Positions 1 to 48,383 of a stretch of 48,383 bases of DNA are shown here, one piece after another. Source of the stretch: a virus; IMG/VR virus record IMGVR_UViG_3300050821_008244, positions 1-48,383 of that record; one strand, 5' to 3'. Under the pieces are notes generated by a model. That model worked only from the letters and a program-made list of their open reading frames with translations. It was not told where the DNA came from and made no database searches. Numbering within the stretch: the stretch's first letter is position 1; each line of letters starts with the position of its first letter. The position numbers and the translations under genes were made by a program.

Positions 1-190
1 TCCAGTACGTTATACCAATTTCCTCGACCTCTGTCAAGGTCCCTTTTTTGCGACGGACCCAGCAGTCGACGGACATAATCGTCTTGCCGACCATCCACCG
101 GGCGATCGGCGGTGCCTCGGTGATGATCATTTTGTCGTTGACAACGAGACCGAAACATGCATAAGGAATGTCCACTCGATAGAGGCTCAT
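1..190 (-). CDS. Hypothetical protein, 3' end outside the window
   Basis: An open frame of 63 codons begins with ATG at 190 and runs off the left edge without a stop. The ATG overlaps the TGA of the upstream methyltransferase gene (ATGA), the same coupling seen between most genes of this block. The visible part starts MSLYRVDIPYACFG and contains a Trp- and Lys/Arg-rich stretch (DCWVRRKKGT). I do not recognise the family. It belongs by position to the sugar/methyl-modification group of genes that precedes it. Confidence 0.65.
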   Translation of the reverse strand, partial: MSLYRVDIPYACFGLVVNDKMIITEAPPIARWMVGKTIMSVDCWVRRKKGTLTEVEEIGITYW

Positions 191-762
191 GGCTTTGTCC
201 AGTACCAGATCGAGCCGGGTCCACGCTGGTGATCAGGCAGAAGCTCTCTGACCGCCCAGATGACGCCGGGATTTTCAGTCCGTTCTCCGTTGTTCGTGAA
301 GTATGGTTCCTGTGCGGACGAATAGTCGTGTCCAGCAAGGACTCCCCCAGTCTGCAACAACGGAAGCCACGCTTGGATGTCCTTCTTTACATTCGTGTAG
401 TCGTGAGAGGCGTCGATGAAGATGAAATCGAACTGGCAGTGCCTCAGTCTGGCCGCAGCTTCGAGGGAGGGCATGACCATCATGCTGTGAACTCTGTGTG
501 GGACATTCTTTTTGAACTCTGCAACCATACCCTCGACGCCCAGCTCTTTCGCTAACTCGACGCCGGGGGCTTCAAACGTGTCGACGACGGTGATGTAGCC
601 CGACGTGTTGTCCGCCATTGCTCGAGTCGAGCGTCCGAGGTAGCAGCCGATCTCTGCGATGTAGATCGAGTGCGACGCTTGTTCTGCTAGCCAGGACAGC
701 TCTGCTGCAGTCATCCATCCCGGAACGTTTAGAGCATTCTTGATGTCAATGAACTTCATCAT
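187..762 (-). CDS. Class I SAM-dependent methyltransferase (Methyltransf_24-like)
   Basis: The 191-residue protein is a Rossmann-fold methyltransferase by its motifs. It has a SAM-binding motif I at about residues 36-43 (AEIGCYLG), an acidic residue ending the second strand (VVDTF, Asp61), and FIFIDASHDY near residues 113-122 followed by a GGVLAGHDY loop. This pattern matches the Methyltransf_24 type often found beside glycosyltransferases, where members act on sugars or small molecules; the substrate here is unknown. It overlaps its neighbours by 4 bases on each side and follows two glycosyltransferases, so a role in decorating a glycan is the simplest inference. Confidence 0.85.
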   Translation of the reverse strand: MMKFIDIKNALNVPGWMTAAELSWLAEQASHSIYIAEIGCYLGRSTRAMADNTSGYITVVDTFEAPGVELAKELGVEGMVAEFKKNVPHRVHSMMVMPSLEAAARLRHCQFDFIFIDASHDYTNVKKDIQAWLPLLQTGGVLAGHDYSSAQEPYFTNNGERTENPGVIWAVRELLPDHQRGPGSIWYWTKP

Positions 763-1529
763 CGTCTCCCTGAGTATTGCCGACCCTCACCTGCGAGGAA
801 ATCTGTCACTGGCACGAGCCTGAGAGGACCCGCATGCTTCAATGTGGCACCGGTAGAGGGCCCGCCGGGGTCCCCTTGTATTGCATGACGGTAGCAGTCC
901 TCCGCTTGGTTGTTCGGATCGACTGAATTGTACCACTGATAGTTGACCATCCGTTCTTCTGCAATCATGGCCGAATAATGCCACAGAGCAACTGATGTGT
1001 CTCTGACGTCAAACCCGGTGGACGCAGGAAGCTGTCCGCAGTGCATATTGCCGCCCCACGACGTCCTCGTGTAGGTCACTTTTCTGTCCGGTGCGACGAA
1101 TGCCCGGGGCATGTCACAGCGACCGTAGCAGCCATCAAGCCGTAGCGTGTCCCGATCATTCCAGTAGTAGAGAATCTTCATGCGGAGAGCGTTGCCGGTA
1201 GTAGATCTCGCCGCTGCGTTCAATTTTTCAGGTCCGTCCTTCTCTAGAACTTCATCTCCGTCGAGGAAGAGAATCCACTTAGAACTAGGCCACATGTCCA
1301 TGGCCTCGTTCACAAGGAACTCTTTGTCTCTAGCCTCGTCGAGCGTGTTCGGGAATGGAGAATCGATGACCTCGACCTTGGGGCTTGTACGTATCGCAAT
1401 GTCTGCTGTGTGATCAGTAGAATGGTCATCAAACACAACTATGTGCTTGCACAGCGGGAGCTGCGACAACAAAGATTCACGGATGTAGCGAGCTTCATTC
1501 TTTACTCGCATGACTCCTAGCCATTCCAT
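759..1529 (-). CDS. Family 2-like glycosyltransferase (GT-A fold)
   Basis: A 256-residue GT-A glycosyltransferase. It opens with the nucleotide-sugar-binding strand and the DDHSTDHT loop (Asp34, Asp35), and has the metal-binding DxD as FLDGDE (Asp90-Gly-Asp92). The N-terminal KNEARYIRESL is typical of family 2 enzymes that extend glycans. The start at 1529 has GGAGGA just upstream and lies inside the end of the preceding gene (13-base overlap). Donor and acceptor cannot be read from the sequence. Its neighbours (another glycosyltransferase, a methyltransferase and a HAD protein) suggest one glycan-making or glycan-modifying pathway. Confidence 0.88.
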   Translation of the reverse strand: MEWLGVMRVKNEARYIRESLLSQLPLCKHIVVFDDHSTDHTADIAIRTSPKVEVIDSPFPNTLDEARDKEFLVNEAMDMWPSSKWILFLDGDEVLEKDGPEKLNAAARSTTGNALRMKILYYWNDRDTLRLDGCYGRCDMPRAFVAPDRKVTYTRTSWGGNMHCGQLPASTGFDVRDTSVALWHYSAMIAEERMVNYQWYNSVDPNNQAEDCYRHAIQGDPGGPSTGATLKHAGPLRLVPVTDFLAGEGRQYSGRR

Positions 1530-2209
1530 ATGTCCTCCAGAGGCTTACCGCCCCATTTCGCCATGAATCGCTCACGATTGCGGGCCCCGGCGGCACCGTA
1601 GCCATTTTGAAACGTCCTGATAAACGAAGTCGAACACGACTGTCTGTCATAGCCATGTTGAATCGAGGTGTGCCCAGTGACCGCCAACTCGTAGCCAGCT
1701 TTGCGAGCCGTGACGCAGTAGTCGACATCTTCGTAACCATAGCCATCGCTGTATCGCTCGTCGAGGAAGCCGATGTTGTCGATGACTTCTCGCTTGATGT
1801 AGACGCAGACGAATGCAAGGAAGTGAGGCGTCGTGATGATAGTCCCTCCGGGAACATCTGTTTGCGGTACCTGACCTCCGCCGACGATCTTAGGAGACAC
1901 GATGCCGTAGGTCTTCGAAGAGTATGCAGCCTCGTAGAGTCTCTGCACCGTCTGCGGGTCCGGGAAAGTGACATCGTCGTTTACGATCATGACGTCACCA
2001 AAGCATGCCTTGATGCCGATGTTGGCAAAACGTGCGAAGTTGAATTCCCCCTCAGGTGTAAATACGTGCCAGCCGCCGGTGTCCGGGAAGGGAATGTCGT
2101 TTCCTGTGCGAATAAGAACCTTTTGGATCGGGTTGAACTTCTGCACGCTCTCATTGAATCGTGCGAAGATGTCTCGGTACTTGGACAAAACGACAATCGA
2201 CACGCTCAT
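1517..2209 (-). CDS. Family 2-like glycosyltransferase (GT-A fold)
   Basis: A 230-residue protein with the layout of a short family 2 glycosyltransferase. It has an N-terminal beta strand (SVSIVVLSKY), the donor-binding acidic pair in MIVNDDVTF (Asp78, Asp79), and a late GYGYEDVDYCVTARKAGYEL segment. That segment matches the [E/D]D catalytic-base region of rhamnosyl- and galactosyl-transferase-like enzymes. It sits between a small gene of unknown function and the second glycosyltransferase with 4- and 13-base overlaps, so the genes are translationally coupled. Substrate unknown. Confidence 0.88.
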   Translation of the reverse strand: MSVSIVVLSKYRDIFARFNESVQKFNPIQKVLIRTGNDIPFPDTGGWHVFTPEGEFNFARFANIGIKACFGDVMIVNDDVTFPDPQTVQRLYEAAYSSKTYGIVSPKIVGGGQVPQTDVPGGTIITTPHFLAFVCVYIKREVIDNIGFLDERYSDGYGYEDVDYCVTARKAGYELAVTGHTSIQHGYDRQSCSTSFIRTFQNGYGAAGARNRERFMAKWGGKPLEDIWNG

Positions 2210-2424
2210 AGATTCACCATCATTTCGTTGAATACCGTTTCCAGTCTCTGCATCTCAGAGACACGCATGTAACCGATTGAGAGTTGTCTTTCTTTCCCGT
2301 TGGGAAATCGCACATAGAATCCGTGTCTGCGTCCTCTGGGAGTGACATATGTCCCACGGTCCTCTGCCGCCTTGCCCTTCAATTCAATAGGTTTTCCGTC
2401 ATCGTATTCGATTGAGACAATCAT
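2206..2424 (-). CDS. Small conserved-looking protein of unknown function
   Basis: A 72-residue protein rich in charged residues and glycine (FYVRFPNGKERQLSIGYMRVSEM) with no membrane segment. It overlaps the gene on each side by 4 bases, which supports it as a real coupled gene. No family recognised. The short beta-strand-like pattern would fit a small SH3-like or accessory domain, but this is only a guess. Confidence 0.6.
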   Translation of the reverse strand: MIVSIEYDDGKPIELKGKAAEDRGTYVTPRGRRHGFYVRFPNGKERQLSIGYMRVSEMQRLETVFNEMMVNL

Positions 2425-3650
2425 TTCTTCCTCCGTTGCAACTCACGGAAAATGTAATCGTGCTCTGCCGCAAACAGTGTGTGGTTCCAGCCTAGGTCCT
2501 TGTCCCATTCAGCATAGGCATTGAGGATCATCTGGGCACTGGATTTCAGTGTGCCAGAATCTATGCAGAACAGTCCATTGATGTCGTAGTTCTTGGAGAC
2601 CTCGAGCATGTGTGCGAATGCGTCATGCATCACGGTGATGACCGGAAACGTGCCCCACGGAAATCCGGTCGGATTAGCAAACACCGGGCTTCCGGAATCA
2701 TCGACGTCAGAAATCATTGGATGGCGTGCATAGTTCGCAGGCTCGAAGCCGACAGGATTGCCCTCGACGAAATTGATGAAGTCCCCACGACTCGGTGCCA
2801 TCTTCTCTTGTACTTGTTCTTGACCGGCGACCTTGACATGTGACAGTACTACGATTGGCGTCGAAGGGGACTCCGTCTGTGCGACGAGCCTTTTGAGACT
2901 CCAACCAGTGCCGTTGAGGTCGACGATGAGGCTGCGATGTTTTGTCAACCAAGAGTTGACGTACTTGAGGTAGGCTTCGCTTGGAAACACCCGTGGAAGA
3001 CGACCAGAGTAGAAATATTGAGCCTCGAGTCCCTTACCACGGCGACGAAATATCTCCTGTGCGAGTGTGACCCAGAGACAAGCGTCTCGAGACGACATCA
3101 AAGCCATTTCCCGATTGTTCACGGTCATGCAGCGTTCGAGAAAGATCGTCGCTAGGAGTAGAAATGGAAAATTGACTGCGATCTGCAGTTCTTGGAATCG
3201 CATGTACTGTTCGTAGACTTGAATCGTCAGGCGGGCTTCACGAGCCATTAGCCCGAGGCTAGAATTGATACCATACAAAACTTTCTCTGCCTGAACCGGG
3301 GCACTCAACTGATAGTGCGTGGCAGTGATACCGAACTGCTGTGGCATCAGGAAATCGCTGTGCTTGTTGTCGCCGGTGTGATGAGTGACACCGCTTGCCT
3401 TGAGACCGGGCCAAATTTTCCCGTTCGCTTTGTCCTGTGGCGTGACGATCAATTTGTTATTGAGTCCTGTTACAGATTTTAAAATACGAGCAGCCTTTTC
3501 TGCATCGTAGTAATCCGAAACCACCACATCATCTGGCTGCACCTGCATGACATTCATTGTCACAGGAAAATGAGAACCATCAGGTTGATCTCCTGCGGGC
3601 TGAGTTCCTCTGCCTGCAACTAATGTATCCCACATGTCCCAACTTTTCAT
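2421..3650 (-). CDS. HAD-superfamily protein (COG5610-like)
   Basis: The 409-residue protein carries the marks of the HAD hydrolases that accompany glycosyltransferases (COG5610 type). The first motif is DMWDTL with the candidate nucleophile Asp5. A VVSDYYD segment follows (motif II region), then a Lys in KANGKIW, then HTGDNKHSD, the acidic motif IV. A helical middle and a long C-terminal half of unknown fold follow; COG5610 proteins likewise have a large C-terminal extension. It may be a phosphatase on a sugar or lipid phosphate. The position between homing-type endonuclease and sugar genes supports a link to the glycan pathway, by inference. Confidence 0.75.
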   Translation of the reverse strand: MKSWDMWDTLVAGRGTQPAGDQPDGSHFPVTMNVMQVQPDDVVVSDYYDAEKAARILKSVTGLNNKLIVTPQDKANGKIWPGLKASGVTHHTGDNKHSDFLMPQQFGITATHYQLSAPVQAEKVLYGINSSLGLMAREARLTIQVYEQYMRFQELQIAVNFPFLLLATIFLERCMTVNNREMALMSSRDACLWVTLAQEIFRRRGKGLEAQYFYSGRLPRVFPSEAYLKYVNSWLTKHRSLIVDLNGTGWSLKRLVAQTESPSTPIVVLSHVKVAGQEQVQEKMAPSRGDFINFVEGNPVGFEPANYARHPMISDVDDSGSPVFANPTGFPWGTFPVITVMHDAFAHMLEVSKNYDINGLFCIDSGTLKSSAQMILNAYAEWDKDLGWNHTLFAAEHDYIFRELQRRKK

Positions 3651-4054
3651 ATCGCCGCCTTCCTAGCCGCCCACGCACGCTTGTTTGCTTCTCCAATTTT
3701 ACGACGATGCTCCTCTGACTTTGGATTGCAGCATCCGTTTAGTTGGGGATTACCTAACATTGGATTGCCTTCCCCGTTTTCAAATCTATAATGCGTCTGT
3801 CTTGAGTTTTCTCTCTGAACTTTTCTGTTTGCCCACCTTACATTTCCGGGTTCATAGTGTCCGTCGTTGTTTTTACGATCAAGAGTCAAACCCTCAGGTC
3901 GTGGGCCTAGTTCTGCAAAGAACTGTTCAAACGATATGAATCTGAATTCGATCCCACGCCCTTTGTAGTTGTAGTAATTAGGGGAATTTGTATCTGACGA
4001 ACACCTTTGTTTCGCATTGTTGTAGGCCGTTCTTTCAGGAGAACGTTTTGCCAT
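3647..4054 (-). CDS. HNH/AP2-type homing endonuclease with NUMOD3-like tail
   Basis: About 135 residues. The N-terminal half (KRSPERTAYNNAKQRC, then YYNYKGRGIEF, then LDRKNNDGHYEPGNVRWA) is the typical zinc-free HNH/AP2-like module of freestanding phage homing endonucleases. The tail NPMLGNPQLNG followed by SEEHRRKIGEANKRAW matches a NUMOD3 DNA-binding repeat. Two adjacent ATGs exist (4057 and 4054). The second lies about 5 bases after GGAG and is preferred. It overlaps the HAD gene by 4 bases. A freestanding selfish gene inserted in the operon is the likely origin. Confidence 0.8.
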   Translation of the reverse strand: MAKRSPERTAYNNAKQRCSSDTNSPNYYNYKGRGIEFRFISFEQFFAELGPRPEGLTLDRKNNDGHYEPGNVRWANRKVQRENSRQTHYRFENGEGNPMLGNPQLNGCCNPKSEEHRRKIGEANKRAWAARKAAI

Positions 4055-4062
4055 CATGTCTC

Positions 4063-4713
4063 CTAAATCTCAAACACCTGACAGGCGTTGACCGGCTGAT
4101 AAGCCTCATCGCAGATCGCTACGTTGTGAAACATCGTTTTTGGCAACAACGGGTCGACATGAAATCCATAGCTGCCGTGAATGTGTCCAAAGATGTGATG
4201 CTTCGGTTCGATCTTGTGGTGCACAATGAGGTCTGTCAGCTCACTGTCGCCGAGATGGTCAGTCTTACCGGGGACTGCTTGGTCCAGAACCGCTCCCGGA
4301 GGGCCATGCGTGATCAAAACATCAAGGTCTTTCGGAATTTTGTGCCAATGCAGCGGTGTCAGCGTCCCTCGTGGGACGTTGAATGCCCAGTCGTAGAACC
4401 AAGGCGTGTATGGCGATCCCCAGATCGTGCGTCCTTCAATCGTCACACCCTCGTCGATAAGAAAGTGCGTAGTCGACACTTCGTTGAGCATGTCTTCGCA
4501 GGGACCTGGTTGGGTCTCGCAAGCGAAATCGTGATTTCCTGGTACGAAGATCTTGTACTTGTGTGGAAGTTCGTTCCACCAGTCGGCAAATTTACGGAAC
4601 TCTCTGCCGCTGCCTCGACCGAGAGCGTCACCGGCGAACAGCAAAATATCTCCGTCTGGAACTACGACAGAGTTGTGCCGATTGTGAGTGTCGCTGAGTG
4701 CTACTGCTTGCAT
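4063..4713 (-). CDS. Calcineurin-like metallophosphoesterase
   Basis: The 216-residue protein has the full set of metallophosphoesterase motifs in order: SDTH near the N-terminus, GD (LFAGDALGRG), GNHD (VPGNHDFA), THGPPG and GHIHG. These supply the two-metal site that hydrolyses phosphodiesters or phosphomonoesters. Length and the THGPPG motif resemble the MPPED/UPF0046 type. It is one of two such enzymes in this block (the other at 6835-7452). A role in processing nucleic-acid ends or small nucleotides is possible but not shown. Confidence 0.9.
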   Translation of the reverse strand: MQAVALSDTHNRHNSVVVPDGDILLFAGDALGRGSGREFRKFADWWNELPHKYKIFVPGNHDFACETQPGPCEDMLNEVSTTHFLIDEGVTIEGRTIWGSPYTPWFYDWAFNVPRGTLTPLHWHKIPKDLDVLITHGPPGAVLDQAVPGKTDHLGDSELTDLIVHHKIEPKHHIFGHIHGSYGFHVDPLLPKTMFHNVAICDEAYQPVNACQVFEI

Positions 4714-4940
4714 GGTCCTGTCTTTTCTAAATCCTTGGGATAACTGCCCCAGCTAGTCTTCGATTGTTCCTGAGGACCGTTGCGTCGAATCTCTGACGCA
4801 ATATCAGCATTTCCCCAGAACTGACGACCGCTGGTTTCAAATTCTCGGGCGATCTTCTCACGAAGTGTCACCTCGATACGAGTCAGAGTTTCAAGATCAA
4901 CACTACCGTGATAAGCTGTCCCTGCTGGTTCGTATGCCAT
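4701..4940 (-). CDS. Small hypothetical protein
   Basis: 79 residues, with a strong GGAGG just upstream of the ATG at 4940. It overlaps the end of the peptidase gene upstream and the start of the phosphoesterase downstream. The sequence is helical in the middle (ETLTRIEVTLREKIAREF) and charged at the end. No family recognised. Confidence 0.6.
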   Translation of the reverse strand: MAYEPAGTAYHGSVDLETLTRIEVTLREKIAREFETSGRQFWGNADIASEIRRNGPQEQSKTSWGSYPKDLEKTGPCKQ

Positions 4941-5544
4941 AGTCCCCTCCTACAAAGATGTGAACACAATGTACTTCTTCAATGACTCTGACCGCTCCGA
5001 GGCTGCGATAGTACATCAGTCGCAACATGAGCCAGCGATATTCCTTATGACCCATACGGCGTCCAAGGTCCACTGTCGTACCTCGTTGATGAGTAGACGC
5101 AGCGTCACCGGCAATGGCTGCGGCATTTTTGTTGTGTCTTCGCAGGCGTAGCTGATAGTCCGCAGGTCTAATTGCGGAGTCGACCTTGAGCCTGTGTCGA
5201 GGGAATTGCTCATGAAACTCTCTTGATAGGATCTCGACAAAAGCCACCGTCTCGGGCCTCGCATACCTGCGTTCTCTGGGAAGTGTCCTAGAGACTTCCA
5301 ACCATTTCGAGTCGACAAAGGGGACGAGAACTCCGTATAGCTCTGCCTCATTGACTTCCTCCTGGTTGTTGTATTGGACGGCGTACATGCGATCGGCATC
5401 GACGTTCTCCGAACGTATCGAGTCCGATGTTGCTGGGAAGATTTTGTGTTTCTGATTGTCCTTGTGTGACAGTCCGTGGCATGGAACCGTTGCAGTGAGG
5501 GCAAATCCAAGGAAACTGAACCATACGATTTGTCGTGTGTTCAT
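4903..5544 (-). CDS. M15/DUF5715-like peptidase with N-terminal export signal (probable lysis enzyme)
   Basis: Starting at the second ATG (5544), which lies 6 bases after GGAG, the protein has 213 residues. Residues 1-24 form a hydrophobic signal-like segment (VWFSFLGFALTATV). The C-terminal half carries the zinc-peptidase pattern of the DUF5715/peptidase M15 type: AIRPADYQ..., then STHQRGTTVDLG (Ser150, His152, Asp159) and EEVHCVHIFV (Glu189/190, His192, His195). Such enzymes cut peptide bonds in peptidoglycan, so it is a good candidate for an exported endolysin. Its first 197 bases are also read in another frame as a zinc-ribbon gene (5348-5578). A Cys at residue 22 is not in a convincing lipobox. 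Confidence 0.78.
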   Translation of the reverse strand: MNTRQIVWFSFLGFALTATVPCHGLSHKDNQKHKIFPATSDSIRSENVDADRMYAVQYNNQEEVNEAELYGVLVPFVDSKWLEVSRTLPRERRYARPETVAFVEILSREFHEQFPRHRLKVDSAIRPADYQLRLRRHNKNAAAIAGDAASTHQRGTTVDLGRRMGHKEYRWLMLRLMYYRSLGAVRVIEEVHCVHIFVGGDYGIRTSRDSLSR

Positions 5545-5578
5545 AGACATCTCCGCAACTGTAGCAAGTTATTTCCAT
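5348..5578 (-). CDS. Zinc-ribbon protein overlapping the peptidase gene out of frame
   Basis: 76 residues. Residues 1-31 form a clear zinc ribbon: CYSCGD, then about 18 residues, then CPHCNG. The ATG at 5578 overlaps the stop of the acetyltransferase gene and follows GAGGAAGAG at suitable spacing. The rest (residues 32-76) has no recognisable fold and reads over the signal-peptide region of the peptidase in a different frame. The two CxxC pairs and ribosome site argue that it is translated; the tail may be a by-product of the overlap. Confidence 0.55.
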   Translation of the reverse strand: MEITCYSCGDVYEHTTNRMVQFPWICPHCNGSMPRTVTQGQSETQNLPSNIGLDTFGERRCRSHVRRPIQQPGGSQ

Positions 5579-6012
5579 CTCTTCCTCATGAGCAACCCGT
5601 CGGCATCGATGTAGTAGTTGTACATCACTAATTCGACAATAAACCCAGCCTTGAGATACATGATCTGGGCTCCGATGTTGTCCTGCTTGACTGTCAAACC
5701 TACCATACGATGCCCACGGTCATATGCGTCATTGGTCACCGCCTTCAGCAGTCCTTGCCCGTACCCGCACTTTCTGGCATACGGATCAACTGCCATTGAG
5801 AACAGCCAGGGTGCGTCGTACCTCTCAGTGACGATTGCATATCCAACTGGCTGACTATCTTGTGGTATCGACAGAAATAGTCTACCAGATTTGACAGCGT
5901 TCCGCAAGTGGCTTTCCGGAGGGACCTCTACACCTGTGAAACTGTCACGAGTCAAACTGTTGACATATAGAATATCGCCCTCTGTCGGGTTCTCAATCAA
6001 CTTGACACTCAT
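5569..6012 (-). CDS. GNAT-family N-acetyltransferase
   Basis: 147 residues with the GNAT fold markers. The acetyl-CoA pyrophosphate loop is FSMAVDPYARKCGYGQGL (Arg/Gln-x-x-Gly-x-Gly) near residues 95-105, followed by the helix and the NIGAQIMYLKAGF strand-helix typical of motif B. The acceptor (protein amine, antibiotic or small molecule) cannot be told. It is coupled to the upstream gene by a 4-base overlap. Confidence 0.9.
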   Translation of the reverse strand: MSVKLIENPTEGDILYVNSLTRDSFTGVEVPPESHLRNAVKSGRLFLSIPQDSQPVGYAIVTERYDAPWLFSMAVDPYARKCGYGQGLLKAVTNDAYDRGHRMVGLTVKQDNIGAQIMYLKAGFIVELVMYNYYIDADGLLMRKRWK

Positions 6013-6650
6013 CTGATTCTCCTGCCCTTCTTCTCAGGGGCAACCTTCGGTGTCGACTGTTCGACCACAGGCGGTTTGCTTTTTTTCTTTTCCTCACCTT
6101 TTATCTGGGCGAGAAGCTCGTCGACCGTCAACCCTAGACTTTTCGCCATCTGCTCCATCTTCATTTGAACGATGTCAGTTGGATCTTTTTGCAGCGGCAG
6201 AATTCCCCATTTAGTGATCGGCACGACCTTGATATTTTGAAAGTCTTGGTTCGTTTTCTGTTTTTTCTTCCATTCGTTCAAGTATTGCTGTTTAAATTCG
6301 GAGACTTTCTCATTCTGAAATTTGGCACCCGAGTTTCCAAGGGATTTGATATTGCTGTTGCCAAACTCTTTTTCCATCTTGAGAACAGACGTCGCATTGA
6401 TTGGGTGTGCGTGCGTCTTGATATATTCCTGAAGAGAGTGCGGCACAGATGATCCACCCTTCAGAGTGGATTCCATAGCCTTGTAGACCGTTCCGCACTG
6501 CGAGCAGGAGATTGGAAGTACCCAATCGTCGGCAGTGGTATTCCATGTCCAAGAACCGACTACAAGCTTTCCGGAAGGGCTAGCGGCCCGGCATAGAGCG
6601 AGCATATATACTCGACTCAGGACCGTACCGTTGTTGTTGTCGGGTTTCAT
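6009..6650 (-). CDS. Lys-rich protein of unknown function with a CxxC pair
   Basis: 213 residues. It has a CSQCG pair near residue 49, a long charged helical section rich in Lys/Glu/Gln (FKQQYLNEWKKKQKTNQ), and a basic disordered tail ending KKGRRIR. This composition fits a nucleic-acid-binding or structural accessory protein. No family recognised. Overlaps with both neighbours place it in the same transcription unit. Confidence 0.55.
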   Translation of the reverse strand: MKPDNNNGTVLSRVYMLALCRAASPSGKLVVGSWTWNTTADDWVLPISCSQCGTVYKAMESTLKGGSSVPHSLQEYIKTHAHPINATSVLKMEKEFGNSNIKSLGNSGAKFQNEKVSEFKQQYLNEWKKKQKTNQDFQNIKVVPITKWGILPLQKDPTDIVQMKMEQMAKSLGLTVDELLAQIKGEEKKKSKPPVVEQSTPKVAPEKKGRRIR

Positions 6651-6838
6651 CCGAACAGCTTATCAATGCACATATTCAATGTCAAGCCAGAAATGGTTGC
6701 CACCAGACCGGAAACGGCCATAGGGACCCAGTTGGATTCGAACAGAAATACGAGCATGCATCCCCAACAAAGAAGCATCGTCGCAAAGGAAAAAAATCCC
6801 AGAACTATAACACCTAACTCCTGTCTTATAGTCATCAA
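6647..6838 (-). CDS. Small two-helix membrane protein (holin candidate)
   Basis: 63 residues with two hydrophobic segments, about residues 9-32 (VIVLGFFSFATMLLCWGCMLV) and 36-56, separated by a short loop with one acidic residue. Size and topology are compatible with a class II holin, and the probable lysis peptidase lies about 1.1 kb downstream. The charged C-terminal tail usual for holins is very short here, so this is only a candidate. It could also be any small inner-membrane protein. Confidence 0.55.
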   Translation of the reverse strand: MMTIRQELGVIVLGFFSFATMLLCWGCMLVFLFESNWVPMAVSGLVATISGLTLNMCIDKLFG

Positions 6839-7452
6839 TGTGATCCCTCCGGAAGATGGTCAGTCGGGAAGTCCTTACCCGTCCAAACCTTCTTTATGAC
6901 ATGATGAGGTTTTCGCTTCTCCATTTCCCGTCGGACTTCGTCCAGCGAGAGAGGGGCAAATTTGCAGATCGGATTGTCGACGCCGACGTCGAAGGACTGT
7001 CCCAATTCAGGCAGCTCAGCGTGACTGTGTCCGTAGAGTTGCCACGCACCCTTGTGGCTCCCACGCCATGTCCTCATTGCATAGTGGCACAGAGTCAGAC
7101 GTTGTTTATTCGAGACCTTCATGTCCTTGTAGAGGACGATTTCCTTGAAGAACGGTTTGAATGCGTCGAGATTCTCTTCAATGAGTTCGTCATGGTTACC
7201 GAGTACGAGAGAATGACTGCCGTTAAGTGCGTACATGATCTGCGTGCACTCACCGATCGACATCGTATTCCAGAACAAGTCGCCGAGATGCCACGTCATC
7301 GTGTGCTCAGCCATTCCAGGCGTCACCCGGGCGTTGTGCCGATTGATGAAATCTCGAGTTTCTTCTTCAATATTTTTGTAAGGGCGACCGACGTACGTGA
7401 TCATATTCTTGTGACCGTAGTGCTCGTCGCTTGTAAAAAACAGATGTGGCAT
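6835..7452 (-). CDS. Calcineurin-like metallophosphoesterase
   Basis: 205 residues with all motifs: FTSDEHYGHKN (Asp9, His11), HLGDLFW, LGNHDE, LCHYAM and YGHSHA. The N-terminal SDEHYGH and the WRGSHKGAWQLYGHSH region match small phage/bacterial phosphoesterases common in phage replication blocks. Substrate unknown. It is not closely similar to the second phosphoesterase at 4063-4713, so the two likely have separate origins. Confidence 0.9.
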   Translation of the reverse strand: MPHLFFTSDEHYGHKNMITYVGRPYKNIEEETRDFINRHNARVTPGMAEHTMTWHLGDLFWNTMSIGECTQIMYALNGSHSLVLGNHDELIEENLDAFKPFFKEIVLYKDMKVSNKQRLTLCHYAMRTWRGSHKGAWQLYGHSHAELPELGQSFDVGVDNPICKFAPLSLDEVRREMEKRKPHHVIKKVWTGKDFPTDHLPEGSH

Positions 7453-7679
7453 CAGATTTCTCCCAACCCCGATGACAGCCTGAGCATCTTTTCTGATAAC
7501 TGCCTCTTTTTGATCAAAAAGAACCGTACGTTGCTTTCATGCTCGGCCAAGTAGCCCAACCCCTTGCTGAGTTTGAGCTGAATTTTGCTGTCCAAATCCG
7601 CCATGTAGTCTTCATGGAACTTCTGCTTCTGTTCCGGCGTCATGAGCAAATCTGGAGCACGCATTGGAAAATCAAACAT
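7452..7679 (-). CDS. Small helical hypothetical protein
   Basis: 75 residues, strongly helical and charged (TPEQKQKFHEDYMADLDSKIQLKLSKGL). The stop codon shares one base with the start region of the phosphoesterase that follows. No family recognised. Confidence 0.6.
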   Translation of the reverse strand: MFDFPMRAPDLLMTPEQKQKFHEDYMADLDSKIQLKLSKGLGYLAEHESNVRFFLIKKRQLSEKMLRLSSGLGEI

Positions 7680-7685
7680 ATGACC

Positions 7686-7835
7686 TCACAGGTACAGAGT
7701 CGTCCAACAGATGCAACCGGCGAAAAACCAGTACGCTGCGTGTCGGTAGTCACGGGCTATCAGGTAAGCGAGTGCGACAGCGAAGTCTTCTGCTGCCAGC
7801 ACGCCCACAATGACTCGAGCTATTTTATGGGACAT
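7686..7835 (-). CDS. 49-residue single-pass membrane protein
   Basis: A short frame of 49 codons starts with ATG at 7835, inside the last codons of the reductase gene, and ends at TGA 7686-7688, just before the next gene starts at 7679. The product (starting MSHKIARVIVGVLAAEDF) has two hydrophobic stretches, residues 8-26 and 33-49, with charged residues between (ARDYRH). It fills an otherwise empty gap in a tightly packed operon, which supports it, but no clear ribosome site precedes it. It may be read by coupling to the reductase stop. Confidence 0.5.
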   Translation of the reverse strand: MSHKIARVIVGVLAAEDFAVALAYLIARDYRHAAYWFFAGCICWTTLYL

Positions 7836-9748
7836 GCACCGCCCTCACATTCCAGATTGTCCAGGTCCCCTTGCCCAACTCGATCATAATCGATCGGCTT
7901 GATTTTGGCAATGGCACGTTGGTAATCAACCTCAGTAATCGGCTCTTTGGGAGCCTGTTTGAATCCGTGCCCGCTATAGAGCAAGAAGCTGATCGTCTTG
8001 ACCTTGGATAGGTTCTCTTTCAGCCAGTATTTCAGTTTCGGAATCTCTTCTTTCCGATAATAGACGGTCACAGAGACTGACTGGTCGCTCCAATGCTTCT
8101 GAGCCATGAGCACTGTGTCGAGCTGTCTCCATGTGTCCCAACCACCCTCGACCGTCGTCGCACCCGTTGGAGCAGCAACATAAAACGAAGCCACCACCGT
8201 TCGAGAATCGGCACTTCCGTCAAGTTCAAGTTTGGGTTCAACAGGGTGCCCCGCTTTCCGCAGATGGGGCACCAAGCGATCATTCGATGAGAACTGGACT
8301 CGTTGTATGTAAAAAGGACTGAGTGCGGCATGTATGCCTTCCTCCCCGTTGCAGTCAAGAACCTTCCCCATCGTTCCCGAGGGCTTCACTACTGTGTGGC
8401 GGACGCTGAGCGGTACGGACAACTCTTTTGAGTACCCGGCGTCTTCGTCGAGAATCGCCTTGTAGGCGGCGTCCAAGCTGTCTGAGTTGAACAGAGGACT
8501 CGACAGGCATCCGGTGATTCCTATACCCACTCGAAAGTTCTTCTTGATCACTCGGTCGCACACCTCGTGGTGATAGCGGTTGAGGCATACCCTCTTCGTG
8601 TACCGCATCATCAGGCGGCTCGCTTGCACGAATTCGTCCAGATTCTCGAAATTGCATAATGCCATTTCCGCCAGATTGCACGGTTCTCCGTTCTCAAGCG
8701 TCGCCTCAGCACAAGGATTGACGCCGATCGCAGGATCTTTCATCAGCTCGCCCATGCGTCCGTACTTCTGGATATTGGTACGATTGACTATGCCGTACGG
8801 CTCGCCTTGTTCATACGTCTTCCAGAAAGACGGGTGGAGATCTTCAGCGTCATCGCACACGACTGAGTAGTTCGCACGACCACGATGGGCTGGTACGATG
8901 CCGAGATCCCAACGCTTCGCCTTCAGATATTCCTTGTCCCAGCAGTCTCCGAGAATGATGATCGCCGAACGCCTGACGTTGCCACTTACGACCATATGCC
9001 CGATCGCAGTCATGAGATCAGCTGCGTCTATCGGTCTGACATGTTTTCCCCAGCGTACTTGAAGTATCTGATTGACCGTTTCGACATAGCCGACGAGCGG
9101 TATCGGACCACTGGAAATTCCACCGAACCCTTTGATTGGTTCCCCGGCTCCACGGAGACAGACCGTACTGTAAGTGAAGCTCTTCCCTGTTTCGAAGTAC
9201 GCTTCGAGTACTTTGCGGAGGAGTTCGCACCATCCTTCTCGGGAGTCTGGGACGATGAAATCCGCATCCCGTGTAGCACGGTGGACAATGTTAACGCCAG
9301 TCTTAACTTTTGGCAGTTTCGATGTAAATCTCGCTTCGACGGAGAACCCAACGCCGCCTCCAAGCATGAGCAGATCGCACGCAATGACATAGTTGTAGAT
9401 ATCATCGCCTGTGAGAAACCAGCAGTTGTTGAGAGCGACGCCGCCAACCGCCTTATGTGCTTGCGTGCCGCTAAACCAATACCCTCGTCCAGCAGGGCCT
9501 GCTTTTCTTTCCTTAGCGAATCGGATGAGCTGCTTGACTTCTTCTTCCGGGACATTGTGACCCTCCACGTTTCCGGCGATCGCTCGCTCGACTATCTGAT
9601 CCCAATTCTCGACATTTCCATCGGCGAGAGGTCGGGCATAGGTACGGGCGGCTACCACCCGGGCAAGGTTGCTCCATTCTTTCACAGGTCTTCCTTCCAA
9701 AAAGTGTGGCGTGCGTGGAGTGGCCATCTCTCCACGCACTTCGTCCAT
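7820..9748 (-). CDS. Adenosylcobalamin-dependent (class II) ribonucleoside-triphosphate reductase
   Basis: The 642-residue protein reduces ribonucleotides to deoxyribonucleotides for phage DNA synthesis. It follows the monomeric class II pattern. The first active-site Cys is in ALNNCWF (Cys109). The radical-site loop is NPCAEATLENGEPCN, with the thiyl Cys346, Glu348 and the partner Cys357. The C-terminal shuttle pair is CEGGACPIK (Cys634, Cys639). There is no separate small subunit or activase, which fits use of coenzyme B12. The start is uncertain: ATG at 9748 has no clear ribosome site, and a second in-frame ATG at 9727 follows GGAG very closely. Length is slightly below the usual 700 or so. 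Confidence 0.92.
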   Translation of the reverse strand: MDEVRGEMATPRTPHFLEGRPVKEWSNLARVVAARTYARPLADGNVENWDQIVERAIAGNVEGHNVPEEEVKQLIRFAKERKAGPAGRGYWFSGTQAHKAVGGVALNNCWFLTGDDIYNYVIACDLLMLGGGVGFSVEARFTSKLPKVKTGVNIVHRATRDADFIVPDSREGWCELLRKVLEAYFETGKSFTYSTVCLRGAGEPIKGFGGISSGPIPLVGYVETVNQILQVRWGKHVRPIDAADLMTAIGHMVVSGNVRRSAIIILGDCWDKEYLKAKRWDLGIVPAHRGRANYSVVCDDAEDLHPSFWKTYEQGEPYGIVNRTNIQKYGRMGELMKDPAIGVNPCAEATLENGEPCNLAEMALCNFENLDEFVQASRLMMRYTKRVCLNRYHHEVCDRVIKKNFRVGIGITGCLSSPLFNSDSLDAAYKAILDEDAGYSKELSVPLSVRHTVVKPSGTMGKVLDCNGEEGIHAALSPFYIQRVQFSSNDRLVPHLRKAGHPVEPKLELDGSADSRTVVASFYVAAPTGATTVEGGWDTWRQLDTVLMAQKHWSDQSVSVTVYYRKEEIPKLKYWLKENLSKVKTISFLLYSGHGFKQAPKEPITEVDYQRAIAKIKPIDYDRVGQGDLDNLECEGGACPIK

Positions 9749-9882
9749 CTGGACCCGCAGCCATCTTCTGCGGTGTTCCTGCGGTTTATCCGGAGAAGAC
9801 GTGCGATGTCCTTAGGCTCACTTCTCACGGACATCATGCAGTTAGGTCCCGGCCCTCGGGTGAGCTGAGGGTAGCCGCAAGC

Positions 9883-10332
9883 TTAGAAGCTGTATCCCGG
9901 TCCGCCATCTTTTGCACGCCAAGTGATCGCATTCCAACCGGCCTTGACGTAGTGAGAAACGTTGTCACTGTCGATGAGACGATGACTGTCGCCCTCAGGC
10001 TTCCTCTTGATATTCAGTTTGACAGGGAAAGTGATTGAGTAGGTCGATCCATCCGGGAAGTGGTACGTCCTGAATTCTTCATTGCTGATGTCGGTGAATG
10101 TCGGCACGTTCTCACTGACCTGCTTCGTGACGTCGCCAACCTGTTCCTTCTGACCTGCTTTTTTGGCCTCTTCGATGAGAACATCGAGTGCGGCTTTGGA
10201 CATTTGAACTGACGGCACGCCGTCTATCTCACAAAAAAATACATCAAGTAGGAACGGAGTTACACTGCCCTCAGGTACGAGAGGTGCTACTTCATGCGAT
10301 GGAACTTTGTCGCCAATCTGATCTGTTGCCAT
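9883..10332 (-). CDS. Hypothetical protein downstream of the tmRNA
   Basis: 149 residues with AGGAGG at ideal spacing before ATG 10332. The N-terminal part is acidic, the middle is helical (AALDVLIEEAKKAGQKEQVGD), and the C-terminal part is beta-like with a YHFPDGSTYSITFPVKLNI segment and a final WRAKDGGPGYSF. It lies directly after the tmRNA terminator, so it is either served by read-through or by a promoter I cannot see. No family recognised. Confidence 0.65.
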   Translation of the reverse strand: MATDQIGDKVPSHEVAPLVPEGSVTPFLLDVFFCEIDGVPSVQMSKAALDVLIEEAKKAGQKEQVGDVTKQVSENVPTFTDISNEEFRTYHFPDGSTYSITFPVKLNIKRKPEGDSHRLIDSDNVSHYVKAGWNAITWRAKDGGPGYSF

Positions 10333-10342
10333 GTTTCCTCCT

Positions 10343-10382
10343 AAAAATTAGGGGGCCGTTCTGTTGCTAGGTCGGCCCCTAA
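10343..10382 (-). terminator. Rho-independent terminator after the tmRNA
   Basis: On the minus strand TTAGGGGCCG (10382-10373) pairs with CGGCCCCCTAA (10358-10348) across a 14-base loop and is followed by five T. It closes the tmRNA transcript before the gene that starts at 10332. The stem may also belong to the 3' end of the tmRNA coding piece. Confidence 0.75.
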
Positions 10383-10400
10383 CCCCGCTACAGTAGGCCG

Positions 10401-10451
10401 TTAGGCCGCTGCAGCAAATGCCTTCGCTTTTGGCGTTGCATTTGTGTTTCC
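10401..10451 (-). other. tmRNA tag-peptide reading frame
   Basis: Within the coding piece an open frame ends with TAA at 10403-10401 and reads GNTNATPKAKAFAAAA before the stop. The resume codon is not certain: GGA at 10451 would give all 16 residues, AAC 15, and GCA at 10439 would give ATPKAKAFAAAA. The terminal Ala-Ala is the part known to be needed for recognition by ClpXP-type proteases. The usual LAA or VAA end is replaced by a run of four Ala, and the tag contains two Lys. Confidence 0.75.
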
Positions 10452-10529
10452 GTGTCCCGTCTCGGTGGGCCACAGCATTCCGGCATGTCCAACGTGCTCT
10501 CACATCCCCATCGAAACCATGACGCCCCC

Positions 10530-10622
10530 ATCAAAGCAGCACTTGCACAAATCTCCCATGGCATAGGTGCAATCTATCCACAGTTAGTTCCCGACAAGGG
10601 CGGGGTTTGATACGTGCTGCTT
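10530..10622 (-). other. Intervening segment of the permuted tmRNA precursor
   Basis: Between the CCA end of the acceptor piece and the GGGGGCG start of the coding piece lie 93 bases. Their ends are complementary over 10 bp: AAAGCAGCAC at 10623-10614 and GTGCTGCTTT at 10542-10533 on the minus strand. This helix extends the acceptor stem in the precursor, as is known for permuted tmRNA genes, and would be removed by host end-processing enzymes (RNase P at the 5' end of the coding piece and a 3' nuclease at CCA). Confidence 0.8.
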
Positions 10623-10856
10623 TGGTGGAGGCGGGCGGAATCGAACCGCCGTCTGGCAATGGATCACACGCCTTCATACATGCTTAATTTGATCGGGGCG
10701 TCTATTCCAGAGGTGACCTTCAGGCTCTAACGCCTGCGTCCGCCCCCAGCGACTTCCCCCGAACTTGGTCGATAAATGGTCCGTGTGTTATCTCCTCTTC
10801 AACACGGTAGACGAGCTTGGCCCTCGAGTGACATGGAGACTCGCTGTACAACCGGT

Positions 10857-10974
10857 GTGCTCGCAGTCATAGGCCATCCTATCAGAGACGCCTTGGGTAT
10901 TGGTTCTTTACTGATCCATTCTCGATCTGATAGGAAAGAGAACAGACGCTCGAAAACCGCACCGCTGCGAGCAC
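10857..10974 (-). ncRNA. Unidentified structured RNA element with two nested perfect stems
   Basis: In the gene-free stretch upstream of the tmRNA an outer 10-bp perfect stem (10974-10965 with 10866-10857, GTGCTCGCAG/CTGCGAGCAC) encloses an inner 9-bp perfect stem (10934-10926 with 10886-10878, CCTATCAGA/TCTGATAGG). The internal loop is 30 bases on one side and 11 on the other, and the apical loop is 39 bases. No open frame crosses it credibly. It matches no RNA family I recognise. Strand is assumed from the surrounding transcription; stems alone do not prove it. Confidence 0.6.
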
Positions 10975-10987
10975 AAGCTTTGTCTGG

Positions 10988-11026
10988 AAAAACCTGACCC
11001 TACCACCGAGGATCGAGTCAGGTTTT
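10988..11026 (-). terminator. Rho-independent terminator upstream of the RNA region
   Basis: AAAACCTGAC pairs with GTCAGGTTTT around an 18-19-base loop, and on the minus strand the stem runs into five T. It would stop messages from the protein-coding genes at 11089 and above, so the RNA element and tmRNA below it probably have their own promoter, which I could not identify with confidence. The stem is nearly symmetrical and could also work on the plus strand. Confidence 0.7.
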
Positions 11027-11088
11027 ACGTGGGTTTGGTTTAACCTTCCTAGCCCCCACAACCATGTTTTCCGCCAATCAACGGAAAC

Positions 11089-11559
11089 TTAGTCGTGCGA
11101 ATACTCTTCGGTACTCGTCCCTTTGGGAGTCACAGTAACCTCGATGTGGTCTCCAAAGATGGCCTCTAGATCAGCTTCGTCGAAGGTGCCAATGAACTCC
11201 CGGACCTCTTCGTACGTCAGATTCTGTTGTAACTGTTCTTCTGTGAGAAGTACAGGCACCGACTTGTCTCCGTTCCATGTGGTAGTGTAATGTTTGTTGT
11301 CCATCTCGAATTCACCGAACGTGAGAGTCGGGTAATTCCCATTGACACTGAATTCACAAACGTCGCCATCATTGAAATACGGCGTGTACTGCGTCCATGA
11401 AAAACTCGTCAGAGTCGGATTGTTCTTGAACAACACCTTCGACAACTTCGAGAACAACGTCTTGGCCTGCCCCTGCATCTTTGCACGCATCGCAGCCATC
11501 TGCTTTTTGTTCTGCTCGAGCAGCTTCTTATAAGCTGCCTTAGGATCAGTCTTTGCCAT
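11089..11559 (-). CDS. Conserved phage protein of unknown function
   Basis: 156 residues with AGGAGG before ATG 11559. A helical Lys-rich N-terminus (KKLLEQNKKQMAAMRAKM) is followed by a conserved-looking core, SFSWTQYTPYFNDGDVCEF, that I have seen in proteins of many unrelated phages, and an acidic C-terminal part (EEVREFIGTFDEADLEAIFG). Its function is not known. It overlaps the start of the next gene upstream by 14 bases. Confidence 0.75.
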   Translation of the reverse strand: MAKTDPKAAYKKLLEQNKKQMAAMRAKMQGQAKTLFSKLSKVLFKNNPTLTSFSWTQYTPYFNDGDVCEFSVNGNYPTLTFGEFEMDNKHYTTTWNGDKSVPVLLTEEQLQQNLTYEEVREFIGTFDEADLEAIFGDHIEVTVTPKGTSTEEYSHD

Positions 11560-11932
11560 TTTGTTTCCTCCTGTAGAGTCTGGCTGACGACGGAGGCACG
11601 CCCCTGCCGCTCACCATCCATTCTTTGACTTCCGTTTCCTGCAAATAGTCCTGCGGGGAAGGGATAAATTTGTTACCGAAGTCTTCCAAAACGTGCTGCT
11701 CGCCAATGTCCCTGACGCTCACCTGTCGGCCCGCACTGTTGGTGACTACGACGCCAAAAACACGTTCCAGTATCGTAGACAAAAACCACGTCGTGTGCGT
11801 CAGTGCTCGATGTCGGCTGTCCGCTATCGTGCCCTTTGAAGAATCCATGAGATTGTGGATCTCGATGTAGTCCTCAGGTCTACCGCCGTACTTGCGGGCG
11901 GACGAAAGGGCGTGAATCCACGGCTTAGCCAC
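11546..11932 (-). CDS. DUF6915-like protein
   Basis: 128 residues starting with GTG at 11932, which lies 5 bases after AGGAGG. An upstream GTG at 11938 overlaps that site and is less likely. The sequence PWIHALSSARKYGGRPEDYIEIH, then DSRHRALTHTTWF, then VRDIGEQHVLEDFG is the pattern of a small family annotated as DUF6915 in bacteria and phages. Several conserved His and Asp residues hint at metal binding. No function is established. Confidence 0.7.
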   Translation of the reverse strand: MAKPWIHALSSARKYGGRPEDYIEIHNLMDSSKGTIADSRHRALTHTTWFLSTILERVFGVVVTNSAGRQVSVRDIGEQHVLEDFGNKFIPSPQDYLQETEVKEWMVSGRGVPPSSARLYRRKQNGKD

Positions 11933-11941
11933 GGGCACCTC

Positions 11942-12133
11942 CTAATTTTTGCTACCACTCAGCAGTCGAGCTTCAATATACGCATCCACGTAGGACTTTG
12001 TCAAGCCTAATTTGCAGGCAATGTTGTTGGAGGCCCAAGTTCCCGGATTGTCTTTGATGTATGCGTCGACCGCTTCGATCTGACTGTCACTCAACTGTCC
12101 CAAAACTGCGTATTCCTCAGACGATGACTTCAT
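11942..12133 (-). CDS. Small possible helix-turn-helix protein
   Basis: 63 residues with GGAGG ahead of ATG 12133. The pattern QLSDSQIEAVDAYIKD followed by WASNNIACKLGLTKSYVDAYI resembles a short helix-turn-helix unit, so a DNA-binding regulator is possible. No family firmly recognised. It overlaps the gene upstream by 17 bases. Confidence 0.55.
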   Translation of the reverse strand: MKSSSEEYAVLGQLSDSQIEAVDAYIKDNPGTWASNNIACKLGLTKSYVDAYIEARLLSGSKN

Positions 12134-12578
12134 CGATGCCTCCTGTCAGCTGTTTGACTTCCCTACGTTCGAAAAAAAGAATTGGATTCGCTTCTTGTCT
12201 CACGAGGCTGACCATGTGCAGTGCCTCTCGGACAGGATCAGAACCCAGAGCCGCCTGCCATGCCACACGAGCCTCAGCGTTCAGATTGATAGGGAGGGTT
12301 ATCTGGACGTGAACATTGCCGCCCTTCGAAATCGTCGACTTGTAGGGCGTGACGACACGATGTCCGATTTCCTCAGACAGCATCTCGTCGAGGATGTTCT
12401 TCACACGATGGAAATCTGCCCAGTCCGGTACCGGAGTATCGAGATCGACCTGTAGAGTTCGGTTGTCTGCTATGACGACTTCCCATTCCTTGTCGAGACC
12501 GGCGTCGACCAGAATTTGCTGAGCATAGAGTGCGTGGTCCTTCTTAGGACCGCTGACACCTGAGACATCACTAGCCAT
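12117..12578 (-). CDS. Hypothetical protein
   Basis: 153 residues from ATG 12578, which follows GGAGG; an in-frame upstream start at 12632 lies inside the ligase gene and is unlikely. The protein has an alternating beta-alpha pattern (EWEVVIADNRTLQVDLDT, then HVQITLPINLNAEARVAWQ). The stretch DWADFHRVKNILDEML recalls short ferredoxin-like or Rossmann-type domains, but I do not recognise it. It overlaps the RNA ligase gene by 8 bases. Confidence 0.6.
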   Translation of the reverse strand: MASDVSGVSGPKKDHALYAQQILVDAGLDKEWEVVIADNRTLQVDLDTPVPDWADFHRVKNILDEMLSEEIGHRVVTPYKSTISKGGNVHVQITLPINLNAEARVAWQAALGSDPVREALHMVSLVRQEANPILFFERREVKQLTGGIDEVIV

Positions 12579-13674
12579 TGTCGGCCTCCAGAAATCGATT
12601 CGAAACAACCTTGAGCTTGATGTCATCTGCACTCGTCTTCCCTATACGTCGGATGACACAGCCTTCTCGCATATGTTTTGCCCCGGGGACTTTGCTTTCG
12701 CCGTCAGCTAGTTTGAGCATGCTCTGAGCGAACAGTCCCACATCTAGAACCGGAACGGTAGGAGCAAAACCTTCAGTGCCAGGCCATCTCCAGCTGCCGT
12801 TTTTCCAGACGTCGAATGCAAAGAACTGAACGTCCTCTTTGCTGTCGGAGCCGTAATTGAACCCTTTCTGGGTCGGCACGACTTCACCATAGAGAACCAC
12901 GCCAGGATTCTGCGTGCAAAATTCCTCGATTTCGGGTTGGTTTTTAACAGCCTGCCACCACACATTGTCGCCTTTCTGTTTCCACTGCTGGCGACTACCG
13001 GCGTAGAACACTCCGTCAACAAAGACGTAGCGAGCGTTGGACCCGTGAATCTTTTCGGTGACGTGTACGAGGTCGCCCTCTTTGATGAGACGCTTGTTGT
13101 TCTTCAATGCATCGACATCGTAGACGGGATAGTTGAACGCCACTTCGAGAGCAAGCGAACGGCCCGCACCCTTGATCCCCAGCTTAAAGAGAAAGAAAAA
13201 GAACCAACCCTTGAGAGTCTTAGGGTAACGACGATGCGGACGGTTCTTTAACGACACCTGATCGCTGGCCGTGCTCGCACGATCGAATTCTGGAACATAG
13301 TGTGTCACGCCGATCAATTCTGAAACATCTGTGCCCTCGGCGAACAGAATCTGATCATGAGGGACCACTTCATCGTAGGGCATCAGGAGGCCTTCACTGT
13401 ATTCCTTGCGAAGACGCTTCACGGTAATACGGCGACGTTTTTCTGGCACGGTGCCATCGATGCCGACGTGATCATTCCAGATGAAACGGAATGGCTCGGT
13501 CTGAGGGACCACGGAATCGGGCTGGATATACACAGCGATATCCCCGGTGTTGAAGTTGCCCTTACCGGTGACGCATTGGTAGCCGCCGACAAACGTTATT
13601 TCCAGCTTGTCGGCATTGGGGTGCGGCAAGACCTCGCCGATCCTGACCACGAGAGCTTTGTGAGTATCAGACAT
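12571..13674 (-). CDS. ATP-dependent RNA ligase (DRB0094/Rnl5-like)
   Basis: 367 residues. RNA ligases seal 3'-OH/5'-phosphate RNA breaks through an enzyme-AMP intermediate. The nucleotidyltransferase motifs are visible: motif I EKIHGSNAR with the adenylated Lys208, motif III in FFAFDVW, motif IV EGCVIR, and motif V KLKVVS near the C-terminus. The N-terminal about 130 residues (HPNADKLEITFVGGY) form the OB-like domain seen ahead of the ligase domain in the Deinococcus DRB0094 group. Start ATG 13674 follows GGAGGA. Likely roles are repair of RNAs cut by host defence nucleases. The nearby two-piece tmRNA is a tempting but unproven substrate. Confidence 0.85.
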   Translation of the reverse strand: MSDTHKALVVRIGEVLPHPNADKLEITFVGGYQCVTGKGNFNTGDIAVYIQPDSVVPQTEPFRFIWNDHVGIDGTVPEKRRRITVKRLRKEYSEGLLMPYDEVVPHDQILFAEGTDVSELIGVTHYVPEFDRASTASDQVSLKNRPHRRYPKTLKGWFFFFLFKLGIKGAGRSLALEVAFNYPVYDVDALKNNKRLIKEGDLVHVTEKIHGSNARYVFVDGVFYAGSRQQWKQKGDNVWWQAVKNQPEIEEFCTQNPGVVLYGEVVPTQKGFNYGSDSKEDVQFFAFDVWKNGSWRWPGTEGFAPTVPVLDVGLFAQSMLKLADGESKVPGAKHMREGCVIRRIGKTSADDIKLKVVSNRFLEADNG

Positions 13675-13906
13675 TGTAACGATCCTCCTCTAGAACTGAA
13701 GGCTCGGTCATAAGCCTCCTGAGTCTTTCCTTCGGCACGTCTTCCTCATCTTCCAGAACAAAATGATAGAAAGTTGCGTGTGCGTGCCAGCCGATCATGC
13801 AGCCGGTCAGGAACTTTCGTGTACGTGTTTTCGCATCGAATACTTCCACGATGCCTGCGAGGGCTAGTAGTCCGTGCACTAGCCCTTTGAGGTGTTTTTC
13901 TTTCAT
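13667..13906 (-). CDS. Small protein with a hydrophobic core, unknown function
   Basis: 79 residues. An amphipathic to hydrophobic segment (LVHGLLALAGIVEVF) is followed by GWHAHATFYHFVLEDEEDVP, rich in His. It may be membrane-associated. It overlaps both neighbours slightly and has no strong ribosome site of its own, so coupled translation is likely. Confidence 0.55.
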   Translation of the reverse strand: MKEKHLKGLVHGLLALAGIVEVFDAKTRTRKFLTGCMIGWHAHATFYHFVLEDEEDVPKERLRRLMTEPSVLEEDRYNV

Positions 13907-14631
13907 TGTCCAAAACTACGATTGAAGGTTGCCGTGCCGATCGTGCTGGAAAATCCACAGTCTTGAGTCATCGCTTCATCATCTTCTCTAGACCACGTCA
14001 CCTTTGCACCTGAAAGACCAGCTTCGAAAGCCAGCTTGAATTGTTGAGGAACATCGAAAGAGTTTTTGATGACCCCGTCCGAGTCTGTCATGAATTCATA
14101 CCACGCCTTCGAATTGATGGAAATTGCGTTGGTCGCCGGAATCTCAGACTCATCGAAGTAGACCTTCAATTTGACATCGAGGCCAGGATACTTCGGATCG
14201 AGAAAGAACAAGTGTCGGGTCGCTCCACCCTGCTTCTCACGAACAGTGCCGTCGTTGTTGAGTTCACCGGCCTTCTTTGCGGGCGAATATGCAGTCGATC
14301 CCTTGGAAACCAGAAAACCAATCATCCACCACGTCTCTTGGATAGACAGATCGACCGGATTGTTTCGGCCAAACACGCCCTGCTTTTTGCCCTCTTCGTA
14401 CGACAGATATTGCGAGGAAGAGTACTTTCCCTGAATCGAACGCACTGGACGAAGGTTGTCCGTGTGGAAAATGACCGGGCGAGTGTAGATGTCGAGTTGG
14501 ACACGGTAGTATTGTCCTCGATTGTGCACAATTGCACTCGGACTGGTCTCCGTGATTTCCCCCCGCTCACCTTTATAGGTCGTAGCCCCTACAACCCTAA
14601 CCTTGTCGCCGACCTTGTATGTAATTGACAT
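13903..14631 (-). CDS. Protein with N-terminal KOW/SH3-like domain
   Basis: From ATG 14631, which follows GAGGTGA, the protein has 242 residues; the longer frame up to 14718 crosses the hairpin at 14652-14673 and is rejected. Residues 1-50 (YKVGDKVRVVGATTYKGERGEI) look like a KOW or SH3-like barrel that binds nucleic acid. The remainder has no recognisable domain, with a WWMIGFLVSKG segment and a beta-rich end. It lies between the RNA ligase group and DNA polymerase, which fits a single-strand-binding or replication accessory role, by inference only. Confidence 0.6.
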   Translation of the reverse strand: MSITYKVGDKVRVVGATTYKGERGEITETSPSAIVHNRGQYYRVQLDIYTRPVIFHTDNLRPVRSIQGKYSSSQYLSYEEGKKQGVFGRNNPVDLSIQETWWMIGFLVSKGSTAYSPAKKAGELNNDGTVREKQGGATRHLFFLDPKYPGLDVKLKVYFDESEIPATNAISINSKAWYEFMTDSDGVIKNSFDVPQQFKLAFEAGLSGAKVTWSREDDEAMTQDCGFSSTIGTATFNRSFGQ

Positions 14632-14651
14632 AGTCACCTCCAGAAATTTGA

Positions 14652-14673
14652 GGGCCCTCATTGAGCCGGGCCC
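14652..14673 (-). terminator. GC-rich hairpin between polymerase and the KOW protein gene
   Basis: GGGCCC occurs twice (14652-14657 and 14668-14673), so the two can pair around a 10-base loop. On the minus strand it follows the polymerase gene but is trailed only by TCAAATTT, so it is a weak terminator or attenuator. On the plus strand it is trailed by TTTT, where no gene needs it. Confidence 0.45.
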
Positions 14674-14723
14674 TTTTAGCTCCAGACAAAGATTACCTCG
14701 ACTCCAAAAACCTGTCAAGCTCT

Positions 14724-17195
14724 TTATTTCGCCCAGACTGTGGAAATCTTGTAGTCCGCCTCCATCACGACATGTGTCATGACCTCTGCAGCCGCTCTCT
14801 TATAGGCGTCGGCGACAGCCTCAGCAACAGCCTGAGCCTTCGATTTCTTGACAAGAATGACCAACTCGTCGTGGACGAATTTGATGAACCGGGCCCCGAG
14901 GGTCGGCAGGACATGGAACAAATAGGGTTTACCGTTTTTGTCAATTCCGGAACCCGCAGCGACTTTTGCGATCGACGCATTGGTCCCTTGAATCGGATGA
15001 TTCATTCCCTGCCGCTTGATACCGCCTTCCATAGACCAGATCGCACGACTGATCTCACGTTGCGTCGGCTCTCTGTGCTTCAACCAAAAACTTTCTTCCT
15101 TGTTCGGTTTTCTACCGTTGATCTCGGTGAAATGGGCGACAGCGTGCTTCTGTTCCGCCTCAGGATATTCGAGGCTCTCGGCCCAGTCCTTGACGACCTT
15201 GTTGTACGCACGCTCAGCCGTGGGTTTCGGGAACGATCGGCGGCGACCGAACATGTCACGAGCTTCACGCTCGTCCTCCGCTTTCTGCCCACACGACTCG
15301 AGGAAGTCCCAGACATCTGGAAACTTCTCTCTGTGGACCGCAACGAGATGCTTGGCCTCACCGATGTCCATTCCTGTTCGGGCAGCGAGGGTTTCAGCAC
15401 TCCCACCGTACATCAAAAGAAAGTTCAGAGTCTTAGTGTTCTCACGTATTTTCTTGTGCTGTTTGCACTTACATTTTTCGTGCCGTGGTGTGCCGTCAGG
15501 ACGCAGAGCGTAATACGCACAACCTTCCTCAGTGCCTTCTTTCCACTGGACCGGCATCAATATCTCAGTCGACACCGAGTGAATGTCTTCGCCTCGATTG
15601 AACGCATCGATCCAAGTCTTGGCGTTGGCTAGATCAGCGATGATCCGTAGCTCGGCACCGGACATGTCGACCGTGACGTAGACCCACGGATCGTCCTCAT
15701 CGATCACTTCCTCGAGTTCCATCTCCATCCATGCGGCAATAAAGCAGGAGCGGACCTCTTCTTCACGAGGAAGATTTTGACCGTTAGGATTGTCGGAACT
15801 CGTCCGCCCAGTTTCAGCGATGAGCTGGTTGTACATCGAATGGAGCCGATGCGTGTACGGAGAGACCCAGCCTTCTTCGTTGCCAGGATGCGTCATCCAC
15901 TCTTTTGTCCAAGCATATCCGTAGGTCTTCAGCCTCTTGTCCCAACCTCTGTAGTCGAGAAGATTTTCGATCAACGGAAACGACTTGTATTCCTTGAGGT
16001 CACCTTCATCCGTAGATTCGAGGCCTTTGAGCTGCTTCGGCCAATACTCCATCAACGCTCTGTACATCTGAGCATTCGAGTCATAGTTGATCAAAGCTTT
16101 CCCTGGGCAGTCTTCAGCGAGATTCTTGACCTTCGTTCTCTTCTTGGAAAGAGTGCTAGCTTTTTCCTTCAGCTCGTCTTTCATTCTCTTCCGCTCAGCC
16201 TCTAGATGGGCCATCTGTAATATGCACGCAGCGGACGTCGCCGGGTCGGATTTCTTCGTCTCTTTTGCCTTCGCCTTTAATGCGAGTTCGTCGTCGCTGA
16301 CTTCGTTATAGACCTTCCACGCCAGCTTTGCGACTTCGACTTGTTGCTCTGTGATGATCTCGTGCTTGCTGCCAACGAGAGGCAAAAAGACGTCATCGAA
16401 CTTCTGTAGACAAGCTTTGATGTGTTCCTCAGCGTTCTTCGTATTGCTGTTCCATTTCTCACTGTTGAGTTTTTCTCCGTGGACGTGCATCTCTGCGAAC
16501 GCACCTATAGCCTCATTCTCCAGCTCCATCGTCCTCAGAAGTTTGTCATTCTCCCCAGTGATAATCTGACGTCCCTTAATAGAGTGCGGGAACCGTGTGT
16601 CGAGTGCGGCGTATTCGTACTGCTCTTGCGTCAGCTCATTGTCGACATCGAACGAAGTCTGAAATGTCTTGTCGATTTCGTAGTCGAAGTACCGCTTCAT
16701 CATCTCTTCCATCGAATACCAGTCGTAGTCCTTCAACGAGTGATCACCGGCGTAGATGACACGCTCAGCGAGCTGGCAGTCCCAAAAGCAGTAGGGACGC
16801 ACACCCCATCCCCAGTAAAACGTCACATATTCAAACCAGAGGTTGACGCCAACCTTTTCCCATGTGTGAGACTCTAGAAATGGACGGATGCGATCAATGA
16901 CCCATTTGACACGAGGGTGCTTATCTAGGTTCTTTCCATAGAATCCCTGACAATCACGGAGATTGTCTCCAGACTCAGCGAAGGCGAGAAGATCAATAAC
17001 GTATTGTTTTGTCTTAGTGCCGAACTGAATGAGACGGCACTTGCGGGCGAAGAACTGCTTGTGTGGCGTCGTTTCTACGTCTAGCCCGAGAGTTAGGGTC
17101 TGCTTGATCCATGCACACATCTTCTCAAGCTCGAGTTCATCCTTGACGACTGTGATATCCATCGGTGGCTTGAGATTGGCTGTTATGAGTTGCAT
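14724..17195 (-). CDS. Family A DNA polymerase with 3'-5' exonuclease
   Basis: From ATG 17195 (GGAG just upstream) the protein has 823 residues. Residues 1-200 hold a DnaQ-like proofreading domain with LGLDVETT (Asp39, Glu41) and a late YAALDTR motif. The polymerase domain has motif A TVDMSGAELRII near residue 508, motif B KTLNFLLMYGG near 587 and motif C VHDELVIL near 773, plus the NPNGQNLPRE substrate loop. Between motifs A and B lies a Cys/His insert (HEKCKCKQH), which may bind zinc, as in other phage Pol I enzymes. It is the replicative polymerase of this phage. An upstream frame to 17243 lacks a ribosome site. Confidence 0.95.
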   Translation of the reverse strand: MQLITANLKPPMDITVVKDELELEKMCAWIKQTLTLGLDVETTPHKQFFARKCRLIQFGTKTKQYVIDLLAFAESGDNLRDCQGFYGKNLDKHPRVKWVIDRIRPFLESHTWEKVGVNLWFEYVTFYWGWGVRPYCFWDCQLAERVIYAGDHSLKDYDWYSMEEMMKRYFDYEIDKTFQTSFDVDNELTQEQYEYAALDTRFPHSIKGRQIITGENDKLLRTMELENEAIGAFAEMHVHGEKLNSEKWNSNTKNAEEHIKACLQKFDDVFLPLVGSKHEIITEQQVEVAKLAWKVYNEVSDDELALKAKAKETKKSDPATSAACILQMAHLEAERKRMKDELKEKASTLSKKRTKVKNLAEDCPGKALINYDSNAQMYRALMEYWPKQLKGLESTDEGDLKEYKSFPLIENLLDYRGWDKRLKTYGYAWTKEWMTHPGNEEGWVSPYTHRLHSMYNQLIAETGRTSSDNPNGQNLPREEEVRSCFIAAWMEMELEEVIDEDDPWVYVTVDMSGAELRIIADLANAKTWIDAFNRGEDIHSVSTEILMPVQWKEGTEEGCAYYALRPDGTPRHEKCKCKQHKKIRENTKTLNFLLMYGGSAETLAARTGMDIGEAKHLVAVHREKFPDVWDFLESCGQKAEDEREARDMFGRRRSFPKPTAERAYNKVVKDWAESLEYPEAEQKHAVAHFTEINGRKPNKEESFWLKHREPTQREISRAIWSMEGGIKRQGMNHPIQGTNASIAKVAAGSGIDKNGKPYLFHVLPTLGARFIKFVHDELVILVKKSKAQAVAEAVADAYKRAAAEVMTHVVMEADYKISTVWAK

Positions 17196-17332
17196 TGGTC
17201 TCCATTGAACACACTTCGGGCTTATCCCTCTTTCCTGCATCATAGGTAACCATGCGGTTGGCCGATGAAGGAAACAAAAGATACCAGATATACAAAACCC
17301 ATCTGGTCTACCTCAGAGACGCCACGTCCCTC

Positions 17333-17485
17333 TTAGGACCCGTAGGCCCCACTCTCACGAGTGCACTGCTTTATTTTGTCGTGGCTGCAGAGTCTGACGA
17401 TTCTTCTTGATTGATGCAGTTTTTTAATGACCGGGTCGTAAGCCCTCAACGTTGCCCGGTAGAAGCACGCCCCGCAGGACGGCAA
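17333..17485 (-). CDS. Possible small zinc-finger protein (uncertain)
   Basis: In the 320-base gap between the polymerase start and the HNH gene, one frame reads LPSCGACFYRATLRAYDPV and ends with LCSHDKIKQCTRESGAYGS. It contains CxxC and CxxxxxxxC that could bind zinc. No ATG is available downstream of the HNH gene; the TTG at 17485 lies shortly after AGAGAAAG. The rest of the gap (17196-17332) holds no convincing gene, only a weak stem CCAGAT/ATCTGG near 17285-17307. Confidence 0.3.
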   Translation of the reverse strand: MPSCGACFYRATLRAYDPVIKKLHQSRRIVRLCSHDKIKQCTRESGAYGS

Positions 17486-17516
17486 GAATCTTTCTCTGTC
17501 TGAAGTACGAGTGCTG

Positions 17517-17804
17517 TCACATCCACGGATGGATGCGTCTGTGACAATCCTCGCAGATCGCAACGAGATTGTCAAGTGTGTTTCCACCGCCGAAGCAAAT
17601 CGGACGAATGTGGTGGCGTTCAGTCGCAGGCATACGGCCACACGACTGACACAGAATATTGAGCGGCACGAGGTGCTTCATTTTTTCGAAAGCGATGCGG
17701 ACACGAGTCTGCTGCAGCTTTGATACCCGGCGACCGATAGAGGCCATACGGACAAGGAAAGGCAGGCGAAGCTCGAGAGACATTGCGACGAATGGATGAG
17801 GCAT
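17517..17804 (-). CDS. HNH endonuclease, first gene of the leftward operon
   Basis: From ATG 17804 the protein has 95 residues. The C-terminal half is an HNH nuclease: CQSCG, then TERHHIRPICFGGGNTLDNL, then CEDCHRRIH, which gives the His-Asn-His core and two CxxC zinc pairs. Longer frames up to 17843 would begin inside the -35 box and cannot be transcribed from the visible promoter. The ATG lies only about 4 bases from the predicted start of transcription, so the message may be leaderless. Small HNH proteins near phage ends can act in packaging or as mobile nucleases; which applies here is unknown. Confidence 0.75.
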   Translation of the reverse strand: MPHPFVAMSLELRLPFLVRMASIGRRVSKLQQTRVRIAFEKMKHLVPLNILCQSCGRMPATERHHIRPICFGGGNTLDNLVAICEDCHRRIHPWM

Positions 17805-17814
17805 GTGCGACCTA

Positions 17815-17843
17815 AGAATACACGCCGCCGAGGGTATTGTCAA
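17815..17843 (-). promoter_or_regulatory. Leftward sigma-70 promoter
   Basis: On the minus strand TTGACA (17843-17838) is followed after exactly 17 bases by TATTCT (17820-17815). The match to the -35 consensus is perfect and the -10 has five of six. The predicted start is about 17808. It would drive the HNH gene and the polymerase operon. Confidence 0.85.
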
Positions 17844-17849
17844 GTTTTT

Positions 17850-17878
17850 TGTCAGAAAAATGTGACAAATTTCTGACA
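17850..17878. promoter_or_regulatory. Perfect dyad between the divergent promoters, likely operator
   Basis: TGTCAGAAA (17850-17858) and TTTCTGACA (17870-17878) form a 9-bp perfect inverted repeat with an 11-base spacer that itself holds TGTGACA. The dyad is centred between the two divergent promoters and its TGTCA/TGACA cores also occur in the -35 boxes. A dimeric regulator binding here could control both directions. Confidence 0.6.
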
Positions 17879-17900
17879 GACTGTGTGGGGACGAATTTGC

Positions 17901-17929
17901 TTGACTTTGGGTCCGTTAGAGGTTACTAT
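17901..17929 (+). promoter_or_regulatory. Rightward sigma-70 promoter
   Basis: TTGACT (17901-17906), a 17-base spacer and TACTAT (17924-17929). The predicted start is about 17936, two bases before the ATG of the first rightward gene. It faces the leftward promoter across the dyad. Confidence 0.85.
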
Positions 17930-17937
17930 CGGTGTGT

Positions 17938-18198
17938 ATGGGACGCAAATCTAAGAAGGGAAAGAGGTTAGACCCTAATTCAGCTGACTGGTGGGAGCGT
18001 CGACTCCAAAATGAGGGTCTCGGCGTGGATCGAGGCACTAGTAGAAAGCTCGTCTATGTTGGTGGAAACAAGGCACTTGATGTCGTCGAGAGGACCCACG
18101 AAGACAGGACTGAGAGCGAGTTTTCCAAAAAGTCTGAAAAAGAGACAGAAATAACTCCTAGTCCTGTAAAGACTTACAGGCCTGCGAGACCCATTTAG
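17938..18198 (+). CDS. Leaderless small basic protein, first rightward gene
   Basis: 86 residues beginning at ATG 17938. There is no ribosome site, and the predicted start of transcription is about two bases upstream, so the message is probably leaderless. The protein opens with a basic stretch (MGRKSKKGKRLDPNSADWWERRL), has a short beta-like part (RKLVYVGGNKALDVVERTHED) and ends in a charged, disordered tail. No family recognised. Its place at the head of the operon suggests an early host-takeover or regulatory role, by inference. Confidence 0.65.
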   Translation: MGRKSKKGKRLDPNSADWWERRLQNEGLGVDRGTSRKLVYVGGNKALDVVERTHEDRTESEFSKKSEKETEITPSPVKTYRPARPI

Positions 18199-18485
18199 GC
18201 CCCTGAGCGTACCACGCTATAGGAAGAGAGCACAGATTTTGGCCCGACCGTGGCCTTTTCGTACAACAACCTTGCTAAGCCGATCCTACGACTCAATAGT
18301 CGACTGCGATCAGGCCCTTACGTCTGGTGCGAAACATACAACACGGTCATCTTTTATCTTGACAAACGGGGTGGAGTCTCTCCTCCTACGGCGGGCATCG
18401 CTCGCCGCCCACCCCGATATTGCGGGGGCTTTCGATGCTGGTGCCAGCCAGTGAAAGCCCCCTGCCACCTATTTGAGGAGAAAAT
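18199..18485 (+). promoter_or_regulatory. Structured non-coding leader
   Basis: These 287 bases separate the first and second rightward genes. They hold a small AGCGT/ACGCT stem near 18206-18218, a GGCC/GGCC stem followed by TTTT near 18241-18258, and a strong hairpin in which GGGGGCTTTC (18424-18433) pairs with GAAAGCCCCC (18453-18462), its loop holding a second stem GCTGG/CCAGC. The last hairpin ends about 10 bases before the ribosome site of the next gene, so it may protect the message or attenuate transcription. A GTG-started frame (18250-18561) crosses these stems and is not convincing. Confidence 0.5.
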
Positions 18486-18722
18486 ATGCCCGCACCCCAG
18501 CCCTCGCAGTTCACTTACGAATCAATGCTCCCAGAGACCAACCCATCATTCACACGCATGAAGATCACGTTCGACGTCAAAGAAGGCGTCAAATCAGAGG
18601 ACATTCATCCGTTGGAATATCAGGCTACAGTTCTTGCGTGGCTCGCCGGTGATGTCAAGCCGTGGAACGATTTGCAGGTCCGTACAGCAGAGCACAACGC
18701 TCAGTTCGAAAAGAAGCAGTAA
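18486..18722 (+). CDS. Small acidic hypothetical protein
   Basis: 78 residues, with GAGGAG at good spacing before ATG 18486. The middle part (KITFDVKEGVKSEDIHPLEYQATVLAWLAGD) looks like a compact alpha-beta domain and the tail is charged. No family recognised. Confidence 0.65.
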   Translation: MPAPQPSQFTYESMLPETNPSFTRMKITFDVKEGVKSEDIHPLEYQATVLAWLAGDVKPWNDLQVRTAEHNAQFEKKQ

Positions 18723-18741
18723 AAAATCTCTAGGAGGAGAT

Positions 18742-19317
18742 ATGGCGTACAAATCTGCAGGCAATGAAGGATCGAGTTTCCGTGCGAAAAATCACGACGA
18801 GGTCCACGCCGCATTCGAGACCGCAGTTCTAAAAGTTCTGAAGCTCGATCTCATCAGGAAAGTCTACACCATTCCTGTGCCGAAGGCATCCGCAACATTG
18901 CAATTTTGGGAACCGAAGCGTAGTTATACGCCGGGAATCAAGATCGAGAACGGACCTGAGGTCAAATATCTCGACGTCGATGAATTTGCTGACTGGGCTA
19001 ACCTCACAGTCAGCGACGCCGTAGAAAAAGCAACGATGCTCGGACACGGTTGTGGTGTACTCTACAACTGTCTCGTCAACAACGCTCTTCGCACCAAAGA
19101 GCACAAGATTGTTTTCGATCTCTTCAACAACAATCTCAAATTCAACTACGTCCACAATGCGGAGCCAAGTGTCGCAGACCCGATGGGAATCATTCCAGGA
19201 TGGGTTTCTTTCCGTTTCCATTTCTACTCCTCAGACAGTTTTAAGGGTCTGGGTATGAGTGACGAAGAAACACTGACACGGCTCGAGGCGTTTAAGGCGA
19301 GGCACGGGAATCTATGA
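18742..19317 (+). CDS. Protein sharing the major capsid protein's C-terminal motif
   Basis: From ATG 18742 (after AGGAGGAGAT) the protein has 191 residues. Near residues 138-160 it carries NAEPSVADPMG followed by IIPGWVSFRFHF. The major capsid protein at 29755-30786 ends with NAEPTVADPEG and LIPGWTSYRVHF at the equivalent place. The remaining sequence is not obviously capsid-like: an alpha-beta N-terminal part with KASATLQFWEPKRSYTPG. It may be a truncated capsid relative, a capsid-binding protein or a modified vertex protein. Expression from the early rightward operon is odd for a structural protein. Confidence 0.65.
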   Translation: MAYKSAGNEGSSFRAKNHDEVHAAFETAVLKVLKLDLIRKVYTIPVPKASATLQFWEPKRSYTPGIKIENGPEVKYLDVDEFADWANLTVSDAVEKATMLGHGCGVLYNCLVNNALRTKEHKIVFDLFNNNLKFNYVHNAEPSVADPMGIIPGWVSFRFHFYSSDSFKGLGMSDEETLTRLEAFKARHGNL

Positions 19318-20288
19318 AAGTCCTAGTCGCTGTCATGTCTTGCCACAAGTACGAATATTATGTGGCACAGAACAACATCGATTGGTTTGACGGTGTCCGA
19401 AAACTCGTCGACCCTGCCGCTCAGCGGCAAGCGTGTCGTGACACTTGGTTGAGTGAACTTCCCGAGGAATGGGACTATCGATTCTTTATGGGAAAGCAGT
19501 TCCCACGAAGAGATCGGGACATCAGGCATTTCAAGACGCCAACGATTCCTGAAGCACTTTCAGACGAAGTCCTACTCGATGTCGACGACACCTATCGTGG
19601 CAACGGATTCAAGCTTCACGCCATATGTCGATGGGCACTCGATCGTGGTTATGACTACATCTTTCGAGCCGACGACGACACGATGCTATGGATGGATCGA
19701 ATTTCAAGAGTAGGTTTTGAGAAATACGACTACACAGGCAACTGTCTTCCGGATGGGCGAGACCCTGGTGTTCATGCGGGTTTCGCAGTGTTTTTGAGTC
19801 GCAGGCTGATGGAGTTGGTCGTCAGAGAAGCACCGTCATATGAATACTGGTGTGACGACGTCTGGGTCGGTGATATCGCCCGGGAAAATCGGATTCCTAC
19901 GAATCCTGTCATGAGTATTCAGACACGGCTAGGTCTTGACAATCGTCGAGATTATTACATCAACACCGCCGTACTCCCAATTGATCACAGTTATGCGGCA
20001 CTTCATTCCGCTACGCCTGAAATCATGCGGGAGATTTTCAACAGAGAAAAGGAAATCAAAAATGCCAGCAACACTCAGCAAGAATGCAAATTACCCGAAC
20101 GGAGTCAGCGGACTGATCCCGGGAGTACCGACATCAGCACAGAACATTGTCCCGGCGAACGGAGCATCGAATCCGGCAGTGGTGGCCCAGATTGCGACGA
20201 TCGCAGGGTACACGACGGAGAATCAGGTGGATCAGACACAGCAGTCAGCTGCGAAGTTGGTGGCGACCTCGGTGTCACAGCCGGGTAA
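19314..20288 (+). CDS. GT-A glycosyltransferase (galactosyltransferase-like) with an overlapped tail
   Basis: 324 residues. RQACRDTWL followed by WDYRFFMG and later YDYIFRADDDT (Asp120-Asp122) is the pattern of galactosyltransferase/Fringe-like GT-A enzymes; the triple Asp binds the metal and sugar nucleotide. The enzyme domain ends near residue 250. The last 75 residues (from about 20062) are Ser/Gly/Asp-rich without a fold and coincide with the gene at 20062-20397 read in another frame, so this tail probably arose by loss of an earlier stop. A paralogue with a damaged DDD motif lies at 34534-35430. Confidence 0.85.
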   Translation: MKVLVAVMSCHKYEYYVAQNNIDWFDGVRKLVDPAAQRQACRDTWLSELPEEWDYRFFMGKQFPRRDRDIRHFKTPTIPEALSDEVLLDVDDTYRGNGFKLHAICRWALDRGYDYIFRADDDTMLWMDRISRVGFEKYDYTGNCLPDGRDPGVHAGFAVFLSRRLMELVVREAPSYEYWCDDVWVGDIARENRIPTNPVMSIQTRLGLDNRRDYYINTAVLPIDHSYAALHSATPEIMREIFNREKEIKNASNTQQECKLPERSQRTDPGSTDISTEHCPGERSIESGSGGPDCDDRRVHDGESGGSDTAVSCEVGGDLGVTAG

Positions 20289-20397
20289 CGCTGTCCCCAA
20301 CGCACAGGACGAAGCAGGACAGCCGATCCAGAACACGACCTATCAAGGCAACGCTGCAGGTTACTCTGAAAAGGGTACGAACGCTCTGGAAGAGTAA
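20062..20397 (+). CDS. Small Asn/Gln-rich protein overlapping the glycosyltransferase gene
   Basis: 111 residues from ATG 20062 with GGAAA upstream. The product (SKNANYPNGVSGLIPGVPTS, then AAKLVATSVSQPG, then QNTTYQGNAAGYSEKG) is low in charge and rich in Asn, Gln, Ala and Gly, like small virion or assembly proteins. It shares 227 bases with the glycosyltransferase in another frame. In this stretch the composition of this frame looks more like a protein than the other. Confidence 0.6.
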   Translation: MPATLSKNANYPNGVSGLIPGVPTSAQNIVPANGASNPAVVAQIATIAGYTTENQVDQTQQSAAKLVATSVSQPGNAVPNAQDEAGQPIQNTTYQGNAAGYSEKGTNALEE

Positions 20398-20434
20398 GTT
20401 CAGCAACGGTCAAAGTACAAACCTAGGAGGCACT

Positions 20435-20578
20435 ATGTGGTATTTCATTGTTCCCGTATTGGCACTCATCGCCGGTTATGCGTTTCGTGGTCTGTGGCGT
20501 CGATTGATCGGTAAAGCCGATGTCGCCGTCGTCAACGAAGCCAAAAGAGTCGAAACCGACATCAAAGCGAAACTGTAA
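20435..20578 (+). CDS. 47-residue single-span membrane protein
   Basis: ATG 20435 follows AGGAGG. One hydrophobic segment (residues 3-20, YFIVPVLALIAGYAFRGL) is followed by a basic turn (WRRLIGK) and a charged helix. The predicted topology is N-out with the helix in the cytoplasm. Function unknown. It is the last gene before a strong terminator. Confidence 0.65.
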   Translation: MWYFIVPVLALIAGYAFRGLWRRLIGKADVAVVNEAKRVETDIKAKL

Positions 20579-20584
20579 ATAGAG

Positions 20585-20611
20585 GGGCCCTTTGTGGGCC
20601 CTTTCTTTTTT
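20585..20611 (+). terminator. Rho-independent terminator
   Basis: GGGCCC (20585-20590) and GGGCCC (20596-20601) pair around TTTGT, followed by TTTCTTTTTT. It ends the early rightward unit. The same GGGCCC core occurs in the hairpin at 14652-14673. Confidence 0.85.
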
Positions 20612-20668
20612 GGAGGAGAGCTGGAGCGTCTTGTGCATGACACTTGGCCTCGTGAAATCAGTCAATCC

Positions 20669-20698
20669 TTAAAAGACCCTTTGCTCGACACTTATACT
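20669..20698 (+). promoter_or_regulatory. Possible promoter after the terminator
   Basis: TATACT (20693-20698) is a good -10 box preceded by TTAAAA at an 18-base spacing. Its place just after a terminator and 50 bases before the next gene fits a promoter for the packaging genes. The -35 is weak. Confidence 0.4.
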
Positions 20699-20750
20699 GT
20701 GGGTGGAGCAGTTTCACCACAGGAAACAATTGGCTATAGGAGGAGACCAT

Positions 20751-21053
20751 ATGCCAAGTCTACAGAGAAAAAATGCAAGGGCAGAGAACCGATTTCTGAA
20801 AGACCTTCAGGAATTGTGCCGTGACAAAAAGATTCCGCCCTCGATCAGACTCAAGGCATTGGACCGCATCGGTATTGTGTTAGGCAAATTTCCCAACACA
20901 GTCATAAAGCCAGTTGAAGAAGACCTTGAGCCGACTAATAAGCGTCCGACAGATGTAGGTGTGCAGGACAAAGTCGGCGACATGATGCGTGAGTTGAAAA
21001 AGAAAGTAGAGGAGAGCGATGCAAACCCCATACATAGTGTGGAAGGAAGTTGA
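20751..21053 (+). CDS. Small basic protein, possible terminase small subunit
   Basis: 100 residues with AGGAGGAGA before ATG 20751. The N-terminal part is basic and helical (RKNARAENRFLKDLQELC, then PPSIRLKALDRIGIVLGKF), compatible with a short helix-turn-helix, and the C-terminal end is acidic and coiled (VGDMMRELKKKVEE). Terminase small subunits have a similar layout and often lie ahead of the large subunit, here 3 kb downstream. The assignment is a guess from position and layout. Confidence 0.5.
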   Translation: MPSLQRKNARAENRFLKDLQELCRDKKIPPSIRLKALDRIGIVLGKFPNTVIKPVEEDLEPTNKRPTDVGVQDKVGDMMRELKKKVEESDANPIHSVEGS

Positions 21054-21261
21054 GGCTTTTGCAGCCCAGTTCAAAATCGACGGCGTCAGTATTTTGCTCG
21101 ATGACACTGCTAAGAAGTTTGCCCATGCTTTTGCGAATGCATCGTTGATGTCGTATGCGTCTGCTAATTTTGCAGAATCACAGGTCATGCTCCGCAATGC
21201 GGTCGCCGTTGCTAAGCAGGATGTCGTCAACATCCCGACAGAGAAAAAGATTCAGTTGTGA
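21019..21261 (+). CDS. Small hypothetical protein
   Basis: 80 residues from ATG 21019 (AGGAG upstream), overlapping the preceding gene by 35 bases. It is helical and rich in Ala (AKKFAHAFANASLMSYASANFAESQ). No family recognised; it may form a small bundle. Confidence 0.6.
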   Translation: MQTPYIVWKEVEAFAAQFKIDGVSILLDDTAKKFAHAFANASLMSYASANFAESQVMLRNAVAVAKQDVVNIPTEKKIQL

Positions 21262-21752
21262 AAATGCACGAGATCATTCCGAGGCTTTATGTCGGCGGAG
21301 ACGAGGCTGTTGAAGAAGCAAAAAGTCGTCGGTTCGCTCGCCTCGCAGTTGCCAAAGAAGGACCCGATGGCCACCGGCACATGTTGGGGTATACGACTCT
21401 CGGGGCTCCGAGGGGCGACAATTACTTCTGGGCTCGTGATGGCGATCACATGGCCCTCAATGTCATAGACATGGAGGACCCGGGAATGATTCCCGACGAA
21501 GCTCTAAACCGGGGGCTGAGATTCATTCGAGAGCAATACGACGCAGGCAAAAAGACACTGGTACATTGCAACGCCGGTCATTCACGTGGTCCGACGTTGA
21601 TGATGATGTTTTTGAGAACCATCGGTGAACTGCCTGACAGCTTCCATAGAGCAGAAAAGATTTTTCGCACGCTCTACCCGCCGTATGATCCCGGGACAGG
21701 GATGCGGACACACGCACATCAGAGGTGGTCGACTCTGCCGAAGTTCAGGTAG
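21258..21752 (+). CDS. Dual-specificity/tyrosine-type protein phosphatase
   Basis: 164 residues. VHCNAGHSRGPT holds the cysteine phosphatase signature C-x5-R (Cys104, Arg110), and NVIDMEDPGM upstream offers a general acid in the usual place. The start (RLYVGGDEAV) matches the first strand of dual-specificity phosphatases. Such enzymes remove phosphate from Tyr or Ser/Thr, or from phosphorylated sugars or RNA ends in some families. The GTG at 21258 overlaps the previous stop (GTGA); ATG 21264 is an alternative. A virion-gene neighbourhood is unusual for it. Confidence 0.85.
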   Translation: MKMHEIIPRLYVGGDEAVEEAKSRRFARLAVAKEGPDGHRHMLGYTTLGAPRGDNYFWARDGDHMALNVIDMEDPGMIPDEALNRGLRFIREQYDAGKKTLVHCNAGHSRGPTLMMMFLRTIGELPDSFHRAEKIFRTLYPPYDPGTGMRTHAHQRWSTLPKFR

Positions 21753-21754
21753 AT

Positions 21755-22618
21755 ATGTCATTGACGGTTTCTATAAACGGCATTCAGCAGATCACTTTTC
21801 CGACCGGAGTCAGCTCGGCGTCATGTAGTGGTGACACTCTGACAATTACTCTCAGCGGTGGCGGCGGAGGGTCGATTGATCTGCAGACTAATGGTGTCGA
21901 CAATGCGACCCAGTCGCAGTTGAATATCGCAGCATCTTCCTCCAGCAGTGTCACAGTTGCGAACTCTGGCGGGACAGTTACTATCACTGGGCCGTTGTTT
22001 CAGACGAACAGTTCATCGAACGCAACTCAATCCCAGCTCAACCTCGTTGCCGGTTCTAACATCACTCTAGTCAACAGTGGTGGAAATGTCACCATTTCTG
22101 CTAGTGGCGGCGGAAGTCTGGCAGCAGGATCAAATGTAATTCCCAGCTCTGAGAGATCAAGTACGGATTCTGGATACACAAACAACAGCATCATACTTCG
22201 ACTTCCTCAGGGAATGTTGCTGTGCCGACCTTCGTCTTGGAAGTTTTCTATTTCTCTTGCTGGAGGTGCCAGCTTTGTTGTTTCAGCAGGCGTCGTCTAT
22301 CGCACTACCGTGGACAGCAATGTCGTCATCGATTCTACGCCGGTGACTTGGGGCGGTTCAAGCGGACCTACGCTCACAGCTGGAGAGACATTCAGCGATT
22401 CCATAAGTCTACCAATAGACACAAGTCATGACTACTGGATCGTAGTTCACTTCACCTCTTCTTCAGGAAGCCTGAACATAGGGGGCTCGCAATATGTCAG
22501 TGCATTTTTTCACAACGACTGCGGGTTTGTGTTCGGAGATCAGACAGGACTGACTGCGGGAAACTCTATACCGTCCGTCAATCCTGAATCCGACATCTAT
22601 CGGACGATCTCAACGTAA
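21755..22618 (+). CDS. Fibre-like structural protein with repeat modules
   Basis: 287 residues from ATG 21755. Residues 43-79 and 82-120 are two copies of a module with the pattern QTNxxxNATQSQLN, then LVNSGGNVTIS. The same module occurs twice in the tail protein at 37126-38277. Both are Gly/Ser-rich and predicted to be beta-structured, typical of phage fibre shafts. A beta-sandwich-like C-terminal domain follows (SWKFSISLAGGASFVVSAG and later DYWIVVHFTSSSG), a possible receptor- or sugar-binding head. It lies far from the other tail genes. Confidence 0.7.
   Translation: MSLTVSINGIQQITFPTGVSSASCSGDTLTITLSGGGGGSIDLQTNGVDNATQSQLNIAASSSSSVTVANSGGTVTITGPLFQTNSSSNATQSQLNLVAGSNITLVNSGGNVTISASGGGSLAAGSNVIPSSERSSTDSGYTNNSIILRLPQGMLLCRPSSWKFSISLAGGASFVVSAGVVYRTTVDSNVVIDSTPVTWGGSSGPTLTAGETFSDSISLPIDTSHDYWIVVHFTSSSGSLNIGGSQYVSAFFHNDCGFVFGDQTGLTAGNSIPSVNPESDIYRTIST
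21881..22114 (+). repeat. Two tandem beta-repeat modules (fibre shaft)
   Basis: Two in-frame copies of about 38 codons, each reading QTN..NATQSQLN followed by a Ser/Val-rich strand and NSGGxVTI. They diverge at the DNA level but keep the protein pattern, so selection acts on the fold. Confidence 0.65.
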
Positions 22619-22628
22619 AGGAAAAAAT

Positions 22629-22919
22629 ATGAATTACATGGACAAGGTCGTGGGCGAACAAAAGCCCAAGAAAGAAATTGACCACGTCGTAGTCCGGAAG
22701 CACAAGACCGGACACACCGTGGAGCACCATCACACAGCCCCAGGGCATCACCCAGCCGAGACGCACGCACTGTCTAATATGGACGAGTTGCACGGACACA
22801 TGGAAGACCACATGGGAGAGCCTAACCCTGGCGAAGCGGAAGCCGACGCAGGGCAGCATGGCATCCCGCCCGCAATGGCAGGGCCGATGGCACCCCCGGC
22901 AGGACCGGCAGCAGCGTAA
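22629..22919 (+). CDS. His-rich disordered protein
   Basis: 96 residues. Residues 20-60 contain about 14 His (HTVEHHHTAPGHHPAETHA, then HGHMEDHMG). The end is Pro/Ala/Gly-rich (PPAMAGPMAPPAGPAAA). No fold is expected from the composition. A metal-binding or spacer role is possible. GGAAAAAAT precedes ATG 22629. Confidence 0.6.
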   Translation: MNYMDKVVGEQKPKKEIDHVVVRKHKTGHTVEHHHTAPGHHPAETHALSNMDELHGHMEDHMGEPNPGEAEADAGQHGIPPAMAGPMAPPAGPAAA

Positions 22920-22929
22920 TCGAGATCAT

Positions 22930-23445
22930 ATGAACGAACAACAGAAGGCAGACCTTTCAAAAAAGAGAGGCCAAGCTGCAGTTCATATCTCGGACCCTGA
23001 GGAAAGAAAAAAGTTCATTTCAGCACAAGGCGAGGCCGAGAAAAAAGGGGCATCTGACGCTGACTATGAGCATTTAGACCGAGAAGCAGACGACACGATC
23101 GCTACTCAGGGTCAGAACAAATCTGTCGGCGTTCCTTCATATAGACATGGAACTGATTATGTTCCCAGGACAGGGCTTGCCAAACTTCACGAAGGCGAAG
23201 CGGTCTTGACCAAGGAAGAAAACGAGAAAAGAAATATGGCAACGGAAAAGAAGCACAACGTCAGCCTCTACCGGGCAATGTCGCACCTAAATAAGGGAGG
23301 CCTTCATAGAGCACTGCGTGTACCTGAAGGTGAAGCAATCCCCGCAGCAAAGCTGAATGCAGCAAAACACAGCGAGAATGAACACATAAGGCATATGGCT
23401 CATTTCGCAGAGACAATGAAAGGTTTTAAACACGGAGGAAAATAG
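22930..23445 (+). CDS. Charged hypothetical protein
   Basis: 171 residues from ATG 22930. The N-terminal half is helical and highly charged (MNEQQKADLSKKRGQAAVH, then SDPEERKKFISAQGEAEKKG). The middle GTDYVPRTGLAKLHEGEAVL is a short motif that recurs in virion-associated proteins of unrelated phages. The C-terminal half is rich in Lys, His and Ala. Function unknown; an assembly or ejection role is possible. Confidence 0.6.
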   Translation: MNEQQKADLSKKRGQAAVHISDPEERKKFISAQGEAEKKGASDADYEHLDREADDTIATQGQNKSVGVPSYRHGTDYVPRTGLAKLHEGEAVLTKEENEKRNMATEKKHNVSLYRAMSHLNKGGLHRALRVPEGEAIPAAKLNAAKHSENEHIRHMAHFAETMKGFKHGGK

Positions 23446-23864
23446 TGCCAGCAAAAGGACAGATTGATGATGCTATTCGTGATGCAGATGGCAATGTAGT
23501 TCCTTGGAAGAAAAGGAATCGAGAAAAAGCCAATGCGGCGGCGAGAGATCGTCGTCAAGAGCGAGCGTCAAAAAATCCTTTGCAAGAACGCTTGAACCGA
23601 AGGAAGTGGTTTGTTAAACATAAGTTTGGGATAACTGTCGAAAGGCGTGAAGAGATGATAGTCTCCCAAAATTTTTGTTGTGCGATTTGCGGTTTGCATA
23701 TACCTGATGTGAACGACAGCAGATGGGCCATAGACCACGACCACGAAACTGATGAAGTTCGAGAGATGCTGTGTAAGCCCTGCAACTCTGCAATCGGCCT
23801 TCTACGTGAGAGTATTGTAGTTTTGGCCAACGCAATTAAGTACCTCATCAAGCACAAGAAATAG
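23445..23864 (+). CDS. Recombination endonuclease VII-like protein
   Basis: 139 residues. NFCCAICGLHIPD, then AIDHDHETDEVREMLCKPCNSAIG holds the zinc-binding CxxC pairs and the His-Asp-His core of the endonuclease VII family, which resolves branched DNA during packaging in T4. The basic N-terminal part (KKRNREKANAAARDRRQERA) probably binds DNA. The start GTG at 23445 overlaps the previous stop (TAGTG). Next to the terminase gene, a debranching role before packaging fits. Many phages also carry such genes as mobile elements. Confidence 0.85.
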   Translation: MPAKGQIDDAIRDADGNVVPWKKRNREKANAAARDRRQERASKNPLQERLNRRKWFVKHKFGITVERREEMIVSQNFCCAICGLHIPDVNDSRWAIDHDHETDEVREMLCKPCNSAIGLLRESIVVLANAIKYLIKHKK

Positions 23865-23873
23865 GAGAGAGCA

Positions 23874-25877
23874 TTGAACCCCACAGACTTGCAATCGATT
23901 TTGGACGACCATTTCCAGAACGACATCAATTACCAGCATCATGGCAAGACGTGGGAAGAGTTGGACAAACTGGCGGCGATTTCTCTTTCTAGACTGCCTG
24001 AAAAACATCAGAAGCTTTTGTTCTCAGTCTGTACGAGATATGATCTGACTGATGTCACGTTGATCACCCGTGCTCGGTTCATGGCACAGACAAATCTTTT
24101 CTTCCTTTGTAAGCTCCTCGGCTACAACAAAGTGTCTCGAGAAGAATACGTCTGGACTGACAATTTGGTGCACAACACTCATGAAGAAATTTGCAATGAT
24201 TTCTTCGTCAGGAAAGACCCGACTCAGAAAGACTTCGAGTCTTTTGCCAATGCCTATCTCGGCAAGAAAGAGCGTCTGCTGTTGGTCCCTCGAGGTGGAT
24301 TCAAATCCACTATGGACATGGCAGACACGGTTCAATACATCATCTGCTGGCCGGAAGTCACCTGTCTCATTTTGACCGGCTATTTGAAATTGGCTGAGGG
24401 TTTCGTAGGCGAAATCAAAGGCCACTTCACGCTCAAAGAGACGCAGGACCCTGGCTTTAAAGGCCTGTTCATACCGGGAAAGAAATTCTACAGAGCCCGC
24501 ACTGTTCACAGCGAAGATTCGATGTTCCAGATTCTTTTCCCGGAGCATTGCATCCCTGAGGAAGACGGTAAGGCGTACGAGTATCAGTCGCCCGCATCTT
24601 CTAACGTGGTGAAAGAACCCACGATTTTTGCGGCATCGATCGAGCAGAACTTGGTCGGATGGCACGTCGGTGTTTTGAAACTCGACGACGTCGTCACCAA
24701 CGAGAACTCGAACACACTCGAACGCATCAAGAACATCAACAAGCAAGTCAGCGTCAACCAAGCCATGCTACACCCGTATGGCTTCTATGACAAAATCGGA
24801 ACGTGGTACGACTCGGAAGACACCTACGGACAGGACATCAGGAATCTCTCGAAGGCCAAGGAAAATGGCGACGACTTCCCGATGAAGATTTACATCCGTG
24901 CTGCATGGTGGCCGACCGACGAAGCAAAGAAGATGGGAAAAATCGAAGAGGAGATGACCAAACAGGACTATGTCTTGTGGTTCAACCAGCCAGGTCAACT
25001 CACCTACGAATTCCTGATCGGAAAGAAAAAGACCGATCCATACTTTGCGATCAAGTATCTCAACGATCCGACTCAGATGCACGCAATCAAGTTCCCTCGG
25101 GAGCTTTTGCTGCGTCGAACGATTTCAGCAAATCTCATCCCACCGAATACCGGGATGATCGTCACATGCGTAGATACAGCGTACTCGACCAAAAACTGGG
25201 CCGACTACACGGTCATCATCACGGCACTGATTTACGGTGGAAAGTTCTACATCATAGACATGAAGAGGGGACGCTACAACGAGTATGAGTTGCCTGCATT
25301 GATTGCGGCGACTGTACTTCAATGGAAACCCAAGCGTGTCTGTATCGAGGACTCCGTGGGCGTCAAGTGGTTAGGTCGAGAGATCTACCGTGAGATGGAC
25401 AAACTGAAGGTCAGGACTTACATCGAATTCTGCTCACTCGGGCTTGGTTCTAAGAAGAACTCGAAGGCGATGAAGGCAAAACCTGTGCTCCGGTTCATCG
25501 GTGACGAACGCTTGTTGTTCGCCAACTCTTGTCCAAGTCTCGAAGAACTCTACGATGAGTTGAGCAGATTTGGGACAGCGGCATCGACTCACGATGACAT
25601 AGTCTCGGCACTGTCGATTCTGGTTCAGCAGTTCGCAGCCTATGCGGACATGGAAGCGGTCCAGACGACACAGATGTCGACGTATGTCAATGATCCGAAA
25701 ATGAAGCACTCTGCGGACCAAGTGTTCTGTACTGGGAAATACCAGCATCTCAATGCTGCGGAGATTCAATCTCTACAGATAGAAAATCCGCAGATTCCGT
25801 GGCAAGAACTTGCTGCAGCAGATGCTAAGGAATTCAAGGCTGCGAACTTCGACCCTCTGGGCGATTTGTTCGGATAG
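23874..25877 (+). CDS. Terminase large subunit
   Basis: 667 residues; it pumps and cuts DNA at the portal. The ATPase domain has Walker A VPRGGFKST (Arg140-Thr146) and Walker B VLKLDD (267-272). The RNase H-like nuclease has VDTAYS (Asp434), CIEDS (Glu492, Asp493) and THDDIVSALS (Asp574, Asp575). The start is TTG at 23874, with AGGAGAG at good spacing; no ATG fits. A C-terminal extension after residue 590 (about 75 residues) is Gln/Ala-rich and may dock to the portal. The length is above the usual 450-600. Confidence 0.93.
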   Translation: MNPTDLQSILDDHFQNDINYQHHGKTWEELDKLAAISLSRLPEKHQKLLFSVCTRYDLTDVTLITRARFMAQTNLFFLCKLLGYNKVSREEYVWTDNLVHNTHEEICNDFFVRKDPTQKDFESFANAYLGKKERLLLVPRGGFKSTMDMADTVQYIICWPEVTCLILTGYLKLAEGFVGEIKGHFTLKETQDPGFKGLFIPGKKFYRARTVHSEDSMFQILFPEHCIPEEDGKAYEYQSPASSNVVKEPTIFAASIEQNLVGWHVGVLKLDDVVTNENSNTLERIKNINKQVSVNQAMLHPYGFYDKIGTWYDSEDTYGQDIRNLSKAKENGDDFPMKIYIRAAWWPTDEAKKMGKIEEEMTKQDYVLWFNQPGQLTYEFLIGKKKTDPYFAIKYLNDPTQMHAIKFPRELLLRRTISANLIPPNTGMIVTCVDTAYSTKNWADYTVIITALIYGGKFYIIDMKRGRYNEYELPALIAATVLQWKPKRVCIEDSVGVKWLGREIYREMDKLKVRTYIEFCSLGLGSKKNSKAMKAKPVLRFIGDERLLFANSCPSLEELYDELSRFGTAASTHDDIVSALSILVQQFAAYADMEAVQTTQMSTYVNDPKMKHSADQVFCTGKYQHLNAAEIQSLQIENPQIPWQELAAADAKEFKAANFDPLGDLFG

Positions 25878-25884
25878 GGAAAAT

Positions 25885-28050
25885 ATGGCTGAAGAAGTTC
25901 AGGTCAATGAGAAAGTCACAGTCGACACGATTCCGGCAGACCAAATGATTGCCAACACCGGAGACGGAAATCCGTATCAACCGGTGACAGGGGAGAGCTT
26001 TGACACCAAAGGTGCTCCAGAGGACATCGCAGATGCCCTTGCACTCGTGGTCCAGTCAGCGAACTCAGCGAAAGCGTTCATAGCGAACAAGCAGTGGATT
26101 CTTTTGTGGAGAGATGCCGATCTTCTGTATCAAGCACCTCGACCAATGACGGTCTATGAGAACACCTACGTTCTCGAGCCGAACGTTCAGAGATTTACTG
26201 TCGCTAAGGTCTGCAATGCAGTCGTGCCGCAGCTCTATAAGGGCTTGTTTTACGACGATCCTCCGATGATTCTGCGGCCAGAGCCGAACACTCACCAATC
26301 GGTCACGGACGCAAAAAGCAAGTTGTTCAACGTCATTCTTGATGAATGCAAATTCAAGCAGCAGACGAAGTGGGGCCTCGAGAATATGGCCTGCTTCGGA
26401 ACCGGCATCTGGAAATGGGGATACGACTGGAAGACTCGAAAGACTTTCAAGCGTAAGAAGTCCTCTGTAAAGATCGATCTCGGCGGAGATGGTACTCAGA
26501 TTTTAAACCTCCCGACCGACGAAATTCCAGACATCGAAGTCAGGGAATATGTTGTTCCGTTGCCGTTTTTTGAATGGCGACCTGTCGACAAGGTCCTCGT
26601 TGATCCACACCTAGCCGTTGCAGACATTCGTGAAGCTCGCTGGGCGATCGATGTCCAATATATGGACTGGTACGAATTCAGCGACCTGATGATTGCCATC
26701 CAGAGGGAAGTCGGTAAGGGCAAACACGGCGAATGGATGAAGGGATGGAGATTTCCGTCCGAGAAATCGCTGAAAGAGTATTGGAACAAGGTTCCATCGA
26801 CTGACACTCTGGAAACAGAACAAGCAACATACATGGAGGGAGTTGTTCATCACGCACAAAAGGTGAACATCCAAGTCAGTCCTAACCCGCTCCGCAACAA
26901 GCTCGAGATTCTTGAGTACTACGACAAAGGCAATAAGATTCTCGTCCTCAATAAAGCGTGGGTATTTTTTAAGGGGAAAAATGAATTTGAAGTAGTGCCG
27001 TTCCTCAGTGCAAACTGGTGGAATCGTCCCCGTGCGTTTTACGGCATGGGTCTCGGCATGATCGTTGGACAGAATCAACGAGTTGACCAGGGTACTATCA
27101 ACGCAATTCTCAAAATATTGTCATTCGGCGTCAATCCGGTCTATTTGAGATCGAGAGATGACAACGCTCCGACGCAGATGCTCCGTACGAGTCTAGGCAA
27201 GATTCTTACTGTGTCTGATCTTGAGAAGGGCTACAAGTTGATGGAGACTCCGAAGACTCCGCCAGATATCTGGACAGCACTGTCGGAATCGGAAAAGGCA
27301 ACCGAATCTTCGTCAGGTGCAGATCAGGCACTGGTACAAGGCTCGTCAGCAGGCCCCCGTTCATCGATGGGCAGAACCGCTGGAGGTGCAAACCTTCTCG
27401 CCGGTGCTTCTGCGACACGACTCGACGGGCCGCTAGACAACTTCATTGATCAAGTCTTCAAGCCATTCCTGAGCATCATCGACATGATCATCTACAAGAC
27501 GATGTCGGATGGAGCAATCCTTCGCATCCTTGGCGATGAATATGGGCATGAACTCATAAAGAACCTCGACCTCGAGGCGTTCCATTCGGCTCGCTTTGAA
27601 TATGAGGTTCTAGCCGGTGCGTCGTTGTCCGCAAAGAGAACGATGGCACAATCGATGGTCCTGTTGACTCAGATTTTCCAGAATCCACAGATTCAGGAAT
27701 CTCTGGCCGAAATCAACGAAGAGTATATCGACTACAAGCCAATCTTGACCATGTGGCTTGAAGCTTCGGAATGGAGAAACAAACAGGACATCATCAAGCC
27801 GATGACTGCCGCTATGAAGGCAAAGCGTGCACAGAATTCTAAGGCTGCGTTGATGCAGATGCAGATCCAAGCGAAGCAGCAGGGCGATGCTCAGAAATTC
27901 CAGCAGAAGCAGCAGCTGGAGGATCAAGCTTCAGACAACCGCATCAAGCGGGATGTCATTCGAGAAGTATCGAAACAAAACGTCGGTCCAGAAGTGACTG
28001 GCGAGCCGACCGCAGGTGGTCTCCAAGGAGAGATGCCGACAGTCGTGTAG
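25885..28050 (+). CDS. Portal protein (podovirus type)
   Basis: From ATG 25885 the protein has 721 residues. It makes the ring at the DNA entry vertex. The sequence has an N-terminal wing, a VGQNQRVDQGTINAILKILSFGVNP stem-like helix region in the middle, a GADQALVQGSSAGPRSSMGR linker and a long helical C-terminal barrel rich in Gln (KAALMQMQIQAKQQGDAQKF). Its size matches P22-like and other podoviral portals. The stop precedes a terminator at 28059-28093. Confidence 0.85.
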   Translation: MAEEVQVNEKVTVDTIPADQMIANTGDGNPYQPVTGESFDTKGAPEDIADALALVVQSANSAKAFIANKQWILLWRDADLLYQAPRPMTVYENTYVLEPNVQRFTVAKVCNAVVPQLYKGLFYDDPPMILRPEPNTHQSVTDAKSKLFNVILDECKFKQQTKWGLENMACFGTGIWKWGYDWKTRKTFKRKKSSVKIDLGGDGTQILNLPTDEIPDIEVREYVVPLPFFEWRPVDKVLVDPHLAVADIREARWAIDVQYMDWYEFSDLMIAIQREVGKGKHGEWMKGWRFPSEKSLKEYWNKVPSTDTLETEQATYMEGVVHHAQKVNIQVSPNPLRNKLEILEYYDKGNKILVLNKAWVFFKGKNEFEVVPFLSANWWNRPRAFYGMGLGMIVGQNQRVDQGTINAILKILSFGVNPVYLRSRDDNAPTQMLRTSLGKILTVSDLEKGYKLMETPKTPPDIWTALSESEKATESSSGADQALVQGSSAGPRSSMGRTAGGANLLAGASATRLDGPLDNFIDQVFKPFLSIIDMIIYKTMSDGAILRILGDEYGHELIKNLDLEAFHSARFEYEVLAGASLSAKRTMAQSMVLLTQIFQNPQIQESLAEINEEYIDYKPILTMWLEASEWRNKQDIIKPMTAAMKAKRAQNSKAALMQMQIQAKQQGDAQKFQQKQQLEDQASDNRIKRDVIREVSKQNVGPEVTGEPTAGGLQGEMPTVV

Positions 28051-28058
28051 GTTTTCAT

Positions 28059-28093
28059 GGGTAGTTCCTTTAGAAAAACTACCCTACTTTTTC
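28059..28093 (+). terminator. Rho-independent terminator after the portal gene
   Basis: GGGTAGTT (28059-28066) pairs with AACTACCC (28077-28084), followed by TAC and five T. It would separate low-copy portal message from the higher-copy capsid group. Confidence 0.8.
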
Positions 28094-28108
28094 TAAATAG
28101 GAGGAGAC

Positions 28109-28348
28109 ATGAGAGTCACAAAAACAGTTGGAGACGGGTTCGGCAAAACCAAGGTAGTAGAGGTCGAGTTGAACCTACATGAATTGGACCAGATGACCGG
28201 CGAGGATTACAAGCGGCATTTTCATAATCCGGAATTCCGTAAGGAAGTCGATCGGCTCGAGGCAGAACGCAAGCAGCGTTATGACAACCTCGTGGCAACA
28301 CGTGGCGGGGTAGCGGCAACTGAGATTTCCAATGTTGGACCCCAATAG
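28109..28348 (+). CDS. Small protein related to the scaffold-like C-terminal domain
   Basis: 79 residues after AGGAGGAGAC. Residues 22-57 (LHELDQMTGEDYKRHF, then NPEFRKEVDRLEAE) match the last part of the 334-residue protein at 28713-29717 (LKELDALSADQYKVRY, then DPKFRELVDKLEAI). It is thus probably a free version of that helical domain. In phages, C-terminal helices of scaffolds bind the capsid protein, so it may compete with or assist the scaffold; this is inference. Confidence 0.6.
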   Translation: MRVTKTVGDGFGKTKVVEVELNLHELDQMTGEDYKRHFHNPEFRKEVDRLEAERKQRYDNLVATRGGVAATEISNVGPQ

Positions 28349-28700
28349 AAAAGAATTCAAGATTCTGGACGAGGCCTTCAATCTCAATCCAAACGAGAAG
28401 GCCCTCCTCTCTTCCATTACAAAATTGGAATGGTTCGAGTTGTTGCAGCGAATCATGGAAGATTGTGTCCGGAGCTATGCCAACAGATTGATGAGTACAC
28501 CGGCCAACGACGCAGCGTCGATCATAGCGAATCACAATCAGGCCACCGCCGTGCACGAATTTTACAGGGCCTTCATTGACCGCATTGACGTCGAGTGTCA
28601 GATCGCATCTCATTTTGGATCGACTGTCGGAACCATCAAAAACCCAGAACGTCCCGAGTACATCATTGAGGACAAGATTGAGCTGGGCATCAAACCGTAA
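28332..28700 (+). CDS. Helical hypothetical protein, capsid-assembly region
   Basis: 122 residues, starting ATG 28332 and overlapping the previous gene by 17 bases. It is mostly helical (KALLSSITKLEWFELLQRIMEDC and later TAVHEFYRAFIDRIDVECQI). No family recognised. Similar small helical proteins precede scaffolds in many podoviruses. Confidence 0.65.
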   Translation: MLDPNRKEFKILDEAFNLNPNEKALLSSITKLEWFELLQRIMEDCVRSYANRLMSTPANDAASIIANHNQATAVHEFYRAFIDRIDVECQIASHFGSTVGTIKNPERPEYIIEDKIELGIKP

Positions 28701-28712
28701 TAGGAGGAGAGC

Positions 28713-29717
28713 ATGTCAGAACCAAACAAAGAGACTGTGGAGACCGTACCGACTGTACCGATGGAGCTGCCCGAACAGAGGTATGAGTACCAACCGCTTG
28801 ATGAACAAGGACGTCCTCTTGGCGGCAAGCAAGTCATCGTCTATCGCACTGGTCAGGAACTGGCTGACAAGCTGCGTGATCAAAACGTCCAGCTTGTTCG
28901 CAAGATGCGTGAGTTGAACCGCAAATTGCGACTTGGTGTCAATGAGGAGCTGGCTCCTCCCGACGTAGCTGAGCGTGTTGAAAAGTTTGTCGAATTGAAA
29001 CCGCAGCATATGTCGACGGACGAAGTTTTCAATCTGACACAGGACCTCAATGATCCGGGCAAGTTTGAATCTGCTCGAGATCGGCTGCTCGAATCGGCCA
29101 TCGGCATTTCTCCGTCCAAACTGGCGGAGATTCTCAACAAGAGCCAGATGACCACGTTGCAGCTGGCTGCAGTGCAAAATTTCGATAGATTCGTCAAAGA
29201 AACTCCTGAGTATGCAACCGGTGAGACCTTTGAGAATCGCAAAACTCTGACGGACTGGGTCGTAAAATATGGGCTGGCCCCGACCGTCGATAATTTCAAA
29301 TTAGCCTATAACTCGCTGAAAGAAGCCGGATTGCTTCTTTCTGCTCCTGTCCAGCGACAGGAACCCGCCACACCAGCACCCGCCGCAACACCGGTGAGCG
29401 TGCCTCAGGTGGCAAACAATGAGGAACCGAAGCCGCAGGTTCCTGTTCAAGAGCCAGCTCGGATTAGCGAAGCTGTTGAACCGCAGGTACAGCGGAGTGC
29501 AAAGATACCCTCTGGGCTCAATAGTTCACGGACATCACCGTCCGGAACAGACATTCTGCCACAAGAGAGGGCTTTATCGATGACACTCAAAGAACTCGAC
29601 GCATTATCCGCCGATCAGTATAAGGTGAGATATCGTGATCCTAAGTTTCGAGAACTTGTAGACAAGCTCGAAGCTATCAGGGCCGAGAAGGCACGCATCA
29701 AAGGCGTTGCCAGCTAG
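28713..29717 (+). CDS. Probable scaffolding protein
   Basis: 334 residues directly before the capsid gene. The acidic N-terminal part is followed by a coiled helix (ELADKLRDQNVQLVRKMREL). A helical core follows, then a Pro/Ala/Gln-rich linker (QRQEPATPAPAATPVSVPQ), then a basic C-terminal helix-turn-helix (residues 290-330). This order, charged helices then flexible linker then basic C-terminal helices, is characteristic of phage scaffolds. The C-terminal unit is repeated in the small gene at 28109-28348. No protease domain is seen. Confidence 0.75.
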   Translation: MSEPNKETVETVPTVPMELPEQRYEYQPLDEQGRPLGGKQVIVYRTGQELADKLRDQNVQLVRKMRELNRKLRLGVNEELAPPDVAERVEKFVELKPQHMSTDEVFNLTQDLNDPGKFESARDRLLESAIGISPSKLAEILNKSQMTTLQLAAVQNFDRFVKETPEYATGETFENRKTLTDWVVKYGLAPTVDNFKLAYNSLKEAGLLLSAPVQRQEPATPAPAATPVSVPQVANNEEPKPQVPVQEPARISEAVEPQVQRSAKIPSGLNSSRTSPSGTDILPQERALSMTLKELDALSADQYKVRYRDPKFRELVDKLEAIRAEKARIKGVAS

Positions 29718-29754
29718 GTATTGAGATTCTTACGCAAAGGAATGAGTCTAGACT

Positions 29755-30786
29755 ATGTCTTACTCTCCTGCACAAAACGTCCAGTCGAATCTGCCTCAGT
29801 CGACTGTGAAGTATTACGACAAACGGTTCCGTGAGAACCTGAAGGCACAGACGCCCTTCGTGGCCTGCTCTGAGCGGCTGGACCTCCCCATGAAGTCCGG
29901 TAACCAGTACGAAATGTTCATGTACGTCCCGTTGGCCGCAAACGTCAACCAGACGACTGAAGGTACCGTTGGCTCGGCTCTGTCCGTGTCCGTACTGACC
30001 ACGACTGCGACGATCGGCGAATACGCCGACTACGCAAACTTCTCCTCGTTGGCACTGGCGACCTCGATCGACAGCACCGTTGAGAACGTTGCGAAGGAAA
30101 TGTCGTATCGTCTGGGCGAATCGTTGTCCGCACTTGTGCGTGCAACCGCTGACGGTGCATCCAGCATCGATCCCAGCGTGAGCGTGAAACTGGCTGCTTC
30201 CAGCACCACGTCTTTCACGGCTCTTTCGTTGAGCCAGATCCGAAACAGCGTTCAGTCCATGGCTGGTCGCAGCATCAAGCCGTTCGACGAAGGCACCAAA
30301 CGTTTCGTCGGCGTCATTCACCCCTTTGCTCTGGGCGACGTCTCTGCTGACAACAGCAACGACTCTCCCATTGACATCCTGAAGCACACCCCGATCGGGT
30401 TGGCTCGGATGGAAGAGCTGGTCTCGGTTGACTTGACCGAGATGGTCGAAATTCCCACCACTGGTGTGAGTTTCTTCCAGTCTCCTCTGGTCACCACGAC
30501 CACGAACTATCAGGGCGTCACTGGTCTTACCGGGCTGAGAACTTACATCTTCGGTAAAGACGGCATCTTCAGCATCAAGCTGGGTGCACAGGGCGACACC
30601 GAGTTCGGCGACGGTGAGTGGCAGAACATCAAGTGCAACGTCGTGCAGAACGCAGAGCCGACCGTTGCCGATCCTGAAGGCCTGATCCCGGGTTGGACGA
30701 GCTATCGTGTGCACTTCACCACGTCGCTCGGTCCGGACACCACGATCCGGCAACGTCAGATCGACGCAGCTTCGGCTGTTAGCTAA
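29755..30786 (+). CDS. Major capsid protein
   Basis: 343 residues. Place (after the scaffold), length, high Ala/Ser/Thr/Val content and a consistent preference for CTG, CGT and AAC-type codons suggest a strongly expressed HK97-fold capsid protein. A segment EGTVGSALSVSVLTTTATIGEYADYANFSS resembles the E-loop/P-domain strands of N4gp56-like capsids, but I cannot name the family with certainty. It ends with NAEPTVADPEG and a PGW motif shared with the protein at 18742-19317. The ribosome site is weak (AAGGAATGAG, 13 bases from the ATG). Confidence 0.85.
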   Translation: MSYSPAQNVQSNLPQSTVKYYDKRFRENLKAQTPFVACSERLDLPMKSGNQYEMFMYVPLAANVNQTTEGTVGSALSVSVLTTTATIGEYADYANFSSLALATSIDSTVENVAKEMSYRLGESLSALVRATADGASSIDPSVSVKLAASSTTSFTALSLSQIRNSVQSMAGRSIKPFDEGTKRFVGVIHPFALGDVSADNSNDSPIDILKHTPIGLARMEELVSVDLTEMVEIPTTGVSFFQSPLVTTTTNYQGVTGLTGLRTYIFGKDGIFSIKLGAQGDTEFGDGEWQNIKCNVVQNAEPTVADPEGLIPGWTSYRVHFTTSLGPDTTIRQRQIDAASAVS

Positions 30787-30792
30787 TCGGCG

Positions 30793-30842
30793 GGGACGGA
30801 AGGGAGCGAGCCTATATGGCAGATTCCTTGACCCGTCCCTTT
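30793..30842 (+). terminator. Terminator after the capsid gene
   Basis: GGGACGG (30793-30799) pairs with CCGTCCC (30833-30839), followed by TTT and TTTT. The loop of 33 bases is long, so termination may be partial. Confidence 0.6.
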
Positions 30843-30882
30843 GCCTTTTGATTAGCGTGATGTTCTAAGAAAGGAATTTGGC

Positions 30883-31440
30883 ATGCCCAATTTTCCCCCC
30901 GCAGCTACCGGATTTCCGACGCCGACCACCGGCTCGGGTGTTTCCGCTCAGCTCGCTGTCACTTCCACGCAGACCGGGGCGTCTGCACTGAAATCTCTGC
31001 CTAACTCGGCATCGAACGTGCGTCAGTACACGACCACGCTCTCGGTGACGGGTTCGGGCGTGAACAGTGCATTCGCAACGTCCATCGTGTTGAACGGTGC
31101 AGTCCAGGACGCACAGAACAACTCTGTGACGCCTGCGACGTCCGTCAACGCAGTGTGGAAGCCGTACTGTTCCACCAGTGCGGTGAATGCAAAGCAGTCG
31201 CCAAGCAACTTTGTGGGAACGGCTCCGGCCATCTCCTACAGTGCTTATACGTTCTCACTCGGTTCGCCGAGTCAGGCGAATGGCCTGCGAATCACTGCAA
31301 CGGCACAGAACCCCGGTAACAACGTTCTGGAACTGCAGTTCCCGACCTTCGCTAACACCGAAGCTCAGCCGGGTAACGACGGTTCAGGTGATCCGAACGA
31401 CATGATCTACGTTCAGATCGTCATTCAAGTCGTACCCTAA
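30883..31440 (+). CDS. Beta-rich head protein (possible decoration protein)
   Basis: 185 residues rich in Ser, Thr, Val and Asn, with few charges. Its codon choice matches the capsid gene, and it is bracketed by terminators, as expected for an abundant virion protein. The pattern of alternating hydrophobic residues (RQYTTTLSVTGSGVNSAFATS, then YSAYTFSLGSPSQANG) suggests an all-beta fold. A capsid decoration or cement role is inferred. Confidence 0.6.
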   Translation: MPNFPPAATGFPTPTTGSGVSAQLAVTSTQTGASALKSLPNSASNVRQYTTTLSVTGSGVNSAFATSIVLNGAVQDAQNNSVTPATSVNAVWKPYCSTSAVNAKQSPSNFVGTAPAISYSAYTFSLGSPSQANGLRITATAQNPGNNVLELQFPTFANTEAQPGNDGSGDPNDMIYVQIVIQVVP

Positions 31441-31460
31441 TTCAGTACGCACAAGATCAA

Positions 31461-31488
31461 GGGGGACCTCAGGGTCCCCTTCTTTTTT
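31461..31488 (+). terminator. Rho-independent terminator
   Basis: GGGGACC (31462-31468) and GGTCCCC (31473-31479) form a tight stem with a 4-base loop, followed by TTCTTTTTT. Strong. Confidence 0.85.
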
Positions 31489-31510
31489 CACAAATAAAAT
31501 TGGAGGAGAC

Positions 31511-31771
31511 ATGTCTGAGGAGAGAGACTTGTTGATCGAGGGACTGCAGGAATCCAATGACACCCTGCAGGATGAAGTCGATCGACTGAAACGTAGTAAC
31601 AAGATTTTGAGACAAGTGGTTCGCACGCTGCGAACGACTGTCACTTCCCTGCGAAGATCGCAAGAGATTGCCATCAACAATGACGAGGAGTTCAAAGCTC
31701 TTTGTCAAAATGATGGTGAGCTTGATTCGGTTCCGACTGCTGAGGGTGGATTACCCGAAGTTCAGTCTTAG
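31511..31771 (+). CDS. Coiled-coil protein
   Basis: 86 residues after GGAGGAGAC. Residues 3-58 are one long heptad-like helix (LIEGLQESNDTLQDEVDRLKR, then ILRQVVRTLRTTVTSLRRS) and the end is acidic and loose. It may form dimers or trimers. Function unknown. Confidence 0.65.
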   Translation: MSEERDLLIEGLQESNDTLQDEVDRLKRSNKILRQVVRTLRTTVTSLRRSQEIAINNDEEFKALCQNDGELDSVPTAEGGLPEVQS

Positions 31772-31859
31772 TGGACAGGTGGGCGTACGACCATCAATAA
31801 GCGTCAGCCACGCTGCCGTCTGATCCACGACAAAACGAGTTGATATCGAATCGGTGAGA

Positions 31860-31897
31860 GGCTCCCCAATGGGACCGCCTATCCCGGCTGGGGAGCC
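31860..31897 (+). other. Perfect 8-bp hairpin before the next gene
   Basis: GGCTCCCC (31860-31867) pairs with GGGGAGCC (31890-31897), with a smaller GGGA/TCCC stem in the loop. No T-run follows and the ribosome site starts 8 bases later, so an RNA-stability or processing element is more likely than a terminator. Confidence 0.55.
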
Positions 31898-31915
31898 AAA
31901 CACTTAGGAGGAGAC

Positions 31916-32587
31916 ATGTCGGAGGCATCGGCATTAAATCCAGATCAGATTCAAAAGCTGCAAGGAACTCGCTTGAAGGAAGAGCATCCGGCGTATTCAT
32001 ACGCTGCTGAAATGGATGCCGATCCGGGTATGACTAAGGAACTCGCTGCCGAGATCGAGGACTACTCGAAGCGACGGTACGACGTCAATCCTTCAAATCA
32101 AGCACAAGAAATTCTTGCAGAGCAGAAAGAAATCAACGCAGGGATCAGTCAAGAATATCAGTGGCTGAAACCCGAAGAATACAAGGACGAAGCTGAACGC
32201 AAAGGTCGCATCATACATTCGTCCGAGTTCATCAGCCGACTCAGGAAGGCTGACATCAGGTGCTGGTACACCGGCCACGCACTGCCCGGTCGAGCGACTT
32301 TAAAGGTACAACGTGAGGGACTCGACCCAGAAGTCGGATGTTGGGTGCAGCTCGGCTTCATGCCTGAACTGTCCATCATGCGATTCAACGAACACGGTGT
32401 TCCTCTTGACGAAAAGTTTAGAGGATGGCGGACGTGTCTACTTCAGCTGATCCTCAAAGGGATCATCAAGGAAGACGACGCCAAGAGGCATTTCGGCAAG
32501 CCTAAGGTCACACCGGCATTTGCCAGATACAACTCCACACTTCAAGCCTTCCGTAACAACGGCAATAGGCTGAATATGGAGAACTAG
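31916..32587 (+). CDS. Hypothetical protein of the head-neck region
   Basis: 223 residues. The N-terminal half is helical and acidic. The middle has a compact beta part (RCWYTGHALPGRATLKVQRE, then EVGCWVQLGFMPELSIMRFN) and a C-terminal FRGWRTCLLQLILKGII helix. I do not recognise it. The ribosome site AGGAGGAGAC is strong. Confidence 0.6.
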   Translation: MSEASALNPDQIQKLQGTRLKEEHPAYSYAAEMDADPGMTKELAAEIEDYSKRRYDVNPSNQAQEILAEQKEINAGISQEYQWLKPEEYKDEAERKGRIIHSSEFISRLRKADIRCWYTGHALPGRATLKVQREGLDPEVGCWVQLGFMPELSIMRFNEHGVPLDEKFRGWRTCLLQLILKGIIKEDDAKRHFGKPKVTPAFARYNSTLQAFRNNGNRLNMEN

Positions 32588-32595
32588 GAGGAGAT

Positions 32596-33306
32596 ATGTC
32601 AGCAGAAAAGAACCAAGACGTCACAAAGGATTTAACAAAAATTGCACCGATCAACGATGAAAGTGCTTATCTGCAGAAGCAGCTGATCGAAATGCAGTTG
32701 GAGATTGCAAAGGCTCAGCTTGAGGAATTGAAGCTCACCAAGACTGAGAAAAGCTTGCATATCCAGGAACTGCGTTCGACGATCGCCGATCGTGAAACCA
32801 AACAGCGTCAGGCCCAGATGGATCGTGAGTCACAGGGTCGGACGTTCGCCCAGTCCGCCGCAGCCGATCGCCAGAGGCAAGCAATGTGTACCCATAAAAA
32901 GGGAGGCATTGTCAGTGCCCGCAATATCCAAGCACTGCAGACTGGTGGTAACGGTGCTCAGTACGCAGTCATCAAGCATCAGATGATCAACGGGGATATG
33001 TGGGTACGTTGTCAGCGTTGTGCCAAGACATGGTCTCCGCCGCTGAAGATCAACTTCTTCTTCCGTCCAGACGAACGTGGCGTGCTGATCGCAGTCGCAC
33101 CGCAGGATGGAACCTTTAATCAAGGTCTGTTCGATCAGGCAGTGCGGGAATACGATGAGGCCAAGAGGTTCAACACCAACAACACCCCCTCAGCGTCGGT
33201 CCAGTGCCGATTCTCTAAGTGGGTTAAGGGTGCTGACGGTCAGTGGTTTGAAGCTGATGCCTCAGACGACTATCGGCAGACGCTCGCATCGACGAACTTG
33301 CGATAA
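32596..33306 (+). CDS. Hypothetical protein with coiled N-terminus and Cys/His site
   Basis: 236 residues. Residues 25-95 form a long helix (KQLIEMQLEIAKAQLEELKL and on). A Cys/His cluster follows: CTHKKGG and then WVRCQRCAKTW, which would bind one zinc. The last third is loose and aromatic. The same zinc pattern is known from small virion proteins that follow coiled-coil proteins in podoviruses, though I cannot name the family. Confidence 0.6.
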   Translation: MSAEKNQDVTKDLTKIAPINDESAYLQKQLIEMQLEIAKAQLEELKLTKTEKSLHIQELRSTIADRETKQRQAQMDRESQGRTFAQSAAADRQRQAMCTHKKGGIVSARNIQALQTGGNGAQYAVIKHQMINGDMWVRCQRCAKTWSPPLKINFFFRPDERGVLIAVAPQDGTFNQGLFDQAVREYDEAKRFNTNNTPSASVQCRFSKWVKGADGQWFEADASDDYRQTLASTNLR

Positions 33307-33322
33307 TTTCGCCAGCGTGATC

Positions 33323-33357
33323 GGGGCGGCACGAAACAAAACCGCCCCACGATTTTT
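33323..33357 (+). terminator. Rho-independent terminator
   Basis: GGGGCGG (33323-33329) pairs with CCGCCCC (33342-33348), followed by ACGA and five T. It separates the head group from the neck/tail group. Confidence 0.8.
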
Positions 33358-33432
33358 GAGTATCGAGGATCAAGCCTCGGTCGGCTTAGGGTGCTTCTCC
33401 GTGAAGAAAGCATCCAACATTTCAGGAGACCC

Positions 33433-34512
33433 ATGGGAAACAGTTCGATTCAGATCAGAACCCTAGTGGATGACGCTCGAACGTTTCCACAATACGCACC
33501 GGTTCTTCCTACTGGTGGATATTCTGACCAGCCTGCACTTTCCATCACGAATGACGTGATGACGACCTTCCTAATGGGAACTCCGGACGGGAAACCGTTC
33601 AACTGGAAGTTCAACCGCATTCTCCTTCCTACGTTCTTTCTGAACAGCTACCAGCAAGACTACCTCATCTCCGGACTTGTCAATGTCGGTTGGCTCGAGC
33701 AAGCATTTGCTGTCTATCAGTCTGCCACTGTTCAACCCAAAAACATTCGATACATGGAAGTCGCACGAGACTTGATGCTGACGAATGCCCAGACGGGTAA
33801 TGTTGCCAAAGCCTGCTGGATGCAAGTCGACACCATGGAAGTCGGCCAGTGGGGCGTCTCCGCCGCTCTGAGTGCTCTAGGGCTGACCAATCCGGGACCC
33901 GGAGCTGTCTATACGAACCCGGCCAGCTTGCCATCAATGCCGACCAATCCTATCACAGCTGTCGAGGACACGTTTGGAAACTTTTGGACCTTGACGCAGT
34001 ACGGGACATGTGGTAGTACTAATCCTTTCACCTCAGCTGTCAATGCGGCAGGCGTGGTGTTCCCGACCCTTCAGAACCAATCCATTGTGGCGACCACCGT
34101 CAATGACGGCTCAGTCATATGGACTGCAGTTAATCCGAAGGGGCAGGGTATTCGTATCAGCCCGCAGCCGCCTGCAAACGGCCCTGTGTGGAATGTCAAC
34201 GTCGTTGCTCAGCAGCGTATACCGTTCTTCACCGCATTGAATCAATATATCAATCCGGTGCCGGATGACTACTACGCATACTTCAAACAGGGATTTCTTG
34301 CACAGTGTGCACGTCGAAGCGTCGACGCCAAGGTCAGAGCGACATTTGACACTGAGTTCAAGTTGTGGATTCAGGCGATGACCAACGCTGTCAGGCAAGG
34401 CGATCGTGAGCGAGATGACTACGGTTTTGTACCGGGTTCATCGATCATGGATTCGGGATGGGCGTTCAATCCTGTCAATCCGGCCACACCTTACGGACCC
34501 TGGGCAGGCTAA
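33433..34512 (+). CDS. Neck/tail adaptor-like protein with an inserted beta domain
   Basis: 359 residues from ATG 33433 (AGGAGA upstream); a longer frame starts inside the terminator trailer. The outer parts are alpha/beta (NWKFNRILLPTFFLNSYQQDYL, then YYAYFKQGFLAQCARRS). Residues 180-260 form an inserted beta domain (NFWTLTQYGTCGSTNPFTSA, then VNDGSVIWTAV) that also occurs in the 1369-residue tail protein (NIWQVTTAGTSGGSNPFTSF, then VTDGGAAWKCV). Position between head and tail genes suggests a connector role; the inserted domain may face outwards. Confidence 0.65.
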   Translation: MGNSSIQIRTLVDDARTFPQYAPVLPTGGYSDQPALSITNDVMTTFLMGTPDGKPFNWKFNRILLPTFFLNSYQQDYLISGLVNVGWLEQAFAVYQSATVQPKNIRYMEVARDLMLTNAQTGNVAKACWMQVDTMEVGQWGVSAALSALGLTNPGPGAVYTNPASLPSMPTNPITAVEDTFGNFWTLTQYGTCGSTNPFTSAVNAAGVVFPTLQNQSIVATTVNDGSVIWTAVNPKGQGIRISPQPPANGPVWNVNVVAQQRIPFFTALNQYINPVPDDYYAYFKQGFLAQCARRSVDAKVRATFDTEFKLWIQAMTNAVRQGDRERDDYGFVPGSSIMDSGWAFNPVNPATPYGPWAG

Positions 34513-34533
34513 TCAACTTCATAGGAGGAGAGT

Positions 34534-35430
34534 GTGGCAAACAAACATTGCCTCATTGCGTTGTCGACGTGCCGATCTTTCGAAGACAATGGAAACAATC
34601 AAGCGGTACGTGACACTTGGCTCAAAGAGTCTTTGCCATCTGGCTGGGACTATAAGATGTTCGTCGGGGCAGGTCCCGGCCCGGTGCCATCGGATACGGT
34701 GGAACTGCGTTGCCCCGATACTTACGAGTATCTGACTTACAAGACCCAAGAACAGGTCATGTGGGCCTTCCAACACGGCTATAAGTACATCTATCGCTGC
34801 TTTCCTGACACCTATGCGGCAGTTGATAGACTGCTCTCGTGCGAATTCGAACAGGCGGATTACACGGGAACCTTCGGGGGACTAGTCGATACGGAAACGT
34901 GCCGCCCGAAGGTGATGTTCAATCGTGATGGCAATGAGTTGTCTGTGTTCGCATCCGGAGGACCTGGATACTTCCTCAGCCGTAGGGCTATGGATGTCCT
35001 TCGCAACTGTTACGTTGATTCTTCCTTCCAAGAAGACTGTTGGTTAGGACAGAAACTCCACGGATTCAGATTTCTAAAACTACGAGACGATCGCAGGTTT
35101 TGGGAATCTCGAGCCTATGAAAAAACGATCCGTCGATACGGACCGGAAGTCTGGAACAACGTCGTTGCGGTGCATCTCAGTAAGAAAAAGACATCCTCTG
35201 GCGGCACAGCGGGATGGTATGACAAGCAGTGGATGTATGACGCACATACGGCATATGCCGACAAAAGCCGCACCGTCGACTCACCTGATGTCGACATCGA
35301 ATACAACGTTCAGCCACTCAATAGTTTTGAGGCCATGCTGATCGACGACATCTCCGTACATCGTGGCGAGCCACATGTCAACGTAGAGGTCCGTGGAGCG
35401 GAAGGGCTTTGGTCTAAAGTCCCACGTTAA
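34534..35430 (+). CDS. Glycosyltransferase paralogue with altered DxD motif
   Basis: 298 residues, starting GTG 34534 after AGGAGGAGA. It is related to the protein at 19314-20288: NQAVRDTWL, WDYKMFVG, YKYIYRC and QADYTG align with RQACRDTWL, WDYRFFMG, YDYIFRA and KYDYTG. The metal-binding RADDDT of that protein is RCFPDT here (Phe90-Pro91-Asp92), so two of three acidic residues are lost. A 60-residue C-terminal part (SPDVDIEYNVQPLNSFE) is extra. It could be inactive, use another acidic site, or bind sugars only. Confidence 0.8.
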   Translation: MANKHCLIALSTCRSFEDNGNNQAVRDTWLKESLPSGWDYKMFVGAGPGPVPSDTVELRCPDTYEYLTYKTQEQVMWAFQHGYKYIYRCFPDTYAAVDRLLSCEFEQADYTGTFGGLVDTETCRPKVMFNRDGNELSVFASGGPGYFLSRRAMDVLRNCYVDSSFQEDCWLGQKLHGFRFLKLRDDRRFWESRAYEKTIRRYGPEVWNNVVAVHLSKKKTSSGGTAGWYDKQWMYDAHTAYADKSRTVDSPDVDIEYNVQPLNSFEAMLIDDISVHRGEPHVNVEVRGAEGLWSKVPR

Positions 35431-35876
35431 TGAATGTTCCGAACGGAAAGTTTTCCGTGTTTGATTTTCTTCGTAAGACTCTTCTTTGGATTGCTCTTTT
35501 GCCTCTCCCTTTCATTGGGATCGGTGCCGCTCTCAATCAAGCAGTTCTCGTTGCCAACAATGACACTTTTCCAGTTCGTGCAAATGTCGTAAAAGTTTTA
35601 GGATATCTCAAGGACGAGCCTGAGGTTTCAGAACTAGACCAAGAGATGCACGCAATGAACAGTGACGCTCCAATCATGCTCGACAACGTCCACTGTGTCA
35701 TGACCTCTAAAACCCATCTCAATTTCCTCGCTGACAACTTCGATTTCGAAGACAGCATCTGCAGTATAGGCGACCTCTTGCTCGACCTTGGAGAATGGCT
35801 GGCTCAATACGCCCTAATTGTATGGGCGATTCTCGTAGTCCAGAGGCTGCGAAAGCAAGACGCACAGGAGACCTAA
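35430..35876 (+). CDS. Membrane protein with two helices and a large loop
   Basis: 148 residues with hydrophobic segments at about 18-40 (LLWIALLPLPFIGIGAALNQA) and 119-137 (YALIVWAILVV). Between them are about 75 mostly acidic residues with two Cys (HCVMTSKTH, then DSICSIGD) that could form a disulfide outside the membrane. No family recognised. The ATG shares a base with the previous stop (TAATG). Confidence 0.6.
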   Translation: MNVPNGKFSVFDFLRKTLLWIALLPLPFIGIGAALNQAVLVANNDTFPVRANVVKVLGYLKDEPEVSELDQEMHAMNSDAPIMLDNVHCVMTSKTHLNFLADNFDFEDSICSIGDLLLDLGEWLAQYALIVWAILVVQRLRKQDAQET

Positions 35877-36830
35877 GTGGCAATTTCCACCGTTAAAATC
35901 TCGGACACGATCGAGTGGTCAAAGCGACTGATGTTCAATCGCAACCCGGTCATTGGCAACAGTCTTGAACCGGCATTGACCGCTGCGAACATGGTCAGAC
36001 AAACGATCCTCGGCCCGCCGTTTGATTGGTGGTGGAACAACGAAGAAGTCACCTTCCAGACCACATCGACTCCAAATGCGACCGTGGCTTCCTCGACGAC
36101 TAGTATCAGCATTCTCAATGGTGTTCTCACAGCCACTGTTCCCAACAGTTTCTTCGTACAAGAGCCTGTGATTGCGTCAGGATTTACCTCCGTCACGCAG
36201 CTCAATGGTGTCATGTTTGAGACGGCGACTGTGTCCAGCACGAACTTCACAGCCTCGACTACGCTGCCCAACTCTGGGCCGACGAGCGATTCTACAGGAA
36301 TTTTCACTGCTCTGACGAATCAGGATTACGTGACTGCAACACCTGAGTTCTCGCACATCGGTCACGCCTCGGTCTATGATCCAGTCGCAAAGAAGTGGTT
36401 TGTATTGGAAGTCGAGAACGACCTCAGTCTCGACTCCATCACCGATCGACCACGGTTCATCAATCCCCATACAGAGGATGCTAATGGCAACATGCATTGG
36501 CGTCTGATGCCGTCTCCAGACAACAATTATCCGGTATCGATTCACATTCAGAAGACCCCGTCAACTCTCATCGTCGGAGTCAACTCGACATGGGCACCCA
36601 TTCCTGATTTCATGCAGACAATCTACAACTGGGGTTTCCAAGCCATCATGTGGCTATTTGCGGATGATGCAAGATTTCAATTTGGAAATCAGAAGTTCCT
36701 TGCCGGTCTTCTCGGGCGTGCACAGGGACTGACTGAGGAAGAGCGAAATACGTTCCTAAACAACTGGAGTGATATGACTGGATCTCAACGTCTAATGATC
36801 CAGCAAGGAGTGCAGGGTCGAGGAGTGTAG
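35877..36830 (+). CDS. Tail or neck protein
   Basis: 317 residues, GTG start at 35877. The N-terminal and C-terminal parts (RNPVIGNSLEPALTAANMV and FMQTIYNWGFQAIMWLFADD) flank a beta-rich middle. The C-terminal stretch with FLNNWSDMTGSQRLMIQQGVQG resembles distal parts of virion proteins in several gut and environmental podoviruses, though no family name can be given. It is likely structural, from context. Confidence 0.6.
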   Translation: MAISTVKISDTIEWSKRLMFNRNPVIGNSLEPALTAANMVRQTILGPPFDWWWNNEEVTFQTTSTPNATVASSTTSISILNGVLTATVPNSFFVQEPVIASGFTSVTQLNGVMFETATVSSTNFTASTTLPNSGPTSDSTGIFTALTNQDYVTATPEFSHIGHASVYDPVAKKWFVLEVENDLSLDSITDRPRFINPHTEDANGNMHWRLMPSPDNNYPVSIHIQKTPSTLIVGVNSTWAPIPDFMQTIYNWGFQAIMWLFADDARFQFGNQKFLAGLLGRAQGLTEEERNTFLNNWSDMTGSQRLMIQQGVQGRGV

Positions 36831-36833
36831 TCT

Positions 36834-37109
36834 ATGAGTCAAAGTAGCTACAATTTCACTTTTCAAGATCCCAGCGGCAAGCCGTTGGCACTTGGATCGG
36901 CGACGTTTCGTTTGACTCAAGACGCACAAGTGGTCAATACAGCACAGATTGTCCGTGGAACTCTGGTGACAGCTGCACTCGACTCCAACGGTTCTGTGAC
37001 AATTCTTCTGTGGCCGACTAACCAGTTGGTTCCCGCAACGGTCTACACTGTGCGAGCGTATTCCGCCAACGGCCTTTTGGCTTTTGAAGAACAGATGTCC
37101 CTCACCTAG
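36834..37109 (+). CDS. Small tail protein related to the N-terminus of its neighbour
   Basis: 91 residues. YNFTFQDPSGKPLALGSATF and RLTQDAQVV align with NGNFQDSEGNLLANGYLTF and RLSQDATVS of the next gene, including the later TVYTVRAYS against CYYTVTGYT. Such domains usually attach fibres to the tail. It may be the same domain without a shaft. Confidence 0.65.
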   Translation: MSQSSYNFTFQDPSGKPLALGSATFRLTQDAQVVNTAQIVRGTLVTAALDSNGSVTILLWPTNQLVPATVYTVRAYSANGLLAFEEQMSLT

Positions 37110-37125
37110 GTGAGAGAGGAAAGCA

Positions 37126-38277
37126 ATGCCATCTCCAACCCCGACTCAACTCATCAACGGAAACTTTCAGGACTCGGAGGGCAATCTTCTCGCAAACGGC
37201 TATCTTACCTTTAGACTCAGTCAAGATGCGACCGTTTCTGGAAGCAGCATCTGTGCTGGCATCGAAATCACGATCAACCTCAACTCTACGGGCAACGTCT
37301 CTACTTCTCCTCCGCAGAGCGTGTGGGGAACGGATGTGATGTCTCCGGTCAATTGCTACTACACAGTGACTGGATACACGCAAAAAGGCCAGCCTGTCTG
37401 GGGGCCCAACAACCAGCAGGTCATATCAGGGTCGACATTCGATCTCGATACTTGGATTCCGAATCAAGTCTTCTCGTGGCAACCGCCTCTACAGACAGTG
37501 ACATTGGAAACCAATAGTACACTGAATGCGAATCAGTTTCTTCTGAACCTCGTTGCTGGCTCTGGCGTCACGCTGGTCAACTCTGGCGGCAATGTCACGA
37601 TTTCTTCGACGGCACAGTCTGTACTTTTGCAGACTAATAGTTCGAACAACGCAACTCAATCACAACTCAACCTGGTAGCCGGAACTGGCGTTTCTCTCGT
37701 CAATAGCGGAGGAACTGTCACTATTTCTGCGAGTGGTGGTGGGTTTTCTACGTCGGGCCAAGGCTTTTTCTTTGGTGCAAAATCGGTAGGACCTATAACA
37801 GGCGGTTCGGGCGGAGCATTTAACAACCGCATCATCACCGACGTCTATGTTATTCCCATCGAGCTGGAGAATGCGTACACCATTAGAAAAGTCACCGTTC
37901 CAGTACAAGGCAGTTTAGGATCATCCAGCACCAACATCTACATCGCCATTTTTGATGCTGCTGGCACGACCCGCCTTCTCTACACTGGAGCGATTCCAGT
38001 TCCATTCAATTCCAGCCCTACTGTCTATCAAGTCACCCTGGGTAGCCCTGTCGCTCTGTCGGCGGGTTATTATCAGTTGGCGTGGGGACAGGACGGAAGC
38101 TCTAGCATCACGACAGTGACAACAGTCGATACCTCAGCTCTGCAGACTACTTGGAATCAGTCTTTTATCAGAGTCGGCTACATTGCAAGCGGCATTTCTG
38201 CCGGTAACATGATAACCACATTGACTTCTTTGACTGACAGGTCTTTGAACGTTCCGACAATCATGTTTGAGGTCTAA
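37126..38277 (+). CDS. Fibre-like protein with attachment domain and repeat shaft
   Basis: 383 residues. Residues 1-120 form the attachment-type beta domain shared with the previous gene. Residues 127-161 and 168-206 are two copies of the QTNxxxNATQSQLN/NSGGxVTIS module also present in the protein at 21755-22618. The last 170 residues are a beta-sandwich-like head (RKVTVPVQGSLGSSSTNIYIA, then GYYQLAWGQDGSS). It is a good candidate for host recognition. Confidence 0.7.
   Translation: MPSPTPTQLINGNFQDSEGNLLANGYLTFRLSQDATVSGSSICAGIEITINLNSTGNVSTSPPQSVWGTDVMSPVNCYYTVTGYTQKGQPVWGPNNQQVISGSTFDLDTWIPNQVFSWQPPLQTVTLETNSTLNANQFLLNLVAGSGVTLVNSGGNVTISSTAQSVLLQTNSSNNATQSQLNLVAGTGVSLVNSGGTVTISASGGGFSTSGQGFFFGAKSVGPITGGSGGAFNNRIITDVYVIPIELENAYTIRKVTVPVQGSLGSSSTNIYIAIFDAAGTTRLLYTGAIPVPFNSSPTVYQVTLGSPVALSAGYYQLAWGQDGSSSITTVTTVDTSALQTTWNQSFIRVGYIASGISAGNMITTLTSLTDRSLNVPTIMFEV
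37504..37743 (+). repeat. Two tandem beta-repeat modules (fibre shaft)
   Basis: Two in-frame copies of about 36 codons with the same pattern as those at 21881-22114. The second copy ends with a Gly-rich hinge (ISASGGGFS) almost identical in protein to the end of the other pair (ISASGGGS). Confidence 0.65.
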
Positions 38278-38286
38278 GGATAACTC

Positions 38287-41200
38287 ATGTCGAATCTCCA
38301 AAGTTCAGGTGGACAGCCACAGAAGCAGCCGAAGTATGCACCGCTAGTTACGGGTAGAATCTTCAGCGGCCTCTATACCAACCGCTCACCTCTTCGTGAT
38401 GGCAGTTCGACGAGAATGGAAGAACGCTATGGCTTAGGTCATGGCGACACGATGATCGCCGGTGCGAACGTTGAAGTTAGCAATCGTCTGACTCTCGTTC
38501 GTCGTCCCGGAAACCCGAAATACGACACGACCAACACCTGGAATCCGATTTTGGCGTTCGATGAATTCCGTGTAAACAAGGGCAGCTCGGACGCATTTGG
38601 AACAGTTCTTGAGACCATCTACACGATGGTCGACGAGACTTCGACCCTCTACGCTTTGTCTGATACTCTGTCAAAGAAAGGTGTTTGGGCAAAGAGCACA
38701 GGTGCCGGTCAGACGTTCATGAAGCAGGACGGCAACAGCCTGTACTTCGGAAACGGCGTTGATCAAAAGAAGTGGCTGACTTCCCTCTTCCAACGTAACA
38801 GTTCCAACAACTCGACAGTCATCAACACCAACTCGTATCCGCTGATGTCGACGTATTTCATCGATCCGAACGATAATATTCAGCAGCTTGTTGGTGGCAA
38901 TCTCGGAGACATCTCGGCAGTCAACATCGCAAATGGCACGATCACTGTCACGGTCAATCTCAGTCCTGACAACACGGACTATCCCATTGGGTATCAGTTC
39001 ATACTGTGGGGATTTACCTCAGGCTCTTCCAGCGATTTTCTCAATGGGTATACGCTGACTCTGAGTGTCCCTTACACTCACGGTGGAGCACAGCCGACGA
39101 CTCTAGTTGGTAGCTACCTCAATTCTGCTCCTGTAGCCTTCAGTGCGTCTTCTCTCAATGCTTTTCTTGTCGATGTCAATGACGTCACCACTCTGACCAC
39201 GGGTAACTACGGCTCCATCACTTGGAGCACGCAAATTCCCTCCGCCGCCAACAATTTCAATGGCGGTGTAACCCTCGATGGAAACATCATCTGGAAGAAT
39301 CATTCGGTCCCTCAGACTGGAAGTCTTCCAACGACCAAGCAGGTCATGAATTGGGGCATTGTTGCTCCTACCGGAAGACTGACTCCTACAGTGAGCGGTG
39401 CTGAGGGTAGTTGGCAAAGACAGACCTACTATTCCCCTGCAGGCATCGTTGTCGATGCAGCCAATAATATTTGGCAAGTCACGACAGCAGGAACCAGCGG
39501 AGGCTCGAATCCATTTACGTCATTCGCAACGACTGCGAAAGCTTTCCCTGCCAGCGGCTTTACGACCGTCACTGACGGCGGAGCTGCATGGAAATGCGTA
39601 GCTCAGGGCCATGATTCCACTGGTACGTATTCGACAGGCTCGACTAACGGGCCGTTCTCTCAGTGGCAGGCGAGCAAGGGATACAGCGACGGCAAGTACA
39701 ATTCGGCGACAAATGCATACGTGCAGAACTATACTGACGGTTCCTTCATCATACAGACCGCCGGTGGTGTGCCTTGCGTGTTCAACTGCAATCGAAACAT
39801 CGTTCCTCAAGGCAGCGGGTCCGGTCCCAACGTTCCGGTCTCGGTAGTCTTTGGCGGCGGTTCTACCGGCAACGTCGGATGGTCAGTGAAGTTCTACAGC
39901 CATTCGAATGCCGGTGCTGTTGATGCACAATTCGGCGGAAGTGTAGGCAACCCTGTCTTTGTTATCGGCGGAGGTGCCCTCGGTGCTCCTACAGCATCGG
40001 CAGTTGGCGTCAGCAGTGTCATGTGGGATGCATTCAATTCCACAGGTGCAAGCCATGCCTTCGACCAACATCCGATGGTCAATGCGACCATCAGTCCTGC
40101 AGGTGAAACTGCAGTTGCAAACTTTACGACCCCGTGGCCGGGAATGCCCAGCACCAACTTCGAATTTTTCCAATACGGAAAGATTCGCATCCCCGTACCG
40201 ATGCAGGTGACGTTTACCATCATCGGAGACGACGGATACGTGTTCGGAGTCGAAGCAGCTGCCGCAGCGACATTTGTCAGTGCAACCGCACCGACAGTCC
40301 TCGGCGGCATTGTGACCGGCACACCGTGGCAGGGTTACCCTGTCCTCTATGGATCGAACATGGCCCAACCGGGCGGTCCGATTCAGATCGTAATCAATTT
40401 TCCCACAGCAGGTGAGTGGGGAATCGAATTTGATTACGCTCAGAAGGACGTCCACAACGTTTTCGTAGTTCTTGCAAACGGACAAGTCATGACTCCGGAG
40501 CAGGCGACGACTGAGCCTCTGTTCAACAGTGGCTCGGTTTCTCCGTCATTTCCTGGGTTCTCGACGACGCTTGCATCGCAGAACACCTACAATGCGGTCA
40601 CAGAGGGCGGAGTCAACAATCCGAAGCTGGACTTCTACACGCAGGTCAACGCAGCACCGGGCAACTGCCTACGCTGGTTGAACCTCGGTCCTGTGTCGGA
40701 TTTCTCATGGTTTCCGAATACGCCGATCACGCTGGCTGGTACGGAAATCATAGACACGAACTCGAACCTTCAAGCACCGTACGAGACCGGAAAATCCGGA
40801 CTTGTGCAGCCTACCTGGCAGACGACGCTTTATGCCATAACGCCGGATTCGACCGGCAGTACGCTGCAGTGGATCAATGAAGGCCCAGTACCGGCGAATG
40901 CTGATCAGGGCCAGATCTCGGCAACGAGTACGCAGGGATTCAAGTACGGCATCGCATTGGTCAACACCCTTGACAACACGGTGTCCAACATTGGAAAACT
41001 GACACCGGGCACAGGTCCGGTCAACGGCACTGGAGCAAGTATTCACTTCGCACCAGGTAACGGACTCAACATCGCCGATATTGATCCGCAAGCAGACTGG
41101 GTTGCCATCTTCCGTACAACGGACAATGGATCAATTCCTCTGCTAGTGCCGGGTGTAGGAAATCCGGAGATCTACACCGTGCCTCTCGTGCAATATCTGC

Positions 41201-42396
41201 TCAACGGGTATGTGGACACGACAGCCGATGTCGATCTTGATGAGTTGGCTCAGGCTCCGACGGCAGGAGAAAATACTCCTCCTCTGCCGGGTGCAATCAA
41301 TCTGACGTTCCATCTCGGTCGTATCTGGTTCTCAATCGGAAACACGCTCTACTACACGAGTGGAAGTGATGCTCCGGTCGGCAATGGCGTCAATGGTGTG
41401 GCTCCGAGTAACTTCGGACAGGTTCCATCGCAGATCAAGCGACTGGTTCCCACGACCATAGGTGTCCTGGTTATGACTAACAGTGACATCTACATCGTCG
41501 CTGGAAGCGGCACGCCGACCAATCCGATTTTGCCGCCAATTCCCTACGAGCAGAACATCGGCCTCTCGAACTACAATGCACTGGACATCAACGGTGCCAT
41601 CATCGGATTCTTCACGACCGATCGACAGTTCGTCATTTTCGATCCCTCCAGCGGTGTCAACTACGCTGGTAACCCGATCGGCGATCAGTTCCGCCTCAAC
41701 AACGGAACGGTCGGACAGAGTTGGAATCCTAACAATGTCTATGTGGCGTGGTACCTCAATGGCGAGGACATGGGTTGGTATGTCGCCGACTACAAGAACG
41801 GTTGGTACAGGCTCATTCCTACTCCTTCACCGGAGCAGGGCGAGTGCTGGTCACCGTTCGCTACGATCCAAGCAGTAGGTTCGATACAGGGTAACATCTC
41901 GGCTATCAAGTCTGTCGAGACGCAACCCGGACTCCATCGACTGCTGGTCGGTCCGTCAACAGCAGGCGGCTCCATTCTCAATCGTGATCTCAATGCGACT
42001 ACAGATGGAGGCACTACCGGTGCTAATGGAACAACCTATCCGGCATACGCAGTCTTCGGTTCATATGTATTAGCGTCTCCCGGACAAGTGGCAAAGGTTG
42101 CGTTCCTGACATTCGATTCTGTACGTACCGGTTCACCGCTTGTGCTTGGCGTGCTGATGGATGAGGCACTTCCTTACTTCACAGGAAGCTTCGACATCAT
42201 CAAACGCTGGGTCAACGATCCTCCGGAACTTCCGGCAAGCAAGTCTTTCTACAAACAGAGATTCTATCTGTCAGAGGACCCGGACAAGTTTGCCTACTGT
42301 CGGGATATGCAGTTCCTCGTGCAATGGCCACCGGAGGCAGCTGCTAACGAGTTGCAGACGTTCGCAATCTTCGGTGCGTATGAGGTCGAACAATAA
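38287..42396 (+). CDS. Large tail (hub/nozzle-like) protein with PA14-like insert
   Basis: 1369 residues, the largest protein here. The start (RIFSGLYTNRSPLRDGSS, then VSNRLTLVRRPG) and the later NSLYFGNGVDQKKWL resemble tail tubular/nozzle-type proteins that form beta-propeller rings in podoviruses. Later parts (SDIYIVAGSG, then ALDINGAIIGFFTTDRQ) continue the blade pattern. Insertions include the NIWQVTTAGTSGGSNPF domain at about 395-445 and a PA14-like segment around residues 580-750 (VTFTIIGDDGYVFGVE) that often binds sugars. It overlaps the next gene by one base. Confidence 0.65.
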   Translation: MSNLQSSGGQPQKQPKYAPLVTGRIFSGLYTNRSPLRDGSSTRMEERYGLGHGDTMIAGANVEVSNRLTLVRRPGNPKYDTTNTWNPILAFDEFRVNKGSSDAFGTVLETIYTMVDETSTLYALSDTLSKKGVWAKSTGAGQTFMKQDGNSLYFGNGVDQKKWLTSLFQRNSSNNSTVINTNSYPLMSTYFIDPNDNIQQLVGGNLGDISAVNIANGTITVTVNLSPDNTDYPIGYQFILWGFTSGSSSDFLNGYTLTLSVPYTHGGAQPTTLVGSYLNSAPVAFSASSLNAFLVDVNDVTTLTTGNYGSITWSTQIPSAANNFNGGVTLDGNIIWKNHSVPQTGSLPTTKQVMNWGIVAPTGRLTPTVSGAEGSWQRQTYYSPAGIVVDAANNIWQVTTAGTSGGSNPFTSFATTAKAFPASGFTTVTDGGAAWKCVAQGHDSTGTYSTGSTNGPFSQWQASKGYSDGKYNSATNAYVQNYTDGSFIIQTAGGVPCVFNCNRNIVPQGSGSGPNVPVSVVFGGGSTGNVGWSVKFYSHSNAGAVDAQFGGSVGNPVFVIGGGALGAPTASAVGVSSVMWDAFNSTGASHAFDQHPMVNATISPAGETAVANFTTPWPGMPSTNFEFFQYGKIRIPVPMQVTFTIIGDDGYVFGVEAAAAATFVSATAPTVLGGIVTGTPWQGYPVLYGSNMAQPGGPIQIVINFPTAGEWGIEFDYAQKDVHNVFVVLANGQVMTPEQATTEPLFNSGSVSPSFPGFSTTLASQNTYNAVTEGGVNNPKLDFYTQVNAAPGNCLRWLNLGPVSDFSWFPNTPITLAGTEIIDTNSNLQAPYETGKSGLVQPTWQTTLYAITPDSTGSTLQWINEGPVPANADQGQISATSTQGFKYGIALVNTLDNTVSNIGKLTPGTGPVNGTGASIHFAPGNGLNIADIDPQADWVAIFRTTDNGSIPLLVPGVGNPEIYTVPLVQYLLNGYVDTTADVDLDELAQAPTAGENTPPLPGAINLTFHLGRIWFSIGNTLYYTSGSDAPVGNGVNGVAPSNFGQVPSQIKRLVPTTIGVLVMTNSDIYIVAGSGTPTNPILPPIPYEQNIGLSNYNALDINGAIIGFFTTDRQFVIFDPSSGVNYAGNPIGDQFRLNNGTVGQSWNPNNVYVAWYLNGEDMGWYVADYKNGWYRLIPTPSPEQGECWSPFATIQAVGSIQGNISAIKSVETQPGLHRLLVGPSTAGGSILNRDLNATTDGGTTGANGTTYPAYAVFGSYVLASPGQVAKVAFLTFDSVRTGSPLVLGVLMDEALPYFTGSFDIIKRWVNDPPELPASKSFYKQRFYLSEDPDKFAYCRDMQFLVQWPPEAAANELQTFAIFGAYEVEQ

Positions 42397-43094
42397 TGCC
42401 AGCTCTGAATGAAACGATTCGTGGGGAGAGTCTACCCGGGTACGGACCCGTGCCAACTCTTCCCGCACCCCCAATTCCGCCATCATCGACGATACCTCTA
42501 AAGGGGCAGAATCGCAATCTCAGAAGTCCGTTGCCTCCTATCGCTTCTTCGTATGACAGCGTAAGGCAATTCAATGAAGTCGGGGAAACCCCCCGCTTCC
42601 GCAACATGCCGTTGCCCCTTTCGATGACGAGTGGCGGCGGTTCTGTGACTAACATCACGCAAGTCACTTCTACTAGTGGAGGCGGCTCTAGCAGTTCAAC
42701 CGTTTCGTTGGCTGCGAAGTCAGTGCTGCTTTCAACCCCAGTCATTGCAGCAGGTAACCAATTGCTCACGACTGTGACGATGGCCAGAAGCTTTCAGCTC
42801 CTCTCTATCGTCGCCTCGTTGCCTTGCGGTGTCAGGCTCTACGGCAGTTCGACGGCTCAATCACTTGATGCGATTAGAGGTATCGATGATCCTGTAGCTG
42901 CGGAAGTCGGGCAGGGTATCATCACCGATCTAGTCTTTGATACATCCCCTTTTTCTTGGGGTTGGCAAGACCGCATTGGAGCAAACAACGATACCACGCA
43001 GACCACCACGATTTATATCACGGTGTTGAACAATCAGGCAGTGTCGCAGGCAGTCACTGTCACGATTAGATACGTACCTCTGCAGACGAGCTAA
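42396..43094 (+). CDS. Tail protein, fibre or tip
   Basis: 232 residues. A Pro-rich N-terminus (PTLPAPPIPPSSTIPLKG) precedes a Gly/Ser linker (TSTSGGGSSSSTVSL). The C-terminal about 130 residues are a beta domain (ARSFQLLSIVASLPCGVRLYG, then TTIYITVLNNQA). That domain resembles small bacteriophage tail domains that bind receptors. Inferred from context and composition. Confidence 0.6.
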   Translation: MPALNETIRGESLPGYGPVPTLPAPPIPPSSTIPLKGQNRNLRSPLPPIASSYDSVRQFNEVGETPRFRNMPLPLSMTSGGGSVTNITQVTSTSGGGSSSSTVSLAAKSVLLSTPVIAAGNQLLTTVTMARSFQLLSIVASLPCGVRLYGSSTAQSLDAIRGIDDPVAAEVGQGIITDLVFDTSPFSWGWQDRIGANNDTTQTTTIYITVLNNQAVSQAVTVTIRYVPLQTS

Positions 43095-43096
43095 CC

Positions 43097-43384
43097 ATGG
43101 CCAACCGAGAAGTCTACCCATCAAGTTTGTTCCCTCTCAGAGGGGACCTGAGTGCTGAGGCCGGTGCGACCACGGTTGAAGTCGTGGGACTACGCAATAT
43201 TCCGATCAGCCCTACTCTGCCGACTGACGGTCAAGTCTATTCGTTTGTGGCAGTCAATGATGACTGGGAGCCAACGACGGTTCCTTTCAATCAGTCGATC
43301 AAGGTCAACGGCGTAGCGATGTCGGATGACTACGAAATTTTCGTCAACGCCACGCACGTCAGTGTGAACGGGAGTCCGATCTAA
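43097..43384 (+). CDS. Small beta-rich tail protein
   Basis: 95 residues. The pattern PLRGDLSAEAGATTVEVVGL, then DGQVYSFVAVNDDWEP is a small beta domain. It ends exactly where the next gene begins (ATGA overlap). No family recognised. Confidence 0.6.
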   Translation: MANREVYPSSLFPLRGDLSAEAGATTVEVVGLRNIPISPTLPTDGQVYSFVAVNDDWEPTTVPFNQSIKVNGVAMSDDYEIFVNATHVSVNGSPI

Positions 43385-43866
43385 TGAGCATCAATCTAAA
43401 TAACACCACGCCAGCGGCTCCGTCGAGTACTGTCAATGTCTCTTGGCAAAAAGACAGCAGTGGAAACGTCAGTGCAAACGTTCCGCTAGGGACATCACTG
43501 ATTGATCCGATCGACGTCACCGGACAGACTGCGAACATCTCTTCAACGAATATCGTAGCTACTCCAGTCAACGGAGCGATTTATAGAATTTCAGTCTACG
43601 AAATTGTCACGACGTCAGCGGTATCGTCCTCGACTCTCCCGTCAGTTGTCATTGGATGGACAGATGCGGACAACGCCACGCCGCAGACGGCGACTCTGAC
43701 TCCTGCGTCGCCAACCGGAAACAGCTTGACCACTTACGTCGAAGGTGACGTGGTTATACATGCCAGTTCGGCAGCACCGATTACCTATTCCACAACTGGC
43801 TATGCTTCCAATCCGTCTACGACAATGCAGTACGCTCTGCATATAAGAACAGAGTTGACCACCTAG
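43384..43866 (+). CDS. Beta-sandwich tail protein
   Basis: 160 residues. GQTANISSTNIVATPVNGAIY, then YEIVTTSAVSSSTLPSVVIG and GWTDADNATPQTATL is a recurrent beta domain of phage tail accessory proteins in many short-tailed phages. Function not established; it probably forms trimers or rings on the tail. Confidence 0.65.
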   Translation: MSINLNNTTPAAPSSTVNVSWQKDSSGNVSANVPLGTSLIDPIDVTGQTANISSTNIVATPVNGAIYRISVYEIVTTSAVSSSTLPSVVIGWTDADNATPQTATLTPASPTGNSLTTYVEGDVVIHASSAAPITYSTTGYASNPSTTMQYALHIRTELTT

Positions 43867-43874
43867 GAGGGGAC

Positions 43875-44270
43875 GTGATTGACATCAAGCCGATCGAAGA
43901 AAAAGATGCCGACGATCTGATACAGGCAATCAACCAGGACACGTTTCATCCCGGCGAATGGAAAGTCACGGACTTCTATGACGGTACCGGGTTTTGTGAA
44001 ACAGTCAGAGATGAGAACGGCCCGATCGTCTTTGTAAAGTTCACCAAGAGTTTGCGAATTTCAGTCGTGTGGGCCGACAGCGAAAACCATCACCGCAACG
44101 CCCAGGCCATTGTACTGGGTATAAAAGACGCAGTTGAAAAAGCCCGTGGCCAAGGTTACACGGAAATCATCATCCAGACCAATGTACCAAAATTGGCAAA
44201 TTTCCTCACAAGGGTGATAGGCATGAGGAAGAGTGGGGACGAGTTTCTTCTCCCCTTAGGAAATCAATAA
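43875..44270 (+). CDS. GNAT-like protein in the virion block
   Basis: 131 residues from GTG 43875 (AGGAGG upstream). Strand-helix order and NAQAIVLGIKDAVEKARGQGYTEI followed by NVPKLANFLTRVIGMRKSG match the last half of GNAT acetyltransferases. The acetyl-CoA loop (usually R/Q-x-x-G-x-G/A) is not clear, so it may not bind acetyl-CoA. Small GNAT-like genes are common between tail and internal-protein genes of podoviruses. Confidence 0.6.
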   Translation: MIDIKPIEEKDADDLIQAINQDTFHPGEWKVTDFYDGTGFCETVRDENGPIVFVKFTKSLRISVVWADSENHHRNAQAIVLGIKDAVEKARGQGYTEIIIQTNVPKLANFLTRVIGMRKSGDEFLLPLGNQ

Positions 44271-44956
44271 TGTGCGGACCAAGTAAGGCATTGAAAGACT
44301 TGAATAACCGGATTAACAGTTTTTCGAGTCAGGTCACTCAGCAGGCCAACACGGTGTTTGGAAATGACAGTCAGGTTTTTAACAACTTGATGGCGTCATA
44401 TGGTAAACTGGTTTCCGGTGGTCCCAATCAGCAAGGTTTCGATCAGGACACCCTCAATCGCCTCAATTCTAGAGTCATTGAGCAAGCGTCGACTGGATAC
44501 CGTAACGCTAAGGCCGCAGTTGGTAATGCGACATCAGCGATCGGTGGAGGCAACGAAGTTCTGCCCTCCGGTGCGGCAGGTGCAGAAAATGCTGCGATTG
44601 CAAATGCTGCCGAGGCTCGTAAATCAACCGGGCTCACCGATGTAGCGTTGGAATCCCAGCGTCAAGGTCGTGAGAACTTTTTCCAAGGTCTTGCTGGTGA
44701 GAAGGGTGCGACGGACGTATTCAACAACGTTGCGGCTCTGGATACCGCCGGTCAGAAAGGCCTTGATCAGGCTGTGACTTCGCAGAAGAATATCGACGCC
44801 TCGAGCAACTGGTGGCAACCGTTAGTCATGAAGGGCATCGGTGCAGCGGCAAGTTTTGCCTCCGCAGGATTGTCAAATCTTGGTTCAGGAGAATCTCTAG
44901 GAGAGGGTATAGGCGACTTCTTCAAGGGCGGAGCGAGTAGTCTGGGGAATGGATAA
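44270..44956 (+). CDS. Internal virion (ejection) protein, small
   Basis: 228 residues, Ala/Gly/Gln/Asn-rich, with helices and a weakly hydrophobic stretch near the end (MKGIGAAASFASAGLSNLG). Position, size and composition recall T7 gp14-like ejection proteins, which enter the host envelope. The N-terminal MCGPS hints at an exposed Cys. Sequence similarity is not evident. Confidence 0.6.
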   Translation: MCGPSKALKDLNNRINSFSSQVTQQANTVFGNDSQVFNNLMASYGKLVSGGPNQQGFDQDTLNRLNSRVIEQASTGYRNAKAAVGNATSAIGGGNEVLPSGAAGAENAAIANAAEARKSTGLTDVALESQRQGRENFFQGLAGEKGATDVFNNVAALDTAGQKGLDQAVTSQKNIDASSNWWQPLVMKGIGAAASFASAGLSNLGSGESLGEGIGDFFKGGASSLGNG

Positions 44957-44957
44957 A

Positions 44958-47330
44958 ATGTCAACACTTTCGAGCGTTCCACAATTGGACCCATTGGCTC
45001 AGCAACAGCAGCAGGACACAGCACCGGTCAATGTTGCCGGTCAACCGCCTGCTAATCCGAATCAGCCGGGACCCCCGGCGGATGTTAGTGGTCTTCCTGC
45101 GTCTAGTCGCACGGCACCTCAGGCGAATGTTCCCGTCGCACAACCCAAGAAGTCATTCTTCGATTCAGCACTTCAGGCACTAGCCGGTGGACCCGTTCGC
45201 AAGCAGGTTCCCGACCCGAATGATCCGACCAAGTTCAAGACCGTCGAAGTCCCGCAGTCTCGGGCCACACTTGGCCAGCACATCCTAGCTGGTGTGTTGT
45301 CTGGAATCTTTGCAGGCGGAGGAACGCACTACGAAAACAGTCCGCAGGGACCGGTTCGTGTCAACGATCTCAGTGAAGCAGGAGCAGCAGGTTTCAAAGC
45401 TGGTCAAGAAAAACAGCAGGAAATTGCAAACAAACCCCAGCAGATGGATGATCAGGCTCGTGCTCGAGCAGTAAGTACATTGAGAAACAACCTCGATCTT
45501 CATGCAGCCATGATCAACAACAGCAATCATGAGCTGGATCTACAGAAGCGAGTCGTCGACGAGAACAAAGACTATGCGGCTGCATTCGAACAGTACGACA
45601 TCGATAATCCTCCGACCGATCCGTCGCAAAGGCTTGTGCTCGATCACGGATTGACAGCTCAGCAAGCACTTGCCCACAACGAGAAGGTCCTCGTAGGCAA
45701 CAATGCAATCATTGACGGCTATGTTCCTATTTCGGGCCAGAAGAATCCTGACGGCACGCAGGCGTATGAACCGACATTCATGATCATCAATCCCTACGCC
45801 AAAATCGCTCTGAACAAGACCCTTAAGGACAAGATTGGAGAAGTCATCCCTGGTGCTGACAAGATCAGCGACAACGCACTGGTGGACGCTCGGCTATTGG
45901 TTGCAGCACAGAACCGCCAGATCGAGAAGACCAATGCAGAGGGGTCTCTGCAATTGGCTATCAATCAGAATTGGGAGAATTCCGGCAAGAAGGGAGAAGC
46001 TCCCTCAGCAGACATCAAAGCTCTTCTACAGGGAGTTCCTGTCGCAGAGCAACGCAAAGACCTACAGCTGCTCGGCAAATTGCACGGCATGTTGCCTGAC
46101 GATCAGATGAAGATGCTGGAAAAAGAAGGGGCAAGTCCGAACTTCATTTCCAATTTCTCCAAGCAATCTGGGTACACTGAGAAAGATTGGCTCGAGTACC
46201 GGACGCAGCAGAAGCGTCAAGAAGGTCTGCAGCCGATCGATTCCGGTCAGTTGGCTGGCGTACCTGCCTCAATCACAGCTTTCGGATTGACTGGTGCACA
46301 GACTAGCTCACTGATGGAACAAGTTCATCCTGGTATGTCTCAGAACGAATTGGCACACGTTCTGGATCAGGCTGGAAAGTACAAGCACGAAAACGACACG
46401 CTCGCTCAGAATGCGGTCTTCAACAACAAGGCTTTGACGCCGCCGACTGGATTCGAGAGAATCCCGAATGCGATGACATTGAGCGATAGTGATCTGCAGA
46501 ACCAATTGCGAGCGAAGGGAGTGCCGATCCCGCCCGACTTTCAGAACCTCTACGCTCTGGCACACAATCAAGGCGACATCGAGAGGGATTACACGAACAA
46601 CCCTCGCAAGGGTTCGAATAAGATGACTCGAGCTGACGCAGCGACCTATATCCGCAATTATATCAACCCCCAGTGGGATGAGAATGGATTCAAACTGCGT
46701 AGCAAGTTCAACGAGCAGTTCTTGCCCGGTGGACAGGCTGGTAAGTCGATTGCTGCAGCTAGCGTTGCAGCTCATCACATTGCTGATGCTGAAGCGGTCT
46801 ATGACGCATACACGCACCACGACATCACGAAGTTGAACACTTTCCTCCGCAGTGCGGGTAAGGAAGTCGGCTCAATGAGTGATGCTCAGAAGCTGGATGC
46901 GATGATGCAGATCGTGCAGGATGAAATCGGCAAGGTCGCAATCGGTACGACGCCTCGTGTCGACGATCTCAAACAGATGCATGACAAATGGTCTGCTGAC
47001 ATGGGACCCGACAACTTCAAGGCAGTCATGCAGGGATATGTCTCCCTCATGGCGGGCCGGTTGCTTGCGGGCGATACGCTCAATCAGGACTACAACGGCA
47101 CGCATCTTCGTGGCATTGATCCTGTCGTTGACAGAGTTCTCGCAAAGTACGGACAGCCTGTTCCATGGGCGGGTCAGACTCAGCGGAACCAAGCACAGAA
47201 TGCGGCGTTCCAGACTGGGCAGACTCAGCAACCTACTGTGCCTGCCAATAAAGTCCCAGCATACAAAGATGGACAAGTCATCGGGTACGCTGATGACAAG
47301 CAGGGCACGAACTTTGTCCGCTTCAAGTAA
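44958..47330 (+). CDS. Internal virion (ejection) protein, medium
   Basis: From ATG 44958, 9 bases after GGGGA, the protein has 790 residues (an in-frame ATG at 44949 lies on top of the ribosome site). The Pro/Gln-rich N-terminal part (QPPANPNQPGPPADV) is followed by long helices rich in Gln, Asn, Asp and Lys and a repeated NxxxDxQ-like spacing, typical of T7 gp15-like ejection proteins. A short hydrophobic part lies near residues 100-120 (LGQHILAGVLSGIFAGGG). No enzyme motif is seen. Confidence 0.6.
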   Translation: MSTLSSVPQLDPLAQQQQQDTAPVNVAGQPPANPNQPGPPADVSGLPASSRTAPQANVPVAQPKKSFFDSALQALAGGPVRKQVPDPNDPTKFKTVEVPQSRATLGQHILAGVLSGIFAGGGTHYENSPQGPVRVNDLSEAGAAGFKAGQEKQQEIANKPQQMDDQARARAVSTLRNNLDLHAAMINNSNHELDLQKRVVDENKDYAAAFEQYDIDNPPTDPSQRLVLDHGLTAQQALAHNEKVLVGNNAIIDGYVPISGQKNPDGTQAYEPTFMIINPYAKIALNKTLKDKIGEVIPGADKISDNALVDARLLVAAQNRQIEKTNAEGSLQLAINQNWENSGKKGEAPSADIKALLQGVPVAEQRKDLQLLGKLHGMLPDDQMKMLEKEGASPNFISNFSKQSGYTEKDWLEYRTQQKRQEGLQPIDSGQLAGVPASITAFGLTGAQTSSLMEQVHPGMSQNELAHVLDQAGKYKHENDTLAQNAVFNNKALTPPTGFERIPNAMTLSDSDLQNQLRAKGVPIPPDFQNLYALAHNQGDIERDYTNNPRKGSNKMTRADAATYIRNYINPQWDENGFKLRSKFNEQFLPGGQAGKSIAAASVAAHHIADAEAVYDAYTHHDITKLNTFLRSAGKEVGSMSDAQKLDAMMQIVQDEIGKVAIGTTPRVDDLKQMHDKWSADMGPDNFKAVMQGYVSLMAGRLLAGDTLNQDYNGTHLRGIDPVVDRVLAKYGQPVPWAGQTQRNQAQNAAFQTGQTQQPTVPANKVPAYKDGQVIGYADDKQGTNFVRFK

Positions 47331-47341
47331 CAGGAGATAAG

Positions 47342-48383
47342 ATGGCTGACCCACAGAATGATATGACTGGTGTGACGTTCGGCGAACCTGCATCGTCACA
47401 AGGTCAGCAAAACAACATGGAAGGGGTGTCGTTTGGAGAACCGAACGCTGCCCCGACTTCCGGTCCGCAAGGTCCAAAAGTACAACAGAACCCAGGCCAT
47501 GCACCGTCGATGATGGTCAATGGCACAAAGTTCAGCGACGTCACTCCTGAGGTGTATCAGAACATGCCCGAGGAAGATCGTGACGCATACGATCAAGCGT
47601 GGCGTGAGCATCGTCTTCGTCAGGCCGGTGCCGCTGCGTCCGGAGCATGGGAATCTGTTAAAGGCATGGCCAAGTTTCTTCCAGAGATCGCAGGCAAATC
47701 TCTGGCATACGAAGCCACAGGTCGCCCGCAGCCTGAGGTAGAAAAAGAGATCGAGGCAAGACAGGATGCACACAAGCATCAAGTCTATGACAATCTCAAA
47801 CAGGATCTCAAGAACAAAGACTTCAAGAGCATCGTACCGCACCTATTCAGCCTCTTTGATCCATCGACTGACGATCCGAACGATCCGATCGCAGCAGTGA
47901 TGCAGGAACAGTGGAATTCCAGTGCGAAAGCCAAGGCCAATGCGGCTGAGGCTGTAAAGAAGGGCGACTGGGCGGCAGCTACGCAGCACATGGCTGGCGT
48001 TATGCCCTTTGCGAATGATGTCGACTCGGCGATGTCAAAGTACCAGTCGGACCCGAGTTACGAGAACCTACAGCAAGTTGTTGCATCTGCATTGCCCGCA
48101 TTCGCTCCGTCGTTGACCCGTGGTGCCCTCAAAGGTGCCAAGGGTGCAGTGGAAGGCGTCAAAGGGGCAGTCGAGGGTGCGAAAGCTGACATCCGCCCGG
48201 TGACCAAAGAAGTTGGCGGAACGGAAGTCCCGGTTTCCAATCCTAGCATTCTAGGAAAAGTCGCCAAGGCCACAGTAAATCCTGAAATACCGAAGGGATT
48301 CGCTGAGACGCAAACAGCTCCAGCAGCCGCACAAGGTATCGGAGAAATCGCCAAGGAAGCCACAGGTTCCGAAGCCAAAACTA
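47342..48383 (+). CDS. Internal virion (ejection) protein, 3' end outside the window
   Basis: ATG 47342 follows AGGAGATAAG and the frame stays open to the right edge (347 codons seen). The first residues contain a duplicated motif, MTGVTFGEP and MEGVSFGEP, then a charged helical region (EVEKEIEARQDAHKHQ) and an Ala/Gly-rich segment with ALKGAKGAVEGVKGAVEG. In this position T7-like phages have the largest ejection protein, often with a lytic transglycosylase; that part would lie beyond the edge. Confidence 0.65.
   Translation, partial: MADPQNDMTGVTFGEPASSQGQQNNMEGVSFGEPNAAPTSGPQGPKVQQNPGHAPSMMVNGTKFSDVTPEVYQNMPEEDRDAYDQAWREHRLRQAGAAASGAWESVKGMAKFLPEIAGKSLAYEATGRPQPEVEKEIEARQDAHKHQVYDNLKQDLKNKDFKSIVPHLFSLFDPSTDDPNDPIAAVMQEQWNSSAKAKANAAEAVKKGDWAAATQHMAGVMPFANDVDSAMSKYQSDPSYENLQQVVASALPAFAPSLTRGALKGAKGAVEGVKGAVEGAKADIRPVTKEVGGTEVPVSNPSILGKVAKATVNPEIPKGFAETQTAPAAAQGIGEIAKEATGSEAKT

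Follow-up and report, generated by a model that had tools for sequence, protein, structure and literature searches.

The window analysed here, a 48,383-nucleotide stretch of viral DNA, is a metagenomic fragment of a tailed soil phage. It encodes a terminase, a portal protein, a major head (capsid) protein, a DNA polymerase, an RNA ligase and a B12-type ribonucleotide reductase, in keeping with the first-pass annotation of this DNA, which had described the gene reported below as phage-borne.

The window contains a complete circularly permuted (two-piece) tmRNA gene, located on the minus strand at about 10690-10350 (Table 1). ARAGORN calls a single gene in the whole 48.4-kb window, a permuted tmRNA with the tag ATPKAKAFAAAA. 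The Rfam model RF04321 (tmRNA_permuted) aligns end to end at 10683-10401 minus with 93.5 bits (cut-off 47, E=6.4e-17), and RF01849 (alpha_tmRNA) aligns end to end at 10733-10350 minus with 51.7 bits (cut-off 50). The first-pass annotation had proposed a permuted tmRNA gene at this locus; with the permuted model and ARAGORN both positive on the minus strand, a further match to RF01849 and covariation among relatives, its coordinates and anatomy hold.

Table 1. Parts of the permuted tmRNA gene in the window, and the gene that follows it
Feature	Position	Strand	Basis
Permuted tmRNA precursor, ends approximate	10351..10690	-	RF04321, RF01849, ARAGORN permuted tmRNA call, fold z -2.85
Helix 2 (long-range), 5' strands GCATGTATGAAGGCGTGTGATCCATTGCC	10651..10683	-	Partner is 10510-10485; native versus swapped pairing over relatives
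T arm GGCGG TTCGATT CCGCC, 5-bp stem, TTCGATT loop	10634..10650	-	Covariance model alignment, sequence
Acceptor 3' strand CGCCTCC with U70 (10633-10627), A73 (10626), encoded CCA (10625-10623)	10623..10633	-	7/7 pairs with GGGGGCG
Intervening segment, 93 nt, presumably removed	10530..10622	-	Pairing of the ends over relatives
Acceptor 5' strand GGGGGCG; RNase P is expected to generate the coding piece's 5' end here	10523..10529	-	Acceptor pairing over relatives
D-loop region TGGTTTCGAT and helix 2 3' strands (10510-10485)	10485..10522	-	Covariance model alignment, native versus swapped pairing
Tag reading frame: resume codon GCA, ATPKAKAFAAAA, stop TAA	10401..10439	-	ARAGORN, Rfam, codon-position differences
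3' pseudoknot element GGGGTTAGGGGCCGACCTAGCAACAGAACGGCCCC	10351..10386	-	Closes the RF01849 alignment; stem changes compensated in relatives
Next gene, 149 aa, phrog_27874 in C-terminal half	9883..10332	-	ATG at 10332; Shine-Dalgarno AGGAGG at 10342-10337, directly 3' of the tmRNA

The acceptor part lies upstream of the coding part, with A73 and CCA present. The acceptor strands had been expected to pair over 7 bp; all seven pairs are found, one of them a G-U at position 3-70 (the alanine identity pair G3-U70). Helix 2 is likewise rebuilt from long-range strands as proposed, and the predicted tag frame is present. The D-loop reads TTTCGAT. The ends of the intervening segment, AAGCAGCAC and GTGCTGCTT, pair as a 9-bp helix that brings together both processing sites. 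The fold of 10690-10486 has an energy of -79.7 kcal/mol, and 0/200 shuffles were as stable.

One part of the earlier description fails: what had been read as a terminator after the tag is the conserved 3' pseudoknot, and a scan of the minus strand detected no intrinsic terminator at the tmRNA 3' end. No sigma-70-like promoter was found upstream of the tmRNA, a result of little weight for the probable, acidobacterial host group. The 149-aa gene is probably co-transcribed with the tmRNA; its homologues occur in Tunturi_3, a phage discussed below, and in alphaproteobacterial phages. The RNA ligase (PF09414 with a PHA02142 OB fold; 12571-13674 minus) lies about 2 kb upstream of the tmRNA and has a possible function in RNA repair. 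In some relatives (L122, L125, L130-L133, L140), clusters of tRNA genes (for Ala, Gln, Thr and Trp, among others) lie immediately upstream of the ribonucleotide reductase.

Helices and tags across relatives

All 18 correctly parsed sequences (the window and 17 relatives) have 7/7 acceptor pairs and G3-U70, with several different helix sequences; a further locus, L313, was misparsed by the script, read by hand and kept outside this count. The 3' end of the acceptor piece is alike in relatives, with compensating changes. For helix 2, the native strands have a mean pairing energy of -19.0 kcal/mol versus -14.1 kcal/mol when strands are swapped between phages, and 0/5000 permutations reached the native value. 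For the ends of the intervening segment the means are -12.0 native versus -4.8 kcal/mol swapped, again with 0/5000 permutations. Both swap tests include the misparsed L313, which makes them slightly weaker. The swapped control is conservative because some sequences are related and near relatives pair even after swapping. As judged from these sequence comparisons, the helices co-vary among relatives.

Three clade members (L250, L252 and L257) encode no CCA after A73 (CTCCACTG) and would therefore need CCA addition; the window encodes CCA. In G001 (L147) the intervening segment of the tmRNA is just 11 nt long, and the tag, of 35 residues, ends in VNVS.

Hand reading of the locus sequences gave the tags, which were then checked against the loci (the stop in G051 is TAA). 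Over the relatives, tag differences at codon positions 1/2/3 number 203/110/478. Third positions vary most, which marks the tag as coding-type sequence. The terminase tree has two groups. One contains Tunturi_3, G001 and G019, whose tags are long (26 to 35 residues). The second (clade B) contains the window and 12 others, with tags of 12 to 15 residues around AxTEKPxA[FM]AAAA; in 6/13 members GR closes the tag after the motif. The window's own tag fits the motif more loosely, ends in AAA and has no AND start. The clade tag motif and the unusual tag ends are new here. The same motif also occurs in a permuted tmRNA on a 47.9-kb contig outside the terminase set (L313:1460-1725, tag ATTEKPMSMAAAA).

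Phage group, host and known tmRNAs

Over 91% of its length, the window's terminase has 48% identity to the terminase of Tunturi_3, a podovirus isolated on the acidobacterium Tunturiibacter (PMC11924767), and its head protein has 81% identity to the Tunturi_3 counterpart over the whole length. These resemblances make an acidobacterial host likely for the window.

We scanned ribonucleotide-reductase relatives and terminase relatives whole with RF04321. Matches above the cut-off occur in 14/46 terminase relatives of at least 10 kb and in 4/24 ribonucleotide-reductase relatives. Absence from shorter contigs means little, since these are fragments. Among distinct terminase-clade phages of at least 47 kb, 15/16 carry a permuted tmRNA, window included, with the near-copies G001/G002 and the pair G027/G029 counted once each (the G029 tmRNA has the same score and model alignment as that of G027). 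The carriers of at least 47 kb are G001, G002, G019, G027, G029, G033, G038, G042, G044, G045, G047, G053, G061, G067, a 59.9-kb phage contig in G069, Tunturi_3 and the window; G052 is the sole terminase-clade record of this size in which the RF04321 scan found no permuted tmRNA. The permuted tmRNA is a core gene of the window's phage group, which is new here.

ARAGORN called a permuted tmRNA in 37/120 IMG/VR stretches that had been preselected by a T-arm pattern match. A DNA-polymerase query found no relatives, a plasmid search found nothing, and when the window tmRNA was compared with phage DNA for distant similarity, the sole result was a short match to the T arm in phages of Caulobacter. 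Extra contigs retrieved via AAAAGR codons were chance matches, except for already known members. A host search via genome contigs yielded a single contig of phage origin, which belongs to a MAG bearing the label Bacteroidetes. Among 99 genomes of that MAG's phylum, this phage contig alone has a permuted tmRNA above the cut-off, so the MAG lineage does not explain the gene. The authors of the Tunturi study likewise discarded a host prediction based on a viral contig in a MAG (PMC11924767).

Permuted tmRNAs are also present, and new here, in three isolated phages of Tunturiibacter: Tunturi_3 (PP885686) at 88396-88172 minus (L154:32172-32396, RF04321 63.3 bits), Tunturi_4 (PP885687) at 43532-43941 minus (L325, 79.2 bits) and Tunturi_5 (PP885688) at 157899-158195 minus (L324, 86.4 bits). 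All three are unannotated in their records, and tmRNA goes unmentioned in the paper describing the isolates (PMC11924767), which shows how easily such genes are missed. No permuted tmRNA was found in Tunturi_1. The three carriers, a podovirus, a siphovirus and a jumbo myovirus, respectively, are mutually unrelated. Tunturi_4 and Tunturi_5 have 7/7 acceptor pairs and hand-read tags of 33 and 34 residues with tandem stops (ANTVTSTIRNVASVRTGFFRSAEPITNRYAVAA and AKNSPVVRGTAKVLSFARKFVPAVSSTRAFAMAA). The Tunturi_3 tmRNA belongs to the same phage group as the window and is likewise RF04321-positive, but differs in its 29-residue tag VNKIDRSVVAVVPASRKVRVAQFATMLAA, ending LAA by hand reading, and its 25-nt intervening segment.

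GGQ-bearing RF-1-domain (ArfB-like) proteins are encoded in Tunturi_4 (L330:1947-2294 minus) and Tunturi_3 (L154:26469-26807 minus), the two sharing 74% identity, and an RF-1-domain match lies at G019:C1:8534-8710 minus. In Tunturi_4 the tmRNA model match begins a few bases past the RF-1-domain gene; this position directly upstream of the tmRNA suggests a ribosome-rescue module.

Permuted tmRNA in phages is a known kind and has been published (PMC9004378). The first-pass annotation called it uncommon, which is only partly right: tmRNA occurs in about 2% of phage genomes, and two-piece forms make up 53/133 unique phage tmRNAs by ARAGORN (PMC9004378). Methylophage Melnitz and the pelagimyophages also carry a complete permuted tmRNA, and equal roles have been proposed: for Melnitz, upkeep of the hijacked translation machinery and tagging of host proteins (PMC9004378). 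Those are marine SAR11/OM43 phages with an alpha-like ssrA, whereas the window belongs to a soil clade tied to Acidobacteriota with other tags. We count the window gene as a new form of permuted tmRNA because of its phage group and tags.

Compared with RF04321, the window gene shares the order of parts, tRNA-like domain, CCA, G3-U70, resume-codon context, tag and intervening segment; its tag is divergent, and lineage-specific models score near or below their cut-offs. RF01849 matches end to end and has a 3' ACCU-x-GCAACAGAA element in common with the window RNA, but the score is barely above its cut-off. In a model scan of 19 loci, beta_tmRNA was best on the window RNA at 63.4 bits, below its cut-off of 84, and most relatives passed neither the alpha_tmRNA nor the beta_tmRNA cut-off. 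No lineage-specific Rfam model appears to fit the window's phage group clearly, which is new here.

Function and competing readings

We consider it very probable (about 0.85) that the window gene is a working phage-encoded permuted tmRNA, producing a processed two-piece RNA that acts with host SmpB and alanyl-tRNA synthetase. From its anatomy and conservation we infer a trans-translation function, with expression, cleavage, charging, tagging and a benefit to the phage. In the folded transcript the two acceptor strands would be linked by the intervening segment, which host RNase P and a 3'-end nuclease would excise. The product would be a tmRNA in two pieces, one an acceptor piece with CCA at its end, the other a coding piece that begins with GGGGGCG; the acceptor helix and helix 2 would keep them together. 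Host alanyl-tRNA synthetase would charge it via G3-U70, and host SmpB would load it onto stalled ribosomes. There ATPKAKAFAAAA would be added, and the ribosome released for reuse in infection. SmpB is absent from 16/16 phage records by a search that finds it in 10 control genomes; smpB is present in 45/46 Acidobacteriota genomes (PMC11633108).

The tag ends raise a different emphasis, to which we give limited credence: the tmRNA may serve mainly in ribosome rescue, its tag rewritten so that tagged proteins evade the host's normal ssrA degradation or go elsewhere. The canonical ssrA ending is a C-terminal hydrophobic residue followed by Ala-Ala. An [LMIVY]AA end occurs in 0/13 clade-B tags versus 35/37 other phage permuted tags called by ARAGORN, a Fisher comparison that is only indicative since the two sets are not independent samples. 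The GR ends are encoded by varied codons (GGTCGG, GGAAGG, GGGCGC), so GR appears to be kept as protein. In E. coli, ClpX recognizes the alpha-carboxylate together with the two final alanines, and the preceding leucine modestly (PMC7652416); GR ends would be expected to be poor degradation signals for an E. coli-like ClpX. By the same rule the window's tag, which still ends in two alanines, may yet be a degradation signal, though degradation of a protein tagged by it could be weaker than usual given AAA instead of LAA. Against the evasion of ssrA degradation, the hosts' own tags might share these ends, and Acidobacteriota ClpX may differ in specificity from the E. coli enzyme. A possible fuller account, to which we give similarly limited credence, is that an acidobacterial phage clade kept its own two-piece tmRNA and rewrote the tag to the clade-specific AxTEKPxA[FM]AAAA (often with GR), so that ribosomes would be freed without the usual ssrA proteolysis or the product redirected; on this account, permuted tmRNAs with tags of 29 to 34 residues would have been retained in unrelated acidobacterial phages as well.

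Alternatively, the gene could have been copied recently from a permuted tmRNA of the host itself, to be carried as a passenger or as a back-up with no special role. Permuted tmRNAs in three unrelated Tunturiibacter phages are what would be expected if hosts supply them. However, the tag type tracks the phage terminase tree and nearly every long relative retains the gene, which suggests inheritance and selection in the phages. The main permuted tmRNA lineages described in the tmRNA database paper are Alpha- and Betaproteobacteria and Cyanobacteria (PMC11915505). We regard a host copy as unlikely.

Far less probable is a tmRNA that has decayed or acts as a decoy, doing no more than titrating SmpB or alanyl-tRNA synthetase; such a role has been proposed for the CDS-less tmRNA of phage DS6A, and a TLD-only tmRNA of the DS6A kind does inhibit tmRNA (PMC4131195, PMC11915505). 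But the window gene and its relatives retain, with coding-type variation, the tag frame with its resume-codon context and stop, as well as the 3' pseudoknot, and we reject this reading. Chance resemblance or an assembly artefact, for which we found no point in favour, is refuted by the recurrence of the permuted order, with covariation, in more than 15 independent contigs and three complete isolate genomes.

Permuted tmRNA has so far come mainly from three bacterial lineages and mostly marine phages; here it is conserved in soil phages tied to Acidobacteriota. With Tunturi_3, Tunturi_4 and Tunturi_5 in culture on Tunturiibacter, there is a tractable system for studying the benefit that a phage draws from a tmRNA of its own and for finding out whether phages alter the degradation tag.
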